NCBI GenBank assembly: GCA_911728435.2
Contig: OU452213.1
Location: 4,195,834 to 4,259,833, forward strand
DNA length: 64,000 nucleotides
Origin: Apoderus coryli
Lineage: Eukaryota; Arthropoda; Insecta; Coleoptera; Attelabidae
Direction of reading: 5' to 3'
Below, one piece after another: positions 1 to 64,000 of this stretch. Under the pieces are notes generated by a model. The model did no database searches and had not been told where the DNA came from. It worked only from the letters and a program-made list of their open reading frames with translations. The first letter of the stretch is position 1. Each line of letters starts with the position of its first letter. The position numbers were made by a program, and so were the translations under genes.

Positions 1-289
1 ATAGTTAAATAATTCCTGTTATTAAGTGTTGGTGTCCCTATAAGTCGTAAAGGTATGTTTACTTATACAAAATATCTCACAGTGTATTTGATTTTCCTCT
101 CTAAATAATATTCGCATGTCGCTAGGAGTGGATGATAGGTGTGTATATCAGTAGTTCGAGCGCTGTCGGATAGTCTCGTTGTAGCTAGCAGCCATGCATC
201 ATGAGCGTAACATTGGGGAACGGTTTAAAAGAATATCTAATCATTATGGCGAACATTATTTATTATTAGTGGAGATCTGCTGGTACACC
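1..289. other. Unassigned AT-rich sequence
   Basis: I see no coding region, RNA gene or terminal repeat here. It probably belongs to the intron or 5' flank upstream of the arrestin-domain gene and is the left flank of the LINE that follows. Confidence 0.4.
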
Positions 290-2330
290 GTGTCACTTAC
301 ATAGGTTTCAGTTTTTAAGAACACAGATTAAACAAAGGATTTCCCAAGCCTATAGAAGTTATGCCAACCGGATTCAGGACTCAATCAAAGACGATCCAAC
401 ACAGCTTTGGAAGTACATAAGAAATAAGAAACAGAGGTCGCGTATCCCGGGTGTGATGTTCGATGATGGTGGGGATGCATTGTCCGATCCATTGAGTATT
501 GTTTCCGCGTTTGCTAGTTTTTTCGCGGAGTGTACGTTGACTCCGTAGAAGATACCGTTGTTGACGTGTTTAATGATAATAATGATATGATCGCGGTGGG
601 CTTGTTGGATTTTGATGATGTTTTGGTTGCTTTGAGGAGGCTGAGACCGAAGATGACCGCTGGTGTTGACAACATACCTGCGTTTGTCATTAGGGATTGT
701 GCCACCGTCTTTGCCAAGCCTTTACAATATATATTTAACCTTTCTTTGCAATCTAACACATTTCCATCTTCCTTGGAAGATGGGTCGTGTATGCCCTGTA
801 CATAAGTCTGGCGAACTTGATAGAATTGTAAATTATCGGCCAATTTCTATCCTATCTAATTTCTCTAAAGTGTTTGAGATTGCACTACATAATAAGCTGT
901 TCAACCAGGTGAAGGCTAAGTTGGTCTGGCAACAACATGGATTTTTTCAGAAGCGCTCCACTGTAAGCAATTTAGTGACTTTCTTACAGGATGTATATCC
1001 CGCTGTTGGTCGGGGTTTTCAGGTCGACACAATCTACACAGATTTTTCTAAAGCCTTCGACAAGATCGATCATTCTTTGATGTAGCAACGCATGATTGAC
1101 ATTGGCTTCAGCAGGAAATTAATTGCATTTTTTGGGTCATATTTAACTATAACTACTCGTCAGCAGTTCGTTGAATATAATGGCTATCGGTCTGATTGCT
1201 TCTTTGTGCCGAGTGGAGTCCCACAGGGTAGTACCTTGGCTCCTTTACTGTTTGCTATCTTTGTGAACAGTATTGGTGATAATTTCTCAAGTCAGCACTT
1301 GCTTTTTGCGGATGATTTGAAGTTGTACAGTGTTGTACGGTGTGCCGATGATTGTGATCGTTTGCAAAGAGACCTACATATGCTGTCTGTATGGTGTGAC
1401 CTAAGCAAGCTTCCCCTAAATGCTAATAAATGTAAATCCATAACGTTTACAAAACGCCTTACACCTGTAATGCACAACTACATACTTAATGGAATCGCGT
1501 TGGAGAGATGTAATGTCATTAAGGACCTCGGGATTTATGTTGACAGTGAATTGACTTTTAATGACCATGTCTCACATGTTTCGGCGGCTGCACTCATGAT
1601 GCTGGGATTCATTTTCCGACAAACAAAGAATTTTAATAATATAGACTGCCTTAAAACGCTATATTTTGCTTATGTACGGTCCAAATTGGAATATGCCTCA
1701 ATTGTTTGGTCACCTATGTATCATGTCCATATACAGAGGCTTGAGAACATCCAACGCAAATTCTTAAAATATCTGTCATTTAAGCTTGATGGATGTTTTC
1801 CATCTCGTGGCTGTAGTCACGGTTTGTTGCTGAACAGGTTTCAGTTTCAACTATTGTCCGAGCGCCGCATTTATCTTCTCAAATATTTATCTTCAAATTA
1901 ATAAACGGTTTGCTGGACTGTCCTCGGCTGCTTCATCAGATTGGGTTTTGTGTTCCCCGCTTACACGCAAGAGCTTCTGATATATTTTGGGTGCCCCAGG
2001 TTCACGCAAACTATGAAATTAGGGCGCCCCTTTTTCGGGCTTGCAACTACTGCAATCGTCTGACTATCCATGACAATATTAATTACTTTAATGCATCAAT
2101 CAATTCATTTAAGCGTGACCTGCGCGGGTACTTACAGGCTAATGAAATTGATATTATTTAGGTGGTTATTTGAGTGGCCAGTTTATTTTATTTTATACCT
2201 TTGTTACTTTTATTAGTTTTATTTTCAATCACCTATGTCATTGTATCATAATATATATTTTTGTTTTGTCTTGTAATTGGGTAGTTATACCTGTTAGACA
2301 ATAAAGAGATTAGTATTATTATTATTATAT
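290..2330 (+). mobile_element. Non-LTR retrotransposon (LINE A), 5'-truncated and broken RT ORF
   Basis: Remnant of a LINE ORF2. A pre-RT linker is readable from about 310 to 548. The reverse transcriptase follows in pieces: the YRPISILSNF block near 835, YTDFSKAFDKIDH near 1035, SGVPQGSTLAPLLF near 1212 and the catalytic FADDLKLY near 1305. A C-terminal region reads on to about 2160. The frame is interrupted by a stop at 546, a frameshift near 785, a stop at 1083-1085 and a stop near 1900, so no active enzyme can be made. The 3' end is sharp: an AATAAAG-containing tail followed by ATT repeats ends near 2328. The same 3' end occurs in LINE B (49672-51220, - strand), so they are one family. 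The motifs fit the Jockey/CR1-like group; I do not assign a clade. It lies just upstream of the ARRDC coding exons, probably in a 5' intron. Confidence 0.9.
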
Positions 2331-2443
2331 ACGGACTTCTTTGTCATGAACAACTATGTACCTATTCGATCAAAGTAAAATACTTTACATTAATAATCTC
2401 GTTATGTTCCAGCCGCACATCCTATTCCAAATTTTGCAAAAAA

Positions 2444-5400
2444 ATGCCCCAGTGCAAAGTCTGGCTCGACAACTACCAAGGGGCCTACATTCCAGGCTCG
2501 AATATTCAAGGAAAAATTGTTTTGGATTTTGAAAGCGAAACTACATTCAGAGGTAACTGGTGAACATATCTCATCCTCAATTTTATGATAAGAAAATAAT
2601 GAAGTACTTCATTGAATTCCTTCTTCTTCTTATGCTTCCTACCCCTAATTGCTGCTAATCGCTTGGTAAATATTACCCATAACATTTTTAGATTTGATCA
2701 TAATCATAAACCTTAGATGAAAAACCGTTGTCACATACATAATATTTTAAATATATTTGAATTTTCAGCTATAAAAATTAAAGTACAATGTCACGAGCAT
2801 ACCGAATTTATGGCAACGGAGTCCTACTACGATGATAGTGCAAAAGAGCACCGAAGCCGTGATACACTTTTCCGTGGTGATAACAACGTATTTACCAGTG
2901 AAATCATAATTTATGGAGGCCGTGAGTGTGTTTATGACTTAAAAATATTATTTTTATGCATTACTTATCTCATACTTTCAGATGCTACAAATTCTCTTAT
3001 ACAGGGTGTATCCCATGTTTGTAAAAAATAGAGTTGTCAAAAGTGTTTTCCATTTTTTGTGTTGGTTCCATATTAAAAATGCAAACTTGATTTGAAATGC
3101 CTTATATTAAAACAGAAATAACAAATCGACAACATGGTTTAATATAAGACATAAGTTTTGCATTTTGAATATAAAACAAACACCCAAAGAAATTTAAAGA
3201 ATTGAATTAAAAGTGTTTTCCTAGAATCTGGAACGACAAGCCTACCAATGGGTCAACATATTTATCCATTCAATTTTCCATTACCACCAAATATCCCAGC
3301 AACGTATAATTCGGAAAATGGTAATATTCAATACAAACTATTCGCGATCGTAGACAAACCTATGGCTTTTGATGATCAAGATCAGTTTATATTTGTTGTA
3401 AATGCTCCTGTGGATCTTAATATGTTGAGACGGCCTGAGCTTTTGGAAAGTTTCCAAGTCGTTTTATTGGTTCAAGCGTTATATGATAATTGTGGTTCAT
3501 ATTTTAGGAGCCTTCCTCATACTCTGATGATAAAACTGTTTGTTGTTTGTGCTGTGCGCAAGGCCCTATCACAATGGATGTGAATTTACCAAAAAGAACT
3601 CTGATACCTAATGAGACTGTTACTGTATCAGTCAGACTGACAAATATGTCAAATACCAATGTTGAGGAAGTTACATTGGAACTGAAACAGGTAGTTAATC
3701 GACAGATCGTAGTGTAGAGTTAGTTTTTGACTTTTCACAAATAATACTACACTATTTTTAAAAGTGTTCCGCTAAATTTTAGTACGATTATATATAATAT
3801 AAACCAGGGAGAGGGCTCCCTGGTTTATATTATTTTATTTTGGTTGTGTTTTCTAGAAAATTACATTGAAAGCCACAGAGCCACAATCCAGTGAAAAAGA
3901 CGATATAATCACTCTTTGTGATTTAAAAGATGTGGGTTTAGGAGCTCACGGAGAAAATACCTACTCGTTCAATGTCACTTTAGCAAATAACTTTGTAATA
4001 CCGAATTTCGCCCAATGTAGATTATTCAAAGTGGAGTATTATTACAAAGTAAGTCTGGAAATAGTGATGTAGAAATCTTGTTTCTTTATTTATTCGTCCG
4101 CCTTGTACTGTGCACCGGTAACTTCAATGTTTTGAATATTAAAAAAAAACATTTATTTGATCCGATGCATGCAGCTTGAATTATCGGCTAAAATTTTAAA
4201 ATAAACTTTCAGGTTATAGCAAAGTTACCAGGTGTACACAAAAGTTTAGAGATCCGAATGTATCCAGAGGTGGGTCATATACCAATTGGAGGCAACTTGT
4301 ACCCAAATGCTGCAGCCGCTAATCCAAGTGCTCCACCAAGTGGTAATCATTTATTTTGAATTTGTCTATGCAAAATTATTTTTTTTTAATATTTTATTGA
4401 CAGAGTTTAGTAACTCCAAATCGCAGGAAACCGCGCCGATTTTGCATGGTGGCACTAATTTTTCCAACGAAATGGAACAACGTGAGTATTAATTTTGTTC
4501 AAATAAAATTTATATTTATAACTTTAACTTTCAAAGATTGTAAATTGTTTTTCGGAGTCGTTTAAGCGGTTTGGCCTCCCCTCACTTAGACCTGCAGGAG
4601 ATGACTCTAATCTATGAATTGCCCAGCTGTCCCACACTTTTCATAAAGTTGATGATTTCTCTGGAGGCTAAATTCCTTGCCTCGTCGGGTGCTAGGGTCA
4701 CCCCTCCAAGGTGTTTTAGCCTTTTACAGAAAAGTGCTCTTCGCAAAACCGACAAGTGTCGTCCTCGGTTAGGCCCATCTTTTTGAGATGGTACTTCACT
4801 GGGTGGCGTCCCGTAAAAAGGCCTGTAATTCGCCTTAGGTCGCTTCTCTCCAGTTGGATAAGCTTCCCTGCGTTAGCCTCTGAAGGTTTGATAAACCTTT
4901 TTGATTGTCTTAGGCCTGGAGTGTTTCTCCAGTAGGACTTAAGTTGTTCCTTTTCCCATCTCCGAAGTTCTTCCTTCATATGGCTTTTTGGAAGGCCAAA
5001 GATGGGTTCCGGGCCGCAGAACGGAGCGTTTGCGCCCTCTTTTGCAAGTTGGTCCGCCGCTTCGTTCCCCTCTATGCCTTCATGTCCTGGCACCCATGTC
5101 AGAGTAATCTTTTTCCCCTGAGCTGCCAGTTGCTTTAGGTGTAAGACCTCAGTGCTTTTAACGCAGCTTGACTGTCTGCAGGCATTCTTGAGATGGTTTG
5201 AGAAAGTTTTTATTTAGCAGAATAGATACTCCAAAGAGTGAAAAGTATTTTAATAATATACTGACTAGGTATAGTCGTTTGTTTCATTGATTTTCGAGAG
5301 GCAAGACACATGTATGAATATATCAGTTAGCTAGGAAGATTCTGTGAGCCTCATATCCCTTTTATAAATATCATACAAGATACTAATTTGTATTTAATGA

Positions 5401-7126
5401 TAAATAAAATTCGTCTGCTCCACAAACAATTCTTTATTTTATAATATTGCGTCATCAACCAGACATGTTTCGACAGACACAGCTCCCATCATCAGTGGTC
5501 ATTAAAATGGGGGGAATTTAATACAGAACTAAATGTAAGACATTCGCTCGAATCATTTGTGAAAAAAAAAAAACATTTTATGAAAATTTAAATATTAAAA
5601 TTCCAGTTCCATGAGGAAAGTACTATTACAACTGTTTTAATTTACCAATATTTTCTCCACAAGAAAACACTTTTTCTCCATCAGTATGGGCATAGGAACA
5701 AACTTGGTGAGTTTGGTGAAAATTGAGAAAAAAAAATGTTTGTCCAAATCTTAGAAAAAATCAATGTAAGTGTATGGAAAATTTTCATTTTTGGTTGAAA
5801 AATAGATTTTCCTCAAACTTGGTACAATTATAGAGTTTATTGCGCTGATTCGAAATATATATATAATATGGGGGGTAGCATGAAACCCTTGAGCAATACG
5901 GACCCTCAAACATAGCCAAAATCATACATTTCTACTAAAATGTCACTTTGACAACTCATAAAAAAATAAGCGTTCTGCCTCATTTCTGAGCTTTGGATAC
6001 GTTCATCGAACATCTATTCCGAATCGACCAGGGTATGTGGGGTATCTCGATCGAGTCGACTAAGCCCAGGGTAGGTCATCAAGTGAAAGCCTACATCCCA
6101 CCAAATATAGATCACATTTGAAAAATTATAAAAAAATTGGTGATCCATCCTCATTCCTGAGCTTTGGATATGTTCATCGAACATCTATTCCGAATCGACC
6201 AGGGTATGTGGGGTGTCTCGATCGAGTTTACTAAGCCCAGAGTAGGTCATCAAGTAAGGGTCTGCATATAGCCCTGTGGGAAGACTTTTGTGAGCAAAGT
6301 CCTGCTCCCCTAACAATATCTTCTCCATAAGAAAACACTTTTTCTCCATCAGTATGGGCATAGGAACAAACTTGGTGAGTTTAGTGAAAATTGAGAAAAA
6401 AAAAAATTTTTGTCCAAATCTTAGAAAAAATCAATGTAAGTGTATGGAAAATTTTCATTTTTGGTTTAAAAATAGATTTTCCTCAAACTTGGTACGATTA
6501 TAGAGTTTGTTGCGCTTATTCGAAATATATATATAATGTGGGGGGTAGCATAAAAACCTTGAGCAATACGGACCCTCAAACATGTATCCCTTTTATAAAT
6601 ATCATACAATAGACTAATTTGTATTTAATGATAAATAAAATTCGTCTGCTCCACAAACAATTCTTTATTTTATAATATTGCGTCATCAACCAGACATGTT
6701 TCGAGAGACACAGCACCCATCATCAGTGGTCATTAAAATGTAATTAAATGTAATACAAACAAATTTTTGTAAGTTCCATGAGGAAAGTACTATTACAACT
6801 CTTTTAATTTACCAACATTACATTGTTGTGCAAATTTTAATATTTAAGTTTTCATAAAATGTTTTTTTTTCACAAATGATTCGAGCGAATGTATTACATT
6901 TAATTACATTTTAATGACCACTGATGATGGGAGCTGTGTCTCTCGAAACATGTCTGGTTGATAACGCAATATTATAAAATAAAGAATTGTTTGTGGAGCA
7001 GACGAATTTTATTTATCATTACATGATAAACTCCACGTATAATGGAATATTTCTATAACATAATTTGTATTTATATTTTTTCTTATTTTTGCAGCACCTC
7101 CCTCATATGATACTTTAAATTTTTAA
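2444..7126 (+). CDS. Arrestin domain-containing protein (alpha-arrestin, ARRDC family), complete CDS in eight exons
   Basis: Alpha-arrestins are cytoplasmic or membrane-associated adaptors that bring NEDD4-type HECT ubiquitin ligases to membrane cargo through PPxY motifs. Coding exons are 2444-2552, 2769-2921, 3225-3457, 3508-3690, 3857-4048, 4213-4342, 4404-4481 and 7095-7126. Every junction is GT-AG and phases match throughout, giving 369 residues. The start MPQCKVWLDNYQGAYIPGS and the following GKIVLDFESETTFRG are typical of the arrestin N domain. GPITMDVNLPKRTLIPNETV near residue 180 opens the C domain, preceded by a CCLCC cysteine cluster near 175. The protein ends PPPSYDTLNF (residues 360-369), supplying one PPxY. 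Exon 1 has an acceptor just upstream (AG at 2411-2412), so a non-coding 5' exon lies outside the window or upstream. Introns are 50-303 nt except the last, 2613 nt, which is full of repeats. Family assignment is secure; the exact paralog is not. Confidence 0.95.
3794..3833. repeat. 18-bp perfect hairpin in ARRDC intron 4
   Basis: The arms at 3794-3811 and 3816-3833 are exact reverse complements and the loop is AGGG. It sits in the 166-nt intron between coding exons 4 and 5. The stem is too short for a typical pre-miRNA; it could be a tiny foldback remnant or an intronic RNA hairpin. Confidence 0.8.
4551..5190 (-). pseudogene. LINE RNase H / C-terminal fragment, copy 1
   Basis: 3' part of a non-LTR retrotransposon ORF2. 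Reading the - strand, WVPGHEGIEGNEAADQLA (near 5100) is the last RNase H motif. It is followed by the LERSDLRRITGLFTG block near 4850 and the start of the Cys-containing region DDTCRFCE near 4755. Relative to copy 3 an internal deletion of about 41 nt near 4738 removes the TTEHVL segment and shifts frame. No reverse transcriptase is attached. The 3' terminus (TCGGAGTCGTTTA at 4553) coincides with that of the copies at 12899 and 54075. It is inserted in the last intron of the ARRDC gene. Confidence 0.8.
5457..5500 (-). ncRNA. Hammerhead-like motif, foldback 1, copy a
   Basis: On the - strand the order is ACCA, CTGATGA, one extra T, GGGAG, loop, CTGTC, GAAAC, ATGTC. The stem II strands pair less well here (CTGTC rather than CTCTC) than in the 6917 copy, so this copy looks decayed. 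Confidence 0.5.
6689..6731 (-). ncRNA. Hammerhead-like motif, foldback 1, copy b
   Basis: Same architecture as copy c at 6917, on the opposite strand. A substitution in the stem II loop region reads GTGCTG instead of GAGCTG and weakens stem II. Confidence 0.5.
6917..6958 (+). ncRNA. Hammerhead-like motif, foldback 1, copy c (best conserved)
   Basis: Stem I strands are ACCA (6917-6920) and TGGT (6955-6958). The core is CTGATGA (6921-6927). Stem II is GGGAG/CTCTC (6929-6933, 6940-6944) with a 6-nt loop. GAAA is at 6945-6948. A two-pair stem III (AC with GT) leads to the GTC cleavage triplet at 6952-6954. One deviation is an unpaired T at 6928 between the core and stem II. Hammerhead variants with shrunken stem III are known in association with Penelope-like elements. 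Confidence 0.6.
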
Positions 7127-8022
7127 ACACAAAAAAAATCTACGTAATTTATATGCCTTATTATTGTATAATTTTTATTACTGTTAAATGTGGATTTTTG
7201 ATTATTTAACGAAATATACTTATTTAGAAGAAACAAATGTTTGTTTTATGCCCAATGCCCAAATAATTTTCTTCAAATGCCACGTATATGATGTATTTGA
7301 ATGTTCTGCGAACATTGGGTGCTATGTGGGTGTACTTAGTCCGGTTCTGTACGAGTTTGGTCGACGACAATTGCTTTCCAGATAATGTCATTTAGTCAAA
7401 ACGTTTAATCAACTACATAGATAACCATTTATATAGGCTATACCTATGCCAGCAGAACTGGAAAGTTTCAATTTATAGAATATGTAGATATATAGATAGA
7501 TATTTGTGCCGCAAAGTGCTAATCCATGTTACGAATTTCAAATCAAGTTTTGACTCTAGTTTCCATCTCGCTATACGTGTGTGTTTATGTTTCATTTATG
7601 AACTTCACGAATGCATATATAATTCATTTCAATTGAAACTTTAATTTTGTTAAAATAAAAAAATGACCTCGACGGATTTCAATTTAGGTATTGAATTTTG
7701 TCGGATAGCATAGCCATCTTCGTAATTGGTAAAGCCTGACTGGTTAACCGTTTCCTCAACTCTAGAATAGTGCCAAATAAAATTCAAAATATTTTTTGAG
7801 CAAAAAATATTCTATGCAAATTAACAATCTATTTTTTACTGCCCATATTTGAAATAATACGCATTTTTTTTGTTAACAGTTTTCCAGGCGCGATGCCACT
7901 TTTGTTACCCTACCTACACTTTTATTTTCTTTTTGTTTTTTTGTTTTCTTTTTGTTGTTTTTTTTCTTTGTATTCATTGCAGTTCAAATTGATTTAGTTA
8001 ATTGTAAGTTTTCGGGAACTGT
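7127..8022. other. ARRDC 3' UTR and downstream AT-rich sequence
   Basis: This follows the ARRDC stop codon. A candidate polyadenylation signal AATAAA lies near 7655. The 65-codon ORF at 7188-7385 falls in the UTR and has no recognisable motif. I see no other gene. Confidence 0.5.
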
Positions 8023-8053
8023 TACACAGAAAAAAAACCTTGGTTCAGATAGA

Positions 8054-9160
8054 TAAAAAACGTAAGCACCACAGGGACAGCCAAAACCTTGTCTACCCCT
8101 TCTAGAAAAATTTACTGGATAGACATTATGTCATTTAGATAATATTCTTGAATAGTTTACATATGCTTCTTGTCTAAAAGAGACAAACACTATTTGTCAT
8201 TTAAATAAATAGTATATTAAGTATAAAGGGCGGTAAAGCATTCGTTGCAGCCCGCCGCTGTATAGACGCACGAGTGAGCGAAGCGAGCGAGGGCAGCTAT
8301 ACAGTGAAGGGCTGCAGCGGCTTTACCGCCAGTGGTGCTTACAACTGTTTTTCGCCTGCCTCTTCATACTACAATATTAAACCAAAAGACCTTTATTTTA
8401 ATAATTAATTATTACTGTTATGAACTGACAGTTTTTGACAGAAATTAATGGAAGTATTTTTTGACGTATATGATAATAGGCGTTATCCTTTGACAAACTC
8501 AGATCAGAGAAACTTATGTGACAGGCTCACATGTCAGTGTTGAGTAGGTATTTTAAATGTAGAAAGAAACTGTCAAATTATTATCTGAGCGTGTACGCTA
8601 TAGAAATTTGATTTTAGAATCTTAGGTATATTTCGGTAATACAATAATAATTAAAAACTGATTACTAATTAATAATGGACAAATTTAAATAATTAAATGA
8701 GTTTAGCGGAATGGCAGACGACTACCTAAGTAAACTTTCTCAATTAATTGTCAACTTATCATCTAGAAGGAATGCACATTAAGTTAAGTGAGTGAAAACT
8801 ACTGATGTTAACGTTATTATTGGAAATCTAACATAGCGCCATCTATGAAAAAAAATTAAAATGAGCGGGCGCTAACTGGTCATTTACCGCCCGCATATGC
8901 GGGCGGTAAAACTCTGTTTAAGTGCAGGCAGGCGAAAAAGTATATAGTATGCTAGCAAAGTTTACTAGTTATTTTAGTGATGATACTCGTTTAATGTCTA
9001 TCCAGTAAATTTTTCTACATTACTAAAATAACTAATAAATTTTGCTAACATACAATATATTTTTATTTAAATGACAAATAGTGTTTGTCTCTCTTCTAGT
9101 AATTTTTTCTAGAAGTGGTAGACAAGATTTGGGGGTCCCTGTGGTGCTTACGTTTTTTTA
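8054..9160. mobile_element. Nested foldback element with >60-bp inverted ends
   Basis: The left end (AACGTAAGCACCACAGGGAC) is repeated inverted at 9135-9160. Similarity continues through TTGTCTACC, CTTCTAGAAAAA and a GACAAACACTATTTGTC block on both arms. It lies inside the larger TA-flanked element. No coding potential is seen; it looks like a non-autonomous element. Confidence 0.65.
8228..8335. repeat. CpG-rich imperfect palindrome
   Basis: The outer arms GGCGGTAAAGC and GCTTTACCGCC are exact complements. Inner complementary pieces follow (TGCAGCCC with GGGCTGCA, CTGTATA with TATACAG). The centre carries GAGCGAAGCGAGCGAG. A related inverted GGGCGGTAAA motif occurs at 8885-8912, so this may be one terminus of a further nested MITE of about 680 bp. 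Confidence 0.6.
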
Positions 9161-10174
9161 TATGAACCACCATCAGGTTTTTAGTGCGACTTTTATTTAT
9201 TTATTTTTTTAAAATAAACTTAAAAATACTGAAAACTTGTTGAAACCATTCCGTTACATCTATTTTTGTTTTGAAAATGGCTTTAAATTTAACAATAAAA
9301 AATCGAGGGCCGTATTTAAAAAATCGAAGTTGATGGTTTTTCAAAAACGAAACGTCGTAATGAAAATTTGTAAACGCTATACTATTTTCATAAAAAAGTA
9401 ACAATGAGAGCTTTTAAGTTTTTTATATCAGTAAAAATAATGTCAGAAATCAATAAAAACTAAAATCGCAAAAAAATTGCATTTTCTTAAAAAAATACGG
9501 CCTTGTAAAATATAGTTTATACCTAATTCATTTTCTACTATAAATATTATACATTTCAAGATCTACTAACTAGGTACTAGGTAGTTATCTAATTTGGGGA
9601 CAAATAAACCTAAAATGTAAGTATTGGCTATTTAAAAAAAAAATCGAGTTTTTCCGAAAAACAATGACGCTGAAAAAAAAAATTATCAAAGAAACTTTAG
9701 ATTCCTTATGAGGAAACTAAGTAAAATAACAGATTCTACCGGTACGTACGAGGAATGATAAGACAATTCCAATCCACAACTCCTAATTCACAGACATTGG
9801 TAAAATGGTAAACAAATCAATACATTACAAAAGAAAGAAAAAAGTCATACCTAGCTAAAATATTTATGTAACTTCTTTTGAAAAACTGCATTAATTTGCT
9901 AAAAATTAATCCGTCCCTGGCAAATTAAATATATTATCGTGAACCCATCTAAACTATTGTTTACTTGCTGTAAATGGAGGAATACCATATTAAGATTGAT
10001 TAAATTAGAAAAAGTATTTTAAATTAGAATTAAGTACCTACTAAATAATACGTAACTAGATAGGTATCTATTGCCAAAGATTATATCTGATATTGCCATG
10101 AAATAAGATTGTTTGCATTGGTCGTAAAATTATAAAAATAAATAATTAAATAATAATTATTATAATTTACTTAC

Positions 10175-10238
10175 CGAGAAAAGTAACAACGAGCTCCCCC
10201 AGATTCCAGCTAATTAATATTTCTTTTGTTTCCTCCAT
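10175..10238 (-). CDS. Candidate first coding exon of an unidentified, possibly TE-encoded gene
   Basis: The - strand reads ATG at 10238 and then MEETKEILISWNLGELVVTFL, ending at a consensus donor GGTAAGT after 64 nt (phase 1). The pattern (short acidic start, ISWNL, ELVVTFL) resembles the opening helix of a SAM-like fold seen at the N terminus of many uncharacterised insect proteins; that is inference from appearance only. It lies inside the TA-flanked element at 8025-11381, which suggests an element-borne gene. I did not find the following exons in the AT-rich sequence to the left. Confidence 0.35.
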
Positions 10239-11383
10239 TGTTATTAATAATATATGAATATTTAACAAAACTCAACACACCAAACTAATCACTAAGTACA
10301 CTTAATTATGTTGGATCCACATTGGTATAATACATATCTGTTACTGTCTGTATACCTAGTCCGTCCTCACCACTTGTAGAAATTGGGATATCAATATCTA
10401 GGTATACACTTACTATCAATAAATCAAAATTTAATATATTAAATTAAAATATCTTCAGATTAGAACACCAAATAACTAGATCCTAGTTAGCGCGACGCCA
10501 AGACTCTAATCAAAAAATACCAAAATGAAACCCCCTCCCTCTACACCAAGTGAGACGCGCTAGGTACAACGTGGTACACAAGAAGATGTTGTTGTCGGCA
10601 CCTGCTTCTTCAAAGGGTTTTAGGTACGTGGACTAGCAGCGGGGACAAACACATTAGGTAGAACGGGGAATAACCGTTGGTTGGAATAGAATGACGACTT
10701 ATGTAGACAACTATAGGTTCCCATCTCTACCAGATAAAATAATTTGATAGGTATTTTGGAGGATAGAAATTTTGTAAATGAGAAGTATTAGGTAAAATAA
10801 CTATTACACAGATTTAATTAAATCAGTGCCTATTTTAGCTATGTACTTACTTAGTTGTTAAAATCTTATTTATACTTAAATATTATAATGCACATACCTA
10901 GGTCCATTAATATACTAAAGCAGATAAATAAAATTTATAGGTAGGTAGGTATATGTTCCTATTAGAACAAATTTAGTTTTGGGTTTCATAAAACGATTTT
11001 TGAGAATAGTTAGGTACGTATAGGTACCTACCTAATTACCTCATTAAGTATTTTCTTAATAATAATAGCTACACCTAAGTGGGTACGTATGGAAATCTGT
11101 AGGTGTACAATACCTAATTCAAACAGAATACCGAACTCATTTAGCGCAAATAAAATTTTATATAGGTTCACAATTTGAAATCTTATTTAACTAATGCACA
11201 TACAAGTCTCGTTTAGATGAGAAGATATCAGCTTAGCAGGAAAAATTGTCGTTTTTTGGATAATGTAGTTACTCATACTTGATAACTACATTTACTACTT
11301 TAACAAAAATTTTGCGAAAACTAGCAAATTCACCTCTAAATAATATTTTTTATTTGGATAAACCAAGTTTTTTTTTCTGTGTA

Positions 11384-12898
11384 TAGATGTAGTAGTATTA
11401 AGTGTTAATTTTTCCGTACGGGTTAGAATATCAAAATCAGTTTTACTGCCTTCTAACCCCTTTTGCAGTTATTTTTTTTGGCTTGTTGTAGTTATGAATG
11501 CGTTTTTATTATGTTACACGTTATGCATTGTAACTTTTTCTTTATATATGACTGCAAATAAACTGTTTATTATTATTATTATATTATTATTATTATGTAA
11601 CTCTACCGTTGTGTTGTTTTTTTTTTATTTATTTTCCGTTGTTTTTTAAATTTTATTTTTGTTTATTTACAGCCTAGACAAAGAATTAATAATGGGTCAT
11701 AATAAAAAAAACTCACGCTGTTATAGCAGTTGCGATGTCCATTTGTCCTTGATATAGTTCTCGACTATGAGGCGTTACGTCTGGTCATAGTTCGATTACA
11801 TTAATGAACTATTCCTATCTCCCATATACCTTCAATATTTTTAACTAGTCACAACAAGCTCCCACCAGTGGGGCTCAATTCTTGCAATCTGTAATAAAGG
11901 ATAAAATAAACCGTTAGAAAAAAACAATTATACTTTAATTTGAAAAAATAGTCCATTCTTAAGTGGAGTTGCAATTTTAGTGGTTAAATGAAAGTCGAAT
12001 CTCCACAAAATAAATTTAATAGAAACTATCGGACGAACGTTTATAAATTGGAAAAAATCCGCGTCTTATATCAAAATTCGTTTCTACATGACCATCAATT
12101 AAAAAAGTGTGAAAGATGAGATATACTCTCACTTAAAATAATAATCCTGTTCTCTGTTCTGTATGCATGATCATCGCCAACATGTCAACGGTATTTAGAG
12201 CAGAATTTATGAGCGAATTAAATATCAGCTAGAGCCACCGATTATGGAGCTCACGGGCTATCTCCGGACCATATCCTATAGCTATGGATTAATAGATTGT
12301 ACACCTACACTGTGTTCCAATTAAAACTTGCATATAATAGTTTAATAAATAAAATAATTATATTTAATTATGTATAATTTTCATTACTTAAATAGAAAAA
12401 CAAACAAATACGATAAACATTAACGGTATTTAAAAAGCAAATTACAATAATTGATTTGTGAAAAGGAGTTGATTTGTTTGTTCCACCCTGATATTTAAAT
12501 CGGATATAAAAGCTTTGATGGGGGACTCTAATCCACTTTTTACACACTATATCAAAAGATTAACTGTGTTAAAATTCATCTCGAGACTCCATTAATTATT
12601 TTACTAAAGCAATATTTTTAGGGTTTAAATTTTTAATAATGCGAGGATTCTTTGACGGAAACATGCCTGGATGATCCAAGATACTTTGGTTGAGAAGATG
12701 CAGGGTTCGTCCAAATTGAATATTAATATTCAACTGTTTGTCAAGACGTTTCTTAAGACTATTTATTTGTTTTCCATAAAGAAGTCATGACAGGACATTC
12801 CTCACCACTGATGGGATGGAATTCTAGAAAAACAAGTCATAGATTGACTATCAATAGAACGCCAAGGCTCATTCTCCATTGTAGTAAAAGGATTGTTT
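11384..12898. other. Intergenic sequence with a possible LINE 3' tail
   Basis: At 11400-11600 a stretch ends with AAATAAACTG followed by repeated TTA triplets, a pattern like the 3' tail of LINE A, so a short LINE 3' remnant is possible. Beyond it to 12898 I see no genes or terminal repeats. Confidence 0.3.
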
Positions 12899-13565
12899 TA
12901 TCGGAGTCGTTTAGGCGGTTTGGCCTCCCCTCACTTCGGCCTGCAGAAGATCTTTTGTGAATGACTCTAATCTATGAATTGCCCAGCTGTCCCACACTTT
13001 TCATAAAGTTCATGATTTCTCTGGGGGCTAAATTCCTTGCCTCGTCGGGTGTTAGGATCACCCCTCCAAGGTGTTTTAGCCATGCATTCCCAGAGCACGT
13101 GTTCTGTTGTCTCTGTTGCGTCTTCGCAAAACCGACAAGTGTTGTCCTCGATTAGGCCCATCTTTTTGAGATGGTACTTCACTGGGTGGTGTCCCGTAAA
13201 AAGGCCTGTAATTCTCCTTAGGTCGCTTCTCTCCAGTTAGATAAGCTTCCCTGCGTTGGCCTCTGAAGGTTTGATAAACCTTTTTGATTGTCTTAGGTCT
13301 GGAGTGTTTCTCCAGTAGGACTTGAGTTGTTTCTTTTCCCATCTCCGAAGTTCTTCCTACATATGGCTTTTTGGAAGGCCAAAGATGGGTTCCGGGCCGC
13401 AGAACGGAGCGTTTGCGCCCTCTTTTGCAAGTTGGTCCGCCTTCATGTCCTGGCACCCATGTCAGAGTAATCTTTTTCCCCTGAGCTGCCAGTTGCTTTA
13501 GGGTCTGTTTGCATTCCCATGCTAGCTTTGACGTGAAGGTGTAAGACCTCAGTGCTTTGTAGTAA
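12899..13565 (-). pseudogene. LINE RNase H / C-terminal fragment, copy 2
   Basis: Same family as 4551-5190 and 54075-55072. On the - strand it reads KKITLTWVPGHEG (near 13470), then a frameshift, then KYHLKKMGLIEDNTCRFC near 13160 and the ATETTEHVLWECMA region near 13100. A short internal deletion replaces the FCKRLKHLEG stretch. Its 3' terminus matches the other two copies. The fragment at 13676-13740 repeats at 28125-28195, so a short dispersed repeat follows it. Confidence 0.75.
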
Positions 13566-13740
13566 AAGAAAGTGGCACAAGTTCTGAAGAAGCTCAGAAA
13601 AGAAGATGTCCGTAGGTGTCTGTCCTGACTAAATTTCACAACCGCATCAGGCACAGAACAGGTTCCAATTTTAATGCATTTGTTTGGTATTCGAATACGA
13701 CGCTATCATTCAAGCCCTAGGAAAGTATCCTTAATGAATT

Positions 13741-14950
13741 TAGCTTTTCCATACATCATTTGATACGAGCGGTTTTTTAAGCTTTTGTAATGTTAATTAA
13801 AAAATAATGCAAAATCGAATATATTTTAGTCTTCCTTATGCCAACGGATTAAGTGACTTGTACTAATTTATTCTGATCACCAATACGTAACAGTCATTTA
13901 CGAAATGTCATTTAATAAAATTGACTAACGACTTATAACAAAAACAACATTCCGTGCCATCTATCTACTTTCATAAATATACATATTTGTTGAATATAAA
14001 TGAACACCAAAGTAGGATTCTGTTGCGTACGTTTTAAACTATCCTGAGAAAGTTATCTGCAATATCGTTCAAAATATTCTAATCCATAATATCCTGATAT
14101 TGATTTTATCCCTATAAAATGCAACTGATTCAATTCGTGTGTTCGTTATTGAGCGTTACTAGTGTTCCAGGCTAGATTCATAGATGTCGCTAAAGCAAAA
14201 CAAACTCTAATCAATAACAATTCCTTGTAGTTATAGATGTAGATGGAGCTGTGCTGCAGAATACTTTATATGAAATCCATTGTTCATTTAAAATTGATTC
14301 AATATGGTCGTCTTGAATTAGACGTTGTTATAGTTTAGATATCAGAGATATTAATTGTAACTGAGGAGTATCTTTTCAAAACTCATTATCTCCATCGGAA
14401 GTTTGTTTTCACAAGCAACAATTTTTTGTTTCCGTTCGTTTTAAACGTGATCGAGGTAATGAAGAATCAACTAAATCTATTATTTAAGGAAATTAAATAA
14501 AACTTATTTTTACTTTCTTTAAATATATTTTGATATACCAACTTTATTATTATTATTTCACTTATTCTAATAATACAATCATAAGTTTTATTTAGTATTC
14601 AATAGAAGGTCCCAGATTCAAGTAAAAAATTGCTTTATTACAACCAGCAGTTGCCAGCCTGCGGAGTAGTTTAAATGTTTTATACCTACGACATGTTTTT
14701 ATGGATAACTTTTATTTATCCAAAAAAAAAATTATTATTTATAAAATAAACCTATACAGGGTGCTTCGGAGGAAAGAGAAAGATTTCTGATTCTGATTAA
14801 TTACTTCCGGAACTATTTCTTTATCATATTTATATTAATTGTTAGGAGGAAAATCAACAAAATATTCATAAATAATTTTTTTCTACGACTGCCTTTATTA
14901 TATGATCAATCATGATTTGAAAATGTAATACATTGTAATGCTGTTTTTCA
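13741..14950. other. No recognised gene
   Basis: AT-rich intergenic sequence without convincing ORFs, splice-flanked exons or terminal repeats. Confidence 0.4.
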
Positions 14951-15004
14951 TTTGCCCGTGCACAATAAATATTTAGTGGGAAATATTTATGGTGCACGGG
15001 TAAA
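14951..15004. repeat. Strong hairpin
   Basis: The arms CCCGTGCAC + ATAAATATTT (14955-14974) and AAATATTTAT + GTGCACGGG (14981-15000) are complementary apart from one A/G mismatch, with loop AGTGGG. Pairing extends a few bases further outward. No neighbouring gene explains it; it could be a MITE core or a hairpin RNA. Confidence 0.75.
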
Positions 15005-15176
15005 TTTCCTAGTAATGACAAAAGTAGCGTCGGGCATGAAAAATCACCATAGAAACGCCGACAATACAAACACACCAAATTGACAGTTTATTTATTATTA
15101 ATAATAATTATAATTATCTCACTAGTTACAAAGGTTTCAAAGCTATTTATATAATGGAAAATAGTGATAGTGAATA

Positions 15177-15347
15177 TCCCAATAAACACACATACGTTTA
15201 TTTAACGTTTATCATTACAAAACACCTTTCCAGAAAAAGGTGCATTAGATACGTACATTTGACTTTGATATGTCGCACTTTTTCACGTTACAGAACACGA
15301 ATAACGAAACGTTAGTTAAATGCTTTAAAAAAAACGTGTATTGAACG

Positions 15348-15383
<36 letters not shown>

Positions 15384-15805
15384 TAACTGTGAAATCAAAC
15401 GTTATTTATACGATTCTAAAATACGTTAATAATACGATTACACAAACGTTAAATATTAGCTTTAAAAAAACGTTTGTGTAATCGTATTAATTACGCATTT
15501 TAGAAACATTTATATAACGTTTGATTTCACGTTATTTAAAGTTGCTTTTATATATTTTTGTAACGTGAAATATACGTTGATAAAATGTATGGAATAAATC
15601 AATAAAACTACCAGAGTTCCATTGTTGAGTTGATACAAAAGTTTGATGAAAAAATAATGCCCTTTTTGTTAAATAGTTAAACCAAAAAATATAAACATTT
15701 GGGTGTTTTTTAATATTAAATATTGTGGTCAAATATAACTTACAAAATTATACGATACAATAATGCACGTTTCGGCGAACTATGCCGCTTTCTGTCGCCG
15801 AAACT

Positions 15806-15837
<32 letters not shown>

Positions 15838-16358
15838 TTGAATAACACAAACAAAAAACAAACGGATTTTTGCATATTTACAACCAACAATCCAACTTTT
15901 TGGTTTATTTTACACGTTACCTTAACTGTAATTTTCGGATTATTATAAAATACTTAAAAAACGTCATTTTAACGTTTTTATTGTCGCTTGTCAAAATTAT
16001 GCGCTTCTAATGAACATTTTCTAACGTCATTTTAGCTATAAATACCGGTTTATTATAAATTACATAAAGAACGTTTTATAAACGTTTTTAGTTTTGACAA
16101 TGTTTGACACGCGTTTAAAAAACACCTAAAACAAACGTTTTTTTTTTATGGTTTATTTATAATACATATACAACGTTAATTAAACATAATTAATGCACGT
16201 AGTTGTATTTAGATAATAAAAACACATGTCTATAACGTTTAAACTGAACGGTGTAAAATTAAACTTAAAATAAACCGTCACTTTTCTAACGTAAGACCAA
16301 TTATCAACGACTGACACGTTCAATCAACGTTTAATTTACGTATATGTGTTTACTGGGA
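15177..16358. mobile_element. TA-flanked TIR element packed with ACGT motifs
   Basis: The ends TCCCAATAAACACACATACG and, inverted at the right, TCCCAGTAAACACATATACG differ at two positions and are flanked by TA (15175-15176 and 16359-16360). The 1182-bp body has dozens of ACGT/AACGTT motifs, an internal palindrome around 15434-15489 (AATACGATTACACAAACGTT and its complement) and two (TA)n tracts near 15357-15382 and 15808-15831. No transposase is encoded. It looks like a non-autonomous DNA transposon of an unassigned TA-targeting superfamily. Confidence 0.7.
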
Positions 16359-16360
16359 TA

Positions 16361-17094
16361 GTTTAACACCACCTAGTCAGTTTAATACTTCTAACTTATC
16401 GTATTTTAGGGGTAAGTTTCGAAAAACAAATATTTTGCTAAAAATTATGTTTAATTTATTCAAAAGCATTCAAACAGTCGTAGAAAAAGTATAGAGTGAA
16501 ACTCACATGAAATTACCATTTCCTACTCGTATGATTTGCAGCAAACGATCATACTCGTAGGAAATATCTGTCATTTCATGTTCGTTGCACAATATACTAT
16601 TGTCATGCTCATTTTATTGAGAGGGTAGAAAGAGTCCTTGTTTTTATTGTAAAATAATAAAACCCTTACAGATTCAACGTAATCTTGTCTATGAAACAAC
16701 CGTTTCTAAACGCTGCCACTGGTTGAAACAAAGCTATAATCAGTATTTATTATTACCTACTGGATTTAACTCTAAATTCATATTATTTTTATATATCAGT
16801 TATCGAAAATCTAAAAATATGTCAGAAAATGGTTAGTCTTCTTATAATATTATTATAACTCTCTATAAGTTGCATTATATATTTGGTCCTAAATAGTTAA
16901 TTTATAAAAATGTTAAAAAATATAAAACAACAAAGGCTTCAACTTTATAACATGTCAAATATAATCTTTTCTAATTTCCACCATCAAAACAGTAAGATTT
17001 AAAAAAAATAATAAAAACAAAGAGGAGAAAACAGAAAAACCAGGGTACATCACTGTATTCACCCCTTAAAATCAAGGAGCTTGAAAGTAGAATA
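16361..17094. other. No recognised gene
   Basis: AT-rich sequence; only short spurious ORFs. Confidence 0.4.
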
Positions 17095-17228
17095 TACCGA
17101 GTGACCAAATAAAAGCGTACCGTTATACAATGCCCCATATTTTTATGGAACATTGTATAATGCATTCAGCTATTTATCGGTGTCATAGACTAACAATAGC
17201 CCGAGGGACACCTATTTGGTCACCCGCT
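17095..17228. mobile_element. Small MITE (~130 bp)
   Basis: Inverted ends share GTGACCAAATA (left near 17100, right complement near 17210), with outer bases CCGA/GCGG and flanking TATA on both sides. It is too short to code. Likely a non-autonomous DNA element; superfamily unknown. Confidence 0.6.
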
Positions 17229-17366
17229 ATAATAACAGTTTTATAAACGTCCTATAAATATAAATTCTATATTAACTGTACTATATTTATATAATTTATT
17301 CTATTTCTTGTACTTAGTTATAAGGATGGAATATATTAGTATTATTTTTAATTAAAATACTTTTAG

Positions 17367-18740
17367 CACGTTGAGTGCCAGAAAAAAATGGTCTCGTAGG
17401 CCGTTTACTTTTTTTTGATATGAAAGTGTTGGCAATTACACAAACATTAAAATATACTCTTGAAAAATATGTTTTTTTAATTAGAAGTTAGTTTTTTTGA
17501 CTTTTGTTTTTATGGTGACACATTGGTCTCACGAGGCCAGGCTCAAACAGCCGGGTTGGCCGCATGAATCCAACGTGTCACCACGATATTCCTATTACAC
17601 TCTCACACCCTCTCTGATGCTCAGACGCTGCGTGCAATAGGTCAGACATTGTCGAGTGGAATGCAATCCAGAAGCGCGAGTAATACGGGTTTGGTCCGCT
17701 GTGGTCGTTTGGATTCGTGGGCATCGTTTCAAATACGATAGATCAAATCGAAAATTCCACCCAAAAACTGTCATACAGAAGAAATTACAAGCAGGAGGAA
17801 CTGCTGTGGCTGAAGATTGTGGTCAAGAAATAATAGTTCAGAAGAAGACACAGACATGAAATGGTGGACGTCGAAAAAAGACGAAAGGATGTGAAGAATC
17901 CCAAAATTGTTCGAGAGTATCTATAATAAACACGAAGCTTATATAGACATTTCAGACCAGATGAAATCCTATAACATTAGCCTAAGAAAAAGCCTCAAGT
18001 GGTACAGAATGTTAGCTACCTATAGAAATACTGATTGGAACAGCGCTGGTAAACACTTTTGTTGCTCACCAAGACATTACAAAACATAAAATGTCGATAA
18101 CAACTTTTTGAGAAGAGGTAATTCACGGTTTACTAAAAATAAATCCGCAACAATGCGAATCTAATACGTGTGAAGAAAACAGCATAGAACAACTTCGTCT
18201 TGAAGATGTAGGTCGAAGTAAGAGACGTCGATGTGTAGATGCTACAAGATAACTGCGAAGAAAACTAGATGGTTAAAAAACTCCACAAAGTTGTTTCAGT
18301 ATAGCTTGCGATAAATATTAGTTTAAAAAGTTTTACGCCGCTCATGAAACTAAGAAACTTATTTAAAATTTCGTGTATTTTTCTTTATTTTCTTTGAATA
18401 TTATAAGTGTTAAGTTTTTTGATTTTTAATGCTTTTGGAATTTTTAGTTTATTTACAATAATATTATGTAGTATTATTCCTGAAAAAAATAAATAAATAA
18501 ATAAACGTCGTGCCGTGGTGCCACCCTCGGCATCACCAGCCATAAGCCGAAATGATTTTCCGGCTCTGTAGGCTGCATACTTTAAGATTACATACATTTA
18601 AATGCCGTCTGTGAATCATCCATCGTGGCACCACGCGGCAAAAATTACAGATTAGTTCTGTGAGACCACTGTGGCTTCACGTGGCCGTATGGTCCCAAAG
18701 AGTTGTGAGGCCACATTGGTCTCATACGGCACTCAACGTG
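17367..18740 (+). mobile_element. Degenerate piggyBac-like element
   Basis: The 13-bp ends CACGTTGAGTGCC are perfectly inverted and flanked by TTAG on both sides (17363-17366 and 18741-18744), a variant of the usual TTAA. Subterminal GGTCTC/GGCC blocks are also inverted. Inside, at about 17907-18087 on the + strand, ESIYNKHEAYIDISDQMKSY and the following RKSLKWYRMLATYRNTDWN match the C-terminal part of the piggyBac DDE transposase domain (the DQM...KWY...N region). The rest of the transposase is lost or full of stops, so the copy is inactive. Assignment rests on this block plus the termini. Confidence 0.75.
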
Positions 18741-18744
18741 TTAG

Positions 18745-19473
18745 TTTTACAAGTATTTTCTAAAAATTATTTACCATAACATATAATTTAAATAAATAAC
18801 TTATAAAAGAATAGTATAATCTTTAAATTTAATATTTTTATTATTTTTTTAAATTGGCAATATATTTCAATGTATTATTCTAATAATAATATTTTTGTTT
18901 ATATATATTTTTATAATATTAAACCAGTCACAAAGAACTTTAAAGCATTTTCAAATGCTTGTATAATAAATAATCTTTGACGCTACTGACTGAGTGACTA
19001 CATCCTCTAACTTTGTAATATATTCATTAAATAAAATTACATATAATATTATTTTTCTTTATTAAAGCTTCCAGTTTCAATATTTAAGGTATAGTTTTTA
19101 GCTCGTCAATATGCCATATGCAATACCCTTACCGTATGCAATTTACTCATTTGACAATATTTCAAAAACTAAATATTTTCGAGATATACAACCTTATACA
19201 CAGTTACCCTTATTTTTATTGCTTAATAAGATAAAACCATAAAATATTGGGGATTCTATTTAAAAATATTGACCTTTAACAGTTTTCTCATTTTCATGTT
19301 ATATTTTGCACACCCTGTATTAATATTTACCAAAACAGTGCAAAGTTCTCATAAAATAACTATTTTTGAGAAACAGCCGGATTCCGGTCGTAAGATTTGC
19401 AAAAAAACATCATTTCAAATAGCGGAATTGAAATTGAATAGTTTTATTATTCTTGAAAGTTCTCTTGAACCTT
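18745..19473. other. No recognised gene
   Basis: AT-rich intergenic sequence leading into the next foldback element. Confidence 0.35.
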
Positions 19474-19790
19474 ATTATTCAATTCTTTTACTAGTCGATC
19501 TTCTTGGGAATGAGGTTCATATATGAAACTAGTTTTTTGAAATAATATGTCATATCTTTCGTACAACGTTTCGTTGGAGACATGATCTGAATTTTCTGGT
19601 ACTTATTAATGTCTTGATCAAAATGAAAAGATGTAAGAAATTATAAAAAAAAAAGAAGTTTCTGTTGCCTGAAGAAGACAACGTAATGTTGTCGAAACGT
19701 TGTACGAAAGATATGACATATTATTTCAAAAAACTAGTTTCATATGAACCTCATTCCCAAGAAGATCGACTAGTAAAAGAATTGAATAGT
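19474..19790. mobile_element. Palindromic element (foldback 2) with hammerhead-like motif
   Basis: The left arm (about 19474-19573) and right arm (about 19687-19790) are near-perfect reverse complements of about 100 bp, with blocks such as ACTAGTCGATCTTCTTGGGA and CATATCTTTCGTACAACG. The right arm starts with the hammerhead-like motif at 19669-19706; the left copy of the motif is partly destroyed. The ~500-bp tandem array follows immediately, as satellite monomers also do in foldback 1. Confidence 0.7.
19669..19706 (+). ncRNA. Hammerhead-like motif, foldback 2
   Basis: CTGAAGA (19669-19675), one unpaired A, then a perfect 6-bp stem GACAAC/GTTGTC with a 5-nt loop, GAAA (19694-19697), and C GTT GTA. 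This leaves a two-pair stem III (AC/GT) and a GTA triplet. Stem I pairing is poor, so cleavage in cis is doubtful. Confidence 0.5.
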
Positions 19791-19799
19791 TTTAGTTGC

Positions 19800-21745
19800 G
19801 TCTTTGAGGTGAAACATGTGCCCTGTGGGAATATATTTGTGAGCCCATTTCTGCCTTTCTAAAAATATTTTCTCAACAGAAAAACACTTTTTCTCCATCA
19901 GTATGTGCATAGGAACAAACATGGTGACTTTGGTGGAAATTGAGAAAAAAAAATTTTTGTGGAAATTACAAAAAAAGTTAAAGTATAAGTAAGTATGGAA
20001 AATTTCTCATTTTTGGTTGAAAAATAGATTTTCTTGAAACTTGGCACGATTATAGAGTTTGATGCGCTGATTCCAAATATATATATAATGTAAGGGGTAG
20101 CATGAAAACCTTGAGCAATACGGACCCTCAAACATAGCCAAAATCATACATTTCTACTAAAATGTCACTTTGACAACTCATAAAAAAATAAGCGTTCTAG
20201 CCTCATTCCTGAGCTTTGGATATGTCCATCGGACATCTATTCCGAATCGATCATGGTATGTAGTGTAGCTCGATTGAGTCAACTAAGCCCAAGGTAGGTC
20301 ATCAAGGAAGGGTCTGCATATAGTCCTGTAGGAATATATTTGTAAGCCTATTTCTGCCCTTCTAAAAATATTTTCTCAACAGAAAAACACTTTTTCACTA
20401 TCAGTATGTGCATAGGAACAAACATGGTGACTTTGGTGGAAATTGAGAAAAAAAAAATTTGTGGAAATTACAAAAAAAATTAAAGTCTTATGTATGGAAA
20501 ATTTCTCATTTTTGGTTGAAAAATAGATTTTCGTGAAACTTGGTACGATTATAGAGTTTGATGCGCTGATTCCAAATATATATATAATGTGGGGGGTAGC
20601 ATGATAACCTTGAGCAATACGGACCCTCAAACATAGCCAAAATCATACATTTCTACTAAAATGTCACTTTGACAACTCATAAAAAAATAAGCGTTCTAGC
20701 CTCATTCCTGAACTTTGGATATGTCCATCGGACATCTATTCCGAATCGATCATGGTATGTAGTGTAGCTCGATTGAGTCGACTAAGCCCAAGGTAGGTCA
20801 TCAAGGAAGGGTCTGCATATAGTCCTGTAGGAATATATTTGTAAGCCTATTTCTGCCCTTCTAAAAATATTTTCTCAACAGAAAAACACTTTTTCTCTAT
20901 CAGTATGTGCATAGGAACAAACATGGTGACTTTGGTGGAAATTGAGAAAAAAAAAATTTGTGGAAATTACAAAAAAAATTAAAGTCTTATGTATGGAAAA
21001 TTTCTCATTTTTGGTTGAAAAATAGATTTTCGTGAAACTTGGTACGATTATAGAGTTTGATGCGCTGATTCCAAATATATATATAATGTGGGGGGTAGCA
21101 TGATAACCTTGAGCAATACGGACCCTCAAACATAGCCAAAATCATACATTTCTACTAAAATGTCACTTTGACAACTCATAAAAAAATAAGCGTTCTAGCC
21201 TCATTCCTGAACTTTGGATATGTCCATCGGACATCTATTCCGAATCGATCATGGTATGTAGTGTAGCTCGATTGAGTCGACTAAGCCCAGGGTAGGTCAT
21301 CAAGGAAGGGTCTGCATATAGCCTTGTGGGAATATTTTTTGAGCCCATTTCTGCCCTTCTAAAAATATTTTCTCAACAGAAAAACACTTTTTCTCCATCA
21401 GTATGTGCATAGGAACAAACATGGTGACTTTGGTGGAAATTGAGAAAAAAAATTTTTTGTGGAAATTGCAAAAAAAATTAAAGTCTATGTATGGAAAATT
21501 TCTCATTTTTGGTTGAAAAATAGATTTTCTTGAAACTTGGCACGATTATAGAGTTTGATGCGCTGATTCCAAATATATATATATAATGTAAGGGGTAGCA
21601 TGATAACCTTGAGCAATACGGACCCTCAAACATAGCCAAAATCATACATTTCTACTAAAATGTCACTTTGACAACTCATAAAAAAATAAGCGTTCTAGCC
21701 TCATTCCTGAGCTTTGGATATGTCCATCGGACATCTATTCCGAAT
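19800..21745. repeat. Tandem array, ~500-bp monomers, about 3.8 copies
   Basis: The anchor AGAAAAACAC recurs at 19878, 20381, 20880 and 21378, giving periods of 503, 499 and 498 bp. Monomers 2 and 3 are nearly identical. Each has the landmarks AGGAACAAACATGGTGACTT, GAGCAATACGGACCCTCAAA and TAGGTCATCAAGGAAGGG. The same monomer, more diverged, occurs at 5650-6590. The repeated 68-84-codon - strand ORFs only reflect the repeat and show no protein motif. Confidence 0.9.
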
Positions 21746-21759
21746 CAGCCTTGTCAAAT

Positions 21760-22605
21760 TTTAATTAATTTAAATAAATTAATTATATTTTAATAATTAA
21801 AAACCCTGTTTTATTTTGGTCGAATAGAGAAAAAAAAATTCCATTTGATTAATTGCCTGCGATAGGAGCAAATTATAATACGAATGCCGTTTTTTTTTTG
21901 CTTACTATGAAAGTTATAATAAAAAAATGAATATTAATAAATTAATTAATTAGTTTTATCTACTCTAATTTATGTAGGTGGTAATAAAGACATAAAGAGT
22001 GTATATAATAAAAAAAATTATTAAGCTTTCGTTTGTTCATTGTTGTATGCAGTCAAATCCAATAATGAAAATTGTCTCTATGTATCGGGCTAAATATGCT
22101 AATTGAAATCCGACACATATAAAATGAAGCTTTAGCAATTAGCCAAATTGTAAATGAGCATAAATTAAAAAAAAATTAGGATGTGTATCCTTGAGGGATG
22201 TGAGGGATCTCTTCATCATCATTCATTATATTTATTAATTACCCAGAATAGTTAATACTTCAGGTCCATTCAGGCACGGTTTTCGAAATAATTAACCTCG
22301 TTATTCCTACCGTTCCAGAGTAAGTATATTATAGATAAAAGAAACTCACTTTTGGCTAACATTCAATCTGGGTATCCATTCTCTATGTTTGTTTCTCTAA
22401 AAAGAATATAAAAGTATTTCCATAATAAAGAAAATAGAAAAGGAAGAGCACTATACACATTTGTATTGTGCAGGCTTTTATATCTTTAAATAAAAGCTGT
22501 AAATCCAGCTTCTTCAGTTAACTTATTATATCTTATAAGAATATGAGGGACAATTTGTAGTTTACATAGAGTAATTCCTTAGACAAAATAAAATGAGTAA
22601 ATAAA
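21760..22605. other. No recognised gene
   Basis: AT-rich sequence with short spurious ORFs, ending at the DD41D element. Confidence 0.4.
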
Positions 22606-22607
22606 TA

Positions 22608-23899
22608 TCGGGTCCGCCATCTAACGTTTTTTTTTCAACTAGTGCTTATTTCGTGAAGGGTAACACTTAGCTCATGTCTGATTTGACAGATAATTAGTTT
22701 TATCCTTCCGCTGAACGAATATGGTTGTGTATACGCTTGAACAACGCTGGGAAATATTGCGACATTACTTTGAAAATCATGGTAATGTTGCAGAATGTGT
22801 GCGAAAATTGCGTACGGATTTTGGAAGAAGAGAAGCACCGTCAGCTCCGTATGTTCGTTATCTCGTGAAAAAAGTGAAAGAAACTGGCATCCTCATCGAT
22901 AAACCAAAGCGTGAAAAGCCAAAAACAGTGCGTACACCCGAGAATATTGCTGCTGTGGCAGAAAGTGTGCGTGAAGCGCCATCAACATCAATTCACCGTC
23001 GGTCTCAACAATTGAACATTTCGGAGACATCATTGAGACGAATTTTGCATAAAGACTTTGGTATGACGCCATACAAAGTCCAATTGGTTCAGGAGTTGAA
23101 GCCAACTGACCATCCAATGCGTTTTCGCTTCGCTCAGTGGGCCTGCGATCGACTTACAGAAGATGCCGATTTTGCCAAAAAAATCATCTTTTCAGATGAA
23201 GCTCATTTTGATCTTGGCGGGTATGTAAACAAGCAAAATTGTCGCATTTGGGGCACAGAAAACCCGCACGCACACATTGAAAAGCCAATGCACCCAAAAC
23301 GAGTCACTGTTTGGTGCGGATTTTGGTCCGGAGGCATAATTGGGCCATTTTTCTTCGAAAATGAGCCGTTACAGTCAATGGCGATCGTTATCGGGCCATG
23401 TTGAACGAATTTTTGTTCACAAAAATTGAAGAGGAGGATATTGGCAACATTTGGTTTCAACAGGACGGCGCTACGTGCCACAGCTGAAGCTACACTCGAT
23501 GTTTTGCGCCCTGTTTTTGAAGATCGCATTATCAGCCGCAGAGCTGATGTCGTTTGGCCACCTCGGAGCTGCGATTTGACACCGTTGGACTATTATTTGT
23601 GGGGTGCCGTCAAAGATAAGTGTTACGCCGACAAGCCAGAGACAATTGACGCTTTAAAGGACAATATTCGTGAAGCCATTGGTGAAATACAGCTGCACAC
23701 AATCGATAATGTGCTTAAAAATTGGACCGATCGTGTAGGCTACTGCATGGCCAGCCAAGGCAGCCATTTGACTGAAATCATTTGTCATTATTAACCGGAA
23801 GGATTGTACTTTCAAATAAAAAAAGAAATTTGAGAAAATATTCAGCAGTTTTTCTTTTATAGCATTTTCAAAAAAAAAAAAGTTTTCTGGCAGACCCAA
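22608..23899 (+). mobile_element. Tc1/mariner-superfamily DD41D element, copy 1 (complete ends)
   Basis: Inverted ends of about 25 bp begin TCGGGTCCGCCA at the left and TTGGGTCTGCCA (complement) at the right, flanked by TA at 22606-22607 and 23900-23901. One transposase gene fills the interior. Copies 2 and 3 are nearly identical, implying recent activity. The spacing between catalytic D2 and D3 is 41 residues; DD41D groups are described within the IS630-Tc1-mariner superfamily. Confidence 0.9.
22721..23794 (+). pseudogene. DD41D transposase, copy 1, two frameshifts
   Basis: This would be a cut-and-paste transposase. The N-terminal paired helix-turn-helix region (MVVYTLEQRWEILRHYFE onward) is intact, followed by the first catalytic D in IIFSDEAHF near 23195. 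A 10-nt deletion near 23365, relative to copies 2 and 3, removes the QGVA segment and shifts frame. A 2-nt deletion near 23480 shifts it again. The other catalytic aspartates are still readable: FQQDGA near 23460 and the final D in SCDLTPLDYYLWG near 23590. The product ends EIICHY. The first frame alone gives 227 residues. Not functional as it stands. Confidence 0.9.
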
Positions 23900-23901
23900 T
23901 A

Positions 23902-24934
23902 TAACTTTTCGGAAAACAGGACACCAAGGAAAACCTCAATTTAAAAGAGGAAAACACCCTTAACGCAAAGATCCTTCAATGTTGTGAAATATAGAAAACG
24001 TTTATTCTATAAATAAAGCTTTTAGTATTAAAATCAATCAATATCAACAAACTTTGGTGGTGTGTATACCTCATCACATTTTATTGTTTGACATTACATT
24101 ATATGCACGTTATTTTTTGACCTTTTAAGAAATTTCATGTTTTATTATTTCATGAAATTTTTCCCATCTATTGTGTATACACTGTTACAATGTATGTGTA
24201 AGTTTACAAAAGCGTAAAAGCATTTTCTGGGAAATAGATATTTTCCCGGTTGTCGCTATAGCATAAAATAGATTCGATCATAATTCATATTTGAGGCGTT
24301 TTAAATTTATTTTGCTTTCAAATTGATTAGCCTTCAAATATTCAACTTATTATAAATGTTGTCCAAAAAAAGACGAGAAGGCGTTGAAGTTTCACCTTCA
24401 GTTTTTATATAAACTTTTCAAAAATATTTCCCCAATACTCCCAAACACCTTGTATACTAAATTGAGGTTAAAACTAGCAATCACGCTGCCACCATTTTAC
24501 TTTGTTTTTTGCTGATCCAAATTAATGTGGCGCAACTATAACGACTTAAATTATTTTAGTAATTTTATAGCTTGACGTAGTTGAAGAAATTTTTCGAATA
24601 TTCTGTTTACATAAAAATTCTTTGCGGTAGATATTTTATAATTGGAACCTAGTTTTGCTGAAAATCGACTTTATATAAGTACACAGTGCCTAAATTTGAA
24701 TAAACATGTTTACATGGTTGGAGAAAATGCCAATTTATCATCTACAGAGCTGACTCAAGATCGTAGCTGGCCCACAAAAATTCTTTCCAACTATTAAACA
24801 AATGAACTTGAATTTTCACCACCACCTCCTTTGATAATAAATAAATAATTAAAGGCGTTTTTGAAATTATGCTAGGCAACCGAAAGCTTTTTGGGATAGA
24901 GCAGCACATTGGTACCTCGAAAATATCGAACATA
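23902..24934. other. No recognised gene
   Basis: AT-rich sequence between the DD41D element and the mariner remnant; no supported features. Confidence 0.4.
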
Positions 24935-25052
24935 TACGAGGCATGTTTTTTAAGTAAGTACCGTTTTGGAATTAAAAAAAGACGTGCAAAGATATCGCAA
25001 TAATCTTATTTTTACATGAAAGCCTGTACCTTAATCTACTTTTATACTGTAA

Positions 25053-25225
25053 TAAAACGGACGGGCAATGGAATTTACTGTTGTCCGGCCCTGTGGTTAT
25101 GTGTGAGTTTTATGGTTTATATTAGTTTGGGAATATTATTTGGGTAGATTGTGTACAAATATTCTAAACTCGGTCATAAAATGTAAGGGAATGTTTTCTA
25201 TTTATCTTATCGTCTATTGATATGG
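25053..25225. repeat. Dispersed repeat, copy 1
   Basis: About 170 bp starting TAATAAAACGGACGGGCAAT recurs at 35051-35222 with scattered substitutions. This copy lies within a mariner remnant. No terminal repeats or coding potential were identified. Confidence 0.7.
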
Positions 25226-25344
25226 GTTTTACAACATCTGCAGGTAATGCAAGTATTATCTTTGCCTGAAGGAATGGTGACGTATCTGGGAGAACAACCT
25301 TTTTATTTCCTAATCGAGAATATACCACTTGTCAACAACTGACA

Positions 25345-25944
25345 CTTGTCATAACGTGGCACCAGTTTTTGAATACCCTCCTCATAAAATTCTGCCGCCT
25401 GACTTGTTAACCACTGTATCACAAATGTTTTGACTTCGTTATCGTCTTGAAGACGCTGACCACCCAGGTGTTTCTTCAAGTGCAGGAACAAATGGTAGTC
25501 GCTGGGCGCCAGATCAGAGCTGTATGGAGGATGATCTAGAGTTTCCCATTTAAAAGATTTGATGAGATCTTTGGTCCGATTAGCCACATGTGGACGGGCA
25601 TTGTCATGCAGCAAAACGATACACTTACTCAACTTGCCACGTCTTTTGTTCTGGATTGCACGACGCAGATTGTTCAATGTCTCACAATAAGACGCTGTAT
25701 TGATTGTCTCATTACGAGGCAGAAACTCCACTAGCAATACTCCTTTTCTGTCCCAAAAAACTGTGCACATGATTTTCCGGGCAGAAATTGTTTGCTTAAA
25801 CTTCACTCTTTTGGGTGATGATGAATGTCGCCATTCCATGGATTGTTGTTTCGATTCTGGTGTGACGTAGGCCACCCATGTTTCGTCACCAGTAACAATC
25901 TTCACCTTCATTGTGGTACCGCTCAAGGAAAGTCAATGCACTGC
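25345..25944 (-). pseudogene. Mariner (DD34D) transposase fragment
   Basis: C-terminal two thirds of a mariner transposase. Catalytic residues are present: D in VTGDETWVAY (near 25890), D in LLHDNARPH (near 25615) and D in SSDLAPSDYHLF (near 25510), 34 residues between the last two. A deletion of about 13 nt near 25905 removes the residues just before VTGDE. The N-terminal DNA-binding half is missing because of the inversion junction at 25944/25945. It is closely related to the copy at 51737-52765. Confidence 0.9.
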
Positions 25945-26178
25945 ACAGTGGTTAACAAGTCAGGCGGCAGAATTTTATGAGGAGGGTATTCAAAAACTGG
26001 TGCCACGTTATGACAAATGCCTCAATATTCACGGAAATTATGTAGAAAAGTAGATTAAGGTACAGGCTTTCATGTAAAAATAAAATCATTGCTCGTAGTA
26101 TTATTATAAAAGAAATACTTCAGAAGTTATGATGGCATAAGTTAAAACTAACAGAGCACCTCTCGTTCAGCCACTTTT

Positions 26179-26184
26179 TTTATT
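26179..26184 (-). promoter_or_regulatory. Candidate polyadenylation signal of the membrane-protein gene
   Basis: AATAAA on the - strand, about 75 nt downstream of the stop codon at 26259. Confidence 0.4.
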
Positions 26185-26258
26185 GAATTTGGACCCGACA
26201 TACTTTGCAGTTTTAATTTTCACGCAAGAAAACATTTTTTTTAAGTAACGGATCGCTA

Positions 26259-29200
26259 TCAAACATCTGAACTCTTCAAACTCTCCAAAAGCGGTGCAAT
26301 AACTCTAGAGTCTTCAATATTAATATAAACCGACGAAGTCGATGATAAATGCGTTAAATCAGCATCTCTTTCAGAGACTGCACTAACTGCATCATCACTG
26401 GTGTTGTTGGAGTCCTCCTCTTCTGGTATTGAAGGTCTTCTATGATGATCAAAGTTACCTAGTGAAGTGCTTACGTCCAAACTAGTAGCCATACGTTGCT
26501 CTGGGCGGCATTTCTCTGTACAACATGGTTGTTCGAAACTGCGCGATATTATTGGTTTAAACGTAACTTTACTGGAAGATGTTGATGCTGTGGGTGGTTC
26601 TTCTATTGATACTGCAATCTCTATTGGTTTCTCTATCGTTGTTCCAAAACTTATTGTTGGTTGATGGCTAAGATAAAATAGAATTTATTCAAGGCATTTC
26701 ACTATAACCTGCATCGATCGATATCTCAAAAAAAGGCTGCAACCGGAAGTGTCATCATAGTTAAAATATTTTATATGAACATTACTCTATTGACTTTGGT
26801 CCCCTGCCAAAACTTGTACTTTTACTTTTTGAGAAATCGACCGATGCAGTTCGTGGTGAGACACCTTGTATGTTCCAACTTTTTATACAATGTGTCCAAG
26901 TAAATGAGTTAACACAGTCGGCTAAATAGACAGCAACAAGTACGTTCGTTCGTTCTTACCTTGAAGATCTCTCAGTTATTGTCACTGGAGGTGGTTTCCG
27001 TTCATTTTCGAAACTAATAAAATTTCTATGTCTCGAAGTAGTACGTTCAAAACACGACAACCTTCGACTCTTGCAATGTCCAATTAAAGGCGGCCTATCG
27101 ATAGTTATCGAAGGGCGATGGCGTGATATAAAAATTGGTCGTTCTATTGTCAATAACGACGGCCGACGTTCTCTATTCACTATTGGAATAATTGAACCTA
27201 TAACAATAATTATCAAAAAGAACCATTGAATTTGCGGTTACCAATAAAGGCTTCGAAATTGTAAGCAGCAGGTATTTGGAAGCTATTATTGGCAAAGCCT
27301 TTTATCAAAGAATTTGGTTCAGTACCTGTAAAAGAGGCCGTAGGACTATGTTCGTTTACCAAAAGATGTTGTATATCAACGGCAGACCGTGTCCGTCGTG
27401 GTGGATTACTCAAAATCGCCATAGCAGCAGAACTGCCAACAAAAACAGAATTCTGCCGTGGACGGCGGATGATCGGTGAAGGCAACGCTGATAGTGGATC
27501 AGTTAAGGCGTTGACATTGTATTTGGAGAATGACATACGTTGCTAAAAAAAAAAATGTGAGCCTGAAAATACCTTTAATATTTTACGAACAAGAAACCAA
27601 ATGAGAATTGATATCTTAACCTTTGAATTATCACTGGTTTCTTGTTGGTGAATGTGGATAATGGAGCTGAATAGGTTTGAACATGCGTATTCCGTGAATT
27701 AAGTTAAGCTCAGAAAAGCTGATGCCGACAAGATGCGGGTCTTTAATATTTGAGGTCAGGTAAAGGAATCTGAACATAGTTGCCGGTGCTCGTGTCTCAG
27801 GTTTCGCCTGCTCAAGTATCTTTGGCGCTTGGACCTAGTAAGTACCTGTATGTGGCTGTGAGTCTCTGAATTTTAATTCTAAAATATCTATAAAGCTTCG
27901 TAAGCTCAGTGCGAATAAGCTTTGAGAGGAATAAAAACATAATGAAACTGGAAATATACTCAGATCAGTCAAAAATTATACAGAGTGTGCTGATTAAAAA
28001 CCAGAACCATACATAAGCTTGGTTCATTTTCGAGCAACTGCAAAGACAAAATTAACATTATGCATAGTTGTGGTGTTTACAGTGCTCTTAAACTATGGCA
28101 AGCAAGGAAAAATTTCAATTTTTTGATGCTTTTGCTCGGTATTGGACTATAGAACGCTATAATTCAAGCCCTAAGAAACTATCCTTAATGTCACTGTCTT
28201 CGCATGTCGTTTAGCATGCAAATAGCCCTTCATAATAGCATTGTCCTGTCTAAATTAAACTAACGTAACAAACGAACTAGTTTCTTCAAAAATTAGAAAA
28301 AAAAAAAAGTATTGCCAGAGCTAGGACTCGATCCAGTAAGCTTCCGCATGCGAAGCGAACGCCCTACCAACCCAACCCAACAGAGACCTGTTAATGAGTA
28401 GTGTATTTTATTTGTTCGGTGCTCGTTAAACTATGCAGTGCTAGCTAGTTGTATTGGGCAGAGTGAACGAAAAATCTCCACCAGAGTGTCTGAATATGTA
28501 AAATTAGTAAGTAGAGCAACCGAAACACTCTTTTTTGAGTCCGTAATTTTCCTTTCCTACACAGAAACATTTTTTTTTACCTCTAATCATTTGAAACCAC
28601 TGACTGACTGATCGAATTATTGTCATTAGAACAGTTTCACCTTCAAAATGAAGCGTAAGCCTGCTGCTAAAAAGCAGAAAACTCGTGTCATTCTTTAACT
28701 AAAAAAAACATACGGCTGATGGTATAATCAATTTCTGTGTTCGGCCGACTTTAGGCAATGTAGAGTACGTGTTGTTGTTGTTGTTAATAATGTTGCTAGA
28801 ACAACTGTTATTGTTGTTAGAAATAGCGGTAGTTGCCACAACAGAGTTGCTCACTTGTGTGCTGATAGCTGGCGGGCTAAGAGGCGCCAACGGGCATGAA
28901 GGTCGATGCGGTTGCTGATGGAACTTCGGTTGGTATGGTTCCAACATGCGGATTTTGCCCCAACGGTTGAAAAACAGCGCTATCGCTGCTACCCAGATGA
29001 TTAGGACAAGGACCACGAGGAGAACTTCTTCTACACGGACTATGATCACTGGTCCATCTGCAACAATATAAGAACTTATAATTACAGTAAATCGGTAGAA
29101 GTTGCACATCTCTCGAGAACAGTCTGTCCAAGTCGATACTGAAAATTAAAAGCAGTTTTCCTTCTCGAATAAGACATGCATTTACACTTCTTAGCATTTA

Positions 29201-32200
29201 GATAGAGCTTGTTATTGTTACACCAACTCTCCATCGCCTCAAGCTCACTCTGAAGACCTATGCAGTCCTCGTACGACACGATAGTGGCGAACAGCTTGAC
29301 ATCGTCAGCGAAAAACAACCTGTTAACTTGCAGACACTCGTTAAGATCGTTAATGAAGATCAAGAAAAGTAGGGGACCCAAGTTTGAACCCTGAGGCACA
29401 CCAGATGATGCTTTATATTTTTTGGAATTGTAGCCATTATAAACTACATACTGTAGTCTGTTTCGAAGATATGAAATAAACAACGATTTCAGGTTATTGA
29501 CAAACCCATAGCTGTCCAGCTTCCGAATTAGCACCCCATGATCCAACCTGTCGAAAGCCTTGGCAAAGTCGGTATAAATAACATCTAGCTGTCCCCCCCC
29601 ATCGACAATACGCGTGGCCCTCTCTGTGAAACAAGAAAGATTAGTAAGAGTGGACCTACTCGGCATAAAACCGTGTTGATTTATGGTGAATTGACCACGC
29701 AATGCAGAAGAGATTCTATCACTCAAGATGGCTTCAAAGATCTTGGACAGATTTGACAGGATGCAGATCGGGCGGTAGTTGCTGATGAGTGATCTCTCGC
29801 CAGACTTGTTTCGCTCTTGTTATGAGCTCGTCAGAGTACCATAGTCGTTGCCCATCTACAAATATCGGCCTGCATTTAAGCACAATAGGATACACAACAG
29901 TAGACACATGTAAACACGTATCATCTACATGTACATAGTAATGCATATCCTATACCATGCAGAGGCCGAACAAACTCAATGTATAGGTAAAGCCAGTCGT
30001 ATAAATAGAAATAAATATAAATAAAAATAGTATGAACACAAAACGCTAGCAGGAGACCATTTTATCCTTCTGTCAGCATCTCCCAAATGTTTGGGTTTCA
30101 GCAATGCTCGGACGGTGGTCTCCAAGCGTTCTGCCGTCGATGTTTAATGCCAAATAATGAAAAATTAAAAGGATTTCATGTCCGTAAATATAATAAATGA
30201 AAATAATTTCGTGGCAAAGCGGACTAAAATGTTGGTTTTACCTACACAAGGAATTTTGTTTAATTTAGCAGGGCCCCAGTCTAATTCAATAGAACCAGAC
30301 CGAGGCATGGGTCGACAGATACTGACGAATTCGTTTCGCTCTTGTTATGAGCTCGTCAGAGTACCATAGTCGTTGCCCATCTACAAATATCGGCCTGCAT
30401 TTAAGCACAATAGGATACACAACAGTAGACACATGTAAACACGTATCATCTACATGTACATAGTAATGCATATCCTATACCATGCAGAGGCCGAACAAAC
30501 TCAATGTATAGGTAAAGCCAGTCGTATAAATAGAAATAAATATAAATAAAAATAGTATGAACACAAAACGCTAGCAGGAGACCATTTTATCCTTCTGTCA
30601 GCATCTCCCAAATGTTTGGGTTTCAGCAATGCTCGGACGTTCTGCCGTCGATGTTTAATGCCAAATAATGAAAAATTAAAAGGATTTCATGTCCGTAAAT
30701 ATAATAAATGAAAATAATTTCGTGGCAAAGCGGACTAAAATGTTGGTTTTACCTACACAAGGAATTTTGTTTAATTTAGCAGGGCCCCAGTCTAATTCAA
30801 TAGAACCAGACCGAGGCATGGGTCGACAGATACTGACGAATTCATTTCGCTCTTGTTATCAGCTCGTCAGCGTACCATAGTCTGCTGGCAGAAGGATAAA
30901 ATGGTCTCCTGCTAGCGTTTTTTGTGTATACTATTTTTAGTTATATTTATTTCTATTTATATGACTGGTTTTACCTATACATTGAGTTTGTTCGGCCTCT
31001 GCATGGTATAGGACACCGTAGATATAAAAATAAGTAGTGTCACAGGCTGTCGGCCGTTTCATCTTACGGTTACAAAGCGCTTGCCGACGAACGTGCTGGG
31101 AGTGACATGTACGAGGTCACATATCGCAAAATGTTTACGTTACACGGCGATGATATACTACGGGGTCTACAAAAAAAATGCTTGAACATTTTAATTTAAG
31201 CTGTAATTTTATTTTACGTTAATAAAATACTTACTTTTTTTTATTAATTAATTAAAATTATGTATTAATCAAATATTTTTAAACAGTACTACTAATATTA
31301 AAAAAGAGTAATGGGAATATTTAAAATATTAATTACCGATTTCACATTTAAAATCATAGTTTAAAAAGAACAGCATTCATACAGAATGAACACAATATTA
31401 AAAGCAGTACTAGGCTCTATTTTTAACTACCTTAAAAGCAATTAATAATACCAGACTAGAATAAATATACAGTAATGCCTATCTTATAATAATAATTATA
31501 CAGTGTGTCCGAATAAGCTGTCTTTTGTCGATTTATGATGCTAAATAAATTACATTATGTAATAAACAGCCTTTTTAGCAAAACCAATACTTAGCTCATA
31601 TGATAGTTAGTCCTTGTACTGAACTGGCAACAATTTTAGACAGCACGTAACGTTAGGGAAAGAATAAGTGCAAACAAAATACATACTTTAACATTTCCCT
31701 AATGTAGTAATCCCGCATAGAGCAAGGAAGAGCCATATTTATTAAAATACCTTGGCCATGTCATGAGACAGGACAAATTCAGATTCCTGCAACTGATTAT
31801 GGAGGGCAAGATTGAGGGAAAACGTGGTCCTGGACGTAGACAGTGCTCTTGGCTGAAAAACATAAGGGATTGGACTCAAACTCCCTGCTAAGAAGAGCCC
31901 CAGACAGAGATGAATTTGCCAAGATTGTTCCTGATCTTTATTGAATGGAGAAGGCACTTCAAGTAGAACAATGTTGTAACGTAATGTAATACAGGGTCCG
32001 CAAATATTATCTAGGAAAGCATCAAGTATCGATGCGCTTTTCGTTAATAATATTAGTGTATTCTGGAGATAATCAAAATGGATGGCTAAACAGCGAGAAT
32101 TAAAAAAAAGTGTATAACGAAGTTTATTATAAATGCTTTGATTTTTTTGTTATAATGTTATTGCGATTATTTTCAATCATTTATCGTTTAAATTCTTAAT

Positions 32201-35200
32201 TTTAAGTATAATTATACCCAAGTAATAAGCCGCAATTTCCAGTTCAAATAATACTTTGTTATTATTGTCCAAAGATAAACTTATAACTATATAAAAAATC
32301 GAAATTTTAATAATTATTTAATATACAACAAAATATCCAAACGGTATATCATCAAAGCGTGTATAACAAAGGACAGGCGGTATATATCATCTAGACCAGA
32401 CTTACTGAGTGCGGTGGAGAGGCAATAAGGGAGGTAAATGGGCGGGGACTCAATGTGACCCTTCTAGTCGTAGTATATTTTCGATGGTATAGGATATGTA
32501 TTACTATGTACATGTAGATGATACGTGTTTACATGTGTCTACTGTTGTATATCCTATTGTGCTTAAATGCAGGCCCAGGGTTGCCAACTTGGTAGATTTT
32601 CTACTAAATCTGGTAGATTCAGGTCTTCATTTAGTGGGCAAATTTCTGTTTTAGTGGGCAGTAGAAAATCTAGTAGAATCCGAATTATTATTAAACGACT
32701 TTCTTCTATTTTGTTGGTGCATTCGTAACTCTAGAAGCGAGCAAACTATAACCGATAATTCACTATATAATTTAGTTCATTGTGGAGCTGCTAGATAGCG
32801 GAACGTTTCAGTCTCCGTCTCTTTCGATTTTGCCAGAGAATCTGGGGGAATCACCGTCAGGATCAGTGCGTATTGTAAATTGTATTTGCATAGTGCATAT
32901 TATGTTGTTCTTTACTATTATTTTCGTTTATTAAGCTGGTTTAGCTAGCAGAGTGTAATATATTACCAGTGGCGGCACTTGTTTGATACTGAGGTAAGTA
33001 CATCGACAATCAAATAAGATTTAAAAGACATATAATTAAAATAACAGAGCTATCCATGCGCCATGCCTAAAACGTATACTCAGAAGTTTAGAGAAGCGTG
33101 GTTGAAGGACCCTATTTTCAAGGAATAGTTGCTGGCCATTGACAGCACTTCTGAGAAAGAAGCCATATGCAAGTTTTGTGGCAAAATCATCACCAGCCGA
33201 TACGCCGACCTGAAAAGCCATGGAGATTCAAAAACACACAAAGAAAATGCAAGCGTTTTCTTGGGGAGGTCGTTCCAGGGAAAAGTACAGCAAAAAATTA
33301 CTTTTTCGGCTGTAGATGAGCAAGAGGACACCAAGTTGGCTGAGAGAAGGTTAGCCCTTTTTATTGCTCAACATACCTCCGTAAATATTTCTGATCACTT
33401 CACACATCAGTGATTAGCACAGACATAGGCACTGATAGTTCTAAGTCAGAGATATATATATATATTCCTGTTCTGAGTGCAGGAAGTATAAAATAAACTG
33501 TTTAATTTTAAACTAATAACATATTCCTTTTTATTAAGGGAACTTGGCAACACCTAGTAGATTTTTTGGTAGTTTTAGAAAATTTCATATTTCTCGTATA
33601 GTAGATTTCTAATAGATTCGATAATCTCATTTAGTAGATCTTCTTTCGGAGGTGTTGGCAACCCTGTGCAGGCCGATATTTGTAGATGGACAACGACTAT
33701 GGTACTCTGACGAGCTCATAACAAGAGCGAAACGAATTCGTCAGTATCTGTCGACCCATGCCTCGGTCTGGTTCTATTGAATTAGACTGGGGCCCTGCTA
33801 AATTAAACAAAATTCCTTGTGTAGGTAAAACCAACATTTTAGTCCGCTTTGCCACGAAATTATTTTCATTTATTATATTCACGGACATGAAATCCTTTTA
33901 ATTTTTGGTATATTAGCCGTTTGTGAGAAATATACCATCAAATAATGTCAAGAAATTCTGTGGCAGCGTTTTGATTAACCAAAAAAGTATGTTTTTCGTT
34001 CTAAAACATTTATTATATCCATGTAACACTTGGAGCACGTGCAAGATAAACGAAATATATATTTCCTAGCATAATATATATTCGTTTTGAAACTAACAAG
34101 GAAAAACTCTGGGAGTTTTCTCGCTAAAGTGAAATATTGCAAAATTATACAGTAACATTGTAGCACTTTTTAAGTTTTGTATTTGTATTCTGCACATTAT
34201 GCCATACAAAGCAACCGTTTTATGTCGATATAAAAAAGTTTACTGAATGCAGCGATAAATATGTATATATTTCTGTAAAATCAACATTAAAAAAGCATGT
34301 GTTTCCTGCCGTGGTACCATAGTGTTAAAAAATTGGAAATAGTAAATTTACCAAAAGTATTCAAATAGTTTTTATAACGTTTTCCACAAACACAATTTAA
34401 TTTACACTGAAAGGTCCATTCTTACCCCTTGAAAGACCTGTATAACAATTTTCACCAGTGATTAAATGATAAATGAAAGCAACAAACATGTTTTTAGACT
34501 CACAAATTATACTTCGCTATGAACTCAATTCCTCGTCGTACCAAAATATTTATTTAATTTTGTTATTCCATTCAAATTATTCTCCCTTCTATTGCAAGGT
34601 AAACCGTACAAGTATTATATCTAATAATTACAGTTTAGTGGGGTGCTTTCATGTTTAATATTTCATCAAAAATCGATGGTTCGGAACAATATCAAGGGGA
34701 CGTGCTAGTTTTGTAATGGATGTAATCCAAACAGAAAGAACGGTTTTACCTATATTTACATCGGATTAATATATCTACAGGCTGTTTAAAAAAAGGTGGG
34801 ACATGATTCCTTAGGTTATTTTATCAAAAATACATTGTTTCAGAGGTACAGTACAGTACAGTACAGTACGCCACTGACTGTTTTCTAATTTAGATATTTT
34901 GTTTAAATAAAACAACGAAAATTACCACTTTCTTAAACTTTCGTCGTATCTTGCTTCATTTTCGAAATATATAAATTGATAATTAATTTGTTGTCAATAA
35001 TTTTGGTTAAGGTGTCCCACGAACCCCATTAAACTTATTTTTGAAAAACTTGTAATAAAACGGACGGGCAATGGAATTCACTTTTGTCCGGCCCTGTGGT
35101 TATGTCTGAGCTTTATGGTTTATATTAGTTTGGGAATATTATTTAAGTAGATTGTATACAAATGTTCTAAACTCAGTCATAAAATTCATGGGTATGATTT

Positions 35201-38200
35201 CTATTTATCTTATCTTCTATTAGAAAAAAGGTTCTTCCAATGCAATAAATACGTCTACAAGTAGGTAAACAAAAAATATATGAATTTTGTAATTTTTCTT
35301 GTCCAACTCTTGGGAAAGATAACCAGATGTTTGAAATAACCGTTGACCTAACATTGAAAATGTCTTTTGTCTGATTGGTTTATTTTCATTACCTACTATG
35401 TGACTTTTATGAGGCAATTCTGGAAAGGCAATAAGACTTTAAGATTAGAATGGTTCTAGTCTTGATGCAAATTAACAAACACATTCTTAAGACTGCTTCT
35501 TTTAAGATAATTGCTCGTAATTTTAATTTCCAGCGTATCTCACATCATACATTAATAAATCACTTTGGTACATATTATTTCATAACAATCCAACCTAAAG
35601 GAGTTAATAAATAATTCCCTACATTCCCGAAACACCCGGTTTATACTAATGAAAGAAACAGTATGCCAGAGCTAAAAGAGAGAGACAGACGTACACGAGA
35701 AGCGAACAACCTCATCGAAAGAAGACGAGTTTGTTTCCCAGTTTTAATTTGTCACGAAACACTCCAAGGCACATAGATTGAGAGAAAGAGCTACGAGAAA
35801 ATATAAATCAGGAATACAGTGATTGTTCTCTTCTGCTTCCTCCTCTAATTTTCACTATTTCTCCGCAGATATTGAGAAACAACGACCGATACTGCTTGTT
35901 TATTTAGCTGATTTTAGTGTTTCCGTTTTTTATTTAGAATTTCATCCGAAAAAGCAATCAATTGTTGAAATATTTTAAATAACTGTTCTTCAGCAGTCTG
36001 TGAAATAGTGGTCAATTTGTCATTTTTTGCTGATCCCGTCTCTGGCACGTCCATACTTTTCGCTGCATTTTGCAACTTCAGGGTCACAGGAAAAACACAT
36101 ATCCAATTTGATGTATTATCTGGAAGGCGAGCAGGAAAGTTTTGGCACCATTTTTCTGTTGTACACTCTGGCAAACACATGAATAATAATAAAAACTATT
36201 TGCAGTCTATTAGTGTCATGTCTTTTTTTTTTAATAGACGGTTACGGTAGTTTTAAAAAAAAATGTCTGTCTGTCTGTATCCAAATTTAATCACTTTCAT
36301 TCAACTTTTAGGATAAGAACCTTATCCATAAATAACAGTTGAGTCTTCGGTGTTCTGTTTGCATAAATCTTATCAGTCAAAACAATCAATGTATCCGCGT
36401 GTGCCAAGAGAGGTTAGTGCTGCTATAGTTTATTGGCTTTGAGTATACAAAATTGATGCCAAATGAATATTTCAGGATTCTGAAAACTGGAAGTAAATAT
36501 TTCATATAGAATAAATCACTATACATTCCTGCGACCTTGTCTAATTTATGAGCATATATTGCGGTTGGCATAAAAATCTGATAACACATTTATATGATTT
36601 TGCAAAATATTTTGCGGAAGTCCGTTTTGATAATTTTGCGGTGGCAGCAGTTACGTAACCAATTAACGAGGCAGACAGATATGCATGTTTATTCGTATCC
36701 TACCGCACGGTGTTCTGAATTTAAATGTAAAATTTCAACTCCTATCTTCATTTTCTCAAATCGAACACATTGAACATTTTTATTTAAAGCAATGCAATGG
36801 AAGATCTAATTTTCGTTTCAGCGGTACCTCAATTATTATCAAAAAATCATTACATTTTGACACAATTTGAAAATAACATTCCAACCAAAGCAAACAACAA
36901 ACACTCAATGTTATTATAGAAGAAGTGCGGACGGAATGTAATTGTGTACAAATTGAAAGAATGATCAAACAACATCAAACGAGTATCGAATAATGTTTGG
37001 ATGTAACAGTAACATGGAGGAAAAATAAAAGAGAAGTGCACAGAGGCGTAATTAGTACACATTTAATATTCTGAACATTGTATGCTGAGAAACTCTTAAT
37101 AGCTGTCAAATAGTAGTAGTAAGTCAAAAAAAAAACATCGTCCATTAAGCAATGAGACCCAATTATTTTTCTACTGTCATACTTTATTTACAAATAATAT
37201 CAATCATTCTCTGGAACATAATAAGGGTCTGAGACGCAACCGTAGTTAGAGCAATTTGCCGCGTAAAATGAAAAAAAGCAAATAACATCAACCTAAATGG
37301 GCAAAAACGGTGAACGCATTTGGAGATGATTTGTTTTTGTAACACTACACGATGCTTGGAGTGTTTTTAATATTATTTTTATATGACGAGGGTGCCACTA
37401 CGGAAAAATCAAGCGACAGCATGCGAGTGCACGTGAGCATCAGTATCACAATACAGTGTTTTCATGAAATATACCTACCCCTGGTGAGCGCCTTGATTTT
37501 TGTAGCAGATATTCCAAAACTATGAATGTCTGGTTCACTTGTCATTATTTTAGTTCATTCGATCTTTAACTCAATCAGGGATTGTGTAAAGTAAACAGAT
37601 AAAATAAATCTGCTAGTCTAAAAATGGCTGCCTATAATATGATTATCATCATAGGTGACGTTATTTTTTAGAACTACCACATCTCTCTATTTGAAAATCG
37701 TTGGTGTTAAATTAACGTTAACGTTAATAGCGGCGAACGTTAATGTTTAGGATACCATATCTCTCTATTATGGTTCGTTGGTTTGTCACTTATTTTAGTT
37801 TAGTTGACACTTCTAGTTCACGTCATAATTTGGTTTTGGTAAGATGTTTTTTCTAACCGACAGACAAATTGCTTGTGTCAAATAGTTTCTTTGTTTACAT
37901 TAATAGCCTAAGAGTTTTCGGCATTACTTTTATGTTTAAGATCAATTTCTATCAACATGTTGTATATTGTAGTGTTATAAAATGGTTATTCCATATAGTT
38001 GTAGTCAATTTAGAAGTTGTCATTGTGTATTTGAAGTAATACCGGGTCCGCCATCTAACGTTTTTTTTTCAACTAGTGCTTATTTCGTGAAGGGTAACAC
38101 TTAGCTCATGTCTGATTTGACAGATAATTAGTTTTATCCTTCCGCTGAACGAATATGGTTGTGTATACGCTTGAACAACGCTGGGAAATATTGCGACATT

Positions 38201-40514
38201 ACTTTGAAAATCATGGTAATGTTGCAGAATGTGTGCGAAAATTGCGTACGGATTTTGGAAGAAGAGAAGCACCGTCAGCTCCGTATGTTCGTTATCTCGT
38301 GAAAAAAGTGAAAGAAACTGGCATCCTCATCGTTAAACAAAAGCGTGAAAAGCCAAAAACAGTGCGTACACCCGAGAATATTGCTGCTGTGGCAGAAAGT
38401 GTGCGTGAAGCGCCATCAACATCAATTCACCGTCGGTCTCAACAATTGAACATTTCGGAGACATCATTGAGACGAATTTTGCATAAAGACCTTGGTATGA
38501 CGCCATACAAAGTCCAATTGGTTCAGGAGTTGAAGCCAACTGACCATCCAATGCGTTTTCGCTTCACTCAGTGGGCCTGCGATCGACTTACAGAAGATGC
38601 CGATTTTGCCAAAAAAATCACCTTTTCAGATGAAGCTTATTTTAATATTGGCGGGTATGTAAACAAGCAAAATTGTCGCATTTGGGGCACAAAAAACCCG
38701 CACGCATACATTGAAAGCCGATGCACCCAAAACGAGTCACTGTTTGGTGCGGCTTTTGGTCCGGAGGCATAATTGGGACATTTTTCTTCGAAAATGAGCA
38801 AGGAGTGGCCGTTACAGTCAATGGCGATCGTTATCGGGCCATTTTGAACGAATTTTTGTTCACAAAAATTGAAGAGGAGGATATTGGCAACATTTGGTTT
38901 CAACAGGACGGCGCTACGTGCCACACAGCCGAAGCTACACTCGATGCTTTGCGCCATGTTTTTGAATATCGCATTATCAGCCGCAGAGCTGATGTCGTTT
39001 GGTCACCTCGGAGCTGCGATTTGACACCGTTGGACTATTATTTGTGGGGTGCCGTCAAAGATAAGTGTTATGCCGACAAGCCAGAGACAATTGACGCTTT
39101 AAAGGACAATATTCGTAAAGCCATTGGTGAAATACAGCTGCACACAATCGATAATGTGCTAAAAATTGGACCGATCGTGTAGGCTACTGCATGGCCAGCC
39201 TAGGCAGCCATTTGAATGAAATTATTTGTCATTATTAACCGGAAGGATTGTACTTTCAAATAAAAAAAGAAATTTGAGAAAATATTCAGCAGTTTTTTTT
39301 TATAGCATTTTCAAAAAAAAAAAAGTTATCTGGCAGACCCAATATCACTGAAAAAGTGATAATAACTGTCACTTTAGTGTCATGAGAGCCGTCAGATGGG
39401 TCGGTGTGATCATATATAATAATAATAAGCGAAAAGATGTGGAAACCGTTGCGGCATTCCTGTATAGTCAGAACACAAACTCTGAGAAATAAAAGAAAAG
39501 ATCCGTATAACACCACTTAGAACATAGTAGATGACAAGCAAACTGGAAAAGCATACATGTATGAAGTTTCCCAAACGTATGGGGTGTAATGCTACTTTGA
39601 ACTTGACCTAGATAATAAGATTCAGGGTAACAGAACACTGTAATATAAGTTTGTTTTGTTTCCCATATAATGCTCTTAAGATCTTCCTTTGTATAGCTTT
39701 AGTGCAAACACACCATCTTACCGCCTAGCAGAAATTCTCTGAGTTAAAGCCACGGCTAATATTACGGGTAGATCGGATATCCGTAGCCACAAACATATTG
39801 TTGTATTTGGGTTCGCATTCTATTCCAAGTTAATCTTGATGAAAACCAACATTTTGAGGAGTCTAAAGACGTAGAGAAACGACTTGGACCTTAGATGTTT
39901 GGAGGTGTCTTGAAACTTGATCAGGTGAATTCGTTACAGTATTAGCTTTAATCGTCTCGATCAATATTTCTCATTTTCACAGCAGTGCACAAAATATTTG
40001 GAATACGGTGCTTCCAGTATCTCTAAACAAATCAATCTGATCGTGGCCTTCGTTTTTATAAGATCCAAAACAAGCTCACGAGAATTTTTATGCTAACTCT
40101 TGCCTCATTTTGTATATTAACCAGTTCTCGAATAAAGCAAGCAAATAATTACATTTGGAAAATTGAATTAAAGCCAATAATATGCCGCCATATGGGATAT
40201 ATCAAATGTAACAAAGTTCAATTGCACATTTGGATTCTATTTTATTTTACAAAAATAAACGACTAACGCACATAACACAGGCTAAAATTGAGCGGCAATA
40301 AATTCCAGTACATTTTATGATTTACGGTAATTCGATGCAAGGATTGTTAAAAAGCAACAAACTCCAAATATTTTATTACCTGTCATTGGATAAATGCCAG
40401 TATTGTTGACCAGTGGTGTGTTGGTACCGGAAGCGATACGTCCTGATGCCGATGACGTTTCTTCTCGTACCTCCACCTCCATGACGCCGAAGTCCCCGTG
40501 GCCCTGCTCCCACT
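26259..40514 (-). CDS. Single-pass membrane protein with FNDC4/5-like transmembrane segment (five joined 3' exons)
   Basis: Exons 40514-40380, 29057-28714, 27542-27242, 27197-26960 and 26667-26259 (stop TGA 26261-26259) join in one frame with GT-AG introns of 11322, 1171, 44 and 292 nt. The first exon ends PLVNNTGIYPMT. The next reads DGPVIIVRVEEV and the hydrophobic span LLVVLVLIIWVAAIALFF, then the basic stop NRWGKIRMLEPYQPKF. The layout and sequence around the membrane span recall FNDC4/FNDC5, but no fibronectin III domain lies in the window; it would be in upstream exons. The long cytoplasmic tail is rich in Ser, Pro and Asn, with an asparagine run near 28780 and an acidic end (PEEEDSNNTSDD). 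Phase agreement at all four junctions is strong evidence. The identity is inferred. Confidence 0.85.
28316..28384 (-). pseudogene. tRNA-Ala-like pseudogene or SINE head
   Basis: The - strand has an A-box-like GGTTGGTAGGGCG, an anticodon arm TTCGCTTCGCATGCGG (anticodon CGC by position) and a near-canonical B box GGATCGAGTCC, ending TGGCA. The 5' strand of the acceptor stem does not pair with the 3' strand and a T-rich tract follows. It is therefore more likely a tRNA-derived SINE or pseudogene than a working tRNA. It lies in the intron between the exons at 28714 and 27542. Confidence 0.5.
28385..28713. other. Intronic sequence without recognised features
   Basis: Upstream part of the 1171-nt intron. 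A 16-codon basic ORF on the + strand (28649-28699) is present but too short to support. Confidence 0.35.
29085..29812 (-). mobile_element. LINE C reverse transcriptase fragment
   Basis: An uninterrupted - strand RT segment: SNYRPICILSNLSKIFEAIL near 29770, YTDFAKAFDRLDHGV near 29560, SGVPQGSNLGPLLFLIF near 29390 and the catalytic FFADDVKLFATI near 29310. It continues to LNAKKCKCMSYS and stops near 29100. Both ends are cut: the 5' end abuts the retrozyme array at 29811 and the 3' end lies next to the exon at 29057. The frame is intact for over 210 codons, so it is rather young. It belongs to a Jockey/CR1-like family distinct from LINE A. Confidence 0.85.
29804..29850 (-). ncRNA. Hammerhead remnant at the LINE C/retrozyme junction
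   Basis: CTGACGA, stem II GCTC/GAGC and GAAAC are intact, but the stem III and distal stem I sequence is replaced by LINE sequence (AAGTCTGGCG), so the ribozyme is broken at its 3' side. Confidence 0.7.
30318..30365 (-). ncRNA. Type I hammerhead ribozyme (complete)
   Basis: Read on the - strand: stem I GGTACT; core CTGACGA; stem II GCTC, loop ATAACAA, GAGC; GAAA; stem III as the palindrome ACGAATTCGT; cleavage triplet GTC; returning stem I strand AGTATC, pairing with GGTACT over 6 bp with one G-U. All invariant hammerhead positions (CUGANGA, GAAA, UH, and G-C at the base of stem II) are satisfied. It sits at the junction between two tandem units. Self-cleavage after GTC would release unit-length RNA. 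Confidence 0.85.
30829..30876 (-). ncRNA. Decayed type I hammerhead ribozyme
   Basis: Same layout as 30318-30365. A stem II strand reads GCTG instead of GCTC (one mismatch), stem III has a G-U change (GAAATGAATTCGTC) and stem I has one change. The core nucleotides are kept, but activity is probably reduced. Confidence 0.75.
31013..31737. other. AT-rich intronic sequence without recognised features
   Basis: No coding or repeat structure that I can support. Confidence 0.35.
31738..31995 (+). pseudogene. RTE-type LINE C-terminal fragment
   Basis: The + strand reads KYLGHVMRQDKFRFLQLIME followed by GKIEGKRGPGRRQCSWLKNI and RDWTQ, the conserved C-terminal block of RTE-clade ORF2. The same block (YLGHIMRGERYEILRLIIEG) occurs in the RTE element at 41195-42773. 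The fragment is 5'-truncated with a stop after RDWTQTPC. Confidence 0.8.
32000..32480. other. AT-rich intronic sequence without recognised features
   Basis: No supported features. Confidence 0.35.
32576..33666 (+). mobile_element. hAT-superfamily element, non-autonomous, with BED-finger remnant
   Basis: The perfect 13-bp TIR CAGGGTTGCCAAC / GTTGGCAACCCTG and the 8-bp target duplication TGCAGGCC (32568-32575 and 33667-33674) are diagnostic of hAT. At 33063-33413 is the start of a transposase, MPKTYTQKFREAWLKDPIFK, with a stop at 33127 in place of a codon. A BED-type zinc finger follows: CKFCGK, then ADLKSHGDSKTH (Cys, Cys, His, His). The reading stops at 33411-33413 and the catalytic and dimerisation domains are absent. 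It is a deletion derivative that could only move in trans. Confidence 0.9.
33701..33748 (+). ncRNA. Type I hammerhead ribozyme (complete)
   Basis: Identical in the core region to 30318-30365 but on the + strand: GGTACT, CTGACGA, GCTC-ATAACAA-GAGC, GAAA, CGAATTCGTC, AGTATC. Cleavage would fall after the C at 33742. Confidence 0.85.
33906..35050. other. Intronic sequence; short ACAGT microsatellite
   Basis: A (TACAG)n tract lies near 34848-34868. I see no genes. Confidence 0.4.
35051..35222. repeat. Dispersed repeat, copy 2
   Basis: Homologous to 25053-25225 across TAATAAAACGGACGGGCAAT, TGTCCGGCCCTGTGGTTATG and TCTATTTATCTTATC. No terminal repeats or ORF. Confidence 0.7.
35914..36180 (-). CDS. 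Unidentified ORF, 88 codons, within the 11.3-kb intron
   Basis: I do not recognise this product. It begins MCLPECTTEKWCQNF, has five cysteines or tryptophan-flanked positions early (WCQ, NWICVF), and ends with a Gln/Lys-rich helix-like stretch and NKKRKH. It has the same strand as the membrane-protein gene and lies in its intron, so it could be an unrelated exon, a TE remnant or chance. The start was taken as the first ATG; no clear splice sites were found. Confidence 0.2.
   Translation of the reverse strand: MCLPECTTEKWCQNFPARLPDNTSNWICVFPVTLKLQNAAKSMDVPETGSAKNDKLTTISQTAEEQLFKIFQQLIAFSDEILNKKRKH
36251..38039. other. Intronic AT-rich sequence
   Basis: A short TGTCTGTCTGTCTGTATCC fragment at 36264-36282 matches the start of the array at 44570. 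Nothing else was recognised. Confidence 0.35.
38042..39342 (+). mobile_element. DD41D element, copy 2 (complete ends)
   Basis: Ends CCGGGTCCGCCATC and, inverted, TTGGGTCTGCCAGA, flanked by TA at 38040-38041 and 39343-39344. Interior nearly identical to copy 1. Confidence 0.9.
38155..39238 (+). pseudogene. DD41D transposase, copy 2, two frameshifts
   Basis: Same protein as copy 1. A 1-nt deletion near 38714 (GAAAGCCG instead of GAAAAGCCG) shifts frame after the first catalytic D, and a 1-nt deletion near 39160 shifts it again before the C terminus. The QGVAVTVNGDRY segment missing from copy 1 is present. Catalytic D positions are kept. The lesions differ from those in copy 1, so each copy died independently after insertion. 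Confidence 0.9.
39345..40379. other. Intronic sequence without recognised features
   Basis: Right end of the 11.3-kb intron; no supported features. Confidence 0.35.
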
Positions 40515-41093
40515 CTAAAATTTAAAACAAATTCTGGTAGAAGCGGATGCAATTGAATTAAACGAAAATGACATGCATTGGAGATCAGGATCAAATTGTG
40601 ACCAAGCTAACTGATAGTAAGTAACTCAACATGACTCTGGCCTGAAGATTTATGATTGTAAGTTGCATATTTCGTTCAAAAATCGTAATTGTTGTTAGTA
40701 CTAGGCTTCATTCATTCTATTGATAAAATCTTACATTAGCGGCAGAGATCAGTTTGTTTCTTATAACAGTTATAAATCAAGAAGTTACCATGCAACATCA
40801 GGAGTACCTCAAGGTTCAAATCTGGGACCACTACTGTTCAATATTTTTATTAACGACCTGGGAAAGAATTTAAAATCTGAAAGATTGATTTTTGCTGATG
40901 ATCTGAAGATCTACTCCACTGTGGACTCTGTTGATGACTGTCATGTTTTGCAAAACAGTCTGAACTTGGTCGGGGATTGGTGTGATGCTAATAATCTTAT
41001 GCTGAACCTTGTAAAGTGTAAAGTTGTGTCATATACTAGGAGAACGTTCCCTATTGATTTTGAATACGCGATTCATGACGCTGCATTGTCACG

Positions 41094-41194
41094 TGTGGAA
41101 ACTACCAGGGATCTTGGTGTTGTGTTCGATTCGCGCTTTACCTTCAGCGAACACATAATGACGATGATAGCTAATGCATCCAAGGCATATGGTT
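41094..41194 (+). repeat. 101-bp target-site duplication, left copy
   Basis: Matches 42774-42874 with a single mismatch (41135 G versus 42815 A). It contains LINE D coding sequence (TTRDLGVVFDSRFTFSEHIM) and borders the RTE insertion on its 3'-tail side. Confidence 0.9.
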
Positions 41195-42773
41195 CTTCTT
41201 CTTCTTAGGACGCCGTCTCCCTACGAAGGTTGGCGATCCAAATGGCTATTGTTGTGCGGGAAACCGCAGCTCTGAAAATTTCTATGGACGTCTGTCCGAA
41301 CCATCTACGTAAGTCCCTCAGCCATGAATTTTGTCTACGGCCGACTGACCGTTTTCCTTCGATCTTTCCTTCTATTATCAGGCGGAGAATCTCATATCGT
41401 TCGCCTCTCATGATATGTCCTAGGTACTGCAGCTTTCTCTCCTTGATTATCGTGAGGAGTTCTTTGTGTTTACCCATTTGCTGCATAACCTCTATGTTTG
41501 TCTTATGTGCCGTCCAAGAAACTCGCAGCATTCGTCTGTAGGCGTACATTTCGAACGCATCGATTCTCTTTTCTGTGGTTGCATCAATGGTCCAGCTCTC
41601 ACATCCGTATAGAAGGACAGGGAAGATGTAGCAGCGAAGTAATCTAATCCGGAGGTCCAGGTTGAGGTCTCGGTTTGCCAGAAGTTTCCTCATGTTATTC
41701 AGAATTTTCCGTGCTTGCGCAATTCTTGATCTAATTTCGGTCTTTGAGTCGCATTGCTGGCTGACGAGTACCCCCAAGTATTTTATAGATGACACTTGTG
41801 TAATGTGCTCTCCGTTGATCATTAGAGTAACGGGTCTTGGTGAGTTTGAGAATACCATCAGTTTGGTCTTGGATGTATTCATATAAGCCCAAAGTTCTCA
41901 CTATACAATAAGGTTCATAAGGGATTGAAGTTCTGTTATACTGCTGGCTATTACGACGGTATCATCTGCGTATCGAAGGTTACTTATATTGATTCCATTG
42001 ATCTTTATGCCTGCAGTTGAATTTTCGAGAGCTTCGATGAATATTGCCTCAGAGTAGACATTAAACAGTAGTGGGGACAGTACACAACCCTGTCGCACGC
42101 CCCTTCTTATTGCTATTTTTTCTGATGTGGACCCTTCGATTTTGACTATTGCTGTTTGGTGCCAATAAAGTTCAGTAATGATCTTTAGATCTTGAGCATC
42201 GATCCCGGTTGATTTTAGGATGTTGATCATTTTTTGATGTGACACACAATCAAAAGCTTTTTTATAATCAATAAAGCACGCGAATACATCGACGTTCATG
42301 TCCCTACATCTCTGAGTTAGCACATTCAAAGAGAAAAGAGCCTCTCGGGTACTCGTTCCATTCCTAAAGCCAAATTGCGAGCGATCAAAGTGTGAGTCCG
42401 TAACACTTTTTGTATATGCGGTTATGAATGATCCGCAAGAATATCTTCAAGGCGTGGGACATCAAACTGATCATGCGGTATTCGTTACATTGTGATGCCT
42501 TGTTCTTCTTTGGCAAAGTAACAAAGGTGGATCTCAGCCAGTCTGTGGGTATTTTTCCGACTCTGTACATTCGGTTAAATACAGTAGTAATGAGATTTAG
42601 ACCAACCCCGTCCTCGGCAGCTGCAAGTTTAAATGTTTCCGCATGCACGTTGTCAGGACCAACTGCTCTTCTGTTCTTTTGTAGTTTAATTGCATGTTTG
42701 CCACCTTCTTCTTTTGTAATTTCAGGAGCCCTTTCGTTGATTTCGTATATATCAGGGGGTGAGTCTGGTCTCA
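41195..42773 (-). mobile_element. RTE-clade LINE, 5'-truncated, inserted in LINE D
   Basis: The - strand carries RT motifs: VGPDNVHAETFK near 42650, FIDYKKAFDCVSHQKM near 42260, RRGVRQGCVLSPLLFNVY near 42090 and the catalytic NLRYADDTVVIA near 41970. The RTE-type C terminus follows (RIDAFEMYAYRRMLRVSWTA, YLGHIMRG, GKRSVGRRQNSWLRDLRRW). Frame breaks lie near 42390 and 41900. The 3' end is a short GAA-repeat tail, typical of RTE elements. It is flanked by a 101-bp direct duplication of LINE D, far longer than usual LINE target duplications. Confidence 0.9.
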
Positions 42774-42874
42774 TGTGGAAACTACCAGGGATCTTGGTGT
42801 TGTGTTCGATTCGCACTTTACCTTCAGCGAACACATAATGACGATGATAGCTAATGCATCCAAGGCATATGGTT
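42774..42874 (+). repeat. 101-bp target-site duplication, right copy
   Basis: Partner of 41094-41194; the LINE D reading frame continues from here. Confidence 0.9.
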
Positions 42875-43333
42875 ACATCGTTAGAAATGGCAGATCTTTT
42901 CGCAATATTAATACGCTAAAAAACTGTACTTAGCGTACGTCAGATCCAAACTTGAATATTGCTCTCTGATCTGGATCCCTGCTATGGTTGTTACAAGTAA
43001 AACATCGAAGGAGTACAGCGCAAAGTATCTTTGCTTTAAATCCGATGGTAGTTATCCTGAGCGTGGTGTGCCGTATGGCTATCTAACGGGCAGATTTGGT
43101 GTGCAATCATTGCAATTGAGGCGGGATCTTGCATGCATAAGCAATGTTTGTAAAGTGTTTAATGGCGTTATTGATTGTCCTGAGCTGCTTGAAGGATTCC
43201 GTCTTACTGTTCCGCGAATAAACTCAAGAAACTACCAATTATTTCATTGTGATAGAGCTCGAACAAATATTATGTTGAGGTCCCCATTGTCCACTATGTC
43301 TCGCACGTTTAATGTGGTAACGATATTATAATT

Positions 43334-44432
43334 CATTCTCCTTCCTCAGATTAAAGTGACGGACACGATAAACTCTATGTTGTGGTATACATAATTTTAA
43401 TGCTGCAAATGAACACTTTGTGGGAGTCCCCAACCTAATCTTTCTGTTGGCCACATTCAAATTTATGTAAAATACACAATTTATATTAATGTATCACGTA
43501 CAACTTTTGATAGATTCATCATATTCACAGCTAGGGAGAATTGGTCTAGTCTCTATTAGCAAAACGCCCTTTCAAATAAAATCCTGCTACATCGGTGTGT
43601 CTATTTGACCTTCTAATTTTTACAATAGACATGGAATAGTAAAGTTTTTGGCCTCTGCAGCAAATTTGAGTATATTTGGAGGGCTTTGCAGGAATAAGAA
43701 TCAAGGCATTGACGCAGAATAAGTTTTTTTTTATACCCTGAGAATTGAATTAACTGCCTTGAAATGCCATTGACAGAGAATCATTAATCTAAAATAAAAA
43801 TATCAGGCACAAAGTCTATATTTCATTATGTCCTGTTTAAATAGCTCGCAAACTACAGCATCCATTCAATTGAAGGATTAAAATATGGAGCGTTACTGTC
43901 ACGCATTTTATCCATTAAAATTCAACTAAAAAATAAATTTAGTCTGCCTCTACTGAAATTTTCTTTATTAACTTGGCATGCATATTCGTACTTTGTAAAA
44001 AAAATCAATTTAACATTCTGAATTTAGACAAAAGGAAACTTAAAACTGTAGAAAATTAAATGTAATTTCACTAGATAAAATTTATTAAAAATCTATTTTT
44101 CAACTATTTCTTTCTTTTACCTTTAAAAGGAAGCTTTTAATAAAACTATCATCCCGGTTATAGCAGGAAAACGATGAAAGCTTGAACTTTGTTATAAAAT
44201 GAACTGCTTTTTGTCTCAAAGATTTTTTAATTCTTTGTGAAAGTCCAAAGTTATTCCGGAGTTTTCTCTAAAGTTTAATATCAAAGTGTGATTGGGATTG
44301 TGAAAAATAGAATGAAAAATCCTGTTTTAGTCGTAAAATTATAGGAAGTCGATAAAAGTGTCATTAAACGTGTATTGGTCTCAGTCATGACAAATTAAAC
44401 TATTTTAGAATAGAAGTAACAACTTTTTTTTA
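43334..44432. other. Intronic sequence without recognised features
   Basis: Possible LINE D 3' UTR at the start; nothing else is supported. Confidence 0.35.
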
Positions 44433-46811
44433 GCTCTCCATATCATACATATATGTAATATATGTATATATGGAGACTATTAGTTTCATGAAAAAAATTT
44501 TTTTTTTAATTTCACCGGAAATACTTCTTTTTGGTCATTTTATACATAAATAAGTAGTTTTAAAAAAATGTCTGTCTGTCTGTCTGTCTGTATCCACGAA
44601 AACGCAAAAACCGCTTAACAGATTTTAACCAAATTTGGTACAAAAATACTATTGGACATGGCAAGGAGCTGATTAGATTTTGGGAAACATTGAGCGTAGG
44701 CAAAGGGTTTAAAAGAGGGTTCAAAAATTAAAAAAATTCATAGTTCTTAAACTTATCCGAAATACTACATAATTTTTTACGCATTTAATTGAATATAACC
44801 TAAAATATTGAACATAAAATATTAGACCACATTGGCGTTCGAAAATTGTGTAAAATGGGGTAAAAAATATTAAAAAAAACGTATTTCTTAAAAATAGCAG
44901 AAATATTAACTAGTTATTGATAGTTTTGATAGAATATAACCTATAAAATGTGTCATGAATAACTTACTTTCATAGGCGTTCGTAAATAGTGGAAAAGGGG
45001 TCAAAACATAAAAAATATATATTTCCTAAACTTATTCGAAATATGGAATAATTTTTCATAGTTGTGATACAATATAAGCTAAAAAATATTCCATAAAAGA
45101 ATTGGTTCACACAGGCGTTCGAAAATAGTTTAAAAAAGGGTCAAAAACGAAAAAAAAAACGTTTCCCAAATATACCAGAAAAATTGGCTAATTATATATA
45201 GCTTTGATATAAGATAACCTAAAAAATGCAGCATAAAATTTTTAATTACATAGGCGTTCGTAAATAGTAGAAAAAGGGGTAAAATAAAAAAAAATTAAAA
45301 TGTAAAAAATTTTATATTTAACTAGATGAATTGGTGTTAAAAATACACGACAAAAATTAATGTACCATAGGCGTCCGTAAAAATTCTATAAAAGGGTCAG
45401 AAAAAATTTGTATCCGTGATAACTCAAAAACCACTTAACGGATTTTAACCACATTTGGTACGAAAATACTACAGGATAATTATAGGTGGTGATTAACATT
45501 GAGCGTAGGCAACGGGTTTAAAAGAGGTTTCAAAAATTTAAAAAATCATAGTTCTTAAACTTATCCGAAATATTGAATAATTTTTTATAGTTGTGATAGA
45601 ATATAACCTAAAAAATGTTACATAAAAGAATTAGTTCACACAGGCGTTCGAAAATAGTGTTAAAAAAGGGTCAAAAACGAAAAAAAATGTTTCCCAAATA
45701 TACCAGAAAAATTGGCTAATTATATATAGCTTTGATATAAGATAACCTAAAAAATGCAGCATAAAATTTTTATTTACATAGGCGTTCGTAAATAGTAGAA
45801 AAAGGGGTAAAATAAAAAAAATTAAAATGTAAAAATTTTTATATTTAATTAGTTGAGTTGGTGTTAAAAATACACGACAAAAATTAATGTTCCATAGGCG
45901 TCCGTGAAAATTCTATAAAAGGGTCAGAAAAAATTTGTATCCGTGATAACTCAAAAACCACTTAACGGATTTTAACCACATTTGGTACGAAAATACTACA
46001 GGCTATTTATAGGTGGTGATTAACATTGAGCGTAGGCAAGGGGTTTAAAAGAGGGTTCAAAAATTTAAAAAAATTATAGTTCTTAAACTTATCCGAAATA
46101 TTGAATAATTTTTTATAGGTGTGATAGAATATAACCTAAAACATGTTACATAAAAGAATTAGTTCACACAGGCGTTCGAAAATAGTCTTAAAAAAAGAGT
46201 CAAAAACGAAAAAAAAATGTTTCCCAAATATACCAGAAAAATTGGCTAATTATATATAGCTTTCATATAAGATAACCTAAAAAATGCAGCATAAAATTTT
46301 TATTTACATAGGCGTTCGTAAATAGTAAAAAAAAGGGGTAAAATGAAAAAAAAATTAAAATGTAAAAAATTTTATATTTAACTAGTTGAATTGGTGTTAA
46401 AAATACACGACAAAAATTAATGTTCCATAGGCGTCCGTGAAAATTCTATAAAAGGGTCAGGAAAAAATTGTATCCGTGATAACTCAAAAACCACTTAACG
46501 GATAACCTACAACATGCAGCATAACAATTTTGTTTACATAGGCGTTCGTAAATAGTAGAAAAGGGGGCAAAATAAATTTTATAATAAAACTAAAAAAAAA
46601 AATCAATTATTTTGCGTACAAGAATTTGGCCTAGATCTGAAATATAAAATATCTGCGTATAAATAGTGCCTCCAAAGAGAAGAAAAAGGCACAAAACCCG
46701 ATACAAAAAAAAAAAAAAAAATAGCTGATGTCTAAAACAAAACAAAAATTTAGATAAATGACAAAAAGGTCATAAAATTATTACTTTTACACTTAAATAT
46801 GGAGAGCTATT
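44433..46811. repeat. Higher-order tandem repeat inside a short-TIR element
   Basis: TATCCGTGATAACTCAAAAA recurs at 45411, 45938 and 46471 (periods 527 and 533 bp), with a diverged first copy at 44591. Within each large unit a subunit of about 120-140 bp with AGGCGTTCGTAAATAGT or a variant is repeated four to five times (44832, 44971, 45111, 45251, 45366). The whole begins after a TCTG microsatellite and is bracketed by AGCTCTCCATAT (44433) and its complement (about 46798-46811). That bracket suggests a non-autonomous element that captured or grew the array. No coding capacity. Confidence 0.8.
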
Positions 46812-46830
46812 CGTGCCTCGAGGGCAACAG

Positions 46831-47163
46831 CTAGTTTTTTTTGATATATTTCTTGGGTTTTTTGGTTCGTATTGACAACAATGGTGAGATAAAAAATTTT
46901 TATTTCATGTCAAAAAATTTTTCTCTCTTTACGACGTTTCGACAAAATAGTTTTTGTCTTCTTCAGGTTTTTTTTTTGTTTTTTCGTCAGTCTATATATA
47001 ATATATATATAAAAAAAATAAAAAAAAAAATAAAAAAAAAAACAAAAAAAAAACTTAAAGAAGACAAAAACTATTTTGTGGAAACGTCGTAAAGAGAGAA
47101 AAAATTTTTGACATGAAATAATTGTTGTCAATACGAACCAAAAAACCCAAGAAATATATCAAA
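46831..47163. mobile_element. Palindromic element (foldback 3) with hammerhead-like motif
   Basis: The arms at 46831-46966 and about 47055-47163 are reverse complements (TTTGATATATTTCTTGGGTT, TTCGTATTGACAACAA, TCTCTCTTTACGACGTTTC) apart from indels, around an A/T-rich centre. The left arm holds an intact hammerhead-like motif and the right arm a decayed one. Confidence 0.7.
46931..46966 (-). ncRNA. Hammerhead-like motif, foldback 3
   Basis: On the - strand: CTGAAGA, one unpaired A, perfect 7-bp stem GACAAAA/TTTTGTC with loop ACTA, then GAAAC GTC GTA (two-pair stem III, GTA triplet). Same architecture as foldback 2, different sequence. Confidence 0.5.
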
Positions 47164-47984
47164 AAAAAAATTATAAATATATGTTTCAAGAAAATTAAGA
47201 GGAAAAAAAAAAAGAAGTAACAACAGTGGTGGACTTTTAAGATTAACATGGTGACTTGAATTCGCACACCTCAATACGCTTTGCTTTTAACCCTTGCCTT
47301 GATGTGTACGAATGGCGTGCTTGAGCCTTTATAGACACTTTAAGACTACGCACTGCACTCAGCTTCAGTTCCAGTAAAATGAATGACACTGTATAATAAT
47401 TGTATCTTATGTTCTCATTCCAATTCTCCGTAACTTTCTTATCAAATTTATTACAATTAAAATCTTCTAACAATAGCAAGTTTTACGTCAAAATGTAATT
47501 AACTCAATTAGAGATTTAATGAAAATTTTAATTTAGTTTCTTCAGAGACGATTAAAAGTTTAGTTTCATAAACTTGTCTACATTTTATCTCCGAATGTGT
47601 AGATGAACTATGTCTGTAATACGACTTACCACGGAAATTTGTTTCAGAGGGGGTTGAAGTTTTCTTTTTCAAAAACTTTGTGTATTTCTACCGGTAATAG
47701 TGAAACGCATTGTAAATCGAATAATCAAAATGACAATAGTTGTGTATGCACGTTAGAGGCTTGGTAAGTGATTTATTTTTCCTATTCACAGCCTTTGTCA
47801 ATGGGAATTTGATAATAATGCGTTGAATTGGAAATTGGCAACCCATTACACAACACAAAATGACTCTATTAACTATCGACTCATAATGACCGATTTGCAT
47901 TTGGAACATTCTCTTAGCTTAGTGTGTGCTTCTTGTCAGTCAGTGCTAGATTCAATAGAGACTGGAGGAAGTCTTAGGATTTTT
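47164..47984. other. Intronic sequence without recognised features
   Basis: Short spurious ORFs only. Confidence 0.35.
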
Positions 47985-49209
47985 GTCTGATTTGACAGAT
48001 AATTAGTTTTATCCTTCCGCTTAACGAATATGGTTGTGTATACGCTTGAACAACGCTGGGAAATATTGCGACATTACTTTGAAAATCATGGTAATGTTGC
48101 AGAATGTGTGCGAAAATTGCGTACGGATTTTGGAAGAAGAGAAACACCGTCAGCTCCGTATGTTCGTTATCTCGTGAAAAAAGTGAAAGAAACTGGCATC
48201 CTCATCGATAAACCAAAGCGTGAAAAGCCAAAAACAGTGCGTACACCCGAGAATATTCCTGCTGTGGCAGAAAGTGTGCGTGAAGCGCCATCAACATCAA
48301 TTCACCGTCGGTTTCAACAATTGAACATTTCGGAGACATCATTGAGACGAATTTTGCATAAAGACCTTGGTATGACGCCATACAAAGTCCAATTGGTTCA
48401 GCAGTTGAAGACAACTGACCATCCGATGCGTTTTCGCTTCGCTCAGTAGGCCTGCGATCGACTTACAGAAGATGCCGATTTTGCCAAAAAAATCATCTTT
48501 TCAGATTAAGCTCATTTTGATCTTGGCGGGTATGTAAACAAGCAAAATTGTCGCATTTGGGGCACAGAAAACCGGCACGCATACATTGAAAAGCCGATGC
48601 ACCCAAAACGAGTCACTGTTTGGTGCGGATTTTGGTCCGGAGGCATAATTGGGCCATTTTTCTTCGAAAATGAGCAAGGAGTGGCCGTTACAGTCAATGG
48701 CGATCGTTATCGGGCCATGTTGAACGAATTTTTGTTCACAAAAATTGAAGAGGAGGATATTGGCAACATTTGGTTTCAACAGGACGGCGCTATGTGCCAC
48801 ACAGCCGAAGCTACACTCGATGTTTTGCGCCCTGTTTTTGAAAATCGCATTATCAGCCGCAGAGCTGATGTCGTTTGGCCACCTCGGAGCTGCGATTTGA
48901 CACCGTTGGACTATTATTTGTGGGGTGCCGTCAAAGATACGCCGACAAGCCAGAGACAATTGACGCTTTAAAGGACAATATTCGTGAAGCCATTGGTGAA
49001 ATACAGCTGCACACAATCGATAATGTGCTTAAAAATTGGACCGATAGTGTAGGCTACTGCATGGCCAGCCGAGGCAGCCATTTGAATGAAATTATTTGTC
49101 ATTATTAACCGGAAGGATTGTACTTTCAAATAAAAAAAGAAATTTGATAAAATATTCAGCAGTTTTTTTTATAGCATTTTCAAAAAAAAAAGTTATCTGG
49201 CAGACCCAA
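47985..49209 (+). mobile_element. DD41D element, copy 3 (left end lost)
   Basis: Homology to copies 1 and 2 starts at GTCTGATTTGACAG, so the left TIR and about 75 bp are missing. The right TIR (GTTATCTGGCAGACCC) is present. Confidence 0.85.
48030..49108 (+). pseudogene. DD41D transposase, copy 3, two stops and a frameshift
   Basis: N-terminal 139 codons are intact and end at TAG (48447-48449) replacing the Trp codon of copies 1 and 2. A second stop TAA near 48507 replaces the Glu codon directly after the first catalytic Asp (FSD-stop). A 7-nt deletion near 48939 shifts frame before the C terminus. The third aspartate (LTPLDYYLWG) is present. It is non-functional and has the most lesions of the three copies. 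Confidence 0.9.
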
Positions 49210-49418
49210 ACGGATTCCTACCAAAGGTTGGAGATTGAAATTCCTCTGAAAGTTACTCAAAATAATCTTGTTGAATTAGAGAGAACCTTAACTAAAACTG
49301 CTTTGAAATTTACTTTTTTTTACAAAACTACGAAGCACTAGTTAATATTTTGAATCAAAAAAAATGGTGCATTTTAGATTAAGAACTGAAAAGAGATAAA
49401 ATTACATGATTGATATAC

Positions 49419-49553
49419 CGGCGAGCACATTATCTTCCGGTTGTCCAGCAGCCAAATGGGGTTTGGCTGTGGACCCCCTGGGGGTCCCTTCTGCCACACG
49501 GTGTTGAACGGGATGATTTTCAATTGGTAATTGTGATTTATCCAGAATGCAAC
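49419..49553 (-). CDS. Candidate upstream exon of the membrane-protein gene
   Basis: A 135-nt open stretch, richer in G+C than its surroundings, lies between an acceptor (TATTTTCAG) and a donor (G|GTATAT). It reads CILDKSQLPIENHPVQHRVA and on to QPEDNVLA. It ends in phase 1, exactly the phase needed by the exon at 40514, where the joined codon is GAG. No known domain is seen; it would be extracellular linker. Support is splice signals plus phase only. The intron between the two exons would be 8904 nt, filled with DD41D copy 3, foldback 3, the higher-order array and LINE D/RTE. Confidence 0.5.
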
Positions 49554-49671
49554 CTGAAAATACATAAAATATAACTAATACTTTTCTGAACAAATCACTC
49601 AGTCCTTTTTTTCAATTATTAGATACATTTGTTGGAAAAAAAATATACAAGGTGTTATCTAAAATGTGTCA

Positions 49672-51220
49672 TATTAATAATAACTCTTTATTGTCTAACA
49701 GGTGACAACCCAATTACAAGACAACTGCTATGAATATAATATTATATAGTAAATACAAATAATAATAAGAAATTTACAAAAGTAACAAACTGAAGGTGAC
49801 AGTAGCAAAAATACAATACAAACATATAGGATTGTATGGATATATTTCACTGAGCAAGTACATGGAATCTATTGAATCATTTCCCTCAGAACATTCCTCA
49901 AATCACGCTTAAATCTGTTGGGATTCTCATTGGAGTAAATAATGCTAGTATAGATAGAATAAGTATTACAGAAATTACACGCTTTGAAGATGGGAGCTTC
50001 TTGTTTCATAATTTGCGTGCACCGGAGGTACTCTGAAGGGATAGGCACTTCTCGAATTGAACTGCGGAATATTAAACCGCAACATCTCCAACAATTGCGA
50101 ACAGTCTATAAGACCATTAATCAGACCAAATATAAAACACTGAGAGGAAAAATGCCTACGCATCTCCAGCGATTGAAAATCAAATATCTCCAATAGCAAA
50201 CGATGGTCGTATCCCCGGGCAGGAAACCGACCATCAATCTTGAAGGCTAGTCGTTTGAGGAATTTTCGTTGAACATTTTCGAGAGAGTTAACATAAACTC
50301 CAAATATTGGAGACCAAGCAATGGAAGCATAATCAAGCCTTGATCTTACCATTGCGTTGTACAACACTATAAGACAATCAGTATTCTTAAATGAGTTCGT
50401 GGTTCTAAAAATGAATCCCAGACATTTGAGCGCCCTTTTCTTTGTTTCGGAAACATGATAATTAAAAGTTAATTCGCTATCAATGAACACACCAAAATCT
50501 TTAATAACAGTGCATTTATCAAGAGCAGGGCCAGAGAGTCTGTAATTGTAAGAAACAGTGCGGCGTCTTCTTGTGTATGTTATATATTTGCATTTATCGA
50601 CGTTTAAATAAAGCTTATTCATAGTACACCAATCCTCAAGCATATTCAGATCTCTCTGTAGTACATCACAGTCATCTTCGGAGTGAACAGCTCTGAATAG
50701 TTTAAGATTATCTGCGAAAAGTAAATAATTGCTAGAAAGGTGCGTTCCTATGTCATTAACGAATATTGCAAATAACAGGGGAGCTAGGTTACTACCTTGG
50801 CGAGCGCCACTTGTGGCCAAGTAAGAGTGAGACTTAAAACCACTGTATTGCACGAAGTGCATACCGTCGATTCAAATATGATTCAAAAAATGAAATTAAA
50901 GACTCCTGGAAGCCAAACTGAAGCATCTTTCGTAATAGTATATTATGGTCTATTTTATCGAATGCTTTAGAGAAGTCTGTATAGATTGTATCGACCTGAA
51001 GACCCTTGCCCATTATAGGATACACTTGTTGTAGGAAAGCGACAAGATTTGTGACAGTTGATCTCTTGTGGAAAACCCCGTGCTCCTGAGGTATTATACG
51101 ATTCTTTATTTGGTTAAAGATCTTGTCATAAATAATCGATTCAAACACCTTTGAGAAATTTCATAAAATTGAAATGGGTCGATAGTTTTCTATCCTATTA
51201 ATGTCCCCGTATTGGTATTG
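49672..51220 (-). mobile_element. LINE B, same family as LINE A, broken RT
   Basis: On the - strand: ENYRPISI near 51190 followed by a stop, YTDFSKAFDKIDHNIL near 50980, a frameshift near 50850, then SGARQGSNLAPLLFAIF (usual SGVPQGS altered) near 50810 and FADNLKLF near 50715. There the second catalytic aspartate of the FADD motif is replaced by Asn. The C-terminal LERLAFKIDGRFPARGYDH-like block runs to about 49975. The 3' end, with AATAAAGAG and an ATT/TAAT tail at 49672-49690, matches LINE A. The active-site change and the frameshift show it is dead. Confidence 0.9.
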
Positions 51221-51734
51221 ATTGTTTTAAAATTTATTTATTTTTTTGTTAGAGAACGGAAGCATGGTCTCATCTATCGTGAGACATCCCTAAAAAACCA
51301 ATAAGGTTTTTTGTGTTATTTCCCTTGAGCCTTTCTGCCTCGGATATAAATATAACAAAACACGTTGTGAAATCACACAAGTCTATCCAAGAAGCTTTCG
51401 TGTCATCTTGATAACTCACACATTGTATTACAACAATAAGACGACAAAGGAAAATAATAAAGTTATACCTATATCCTAACCCCTTGTGTAGCTCATATGG
51501 ATCTGCTTCTAGTCGAAGAGATACCTAAAATTGGATTATACCGAACGGATAATTACTTAGATTTAGGCCATGATAGCTAGCAGTCGTTAATGTAATCTTT
51601 TACTGCTTAACATCATCGTACCATATTGAGGACTAATTAAATATGCTAAAACCTTGGATTGAATTTTACATTCAACTTTGTGGTTGTGGGATTTAAACTT
51701 TCTCATCTCAAATGTGGGTAACGTTAGACAATAA
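51221..51734. other. No recognised gene
   Basis: AT-rich sequence between LINE B and a mariner. Confidence 0.35.
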
Positions 51735-51736
51735 TA

Positions 51737-52765
51737 CGAGGCACGTTTTTTTAGTAAGTACCGATTTGCGATTCTGCCGCCGCAGCGCTACGGTCGGCGT
51801 TCCGCGCATGCTACATCTCTTGTCTACGCACTGACGCCATTACAGTCTGATTCCTCATTGTATACGTTGTTTACTGAGTGTTTAAGATGCCTCCGAGAAT
51901 CATGAGTCCCGCCGATTGTGAAATACGGGCTGTTATATGATTTCTTAGTGCTAAAGGCGTAAAACCGATCGATATTCATCGTGAGATCTGTGAAGTTTAC
52001 AGACAAAACATTATGAGTGATGGAATGGTAAGGAAATGGGTGAGAGCATTTAAAGATGGCCGCTTAAATGTGCATGATGAAGAACGGAGTGGGCGTCCTT
52101 CGGTCGTTAATGAAGATTTGGTGCAGAAAGTGGAGGAAAAGGTGAGAAAAAATAGACGCTTTACAATTTCATCAATATGCGACTGCTTTCCTCAATATTC
52201 TCGTAGTGTTTTGTATCGCATTGTGACCGAGAACTTGAATTACCGGAAATTGTGTTCACGTTGGGTTCCAAAAATGTTGACGGATTTGCACAAAACCCAA
52301 CGTTTAGGCAGTGCATCGACTTTCTTTGAGCGGTACCACAATGAAGGTGAAGATTTTTTAGACCAAATTGTTACTGGTGACGAAACATGGGTGGCCTACG
52401 TCACACCAGAATCGAAACAACAATCCATGGAATGGCGACATTCATCATCACCCAAAATAGTGAAGTTTAAGCAAACAATTTCTGCCCGGAAAATCATGTG
52501 CACAGTTTTTTTGGGACAGAAAAGGAGTATTGCTAGTGGAGTTTCTGCCTCGTAATGAGACAATCAATGCAGCGTCTTATTGTGAGACATTGAACAATCT
52601 GCGTCGTGCAATCCAAAAGACGTGGCAAGTTGAGTAAGGGTATCGTTTTGCTGCATGACAATGCCCGTCCACATGGGGCTAATCGGACCAAAGATCTCAT
52701 CAAATCTTTTAAATGGGAAACTCTAGATCATCCTCCATACAGCCCTGATCTGGCGCCCAGCGACT
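51737..52765 (+). mobile_element. Mariner element, 3'-truncated
   Basis: The left TIR CGAGGCACGTTTTTTTAGTA is preceded by TA (51735-51736). The transposase follows and the element breaks off after the SPDLAPSD codons at about 52765. The right TIR is missing. Confidence 0.9.
51887..52765 (+). pseudogene. Mariner (DD34D) transposase, broken
   Basis: The ATG at 51887 starts MPPRIMSPADCEIRAVI and is followed by a stop at 51938-51940. The frame continues through the N-terminal helix-turn-helix region (DGMVRKWVRAFKDGRLNVHD), the WVPKMLTD linker and the first catalytic D (VTGDETWVAY near 52375). A 1-nt shift near 52508 moves the frame. A second shift near 52615 precedes LLHDNARPHG (second D). The sequence ends just before the third-D YHLF motif. 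Closely related to the 25345-25944 copy. Confidence 0.9.
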
Positions 52766-54074
52766 TAAATTGGCAAGATTCGTACGGATACAGTCTTTCC
52801 CGTGTTACAAAGGCAACTATTCATATTGTGAGCCTTGCAGTTGACTTAGGTGACATTACAAGCGCTCAGGGCTCATCGTTACATCAGCAACCTGCTTGAA
52901 ATGTAGATATCAGGGTGCCCACGAAAAGTCCTGAGCACCTAATTCGCGCAAAAAAGGAAGTGGGCAGGCCCAATGATAGTCGAGACCCCCCTCTCTTACC
53001 TTTTCGCATTTTTAGGGTAAAATCAGTTTCACGATTCTGAACAAAATGTGGAATACGCTTAATTATTAATTTTCAATAACGCCGGCCGCAACCGTGTATG
53101 AAATACTTCTAATAGTATTTGATGTACTATTAAATTTTTACAATAGCATGTCTCCACTCCATTTTCTATACAAAAAAGACAGAGAAGTGTTCTCGAAACA
53201 AATTTTCCTTTTCGATATATTGATTTGCTTCAATTAATATGCTTTTAGACAGTTTAGATCACAGAGAAACCTATTTCTGTCTTTGTGTTCAACTTCGTTG
53301 TTAGTATTATTAAAATATGAAACCTCTGCATTTAATTTTTAAAAATAAAATAGCAAAATTAACAAAAGCAACTCAACTCGAAACTATTTTCTTTCCGTTC
53401 TACTCGGTCTAAAACATACCACCATACCATTTCTGATTACTTAGTTTCCTTTATATTCCTTTTCTAAATTACTTGGATCATCTGCTTAAAACCACTCAAC
53501 GATAATAAGAACAATAATCTTGAAGAAGAGTATACGACGCTACTCTATATAAACGTACCACTATAATAGAGCTTTCAATTAAGAGCATGAATTGTTTTTG
53601 GGTTTATCGTGGATATTACCGTTTCCGGTTTTAGTAGGAACTTCCGCCGGCTGCCTGCGAGGAAGAGCGGCTTAGGGTTTGTTGGAAGTACAGATGGTAA
53701 GCAGGGTTTCCGATAGCGCAGGTGCTAATGGGAAATTAATTGAGAATTAGTGAAAATAAAAATGGAATTTTAAATCAAATGAAAATTCTGAAAGAATTTG
53801 TATCGTATACGTATAAAGCTTTTGACCAGCTCATAAATAAGGTCAGTATCTGTCGACCCCATGCCTGAGTCTGATTAAACAATATCCAGTATAATTTTGT
53901 ACAGCACTATGCCACAAAATTATGTTGCTAACTATATTGGAATGGACATAATATCACTTCATTAATTTAGTTTGGTCAAGACATTTCGTATCGATAACGT
54001 GAACAATCTACATCAGCAAGTGTGGGTTCTATTTGGCTCTGGAGCAGGAAATTTCTTGGAGCCTTCTTGTAGAT
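52766..54074. other. Mostly unassigned; faint retrozyme trace
   Basis: At 53842-53878 GGTCAGTATCTGTCGACC followed by CATGCCTGAGTCTG resembles the retrozyme sequence next to the hammerhead, but similarity soon fades. No genes are seen. Confidence 0.35.
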
Positions 54075-55072
54075 TGTTTTTCGGAGTCGTTTAGGCGGTT
54101 TGGCCTCTCCTCACTTCGACCTACAGAAGATCTTTTGTGAATGACTCTAATCTATGAATTGCCCAGCTGTCCCACACTTTTCATAAAGTTGATGATTTCT
54201 CTGGGGGCTAAATTCCTTGCCTCGTCGGGTGTTAGGGTCACCCCTTCAAGGTGTTTTAGCCTTTTGCAGAAAAGTGCCATGCATTCGCAGAGCACGTGTT
54301 CTGTTGTCTCTGTTGCGTCTTCGCAAAACCGACAAGTGTCGTCATGGGTTAGGCCCATCTTTTTGAGATGGTACTTCACTGGGTGGTGTCCCGTAAAAAG
54401 GCCTGTAATTCGCCTTAGGTCGCTTCTCTCCAGTTGGATAACCTTCCCTGCGTTGGCCTCTGAAGGTTTGATAAACCTTTTTGATTGTCTTAGGCCTGGA
54501 GTGTTTCTCCAGTAGGACTTAAGTTGTTTCTTTTCCCATCTCCGAAGTTCTTCTTTCATATGGCTTTTTGGAAGGCCAAAGATGGGTTCCGAGCCGCAGA
54601 ACGAAGCGAAGTTGGTCCGCCGGTTCGTTCCCCTCTATGCCTTCATGTCCTGGCACCCATGTCAGAGTAATCTTTTTCCGCTGAGCTTTAGGGTCTGTTT
54701 GCATTCCCTTTGACGTGAAGGTGTAAGACCTCAGTGCTTTTAACGCAGCTTGACTGTCTGACATAATATTGATCTGCCGTTCCGAGATGCCTCTCTGCAG
54801 GCATTCTTGAGCACAACGATTAATAGCGTTGATCTCTGCTTGGAATATAGTAGGACTTTTCCCGTGTTCCCTTCTATTCCTTTTGAACCGTCCGTATACC
54901 AGACGGATGTGTTTTCTGGGAATCGTGGTTCCTTATTTAGCCAATTTTGACGGTCTGCAATGACCACTTCAAATGGGATTTCAAATTCATGTTTGCGTGG
55001 CAAAGCGTCCGACGGTTTTCGTCCTGAATCCAAAGGTATTAGATTCAGGATTCCCATATGGAGCCTTCTTAG
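54075..55072 (-). pseudogene. LINE RNase H domain and C-terminal region, copy 3 (most complete)
   Basis: On the - strand, RNase H motifs appear in order: VWYTDGSK near 54900 (first Asp), QAEINAINRCAQECL near 54830 (Glu, other frame), IMSDSQAALKALRSY near 54760 (Asp) and WVPGHEGIEGNEPADQL near 54650 (last Asp). Then come HMKEELRRWEKKQLKSYWR, the LERSDLRRITGLFTGHHPVK block and the Cys/His-containing CRFCEDATETTEHVLCECMA. It ends at the 54152-54154 stop. It has several frameshifts. It is the 3' end of an RNase H-bearing LINE; the RT is missing. Confidence 0.85.
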
Positions 55073-55104
55073 AATAATATTTATAAATCATCATTTTATC
55101 GTGT

Positions 55105-55450
55105 TTAAATCATCTTGTATAGGATAAAAACTACCCACATCCTACAAATTGATGGTGTGTTAGAAATTACAAATAAAATTATTACAGTTTCATGAGAATG
55201 GAATCCAACTTTTCCCCATTTTCTCCACAAAACTGCTAAAGCAAAAACATATATTATGGGGGCATAGTAATCATAATTTTCAACAAAAACTTCACCAACA
55301 CACACGTGCAGCAGAACAGGAGATACATTTATAAAGGGGAAGGAAAAAATAACCACCGGTAGTAGATAAATCATTTCCAGATAGCAGGGCACATATGTTG
55401 TCCATTCATAGGCGGTTGCAGGAATATTTTCCTGAAGTAGAACGAGTTGG
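55105..55450 (-). CDS. Unidentified hydrophobic open stretch (possible membrane-protein exon)
   Basis: An open frame after a good acceptor (TCTACTTCAG at about 55428) reads ENIPATAYEWTTYVPCYLEM and then hydrophobic spans such as IYLLPVVIFSFPFINVSPVL and APIIYVFALAVLW. A donor-like GTAATT follows near 55178. I do not recognise the family; a chemoreceptor or other multi-pass protein exon, or a remnant, is possible. No partner exon was found. Confidence 0.3.
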
Positions 55451-56090
55451 AAATTTCGAATTGTGCTTTTTCAATGGTCTCATTTTTATATTAATTAGGA
55501 GAGGGTATATAGACAAGAGCCGACAAACTGGCAGATGACTATTTTATCCTTTTGCTAGCATCACCACAGTGAGTGGTCTTCAAGCGTTTCCCTTCGGAAA
55601 TTTGAGTAATGTCCTATACGGATGTTACAGACAAACGGCTCATTCGTCATATTTTTTCAGGTATGTATACCTATATGAGGTGATCCGGTGATCCGGTCCT
55701 GGCGCCTGTGTTGAGTGTTGTTTTAAATATCGTCTCCGTAAAAATATTGATTTAATAGTGAAATTTGAAGTTGATTACGCCTGGTTTGTTTTGAACGTGA
55801 ATGTCTTCTTGTATTGTCACTTAGTGTTAGAAAAAACTGTAAGTAACGATTCAGAATTATTAGAATTTGATTAGAACGTTATTAAAAAGGTGCCAAATTA
55901 TTGGTAGATACTTTCGTTTTGTTTATCAATTGTCTGATAAGGAAGGTACTGTATACCTGTAGTAGTACCTATAGTGCACAGAATCGAACTTAATATTATA
56001 CGTTAATTTGTTCATACAAAAATTTCGGTTATGGGAAATAACGAAAATATTACAAATAAAGATATTTATGAGCTACTAAAAAGTGTAGTA
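55451..56090. other. Unassigned, with faint retrozyme-like fragment
   Basis: ATGACTATTTTATCCTTTTGCTAGC near 55536 and GTGGTCTTCAAGCG near 55575 resemble parts of the retrozyme unit but are diverged. Nothing else is supported. Confidence 0.3.
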
Positions 56091-56378
56091 TTCGTTTCGC
56101 TCTTGTTATGAGCTCGTCAGAGTACCATAGTCATTGCCCATCTACAAATGGCCTGCATTTAAGCACAACAGGATACACAACAGTAGACACATGTAAACAC
56201 GTATCATCTACATGTACATAGTAATGCATATCATATACCATGCAGAGGCCGAACAAACTCAATGTATAGGTAAAACCAGTCGTATAAATAGAAATAAATA
56301 TAAATAAAAATATTTAAGTAAGTTTTTCTTTATTTGGGTTGTAGGTCGTAAACAATAAAACTCAGTTTTAAATATCAC

Positions 56379-56411
56379 TAACGTTTCAATCTATATTAGA
56401 TCATCCTCAGA
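56379..56411 (-). ncRNA. Hammerhead-like motif, foldback 4, left arm
   Basis: On the - strand: CTGAGGA, one unpaired T, 6-bp stem GATCTA/TAGATT (one G-U) with loop ATA, then GAAACGTTAGTG. The cleavage triplet is not a good NUH (GTG). Confidence 0.4.
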
Positions 56412-56711
56412 GTGCTGCAAAAAATACAAATCATATGTATATCAAGAAGGAACGCATACATTTAAAATATTATCAAAAAACAAGACAGATAACACTTAAA
56501 AAAAAAAAATGTAAGTGTTACCTCTCTTCAAATATTATAATTCGATTGTTGTTTTTTTATTTTAATGTTTTGAATTTATGTTCCTGTTTTAATGTGTTTT
56601 GTTTCTTTTTTTTTTTCTTATGTATAATTTTCAATTAATTGTTTTTTGATAATATTTTAAATGTATGCGTTCCTTCTTGATATACATATGATTTGTATTT
56701 TTTGCAGCACT

Positions 56712-56746
56712 CTGAGGATGAACTAATATAGATCGAAACGTTAGTG
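56712..56746 (+). ncRNA. Hammerhead-like motif, foldback 4, right arm
   Basis: CTGAGGA, T, GAACTA-ATA-TAGATC (one mismatch), GAAAC, GTTAGTG. Mirror copy of the left-arm motif. Confidence 0.4.
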
Positions 56747-57142
56747 ATATTTAAAACTGAGTTTTATTGTTTACGACCTACAACCCAAATAAAGAAAAAA
56801 CTTACTTAAATATTTAACAGAAGGTCAAAAAAACTTAGCAAAATAAATAAAAATAGTATGAACACAAAACGCTAGCAGGAGACCATTTTATCCTTCTGCC
56901 AGCATCTCCCAAATATTTGGGTTTCAGCAATGCTCGGACGGTGGTCTCCACCGTCGATGTCTAATGCCAAATAATGAAAAATTAAAAGGATTTCATGTCC
57001 GTAAATATAATAAATGAAAATAATTTCGTGGCAAAGCGGACTAAAATGCTAGTTTTACCTACACAAGGAATTTTGTTTAATTTAGCAGGGCCCCAGTCTA
57101 ATTCAATAGAACCAGACCGAGGCATGGGTCGACAGATACTGA

Positions 57143-57970
57143 CATGCATTACTATGTACATGTAGATGATACGTGTTTACATGTGTCTACTGTTGTGTAT
57201 CCCATTGTGCTTAAATGCAGGCCGATATTTGTAGATGGGCAACGACTATGACGAGCTCATAACAAGAGCGAAACGAATTCGTCAGTATCTGTCGACCCAT
57301 GCCTCGGTCTGGTTCTATTGAATTAGGCTGAGGCCCTGCTAAATTAAACAAAATTCCTTGTGTAGGTAAAACCAGCATTTTAGTCCGCTTTGCCACGAAC
57401 AGTGCTGCCGTTTTAGTACAATTGTACTGAATTTAGTACAAAATTGACAAATTCAGTACGTCAGTACTACATTTTGAGCAAACCCCCAATTTCAGTACGA
57501 AATCCCAAAAAGGCAATAAAGCCTAGCACAATCTAGTGGATAAACTCAACTGGGTTTACATATGCTACAAATGGTAATGATGCAGTAGTCCTGCGAGCAT
57601 TACTTGGCATGATTTTGTAATTCCCCGAAATTTAAAATTTAATAATACTTTTTGAGGCAATAATCAGCTTACCACATGGTAGTGCTGCAGCTGCTGGTCT
57701 GACCGATGAATTTATTTAGTTTTTTCTTTGTTATAATAAAAAAAATATTTTATTTCACCTTTCGTTCGTTCTGAAATGCACAGAACGCTATTTTCAAGAA
57801 AAACTCTTGATAGATTTTTGAGTTCCCGTCATTCAGTACATTTTGTACGAATTCGGTACATTTTCTGTCACAGACTCAGTACGCTTTGCAAACTAGCAGC
57901 GGCAGCGTTGGCCACGAAATTATTTTCATTTATTATATTTACGGACATGAAATCCTTTTAATTTTTCATT
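57143..57970 (+). mobile_element. Retrozyme-like copy facing the previous one, split by a hAT MITE
   Basis: + strand unit fragments at 57143-57399 and 57911-57970. Its hammerhead (about 57250-57291) has lost GTACTC, so the core reads TATGACGA and the invariant C is gone. The halves are separated by a 511-bp insertion with an 8-bp duplication. Confidence 0.85.
57400..57910. mobile_element. hAT-type MITE, 511 bp
   Basis: Target duplication GCCACGAA at 57392-57399 and 57911-57918. Inverted ends CAGTGCTGCCG and CAACGCTGCCG (complement of the right end) match at 9 of 11 positions. The interior is rich in AGTACA motifs and codes for no recognised protein. Confidence 0.85.
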
Positions 57971-58605
57971 ATTAATTAATATCATGCACGTTGTCGAACT
58001 GACAGCAGAATCTGATAAAGGAGTCGTAAGTAATTGGATAATGTGCTCCTTTTTTAAGAAAATTATGGAGTTTTTATTTCTCAATCAATTTTATTCTGCT
58101 ACTCAACTTCATAAAGAAAGAATAATAATAATAAAAAAATCTGAGAATATAAACTGTCCTAATCATATAACATTTTAGCACAGAGAAATAGATTCCAGAT
58201 ACTGGATAAATCGTTTTCCAGACATCTGGCACATCTGTTCTATATAAATACAGTCTCAGTACAGAGGCGGAACTACACGTATCTTATGTTATTTTATCTA
58301 AGATTTGATACAGCAAAAACTATTAAAATCGACCCGCACTGTATATTACCACACTTTTTAAGGTTTGATGAAATAAAACTTAATTTGCAAGCTAAATTAC
58401 CGTTGGCTATATTGGGTAAACAACATGCTTATTATATGAATAATATTGACTTCATTAAGCACGCCACTAATGGAAAAACCTTTTAAGCGAAATTTGAGTG
58501 TAACAATCAGCATTTATGTCTGTAAGCTACAGAGTATGGTTCGTTTAATGTATCTGTGTTCAATTACGGTAGGCGATTTCTAAATTTTAGTGAAAAAACT
58601 AATTA
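57971..58605. other. No recognised gene
   Basis: A 66-codon ORF at 58286-58486 (+) has no recognisable motif and no splice context that I can support. Confidence 0.35.
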
Positions 58606-58652
58606 AAATAATAATAATCTCTTTATTTATTTATTGTCTAATTGATACCCAA
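58606..58652 (-). repeat. LINE 3'-end fragment
   Basis: On the - strand the tail GACAATAAATAAATAAAGAG followed by ATTATTATT resembles the 3' ends of LINE A and LINE B. Only the terminus is present. Confidence 0.5.
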
Positions 58653-58977
58653 GAATAACACAAAAAAAATTAGCCCCGAAAGTTGTAAGACCAATACATT
58701 CGGAGATACAGCAGCTTTAGTGAAACACCCTTTATATCCCATGTAAGATAACTTCAATATAATAGAGACAAAAATAAATGGTCCTGGAAAATGCTAACGT
58801 TGCAAAAAATATATTTTCACCCTTACTCGTTTCAGCCTGAAAGAATGTACAATAAAATTAATGAAAGCCTTTATCATTCACAGTAAAAATCTCTAGCATT
58901 TCGTTTGTTTCCTCTTTTATGCGTTATAGTTTAGTTACATTCGGGAAAATTAGGCAATTTTATCTAATAGGAATGAA
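58653..58977. other. No recognised gene
   Basis: AT-rich sequence upstream of LINE E. Confidence 0.35.
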
Positions 58978-60105
58978 CACTTACATTCAACTGAGATAAA
59001 AATATCATCTGGCGTCCCCCAGGGATCACACTTGGGACCACTGTTTTTTAATATTTTCGTTAATGACATCGCCAGATGTTTTACTTCGAGCGATTTTCTC
59101 TTGTTCGCTGATGACCTTAAACTATTTACGATAGTCAACAAAACTGAAGATTGCGAGAGATTGCAGTCTAACCTCGGGACTCTTCACGAGTGGTGTGTTG
59201 GGAATGATATGCATCTGAATGTTGATAAGTGTTGTGTTATGTCCTTTTCGAGATCAAGACGGACCACTCTTTTCGATTACTCACTGAACCAGACTTCCCT
59301 TAAATTGGTTACTACATTTAAGGATCTTGGAGTCATGCTTGATAGTGGTTTGACCTTTATTCCACATATAACTTCAATGGTCTCAAGATCTCTGAAGGTT
59401 CTTGGCTTCATTAAACGTTGCTCACGAGAGTTCACATATGTCGATTCTCTGAGGCTTCTTTACACAACTTTGGTCAGACCGTGCCTTGAGTATGCGTCGG
59501 CTGTCTGGTCTCCACATTATACTGTGCATCTAGTAAAAATTGAGCAGGTACAGCACAAATTTCTTAGATACCTAGCCTACAAACTGCATATAGACTTTAT
59601 TTTTGAGAATCGTTTTGAATTATATGCCGACTTAGAGTCCTACCTTGGCATTGACACGCTGGGTGATCGACGACAGACATGATTTGATTTTATTGTATGA
59701 CCTTATTAATGGAAGGTTGAATTGTCCAGATCTTTTGGGCAAGATTGGAATTCATGTTCCAGACACATTCCAGAACAAATTATGGTTGCAATTCATTTTT
59801 GACGCGCTCAATGCGTCTCGCCAATGACAGTGAAGACACTGGATTTTTTTGTCCCGAGAAATACCTTTTTGGGTTCAGTAGGGCACCTCTTTGATAATTG
59901 ATATGTTGTGTTGTACCATATTGCTTTATAATAGTGAAGTATTGATCGTGTAGATTATTATTATCCATTTTATTTGTGATTGATTTTTATTTGACATTTT
60001 TCGATTGTCTAATTCTTTTGAAGTGTTTTATTGTAGAACTATTTATATTTATTGTAATTTTGTATAAAATGGGCGTTTGCCCGTAAATAAATAAATAAAA
60101 TAACT
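58978..60105 (+). mobile_element. LINE E, 5'-truncated within the RT
   Basis: Starts inside RT just before SGVPQGSHLGPLFFNIFVND (59010), keeps the catalytic LLFADDLKLFTIV (59097) and runs open to 59681 through LNVDKCCVMSFSRS and YASAVWSPHYTVHL. A frameshift near 59670 leads into LYDLINGRLNCPDLLGKIGI. The 3' end is GTAAATAAATAAATAAAATA near 60085-60105, a different tail from LINE A. The intact 216-codon frame suggests a fairly young insertion. Confidence 0.85.
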
Positions 60106-61711
60106 TATGAGTTATTAGCCGGGAAACTTCCAACAATCTATTGTGTATGTATGTCGCAACAATTCTTTTAAAGGATGAAAACAGTAAACGCTGAATGAAA
60201 TACAGTTATTTTTTTTTTGCGAAAACCCATAGACGAAATCAGGAAGAACAACCGAAACATTTGCATTTTTCACACACAACCATCTAATTATCATTTTATA
60301 AAATTTCAGAAATGTTCTTACAGAAAATGTACTGGTAATTAATTTTATTGACAAACAAGATCTCTACTGATAATCAACCTATAATAAAGCTAAATTTTAT
60401 TTTTATTCCAGGGTTTATGAATCTTTGAAAACAAATCAGCATATAAATTTCCTTCTATAGTCTTTAACGACTATTTTCTAGTTTTTTTAACATATTGTCT
60501 TATGAAACTGCACAATTAAGTCATAATTAAAAAATAGACTAAGTGATGGACCTTTTGCTAAAACAAAATTCTATCTACACCTCTGACACTCTGATTGATA
60601 AACATTTTGATTGAAACCTAAGAAAATATTGTTATCATGTTTAAAATCACTCAACTAACAGACTTACCCTCCGGGTGACTAATTGTGCTAAACGTTCCCG
60701 AAACCAAAATACAAATAATACAATAATAAATTAATTTAAGCGCAGGTTAATGTTTGAACTATTGCGGAAACATTTGCGAAGCGTTACTCAATTATTGACA
60801 CAACAAACTATTTGAGACCGGCACAGGTCTAATGCTTGGCGGCTACTAAAACGGAATGTGTGTAAACTTTTGCGGGACTAACTTTTGTGGCTCCATTGTG
60901 CGCCGGTTTGTTAAATTTTAATTTGTGTTCTTTTTAATAAATGAATGAATGAAGCAATATTTTAAAATGGTTCCACTTTCTTTACTGCCTGCACGTTTTC
61001 TTCCCCAGCATGTCATGTCAAAGCTGGGACGCAGCACATCATCATAAACATCTTATAAAAATTTGTTTTGCTTTTTTTAGAGGCGTATAACTTTAAATAG
61101 CAATAAAACCTGGGAAATGTATTTAATTAATGTACATGAAATTGGCTTTGTGGAAAAGGCAAATTTATGGCATGAATATTTGCCAATCCGCCTCCATAAA
61201 ACCACTCTCTGTAATAAACGTTTGGGACACAGTAGTGGTTAAGATATTTGTAATCTAATTTTACAAATAGTTTCACCCTATAAAAATAAACCCTCTAAAC
61301 TTTATCCTGTAGTAGTTTGTAATTTATTGGATATAAACCAAACCTACCTACTTCATTCCTAGGCATGTATTATAGGAGTACGTATGTATATATACTTTAA
61401 TTAAGAGTTATTCGTCAGTGTAAACTAAATGTAGCAACTTGTAAAGGCTTCGGGACAAATTTTCTTAAAAGGTCTTGTTAATTACTTCGGAAACACAGCT
61501 TCAATATATTACGATAAACGAACTGTAAATAATTTTTACGCTTAGCATTAAAAAATATGAAGGCTCACACGAAACAAGGCAATTTAAAGACATTTCTGGT
61601 TTGGAAAGGACAAAACACCGAAGCACGTCAACTTTGTTTTCGAAGTGAAAATAAGATCCGACTATTTTTGAATCCCCAAAATCAAACCCCACGGGGGGCT
61701 GCCATCGACTC
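60106..61711. other. Mostly unassigned sequence
   Basis: On the - strand around 60665-60740 a hydrophobic run IYYCIICILVSGTFSTIS ends at a consensus donor (GGTAAGT), which could be a signal-peptide exon, but no in-frame ATG is present, so I do not call it. No other features. Confidence 0.3.
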
Positions 61712-61715
61712 TTAA

Positions 61716-62276
61716 CCCTGCAGCACTCGCGCTATGAGCATTTCTCTCACGCTTCACCTAAAATCGCAAGATTTCACGATATAGACACTGGATGAGCCTA
61801 CCTCGCTCTCTAGCTGACTTTGTGTTCACCTTGCGCCCCCTGAGTAGTTAAATTCAAAATTCAGTACAGTGTGTTCTGCGATATAATATGAAGTTTGTTG
61901 ATCAAGTGCAGGTTTGTGAGTGATTCTCTCATTGCGCGAGTTCTGGCGTTTGTATTTTCCAAATATATAAAAACAATACAGAAATTATTGAGGATCGTCA
62001 AATGTTTCTGAGGATGAAAGCAGTTGATGAAACCACACTTGGTATACCGAGCTTCAGTAATATGTATGCCATTCAACAGAAGACAGCGAAGTAGAAAACT
62101 GGTAGGCATTCCTGAACCCGAACGTGTAACGGCAGAAGATTAAGCTGGTTTTTGTGGATTTTGCCCAAGAAGAAAAAAACCGAAAAATCAAAAAAAGATG
62201 CAGCACTTCGTTAAAAATTATGCACAATAAAAAAAATACACAATAATAAATAGTGAGAGAAATGCTCACGCGCGAG
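61716..62276 (+). mobile_element. piggyBac-like remnant, TTAA-flanked
   Basis: TTAA lies at 61712-61715 and 62277-62280. The left end CCCTGCAGCACTCGCGC and subterminal TGAGCATTTCTCTCAC are matched by the inverted right end (CTCGCGCGTGAGCATTTCTC), which lacks the first ten bases. At about 62135-62229 the + strand reads AGFCGFCPRRKKPKNQKKMQ, like the cysteine-rich C terminus of piggyBac transposases. The rest of the gene is deleted. It is a non-autonomous derivative. Confidence 0.65.
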
Positions 62277-62280
62277 TTAA

Positions 62281-62771
62281 AATCTTATTTAAGCCTCTTT
62301 TCAATGCCGTTCATTTTTGAAGTTTTTATTTGACATTTGGCCGAACCACATAGAAGTAAATAAAGTTTCTTTAAAAAATTGAATAAGGTGAATTGATAAA
62401 GGGTAGACGACCTCACCCAAATGCCAAAAAACTCTAAAAATGAGACGGCGTTGAAAATAGGCTTTAATAACCTTTCAAATTATGTGCTTCTCGACCCTAC
62501 ATTCCATTTATTCCCGTGTATGGTCTGAATTTTTTGGCGGAGGTATATAAAAACTATGTTCACGTTCGGTCTTAGGTATATCTACATAATCTACAAAATC
62601 TCACTAAAAACGAAAACTCTGACGCCACTGAACATATTTATGTATTGATCGAAACTTCATTATGTCGTTACTGAAAACTTTACAAAGTAAATGAAACTTT
62701 ATATATGCATCAATAGATGTCGCATCAGTAGGCCACTAGAAACACTTGAAAAATTGAATCATAGTTGTCGT
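62281..62771. other. No recognised gene
   Basis: Sequence between the piggyBac remnant and LINE F. Confidence 0.35.
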
Positions 62772-64000
62772 TGCAGAGGATGTTCTGATCGAGCCGGATA
62801 GTTATCACCCTCCTTTGGTTGTTCATATACCATTCAGAACCCACAAAGTGGCTTCTTCTCGTCAAGCGGAAAGGTTTTACTACGATTTTAAGTCGGCCGA
62901 CTTTGAGTATTGAATGACCGTCTTGGTGGCATTCGGTGGGATTTTCTTCTCTCCTATCGGTCGGTGGATGACATGGTCGACACCTTTTACAACATCTTAT
63001 TCGACGCGTTCGAGGTTTTTGTGCCCAAGAAGAGGTGTTCCTCTAAACGATTTCCGCGGTGGTATTCACTGGAGTTGAAACAGCTCATATTTGAAAAGAA
63101 GAGGGCTCACAAGCGTTACAAATTCACAGGCTCGCAGACCCATTATGCTGACTTTAGCAGACTCAGAAGTGAATGTAATCGCCTTTCTCGCGTTTGCTAT
63201 ACGTCTTTTACAAATGCAATTGAGAGTGAGCTGCCTCAGAACATTGGAGCTTTTTGGAGGTTCATTAATTCTAAAAGAGGATCTTCAGACCTGCCCTCGC
63301 GTCTATCATGGGGTGAACGAACGAGCGACGCCGATCAGTGTGGGGCGGATTTGTTTGCTGCGTATTTTGAATCAGTGTATAACGACAGATGTCTTGACTC
63401 TCCGGTTGGCTGTGTCGGGGACACTCTAGTGAATGTTTCCGATCATCACATCTCTCTCTCTCAGATATTTTAGAGGCAATTGTTGGCTTGGAAGTGAGGA
63501 AGTCGGCCGGTCCCGACGGAATCCCAGCCTTGCTTCTCAGGAATTGTAGCTTTTCGCTTGCTAGACCGCTTCAAATTATTTTCAATCATTCGGTCTCCAC
63601 TGGCACTTTCCCTGTATTATGGAAAACTAGTTTCATTAGCCCTATTTTTAAATTCGGCAACAGAAATGAAGTAACAAATTACCGACCAGTTTATATATTG
63701 AATTCAATTCCGAAACTATTCGAAAACCTGATCACTCGTTATCTGACGGCCACTCTAGGGCCATTAGTGATCTCCGATCAATTTGGATTTCAGGCAGGTA
63801 AATCTACCGAGCTCAATCTCCTGGAATTCACAAACTACTTGTCCCGGGCTTTGGAGCACGGATATCAAGTTCATACCATTTACACCGACTTCTCTAAGGC
63901 TTTCGACAGTGTCAACCATCGGCTTCTCATTGAGAAGCTTGGGATTGTTGGAGTCTCTGCGCCTATGTTGGACTGGTTGGGGAGCTACTTATGTGGTAGA
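62772..64000 (+). mobile_element. LINE F, 5' side of RT, continues beyond the window
   Basis: After a short endonuclease-end segment (PDSYHPPLVVHIPFR near 62800, stop at 62911-62913), a 187-codon frame carries the pre-RT linker (FPRWYSLELKQLIFEKKRAH, IGAFWRFINSKRG). It is broken near 63460, where an expanded CT run (ATCTCTCTCTCTCAG) shifts frame. The RT then continues: RKSAGPDGIPALLLRN, NYRPVYILNSIPKLFE (63680), GFQAGKSTELNLLEF and YTDFSKAFDSVNHRLL (63880). It is cut by the window edge before the catalytic motif. Jockey/CR1-like group. Confidence 0.85.

What the first reader, a model, noticed from the sequence alone, without database searches (positions are those of the whole stretch)
29811..31012. 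Retrozyme-like tandem units bounded by a canonical type I hammerhead ribozyme
A 511/525-bp non-coding unit is tandemly repeated with hammerhead positions at all three boundaries. The middle one (30318-30365, - strand) satisfies every invariant hammerhead position: CTGACGA, G-C closed stem II, GAAA, stem III formed by the palindrome ACGAATTCGT, GTC triplet and a 6-bp stem I. Animal and plant retrozymes are tandem, non-coding, hammerhead-bounded retroelements that circulate as small circRNAs. The structure is read directly; the retrozyme interpretation is inference from known organisation.
Basis: partly seen in the sequence, partly recalled or inferred. Interest (0 to 1): 0.92.

Follow-up and report, generated by a model that had tools for sequence, protein, structure and literature searches.

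The report
Hammerhead retrozyme with Penelope-type insertion signature
This is a small non-coding jumping element carrying a self-cleaving RNA motif, common in this animal genome, and the way its copies sit in the DNA points to the enzyme of another element, Penelope, as the machine that copies it.

Summary
Window 29808-31013 carries a 511/525-nt non-coding tandem with an intact type I hammerhead at 30318-30365 (-). A second intact one at 33701-33748 (+) was missed. The left hammerhead is cut off by the element's end, the right one is decayed, and a third piece (30883-31013) is inverted.

In the window's own genome a 35-nt core word occurs 1,249 times. Of 37 loci sampled (best matches, so biased to young copies), 33 are two tandem arms head to head whose outer ends are sense 3' ends. 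Matching flanks of 11-15 nt bound 31 of 37, against 4 of 1,332 mismatched controls. In 28 of 30 two-arm loci with a duplication one end lies at unit position 155-172, the other at 124-130; none has two ends of one kind. The two arms of a locus are near-identical.

Head-to-head arms plus a one-sided tail is the published form of endonuclease-bearing Penelope elements (PLEs); 4 of 5 PLEs examined here show it too. Most likely a retrozyme whose RNA is cleaved, circularised and copied into both cut target strands by PLE enzyme. PLE mobilisation was proposed in print; this is insertion-level evidence. Cleavage, circles and the enzyme are inferred.

The parts
29808..30323 (-). Copy A, unit next to the left end: 516 nt of a 525-nt unit; the sense 3' end of the element lies at 29808, inside the hammerhead
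30324..30834 (-). Copy A, complete unit of 511 nt between two hammerhead cleavage sites (14-nt deletion relative to 525)
30318..30365 (-). Intact type I hammerhead motif (stem I 6 bp, stem II 4 bp, stem III 3 bp + AATT); predicted cleavage between 30324 and 30323
30829..30876 (-). Decayed hammerhead: core kept, stem I pair 1.1/2.1 and last stem II pair lost
29808..29840 (-). Truncated hammerhead (5' part only) at the element's left end
30835..30882 (-). 48-nt remainder of a further upstream unit
30883..31013 (+). Inverted second arm of copy A (unit positions 232-362 of the 511-nt unit), 95% complementary to the main arm
32484..32575 (+). Copy C, first piece (positions 352-443)
33667..33906 (+). 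Copy C, second piece (positions 436-511, 1-164)
33701..33748 (+).
56090..56312 (-). Copy B, main arm, 3' part (positions 281-506)
56843..57143 (-). Copy B, main arm, 5' part (positions 509-511, 1-293)
57144..57399 (+). Copy B, inverted arm, first piece (364-511, 1-116); hammerhead damaged
57911..57973 (+). Copy B, inverted arm, second piece (109-171)
53842..53873 (+). Short fragment of the unit (positions 509-511, 1-28)

Best explanation
The window holds damaged copies of an animal (non-LTR type) retrozyme, a non-autonomous, non-coding retroelement of 525-nt units joined at type I hammerheads, mobilised by the reverse transcriptase/endonuclease of Penelope-like elements (PLEs). Proposed cycle: (1) an array is transcribed; (2) the hammerheads cut the transcript into unit-length RNA (inferred); (3) the RNA is ligated into a circle, or a multimer stays uncut (inferred); (4) the PLE enzyme cuts both strands of an AT-rich target roughly 10-13 bp apart (stagger read from the duplications; enzyme inferred); (5) both target 3' ends prime reverse transcription inside the RNA, downstream of the cleavage junction, one at about position 160, the other at about 127 (end positions shown; priming inferred); (6) each copy runs up to seven units round the template (lengths shown); (7) the two cDNAs are joined head to head. 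The window copies are older, mutated insertions.
For: Hammerhead: strict motif 2 in window, 0 in 200 shuffles; a 35-nt word from CTGACGA to the GT of the cleavage triplet occurs 1,249 times genome-wide, a 35-nt word from stem II through the cleavage site 1,269 times, reversed controls 0. Insertion unit: antisense arm left, sense arm right in 33 of 37 loci fetched from the best matches; L011, L020, L030 and L043 have one arm. Matching flanks >=11 nt in 31 of 37 versus 4 of 1,332 mismatched pairs; these words are 81.6% AT against 67.9% in the outer flanks. Ends: 28 of 30 two-arm loci with a duplication >=9 nt have one long and one short end, 0 long/long, 0 short/short. Less selected check on contig C1, from exact word positions: 12 of 14 informative two-arm clusters carry the long-end word at exactly one end and lack it at the other, 0 at both (5 of the 12 are also in the 37). 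Orientation among the first 100 places listed: 15 of 15 and 19 of 20 opposite-strand neighbours are head to head. One template per element: in 31 loci the two arms differ at 39 of 10,897 sites, random pairing of arms 1.3%, 0 of 5,000 permutations as low; 11 alleles private to one locus occur in both arms, 8 of them in every pass; one element with 10 hammerheads has 526-nt spacing throughout, in both arms. PLEs of this genome: 18 divergent GIY-YIG pairs 0.7-4 kb apart; RVT_1 + GIY-YIG in 2 of 3 ORFs tested; head-to-head palindromes, and in 4 of 5 examined a tail of about 30-36 nt at one end only plus a 10-12-bp duplication (read by eye). Print: head-to-head pLTRs, optional 31-bp tail on one, 8-10-bp duplications (PMC3846280, abstract and passages); a PLE enzyme that cuts and extends both strands and starts at two adjacent internal sites that define the tail (PMC11167929, parts 1-2 of 4).
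Against: No RNA data: cleavage, circles and expression are untested. No Rfam match at gathering level; the predicted minimum-energy fold pairs the core with the substrate strand instead. Copies A and B of the window show no duplication and have non-standard ends; copy C shows a 7-nt match only. Two of the 30 loci (L019, L042) have other ends; 6 of 37 have no flank match of 11 nt. Of two extra C1 loci fetched, L074 shows no duplication and a non-standard left end, and L073 was cut too short to judge. The 37 loci were the best matches, so biased to young copies. In one search, 5 of 19 clusters are uninformative and 2 run past the usual end; the 'short' class there is read from the absence of an exact word. 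One of 20 neighbour pairs is the other way round. Genome-wide word counts fall 1,731 - 1,478 - 792 across the end zone: a drop as expected, but unequal steps (253, 686) where equal use would predict equal ones; word mutability was not controlled. Only short, weak matches between the unit and the PLE loci fetched, so the partner PLE is not identified; the PLE L069 ORF scores no Pfam domain at E 0.001, and L071 has one end inside its hammerhead. 48 private alleles occur in one arm only although both cover the site (expected of later mutation). A linear multimeric RNA would explain the homogeneous units as well as a circle.
Confidence: 0.82

Rival explanations
1. A satellite DNA (as the cave-cricket pDo500 family is described) spread by unequal crossing-over, with the hammerhead as a passenger.
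For: Tandem units of about 500 bp with a hammerhead are known as satellite DNA in crickets (PMC2837043, parts 1-2 of 5); units are homogeneous within arrays.
Against: Sampled copies are dispersed, with matching flanks of 11 nt or more in 31 of 37 loci, fixed ends and a head-to-head turn; crossing-over is not expected to make these.
Confidence: 0.03
2. Mobilised by a LINE (for example the jockey-like element beside copy A), the inversion being L1-type twin priming.
For: Inverted 5' piece, and small overlaps between the arms at the turn in some loci (other loci show gaps or larger overlaps, partly from mapping); a jockey-like RT abuts copy A.
Against: In twin priming (recalled) the outer edge of the inverted piece varies; here it lies at 124-130 or 155-172 in 28 of 30 loci. 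PLEs of this genome share the architecture; no LINE copies were examined for it. No common A-tail in the flanks printed.
Confidence: 0.06
3. The units are detached pseudo-LTRs of an autonomous PLE, not an independent retrozyme.
For: Same architecture, and PLE pseudo-LTRs carry hammerheads (PMC7761336 passages).
Against: Units join directly to units, up to 7 in one arm, with no room for a gene between; most hammerhead motifs seen in the PLE loci have a shorter stem III (the L068/L070 motif is intermediate); only short, weak similarity to the PLE loci fetched. Not all PLE families were examined.
Confidence: 0.09
4. The head-to-head arrays are assembly artefacts.
For: Long inverted repeats are hard to assemble.
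Against: 19 of 31 two-arm elements mapped are under 1.5 kb, they turn at different positions, and most have their own duplication; the same form is published for PLEs.
Confidence: 0.01

Closest known systems
Metazoan non-LTR retrozymes (Cervera and de la Pena 2020, PMC7229834; parts 1-4 of 6 read)
   Same: Type I hammerhead in short, GC-poor, non-coding tandem repeats with target duplications longer than 4 bp, co-existing with PLEs
   Different: Unit 525 nt, above their 150-450 bp range; the head-to-head two-arm form with paired ends is not in the parts I read; their circular RNA is shown, here it is inferred
Endonuclease-bearing Penelope-like elements (Arkhipova 2013 PMC3846280, abstract and passages; Frangieh 2024 PMC11167929, parts 1-2 of 4)
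   Same: Head-to-head inverted ends, tail of about 30 nt on one, duplications of similar size (8-10 bp in the passages, 10-12 bp in four PLEs here), hammerhead upstream of the 3' end
   Different: No gene in the unit; hammerhead with a 3-bp stem III; ends 124-172 nt downstream of the cleavage site
pDo500 satellite of Dolichopoda cave crickets (PMC2837043, parts 1-2 of 5)
   Same: About 500-bp insect tandem unit with a hammerhead and a proposed double-hammerhead form
   Different: Described as satellite DNA; no sequence comparison was made here
Plant LTR retrozymes (as described in PMC7229834; the original paper PMC4918200 seen in listings only)
   Same: Non-coding, hammerhead-bounded, thought to move as circular RNA
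   Different: Type III hammerheads, LTR machinery, 4-bp duplications

Membership tests
Metazoan non-LTR retrozyme | Canonical type I hammerhead with complete core | tested here: met
   (133 of 137 sampled copies core-intact; copies pre-selected at <=5 mismatches)
Metazoan non-LTR retrozyme | Loop-loop contacts between helices I and II | not testable with these tools
   A bulged helix I and a 7-nt loop II are present; tertiary contacts cannot be computed here
Metazoan non-LTR retrozyme | Short tandem repeats, reported range 150-450 bp | tested here: inconclusive
   Tandem met; unit 525 nt in 62 of 72 full units, above the printed range
Metazoan non-LTR retrozyme | GC below 50%, no coding gene | tested here: met
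   38.7-39.4% GC; no ORF of 120 aa or more within 29820-31013
Metazoan non-LTR retrozyme | Target-site duplications larger than 4 bp | tested here: met
   31 of 37 loci with matching flanks of 11-15 nt, microhomology included; control 4 of 1,332
Metazoan non-LTR retrozyme | Self-cleavage, and linear plus circular unit-length RNA | not testable with these tools
   No RNA data held
Metazoan non-LTR retrozyme | PLEs in the same genome | tested here: met
   150 GIY-YIG matches, 18 divergent close pairs; RVT_1 + GIY-YIG in 2 of 3 ORFs; hammerhead motifs in PLE loci
Penelope-like element (as a member) | Encodes RT and GIY-YIG endonuclease | tested here: not met
   No ORF of 120 aa or more in the tandem units of the window
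Penelope-like insertion architecture (as mechanism) | Head-to-head inverted ends | tested here: met
   33 of 37 loci; 15 of 15; 19 of 20
Penelope-like insertion architecture (as mechanism) | Tail of about 30 nt at one of the two ends | tested here: met
   28 of 30 loci; 12 of 14 informative C1 clusters
pDo500 satellite | Sequence homology to pDo500 | not tested
   No pDo500 sequence was fetched
Plant LTR retrozyme | Type III hammerhead and 4-bp duplications | tested here: not met
   Type I layout; matching flanks 11-15 nt

The most novel reading that the evidence does not exclude
The paired ends record a concerted two-ended target-primed reaction: a dimeric PLE enzyme cuts both target strands and its two subunits start copying the same RNA circle at two fixed sites about 33 nt apart, one per strand, each running round the circle several times before the two cDNAs meet head to head. 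The PLE 'tail' would then be a built-in asymmetry of the two-subunit reaction rather than an optional extension, and a hammerhead-made RNA circle would be its natural template.
Probability: 0.5. Interest if true: 0.88.

Novelty: new variant of a known kind. Interest (0 to 1): 0.74.

Why it matters
Which enzyme moves animal retrozymes is open in what I read: PLEs are named a strong or likely candidate on co-occurrence and shared hammerheads (PMC7229834; PMC7761336, passages), and 'may rely on PLEs' (PMC8969392, passages). Here a family with over a thousand hammerhead cores shows, in the loci sampled, the PLE insertion signature, which can be tested directly with a purified PLE protein and the unit RNA. 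The one-long, one-short rule also bears on how PLEs insert, where published views differ (antisense self-priming; internal start on both strands). My searches for retrozymes with inverted arms, PLE tails or insects (listings, several capped at 20 rows) showed no title describing this. The 2021 PLE survey by Craig and others was not held, so priority is not established.

Tried and rejected
Rfam search of the window gave nothing at gathering level. A viral-contig scan for the stem II/core pattern found 2 contigs; in L001 I read the motif and found no direct repeats around it, in L002 no direct repeats either, and its file was not yet in the box when I looked; not followed. The protein search with the jockey-like RT to name the host gave, in the 120 rows shown of 1,935, one named organism, a beetle at 46% identity. 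The PLE protein search named several insects and a springtail among the 120 rows shown of 685. So the host is called an arthropod by inference only. I first read the inverted piece of copy A as L1-type twin priming; the fixed outer ends of the other loci made me drop that. A first end-mapping by local alignment over-extended into AT-rich flanks and its script stopped with an error after printing; ends were redone from duplication boundaries. A first count of intact cores used wrong indices and printed 0 of 148; corrected. The hammerhead scan was too strict for PLE hammerheads and found none; with the core alone found them, along with matches that may be chance. The arm comparison used 31 of 37 loci: L011, L018, L019, L020, L030 and L043 were left out as not simple two-arm copies, and short outer pieces of L012, L034 and L045 were not used. 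One search used 99 of the 100 listed places. The genome-wide count comparison across the ends lacks a control for word mutability (not completed).

Full report
Observation. Direct repeats at spacing 525 and 511 lie at 29808-30882, and the two units differ only by one 14-nt indel over their shared length. On the minus strand the middle boundary holds a complete type I hammerhead. A loose core pattern matches 4 times in the window against 0.18 expected; a strict descriptor with stems gives 2 matches and none in 200 dinucleotide shuffles. The left hammerhead is truncated by the element's end; the right one is decayed. The segment 30883-31013 is an inverted, 95% complementary piece of the same unit.

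Against the ribozyme reading: Rfam gives no match at gathering level, the best ribozyme match in 29700-31200 being HH9 at 20.1 bits, E 0.062. The predicted minimum-energy fold pairs CUGACGA with the substrate strand. For the cricket pDo500 ribozyme, for which cleavage is reported, the hammerhead was also often not the minimum-energy fold (113 of 146 folding sequences; PMC2837043). Stem III is 3 bp closed by AATT inside a 10-nt palindrome, so a dimeric form is possible (inference from the newt and axolotl cases described in PMC7229834).

Other copies in the window. Mapping the 511-nt unit on the window gives copy C (32484-32575 and 33667-33906, +) and copy B (56090-57143, -, plus an inverted arm 57144-57973), each broken by later insertions, and a 32-nt fragment at 53842. 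Two of the insertions duplicate 8 bp of the unit and have inverted ends, as hAT elements do (recalled).

Genome. The window lies in G000, 428 Mb in 129 contigs, unnamed. The unit has 207 matches from 39 scored of 1,616 first-look candidates, a lower bound. A 35-nt word from CTGACGA to the GT of the cleavage triplet occurs 634 + 615 times, and a 35-nt word from stem II through the cleavage site 619 + 650 times; reversed controls 0. Two common variants differ in stem I by one-sided changes that keep all six pairs (pairs read by eye). In the 37 loci fetched, 133 of 137 hammerhead copies keep every invariant core position (copies with more than 5 mismatches to the 36-nt core were not counted).

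Architecture. The 37 loci are clusters of the best matches, so biased to young copies. In 33 of 37 an antisense arm is followed by a sense arm, turning at variable points. Of the 31 mapped as simple two-arm copies, the longest arm is 7.0 units and 44 of 62 arms exceed one unit. Among the first 100 places listed, on contig C1, opposite-strand neighbours within 1.5 kb are head to head in 15 of 15 cases for the core word and 19 of 20 for another unit word.

Ends and duplications. A shared flanking word of 11-15 nt was found in 31 of 37 loci; pairing left and right flanks of different loci gives 4 of 1,332. These words are 81.6% AT, the outer flanks 67.9%. In 525-nt coordinates (cleavage between 525 and 1), 30 two-arm loci have a duplication of 9 nt or more. 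28 of them have one end at 155-172 and the other at 124-130, 18 with the long end left and 10 right. None has two of a kind; if ends were drawn independently and equally this would have a chance of about 2^-28 (hand calculation). The two exceptions are L042 (511/160) and L019 (75/177). As a less selected check I used exact word positions on C1: of 19 two-arm clusters 14 are informative, 12 carry the long-end word at exactly one end and lack it at the other, none at both, and 2 run past the usual end on one side. Five of these 12 are also among the 37. Genome-wide counts of 25-nt words before, between and after the two end zones, up to 2 mismatches, are 1,731, 1,478 and 792. The fall is as predicted, but its two steps are unequal and uncontrolled. 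Of two further C1 loci fetched, L074 shows no duplication and a non-standard left end, and L073 was cut too short to judge.

One template per element. Arms of the same locus differ at 39 of 10,897 compared sites (31 loci), against 1.3% for random pairs of arms (0 of 5,000 permutations as low). Eleven alleles unique to one of these loci are present in both of its arms, eight of them in every pass; 48 are in one arm only. Full units are identical in 50 of 64 within-arm, 34 of 56 between-arm and 146 of 2,436 between-locus comparisons. One C1 element with 10 hammerheads has 526-nt spacing throughout both arms, another 515 twice; window copy A mixes 511 and 525, and one element has a single 556 spacing, which a strictly uniform template does not give. 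On the whole this fits several rounds of copying of one RNA circle; a homogeneous linear multimer is not excluded. Arms that cross the cleavage junction and end downstream of it need a template in which that junction was uncut or re-sealed (inference).

Penelope link. The GIY-YIG family has 150 matches; 18 divergent pairs 0.7-4 kb apart are among them, and I noticed no close convergent pair in the listing. Three fetched pairs are palindromes; two of their three ORFs score RVT_1 plus GIY-YIG in Pfam, the L069 ORF scores nothing at E 0.001. Read by eye, L068, L069, L070 and L072 have a tail of about 30-36 nt at one end only and a duplication of 10-12 bp; L071 has one end inside its hammerhead. 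Their hammerhead motifs have a short stem III. The published PLE form is head-to-head pseudo-LTRs with an optional 31-bp tail on one (PMC3846280, abstract and passages). A PLE enzyme from the green anole cuts and extends both strands and starts at two adjacent internal sites that define the tail (PMC11167929, parts 1-2 of 4). That paper saw no difference in start site between strands in bulk; here nearly every sampled two-arm insertion with a duplication uses both sites, one per end.

Reading. I file the element as a metazoan non-LTR retrozyme (new variant: larger unit, two-arm form) and hold that it works by PLE-type insertion; it is not itself a PLE, since it has no gene. The partner PLE is unknown: only short, weak matches were found to the PLE loci fetched. 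The window copies A and B are atypical, with no duplication and one end inside the hammerhead, a minor end class also seen in L042 and in the PLE L071.

What is shown: motif, tandem, copy number, and, in the loci sampled, two-arm form, duplications, end positions and arm similarity, plus PLEs of the same form in the same genome. What is inferred: cleavage, circularisation, the enzyme, and simultaneous two-ended priming.

Noticed in passing
window 32576-33666 and 57400-57910: Two insertions inside retrozyme copies with inverted ends (CAG...CTG-like) and 8-bp duplications of the unit (TGCAGGCC, GCCACGAA), hAT-like by recall
   Followed up: partly
window 56313-56842: About 530-bp insertion with inverted ends inside copy B
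   Followed up: no
window 19822-21746: Separate tandem array, period 499, 3.8 copies, 96% matches
   Followed up: no
window 44792-45294 and 46095-46363: Two AT-rich arrays of about 140-bp period with similar-looking units
   Followed up: no
window 29082-29819 (-): Jockey-like RT fragment ending directly at copy A; its upstream part was not recognised by eye on the other side, so copy A may sit at a deletion or a chimeric junction
   Followed up: partly
L042, L071 and window copies A, B: Minor class of ends lying inside the hammerhead, in both the retrozyme and a PLE
   Followed up: partly
L068, L069, L070, L072: PLEs of this genome inserted as long head-to-head palindromes (arms 98.6-99.6% identical)
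   Followed up: partly
L001 7763-7789 (-): Single hammerhead-like motif with the same stem II in a 193-kb viral contig
   Followed up: no
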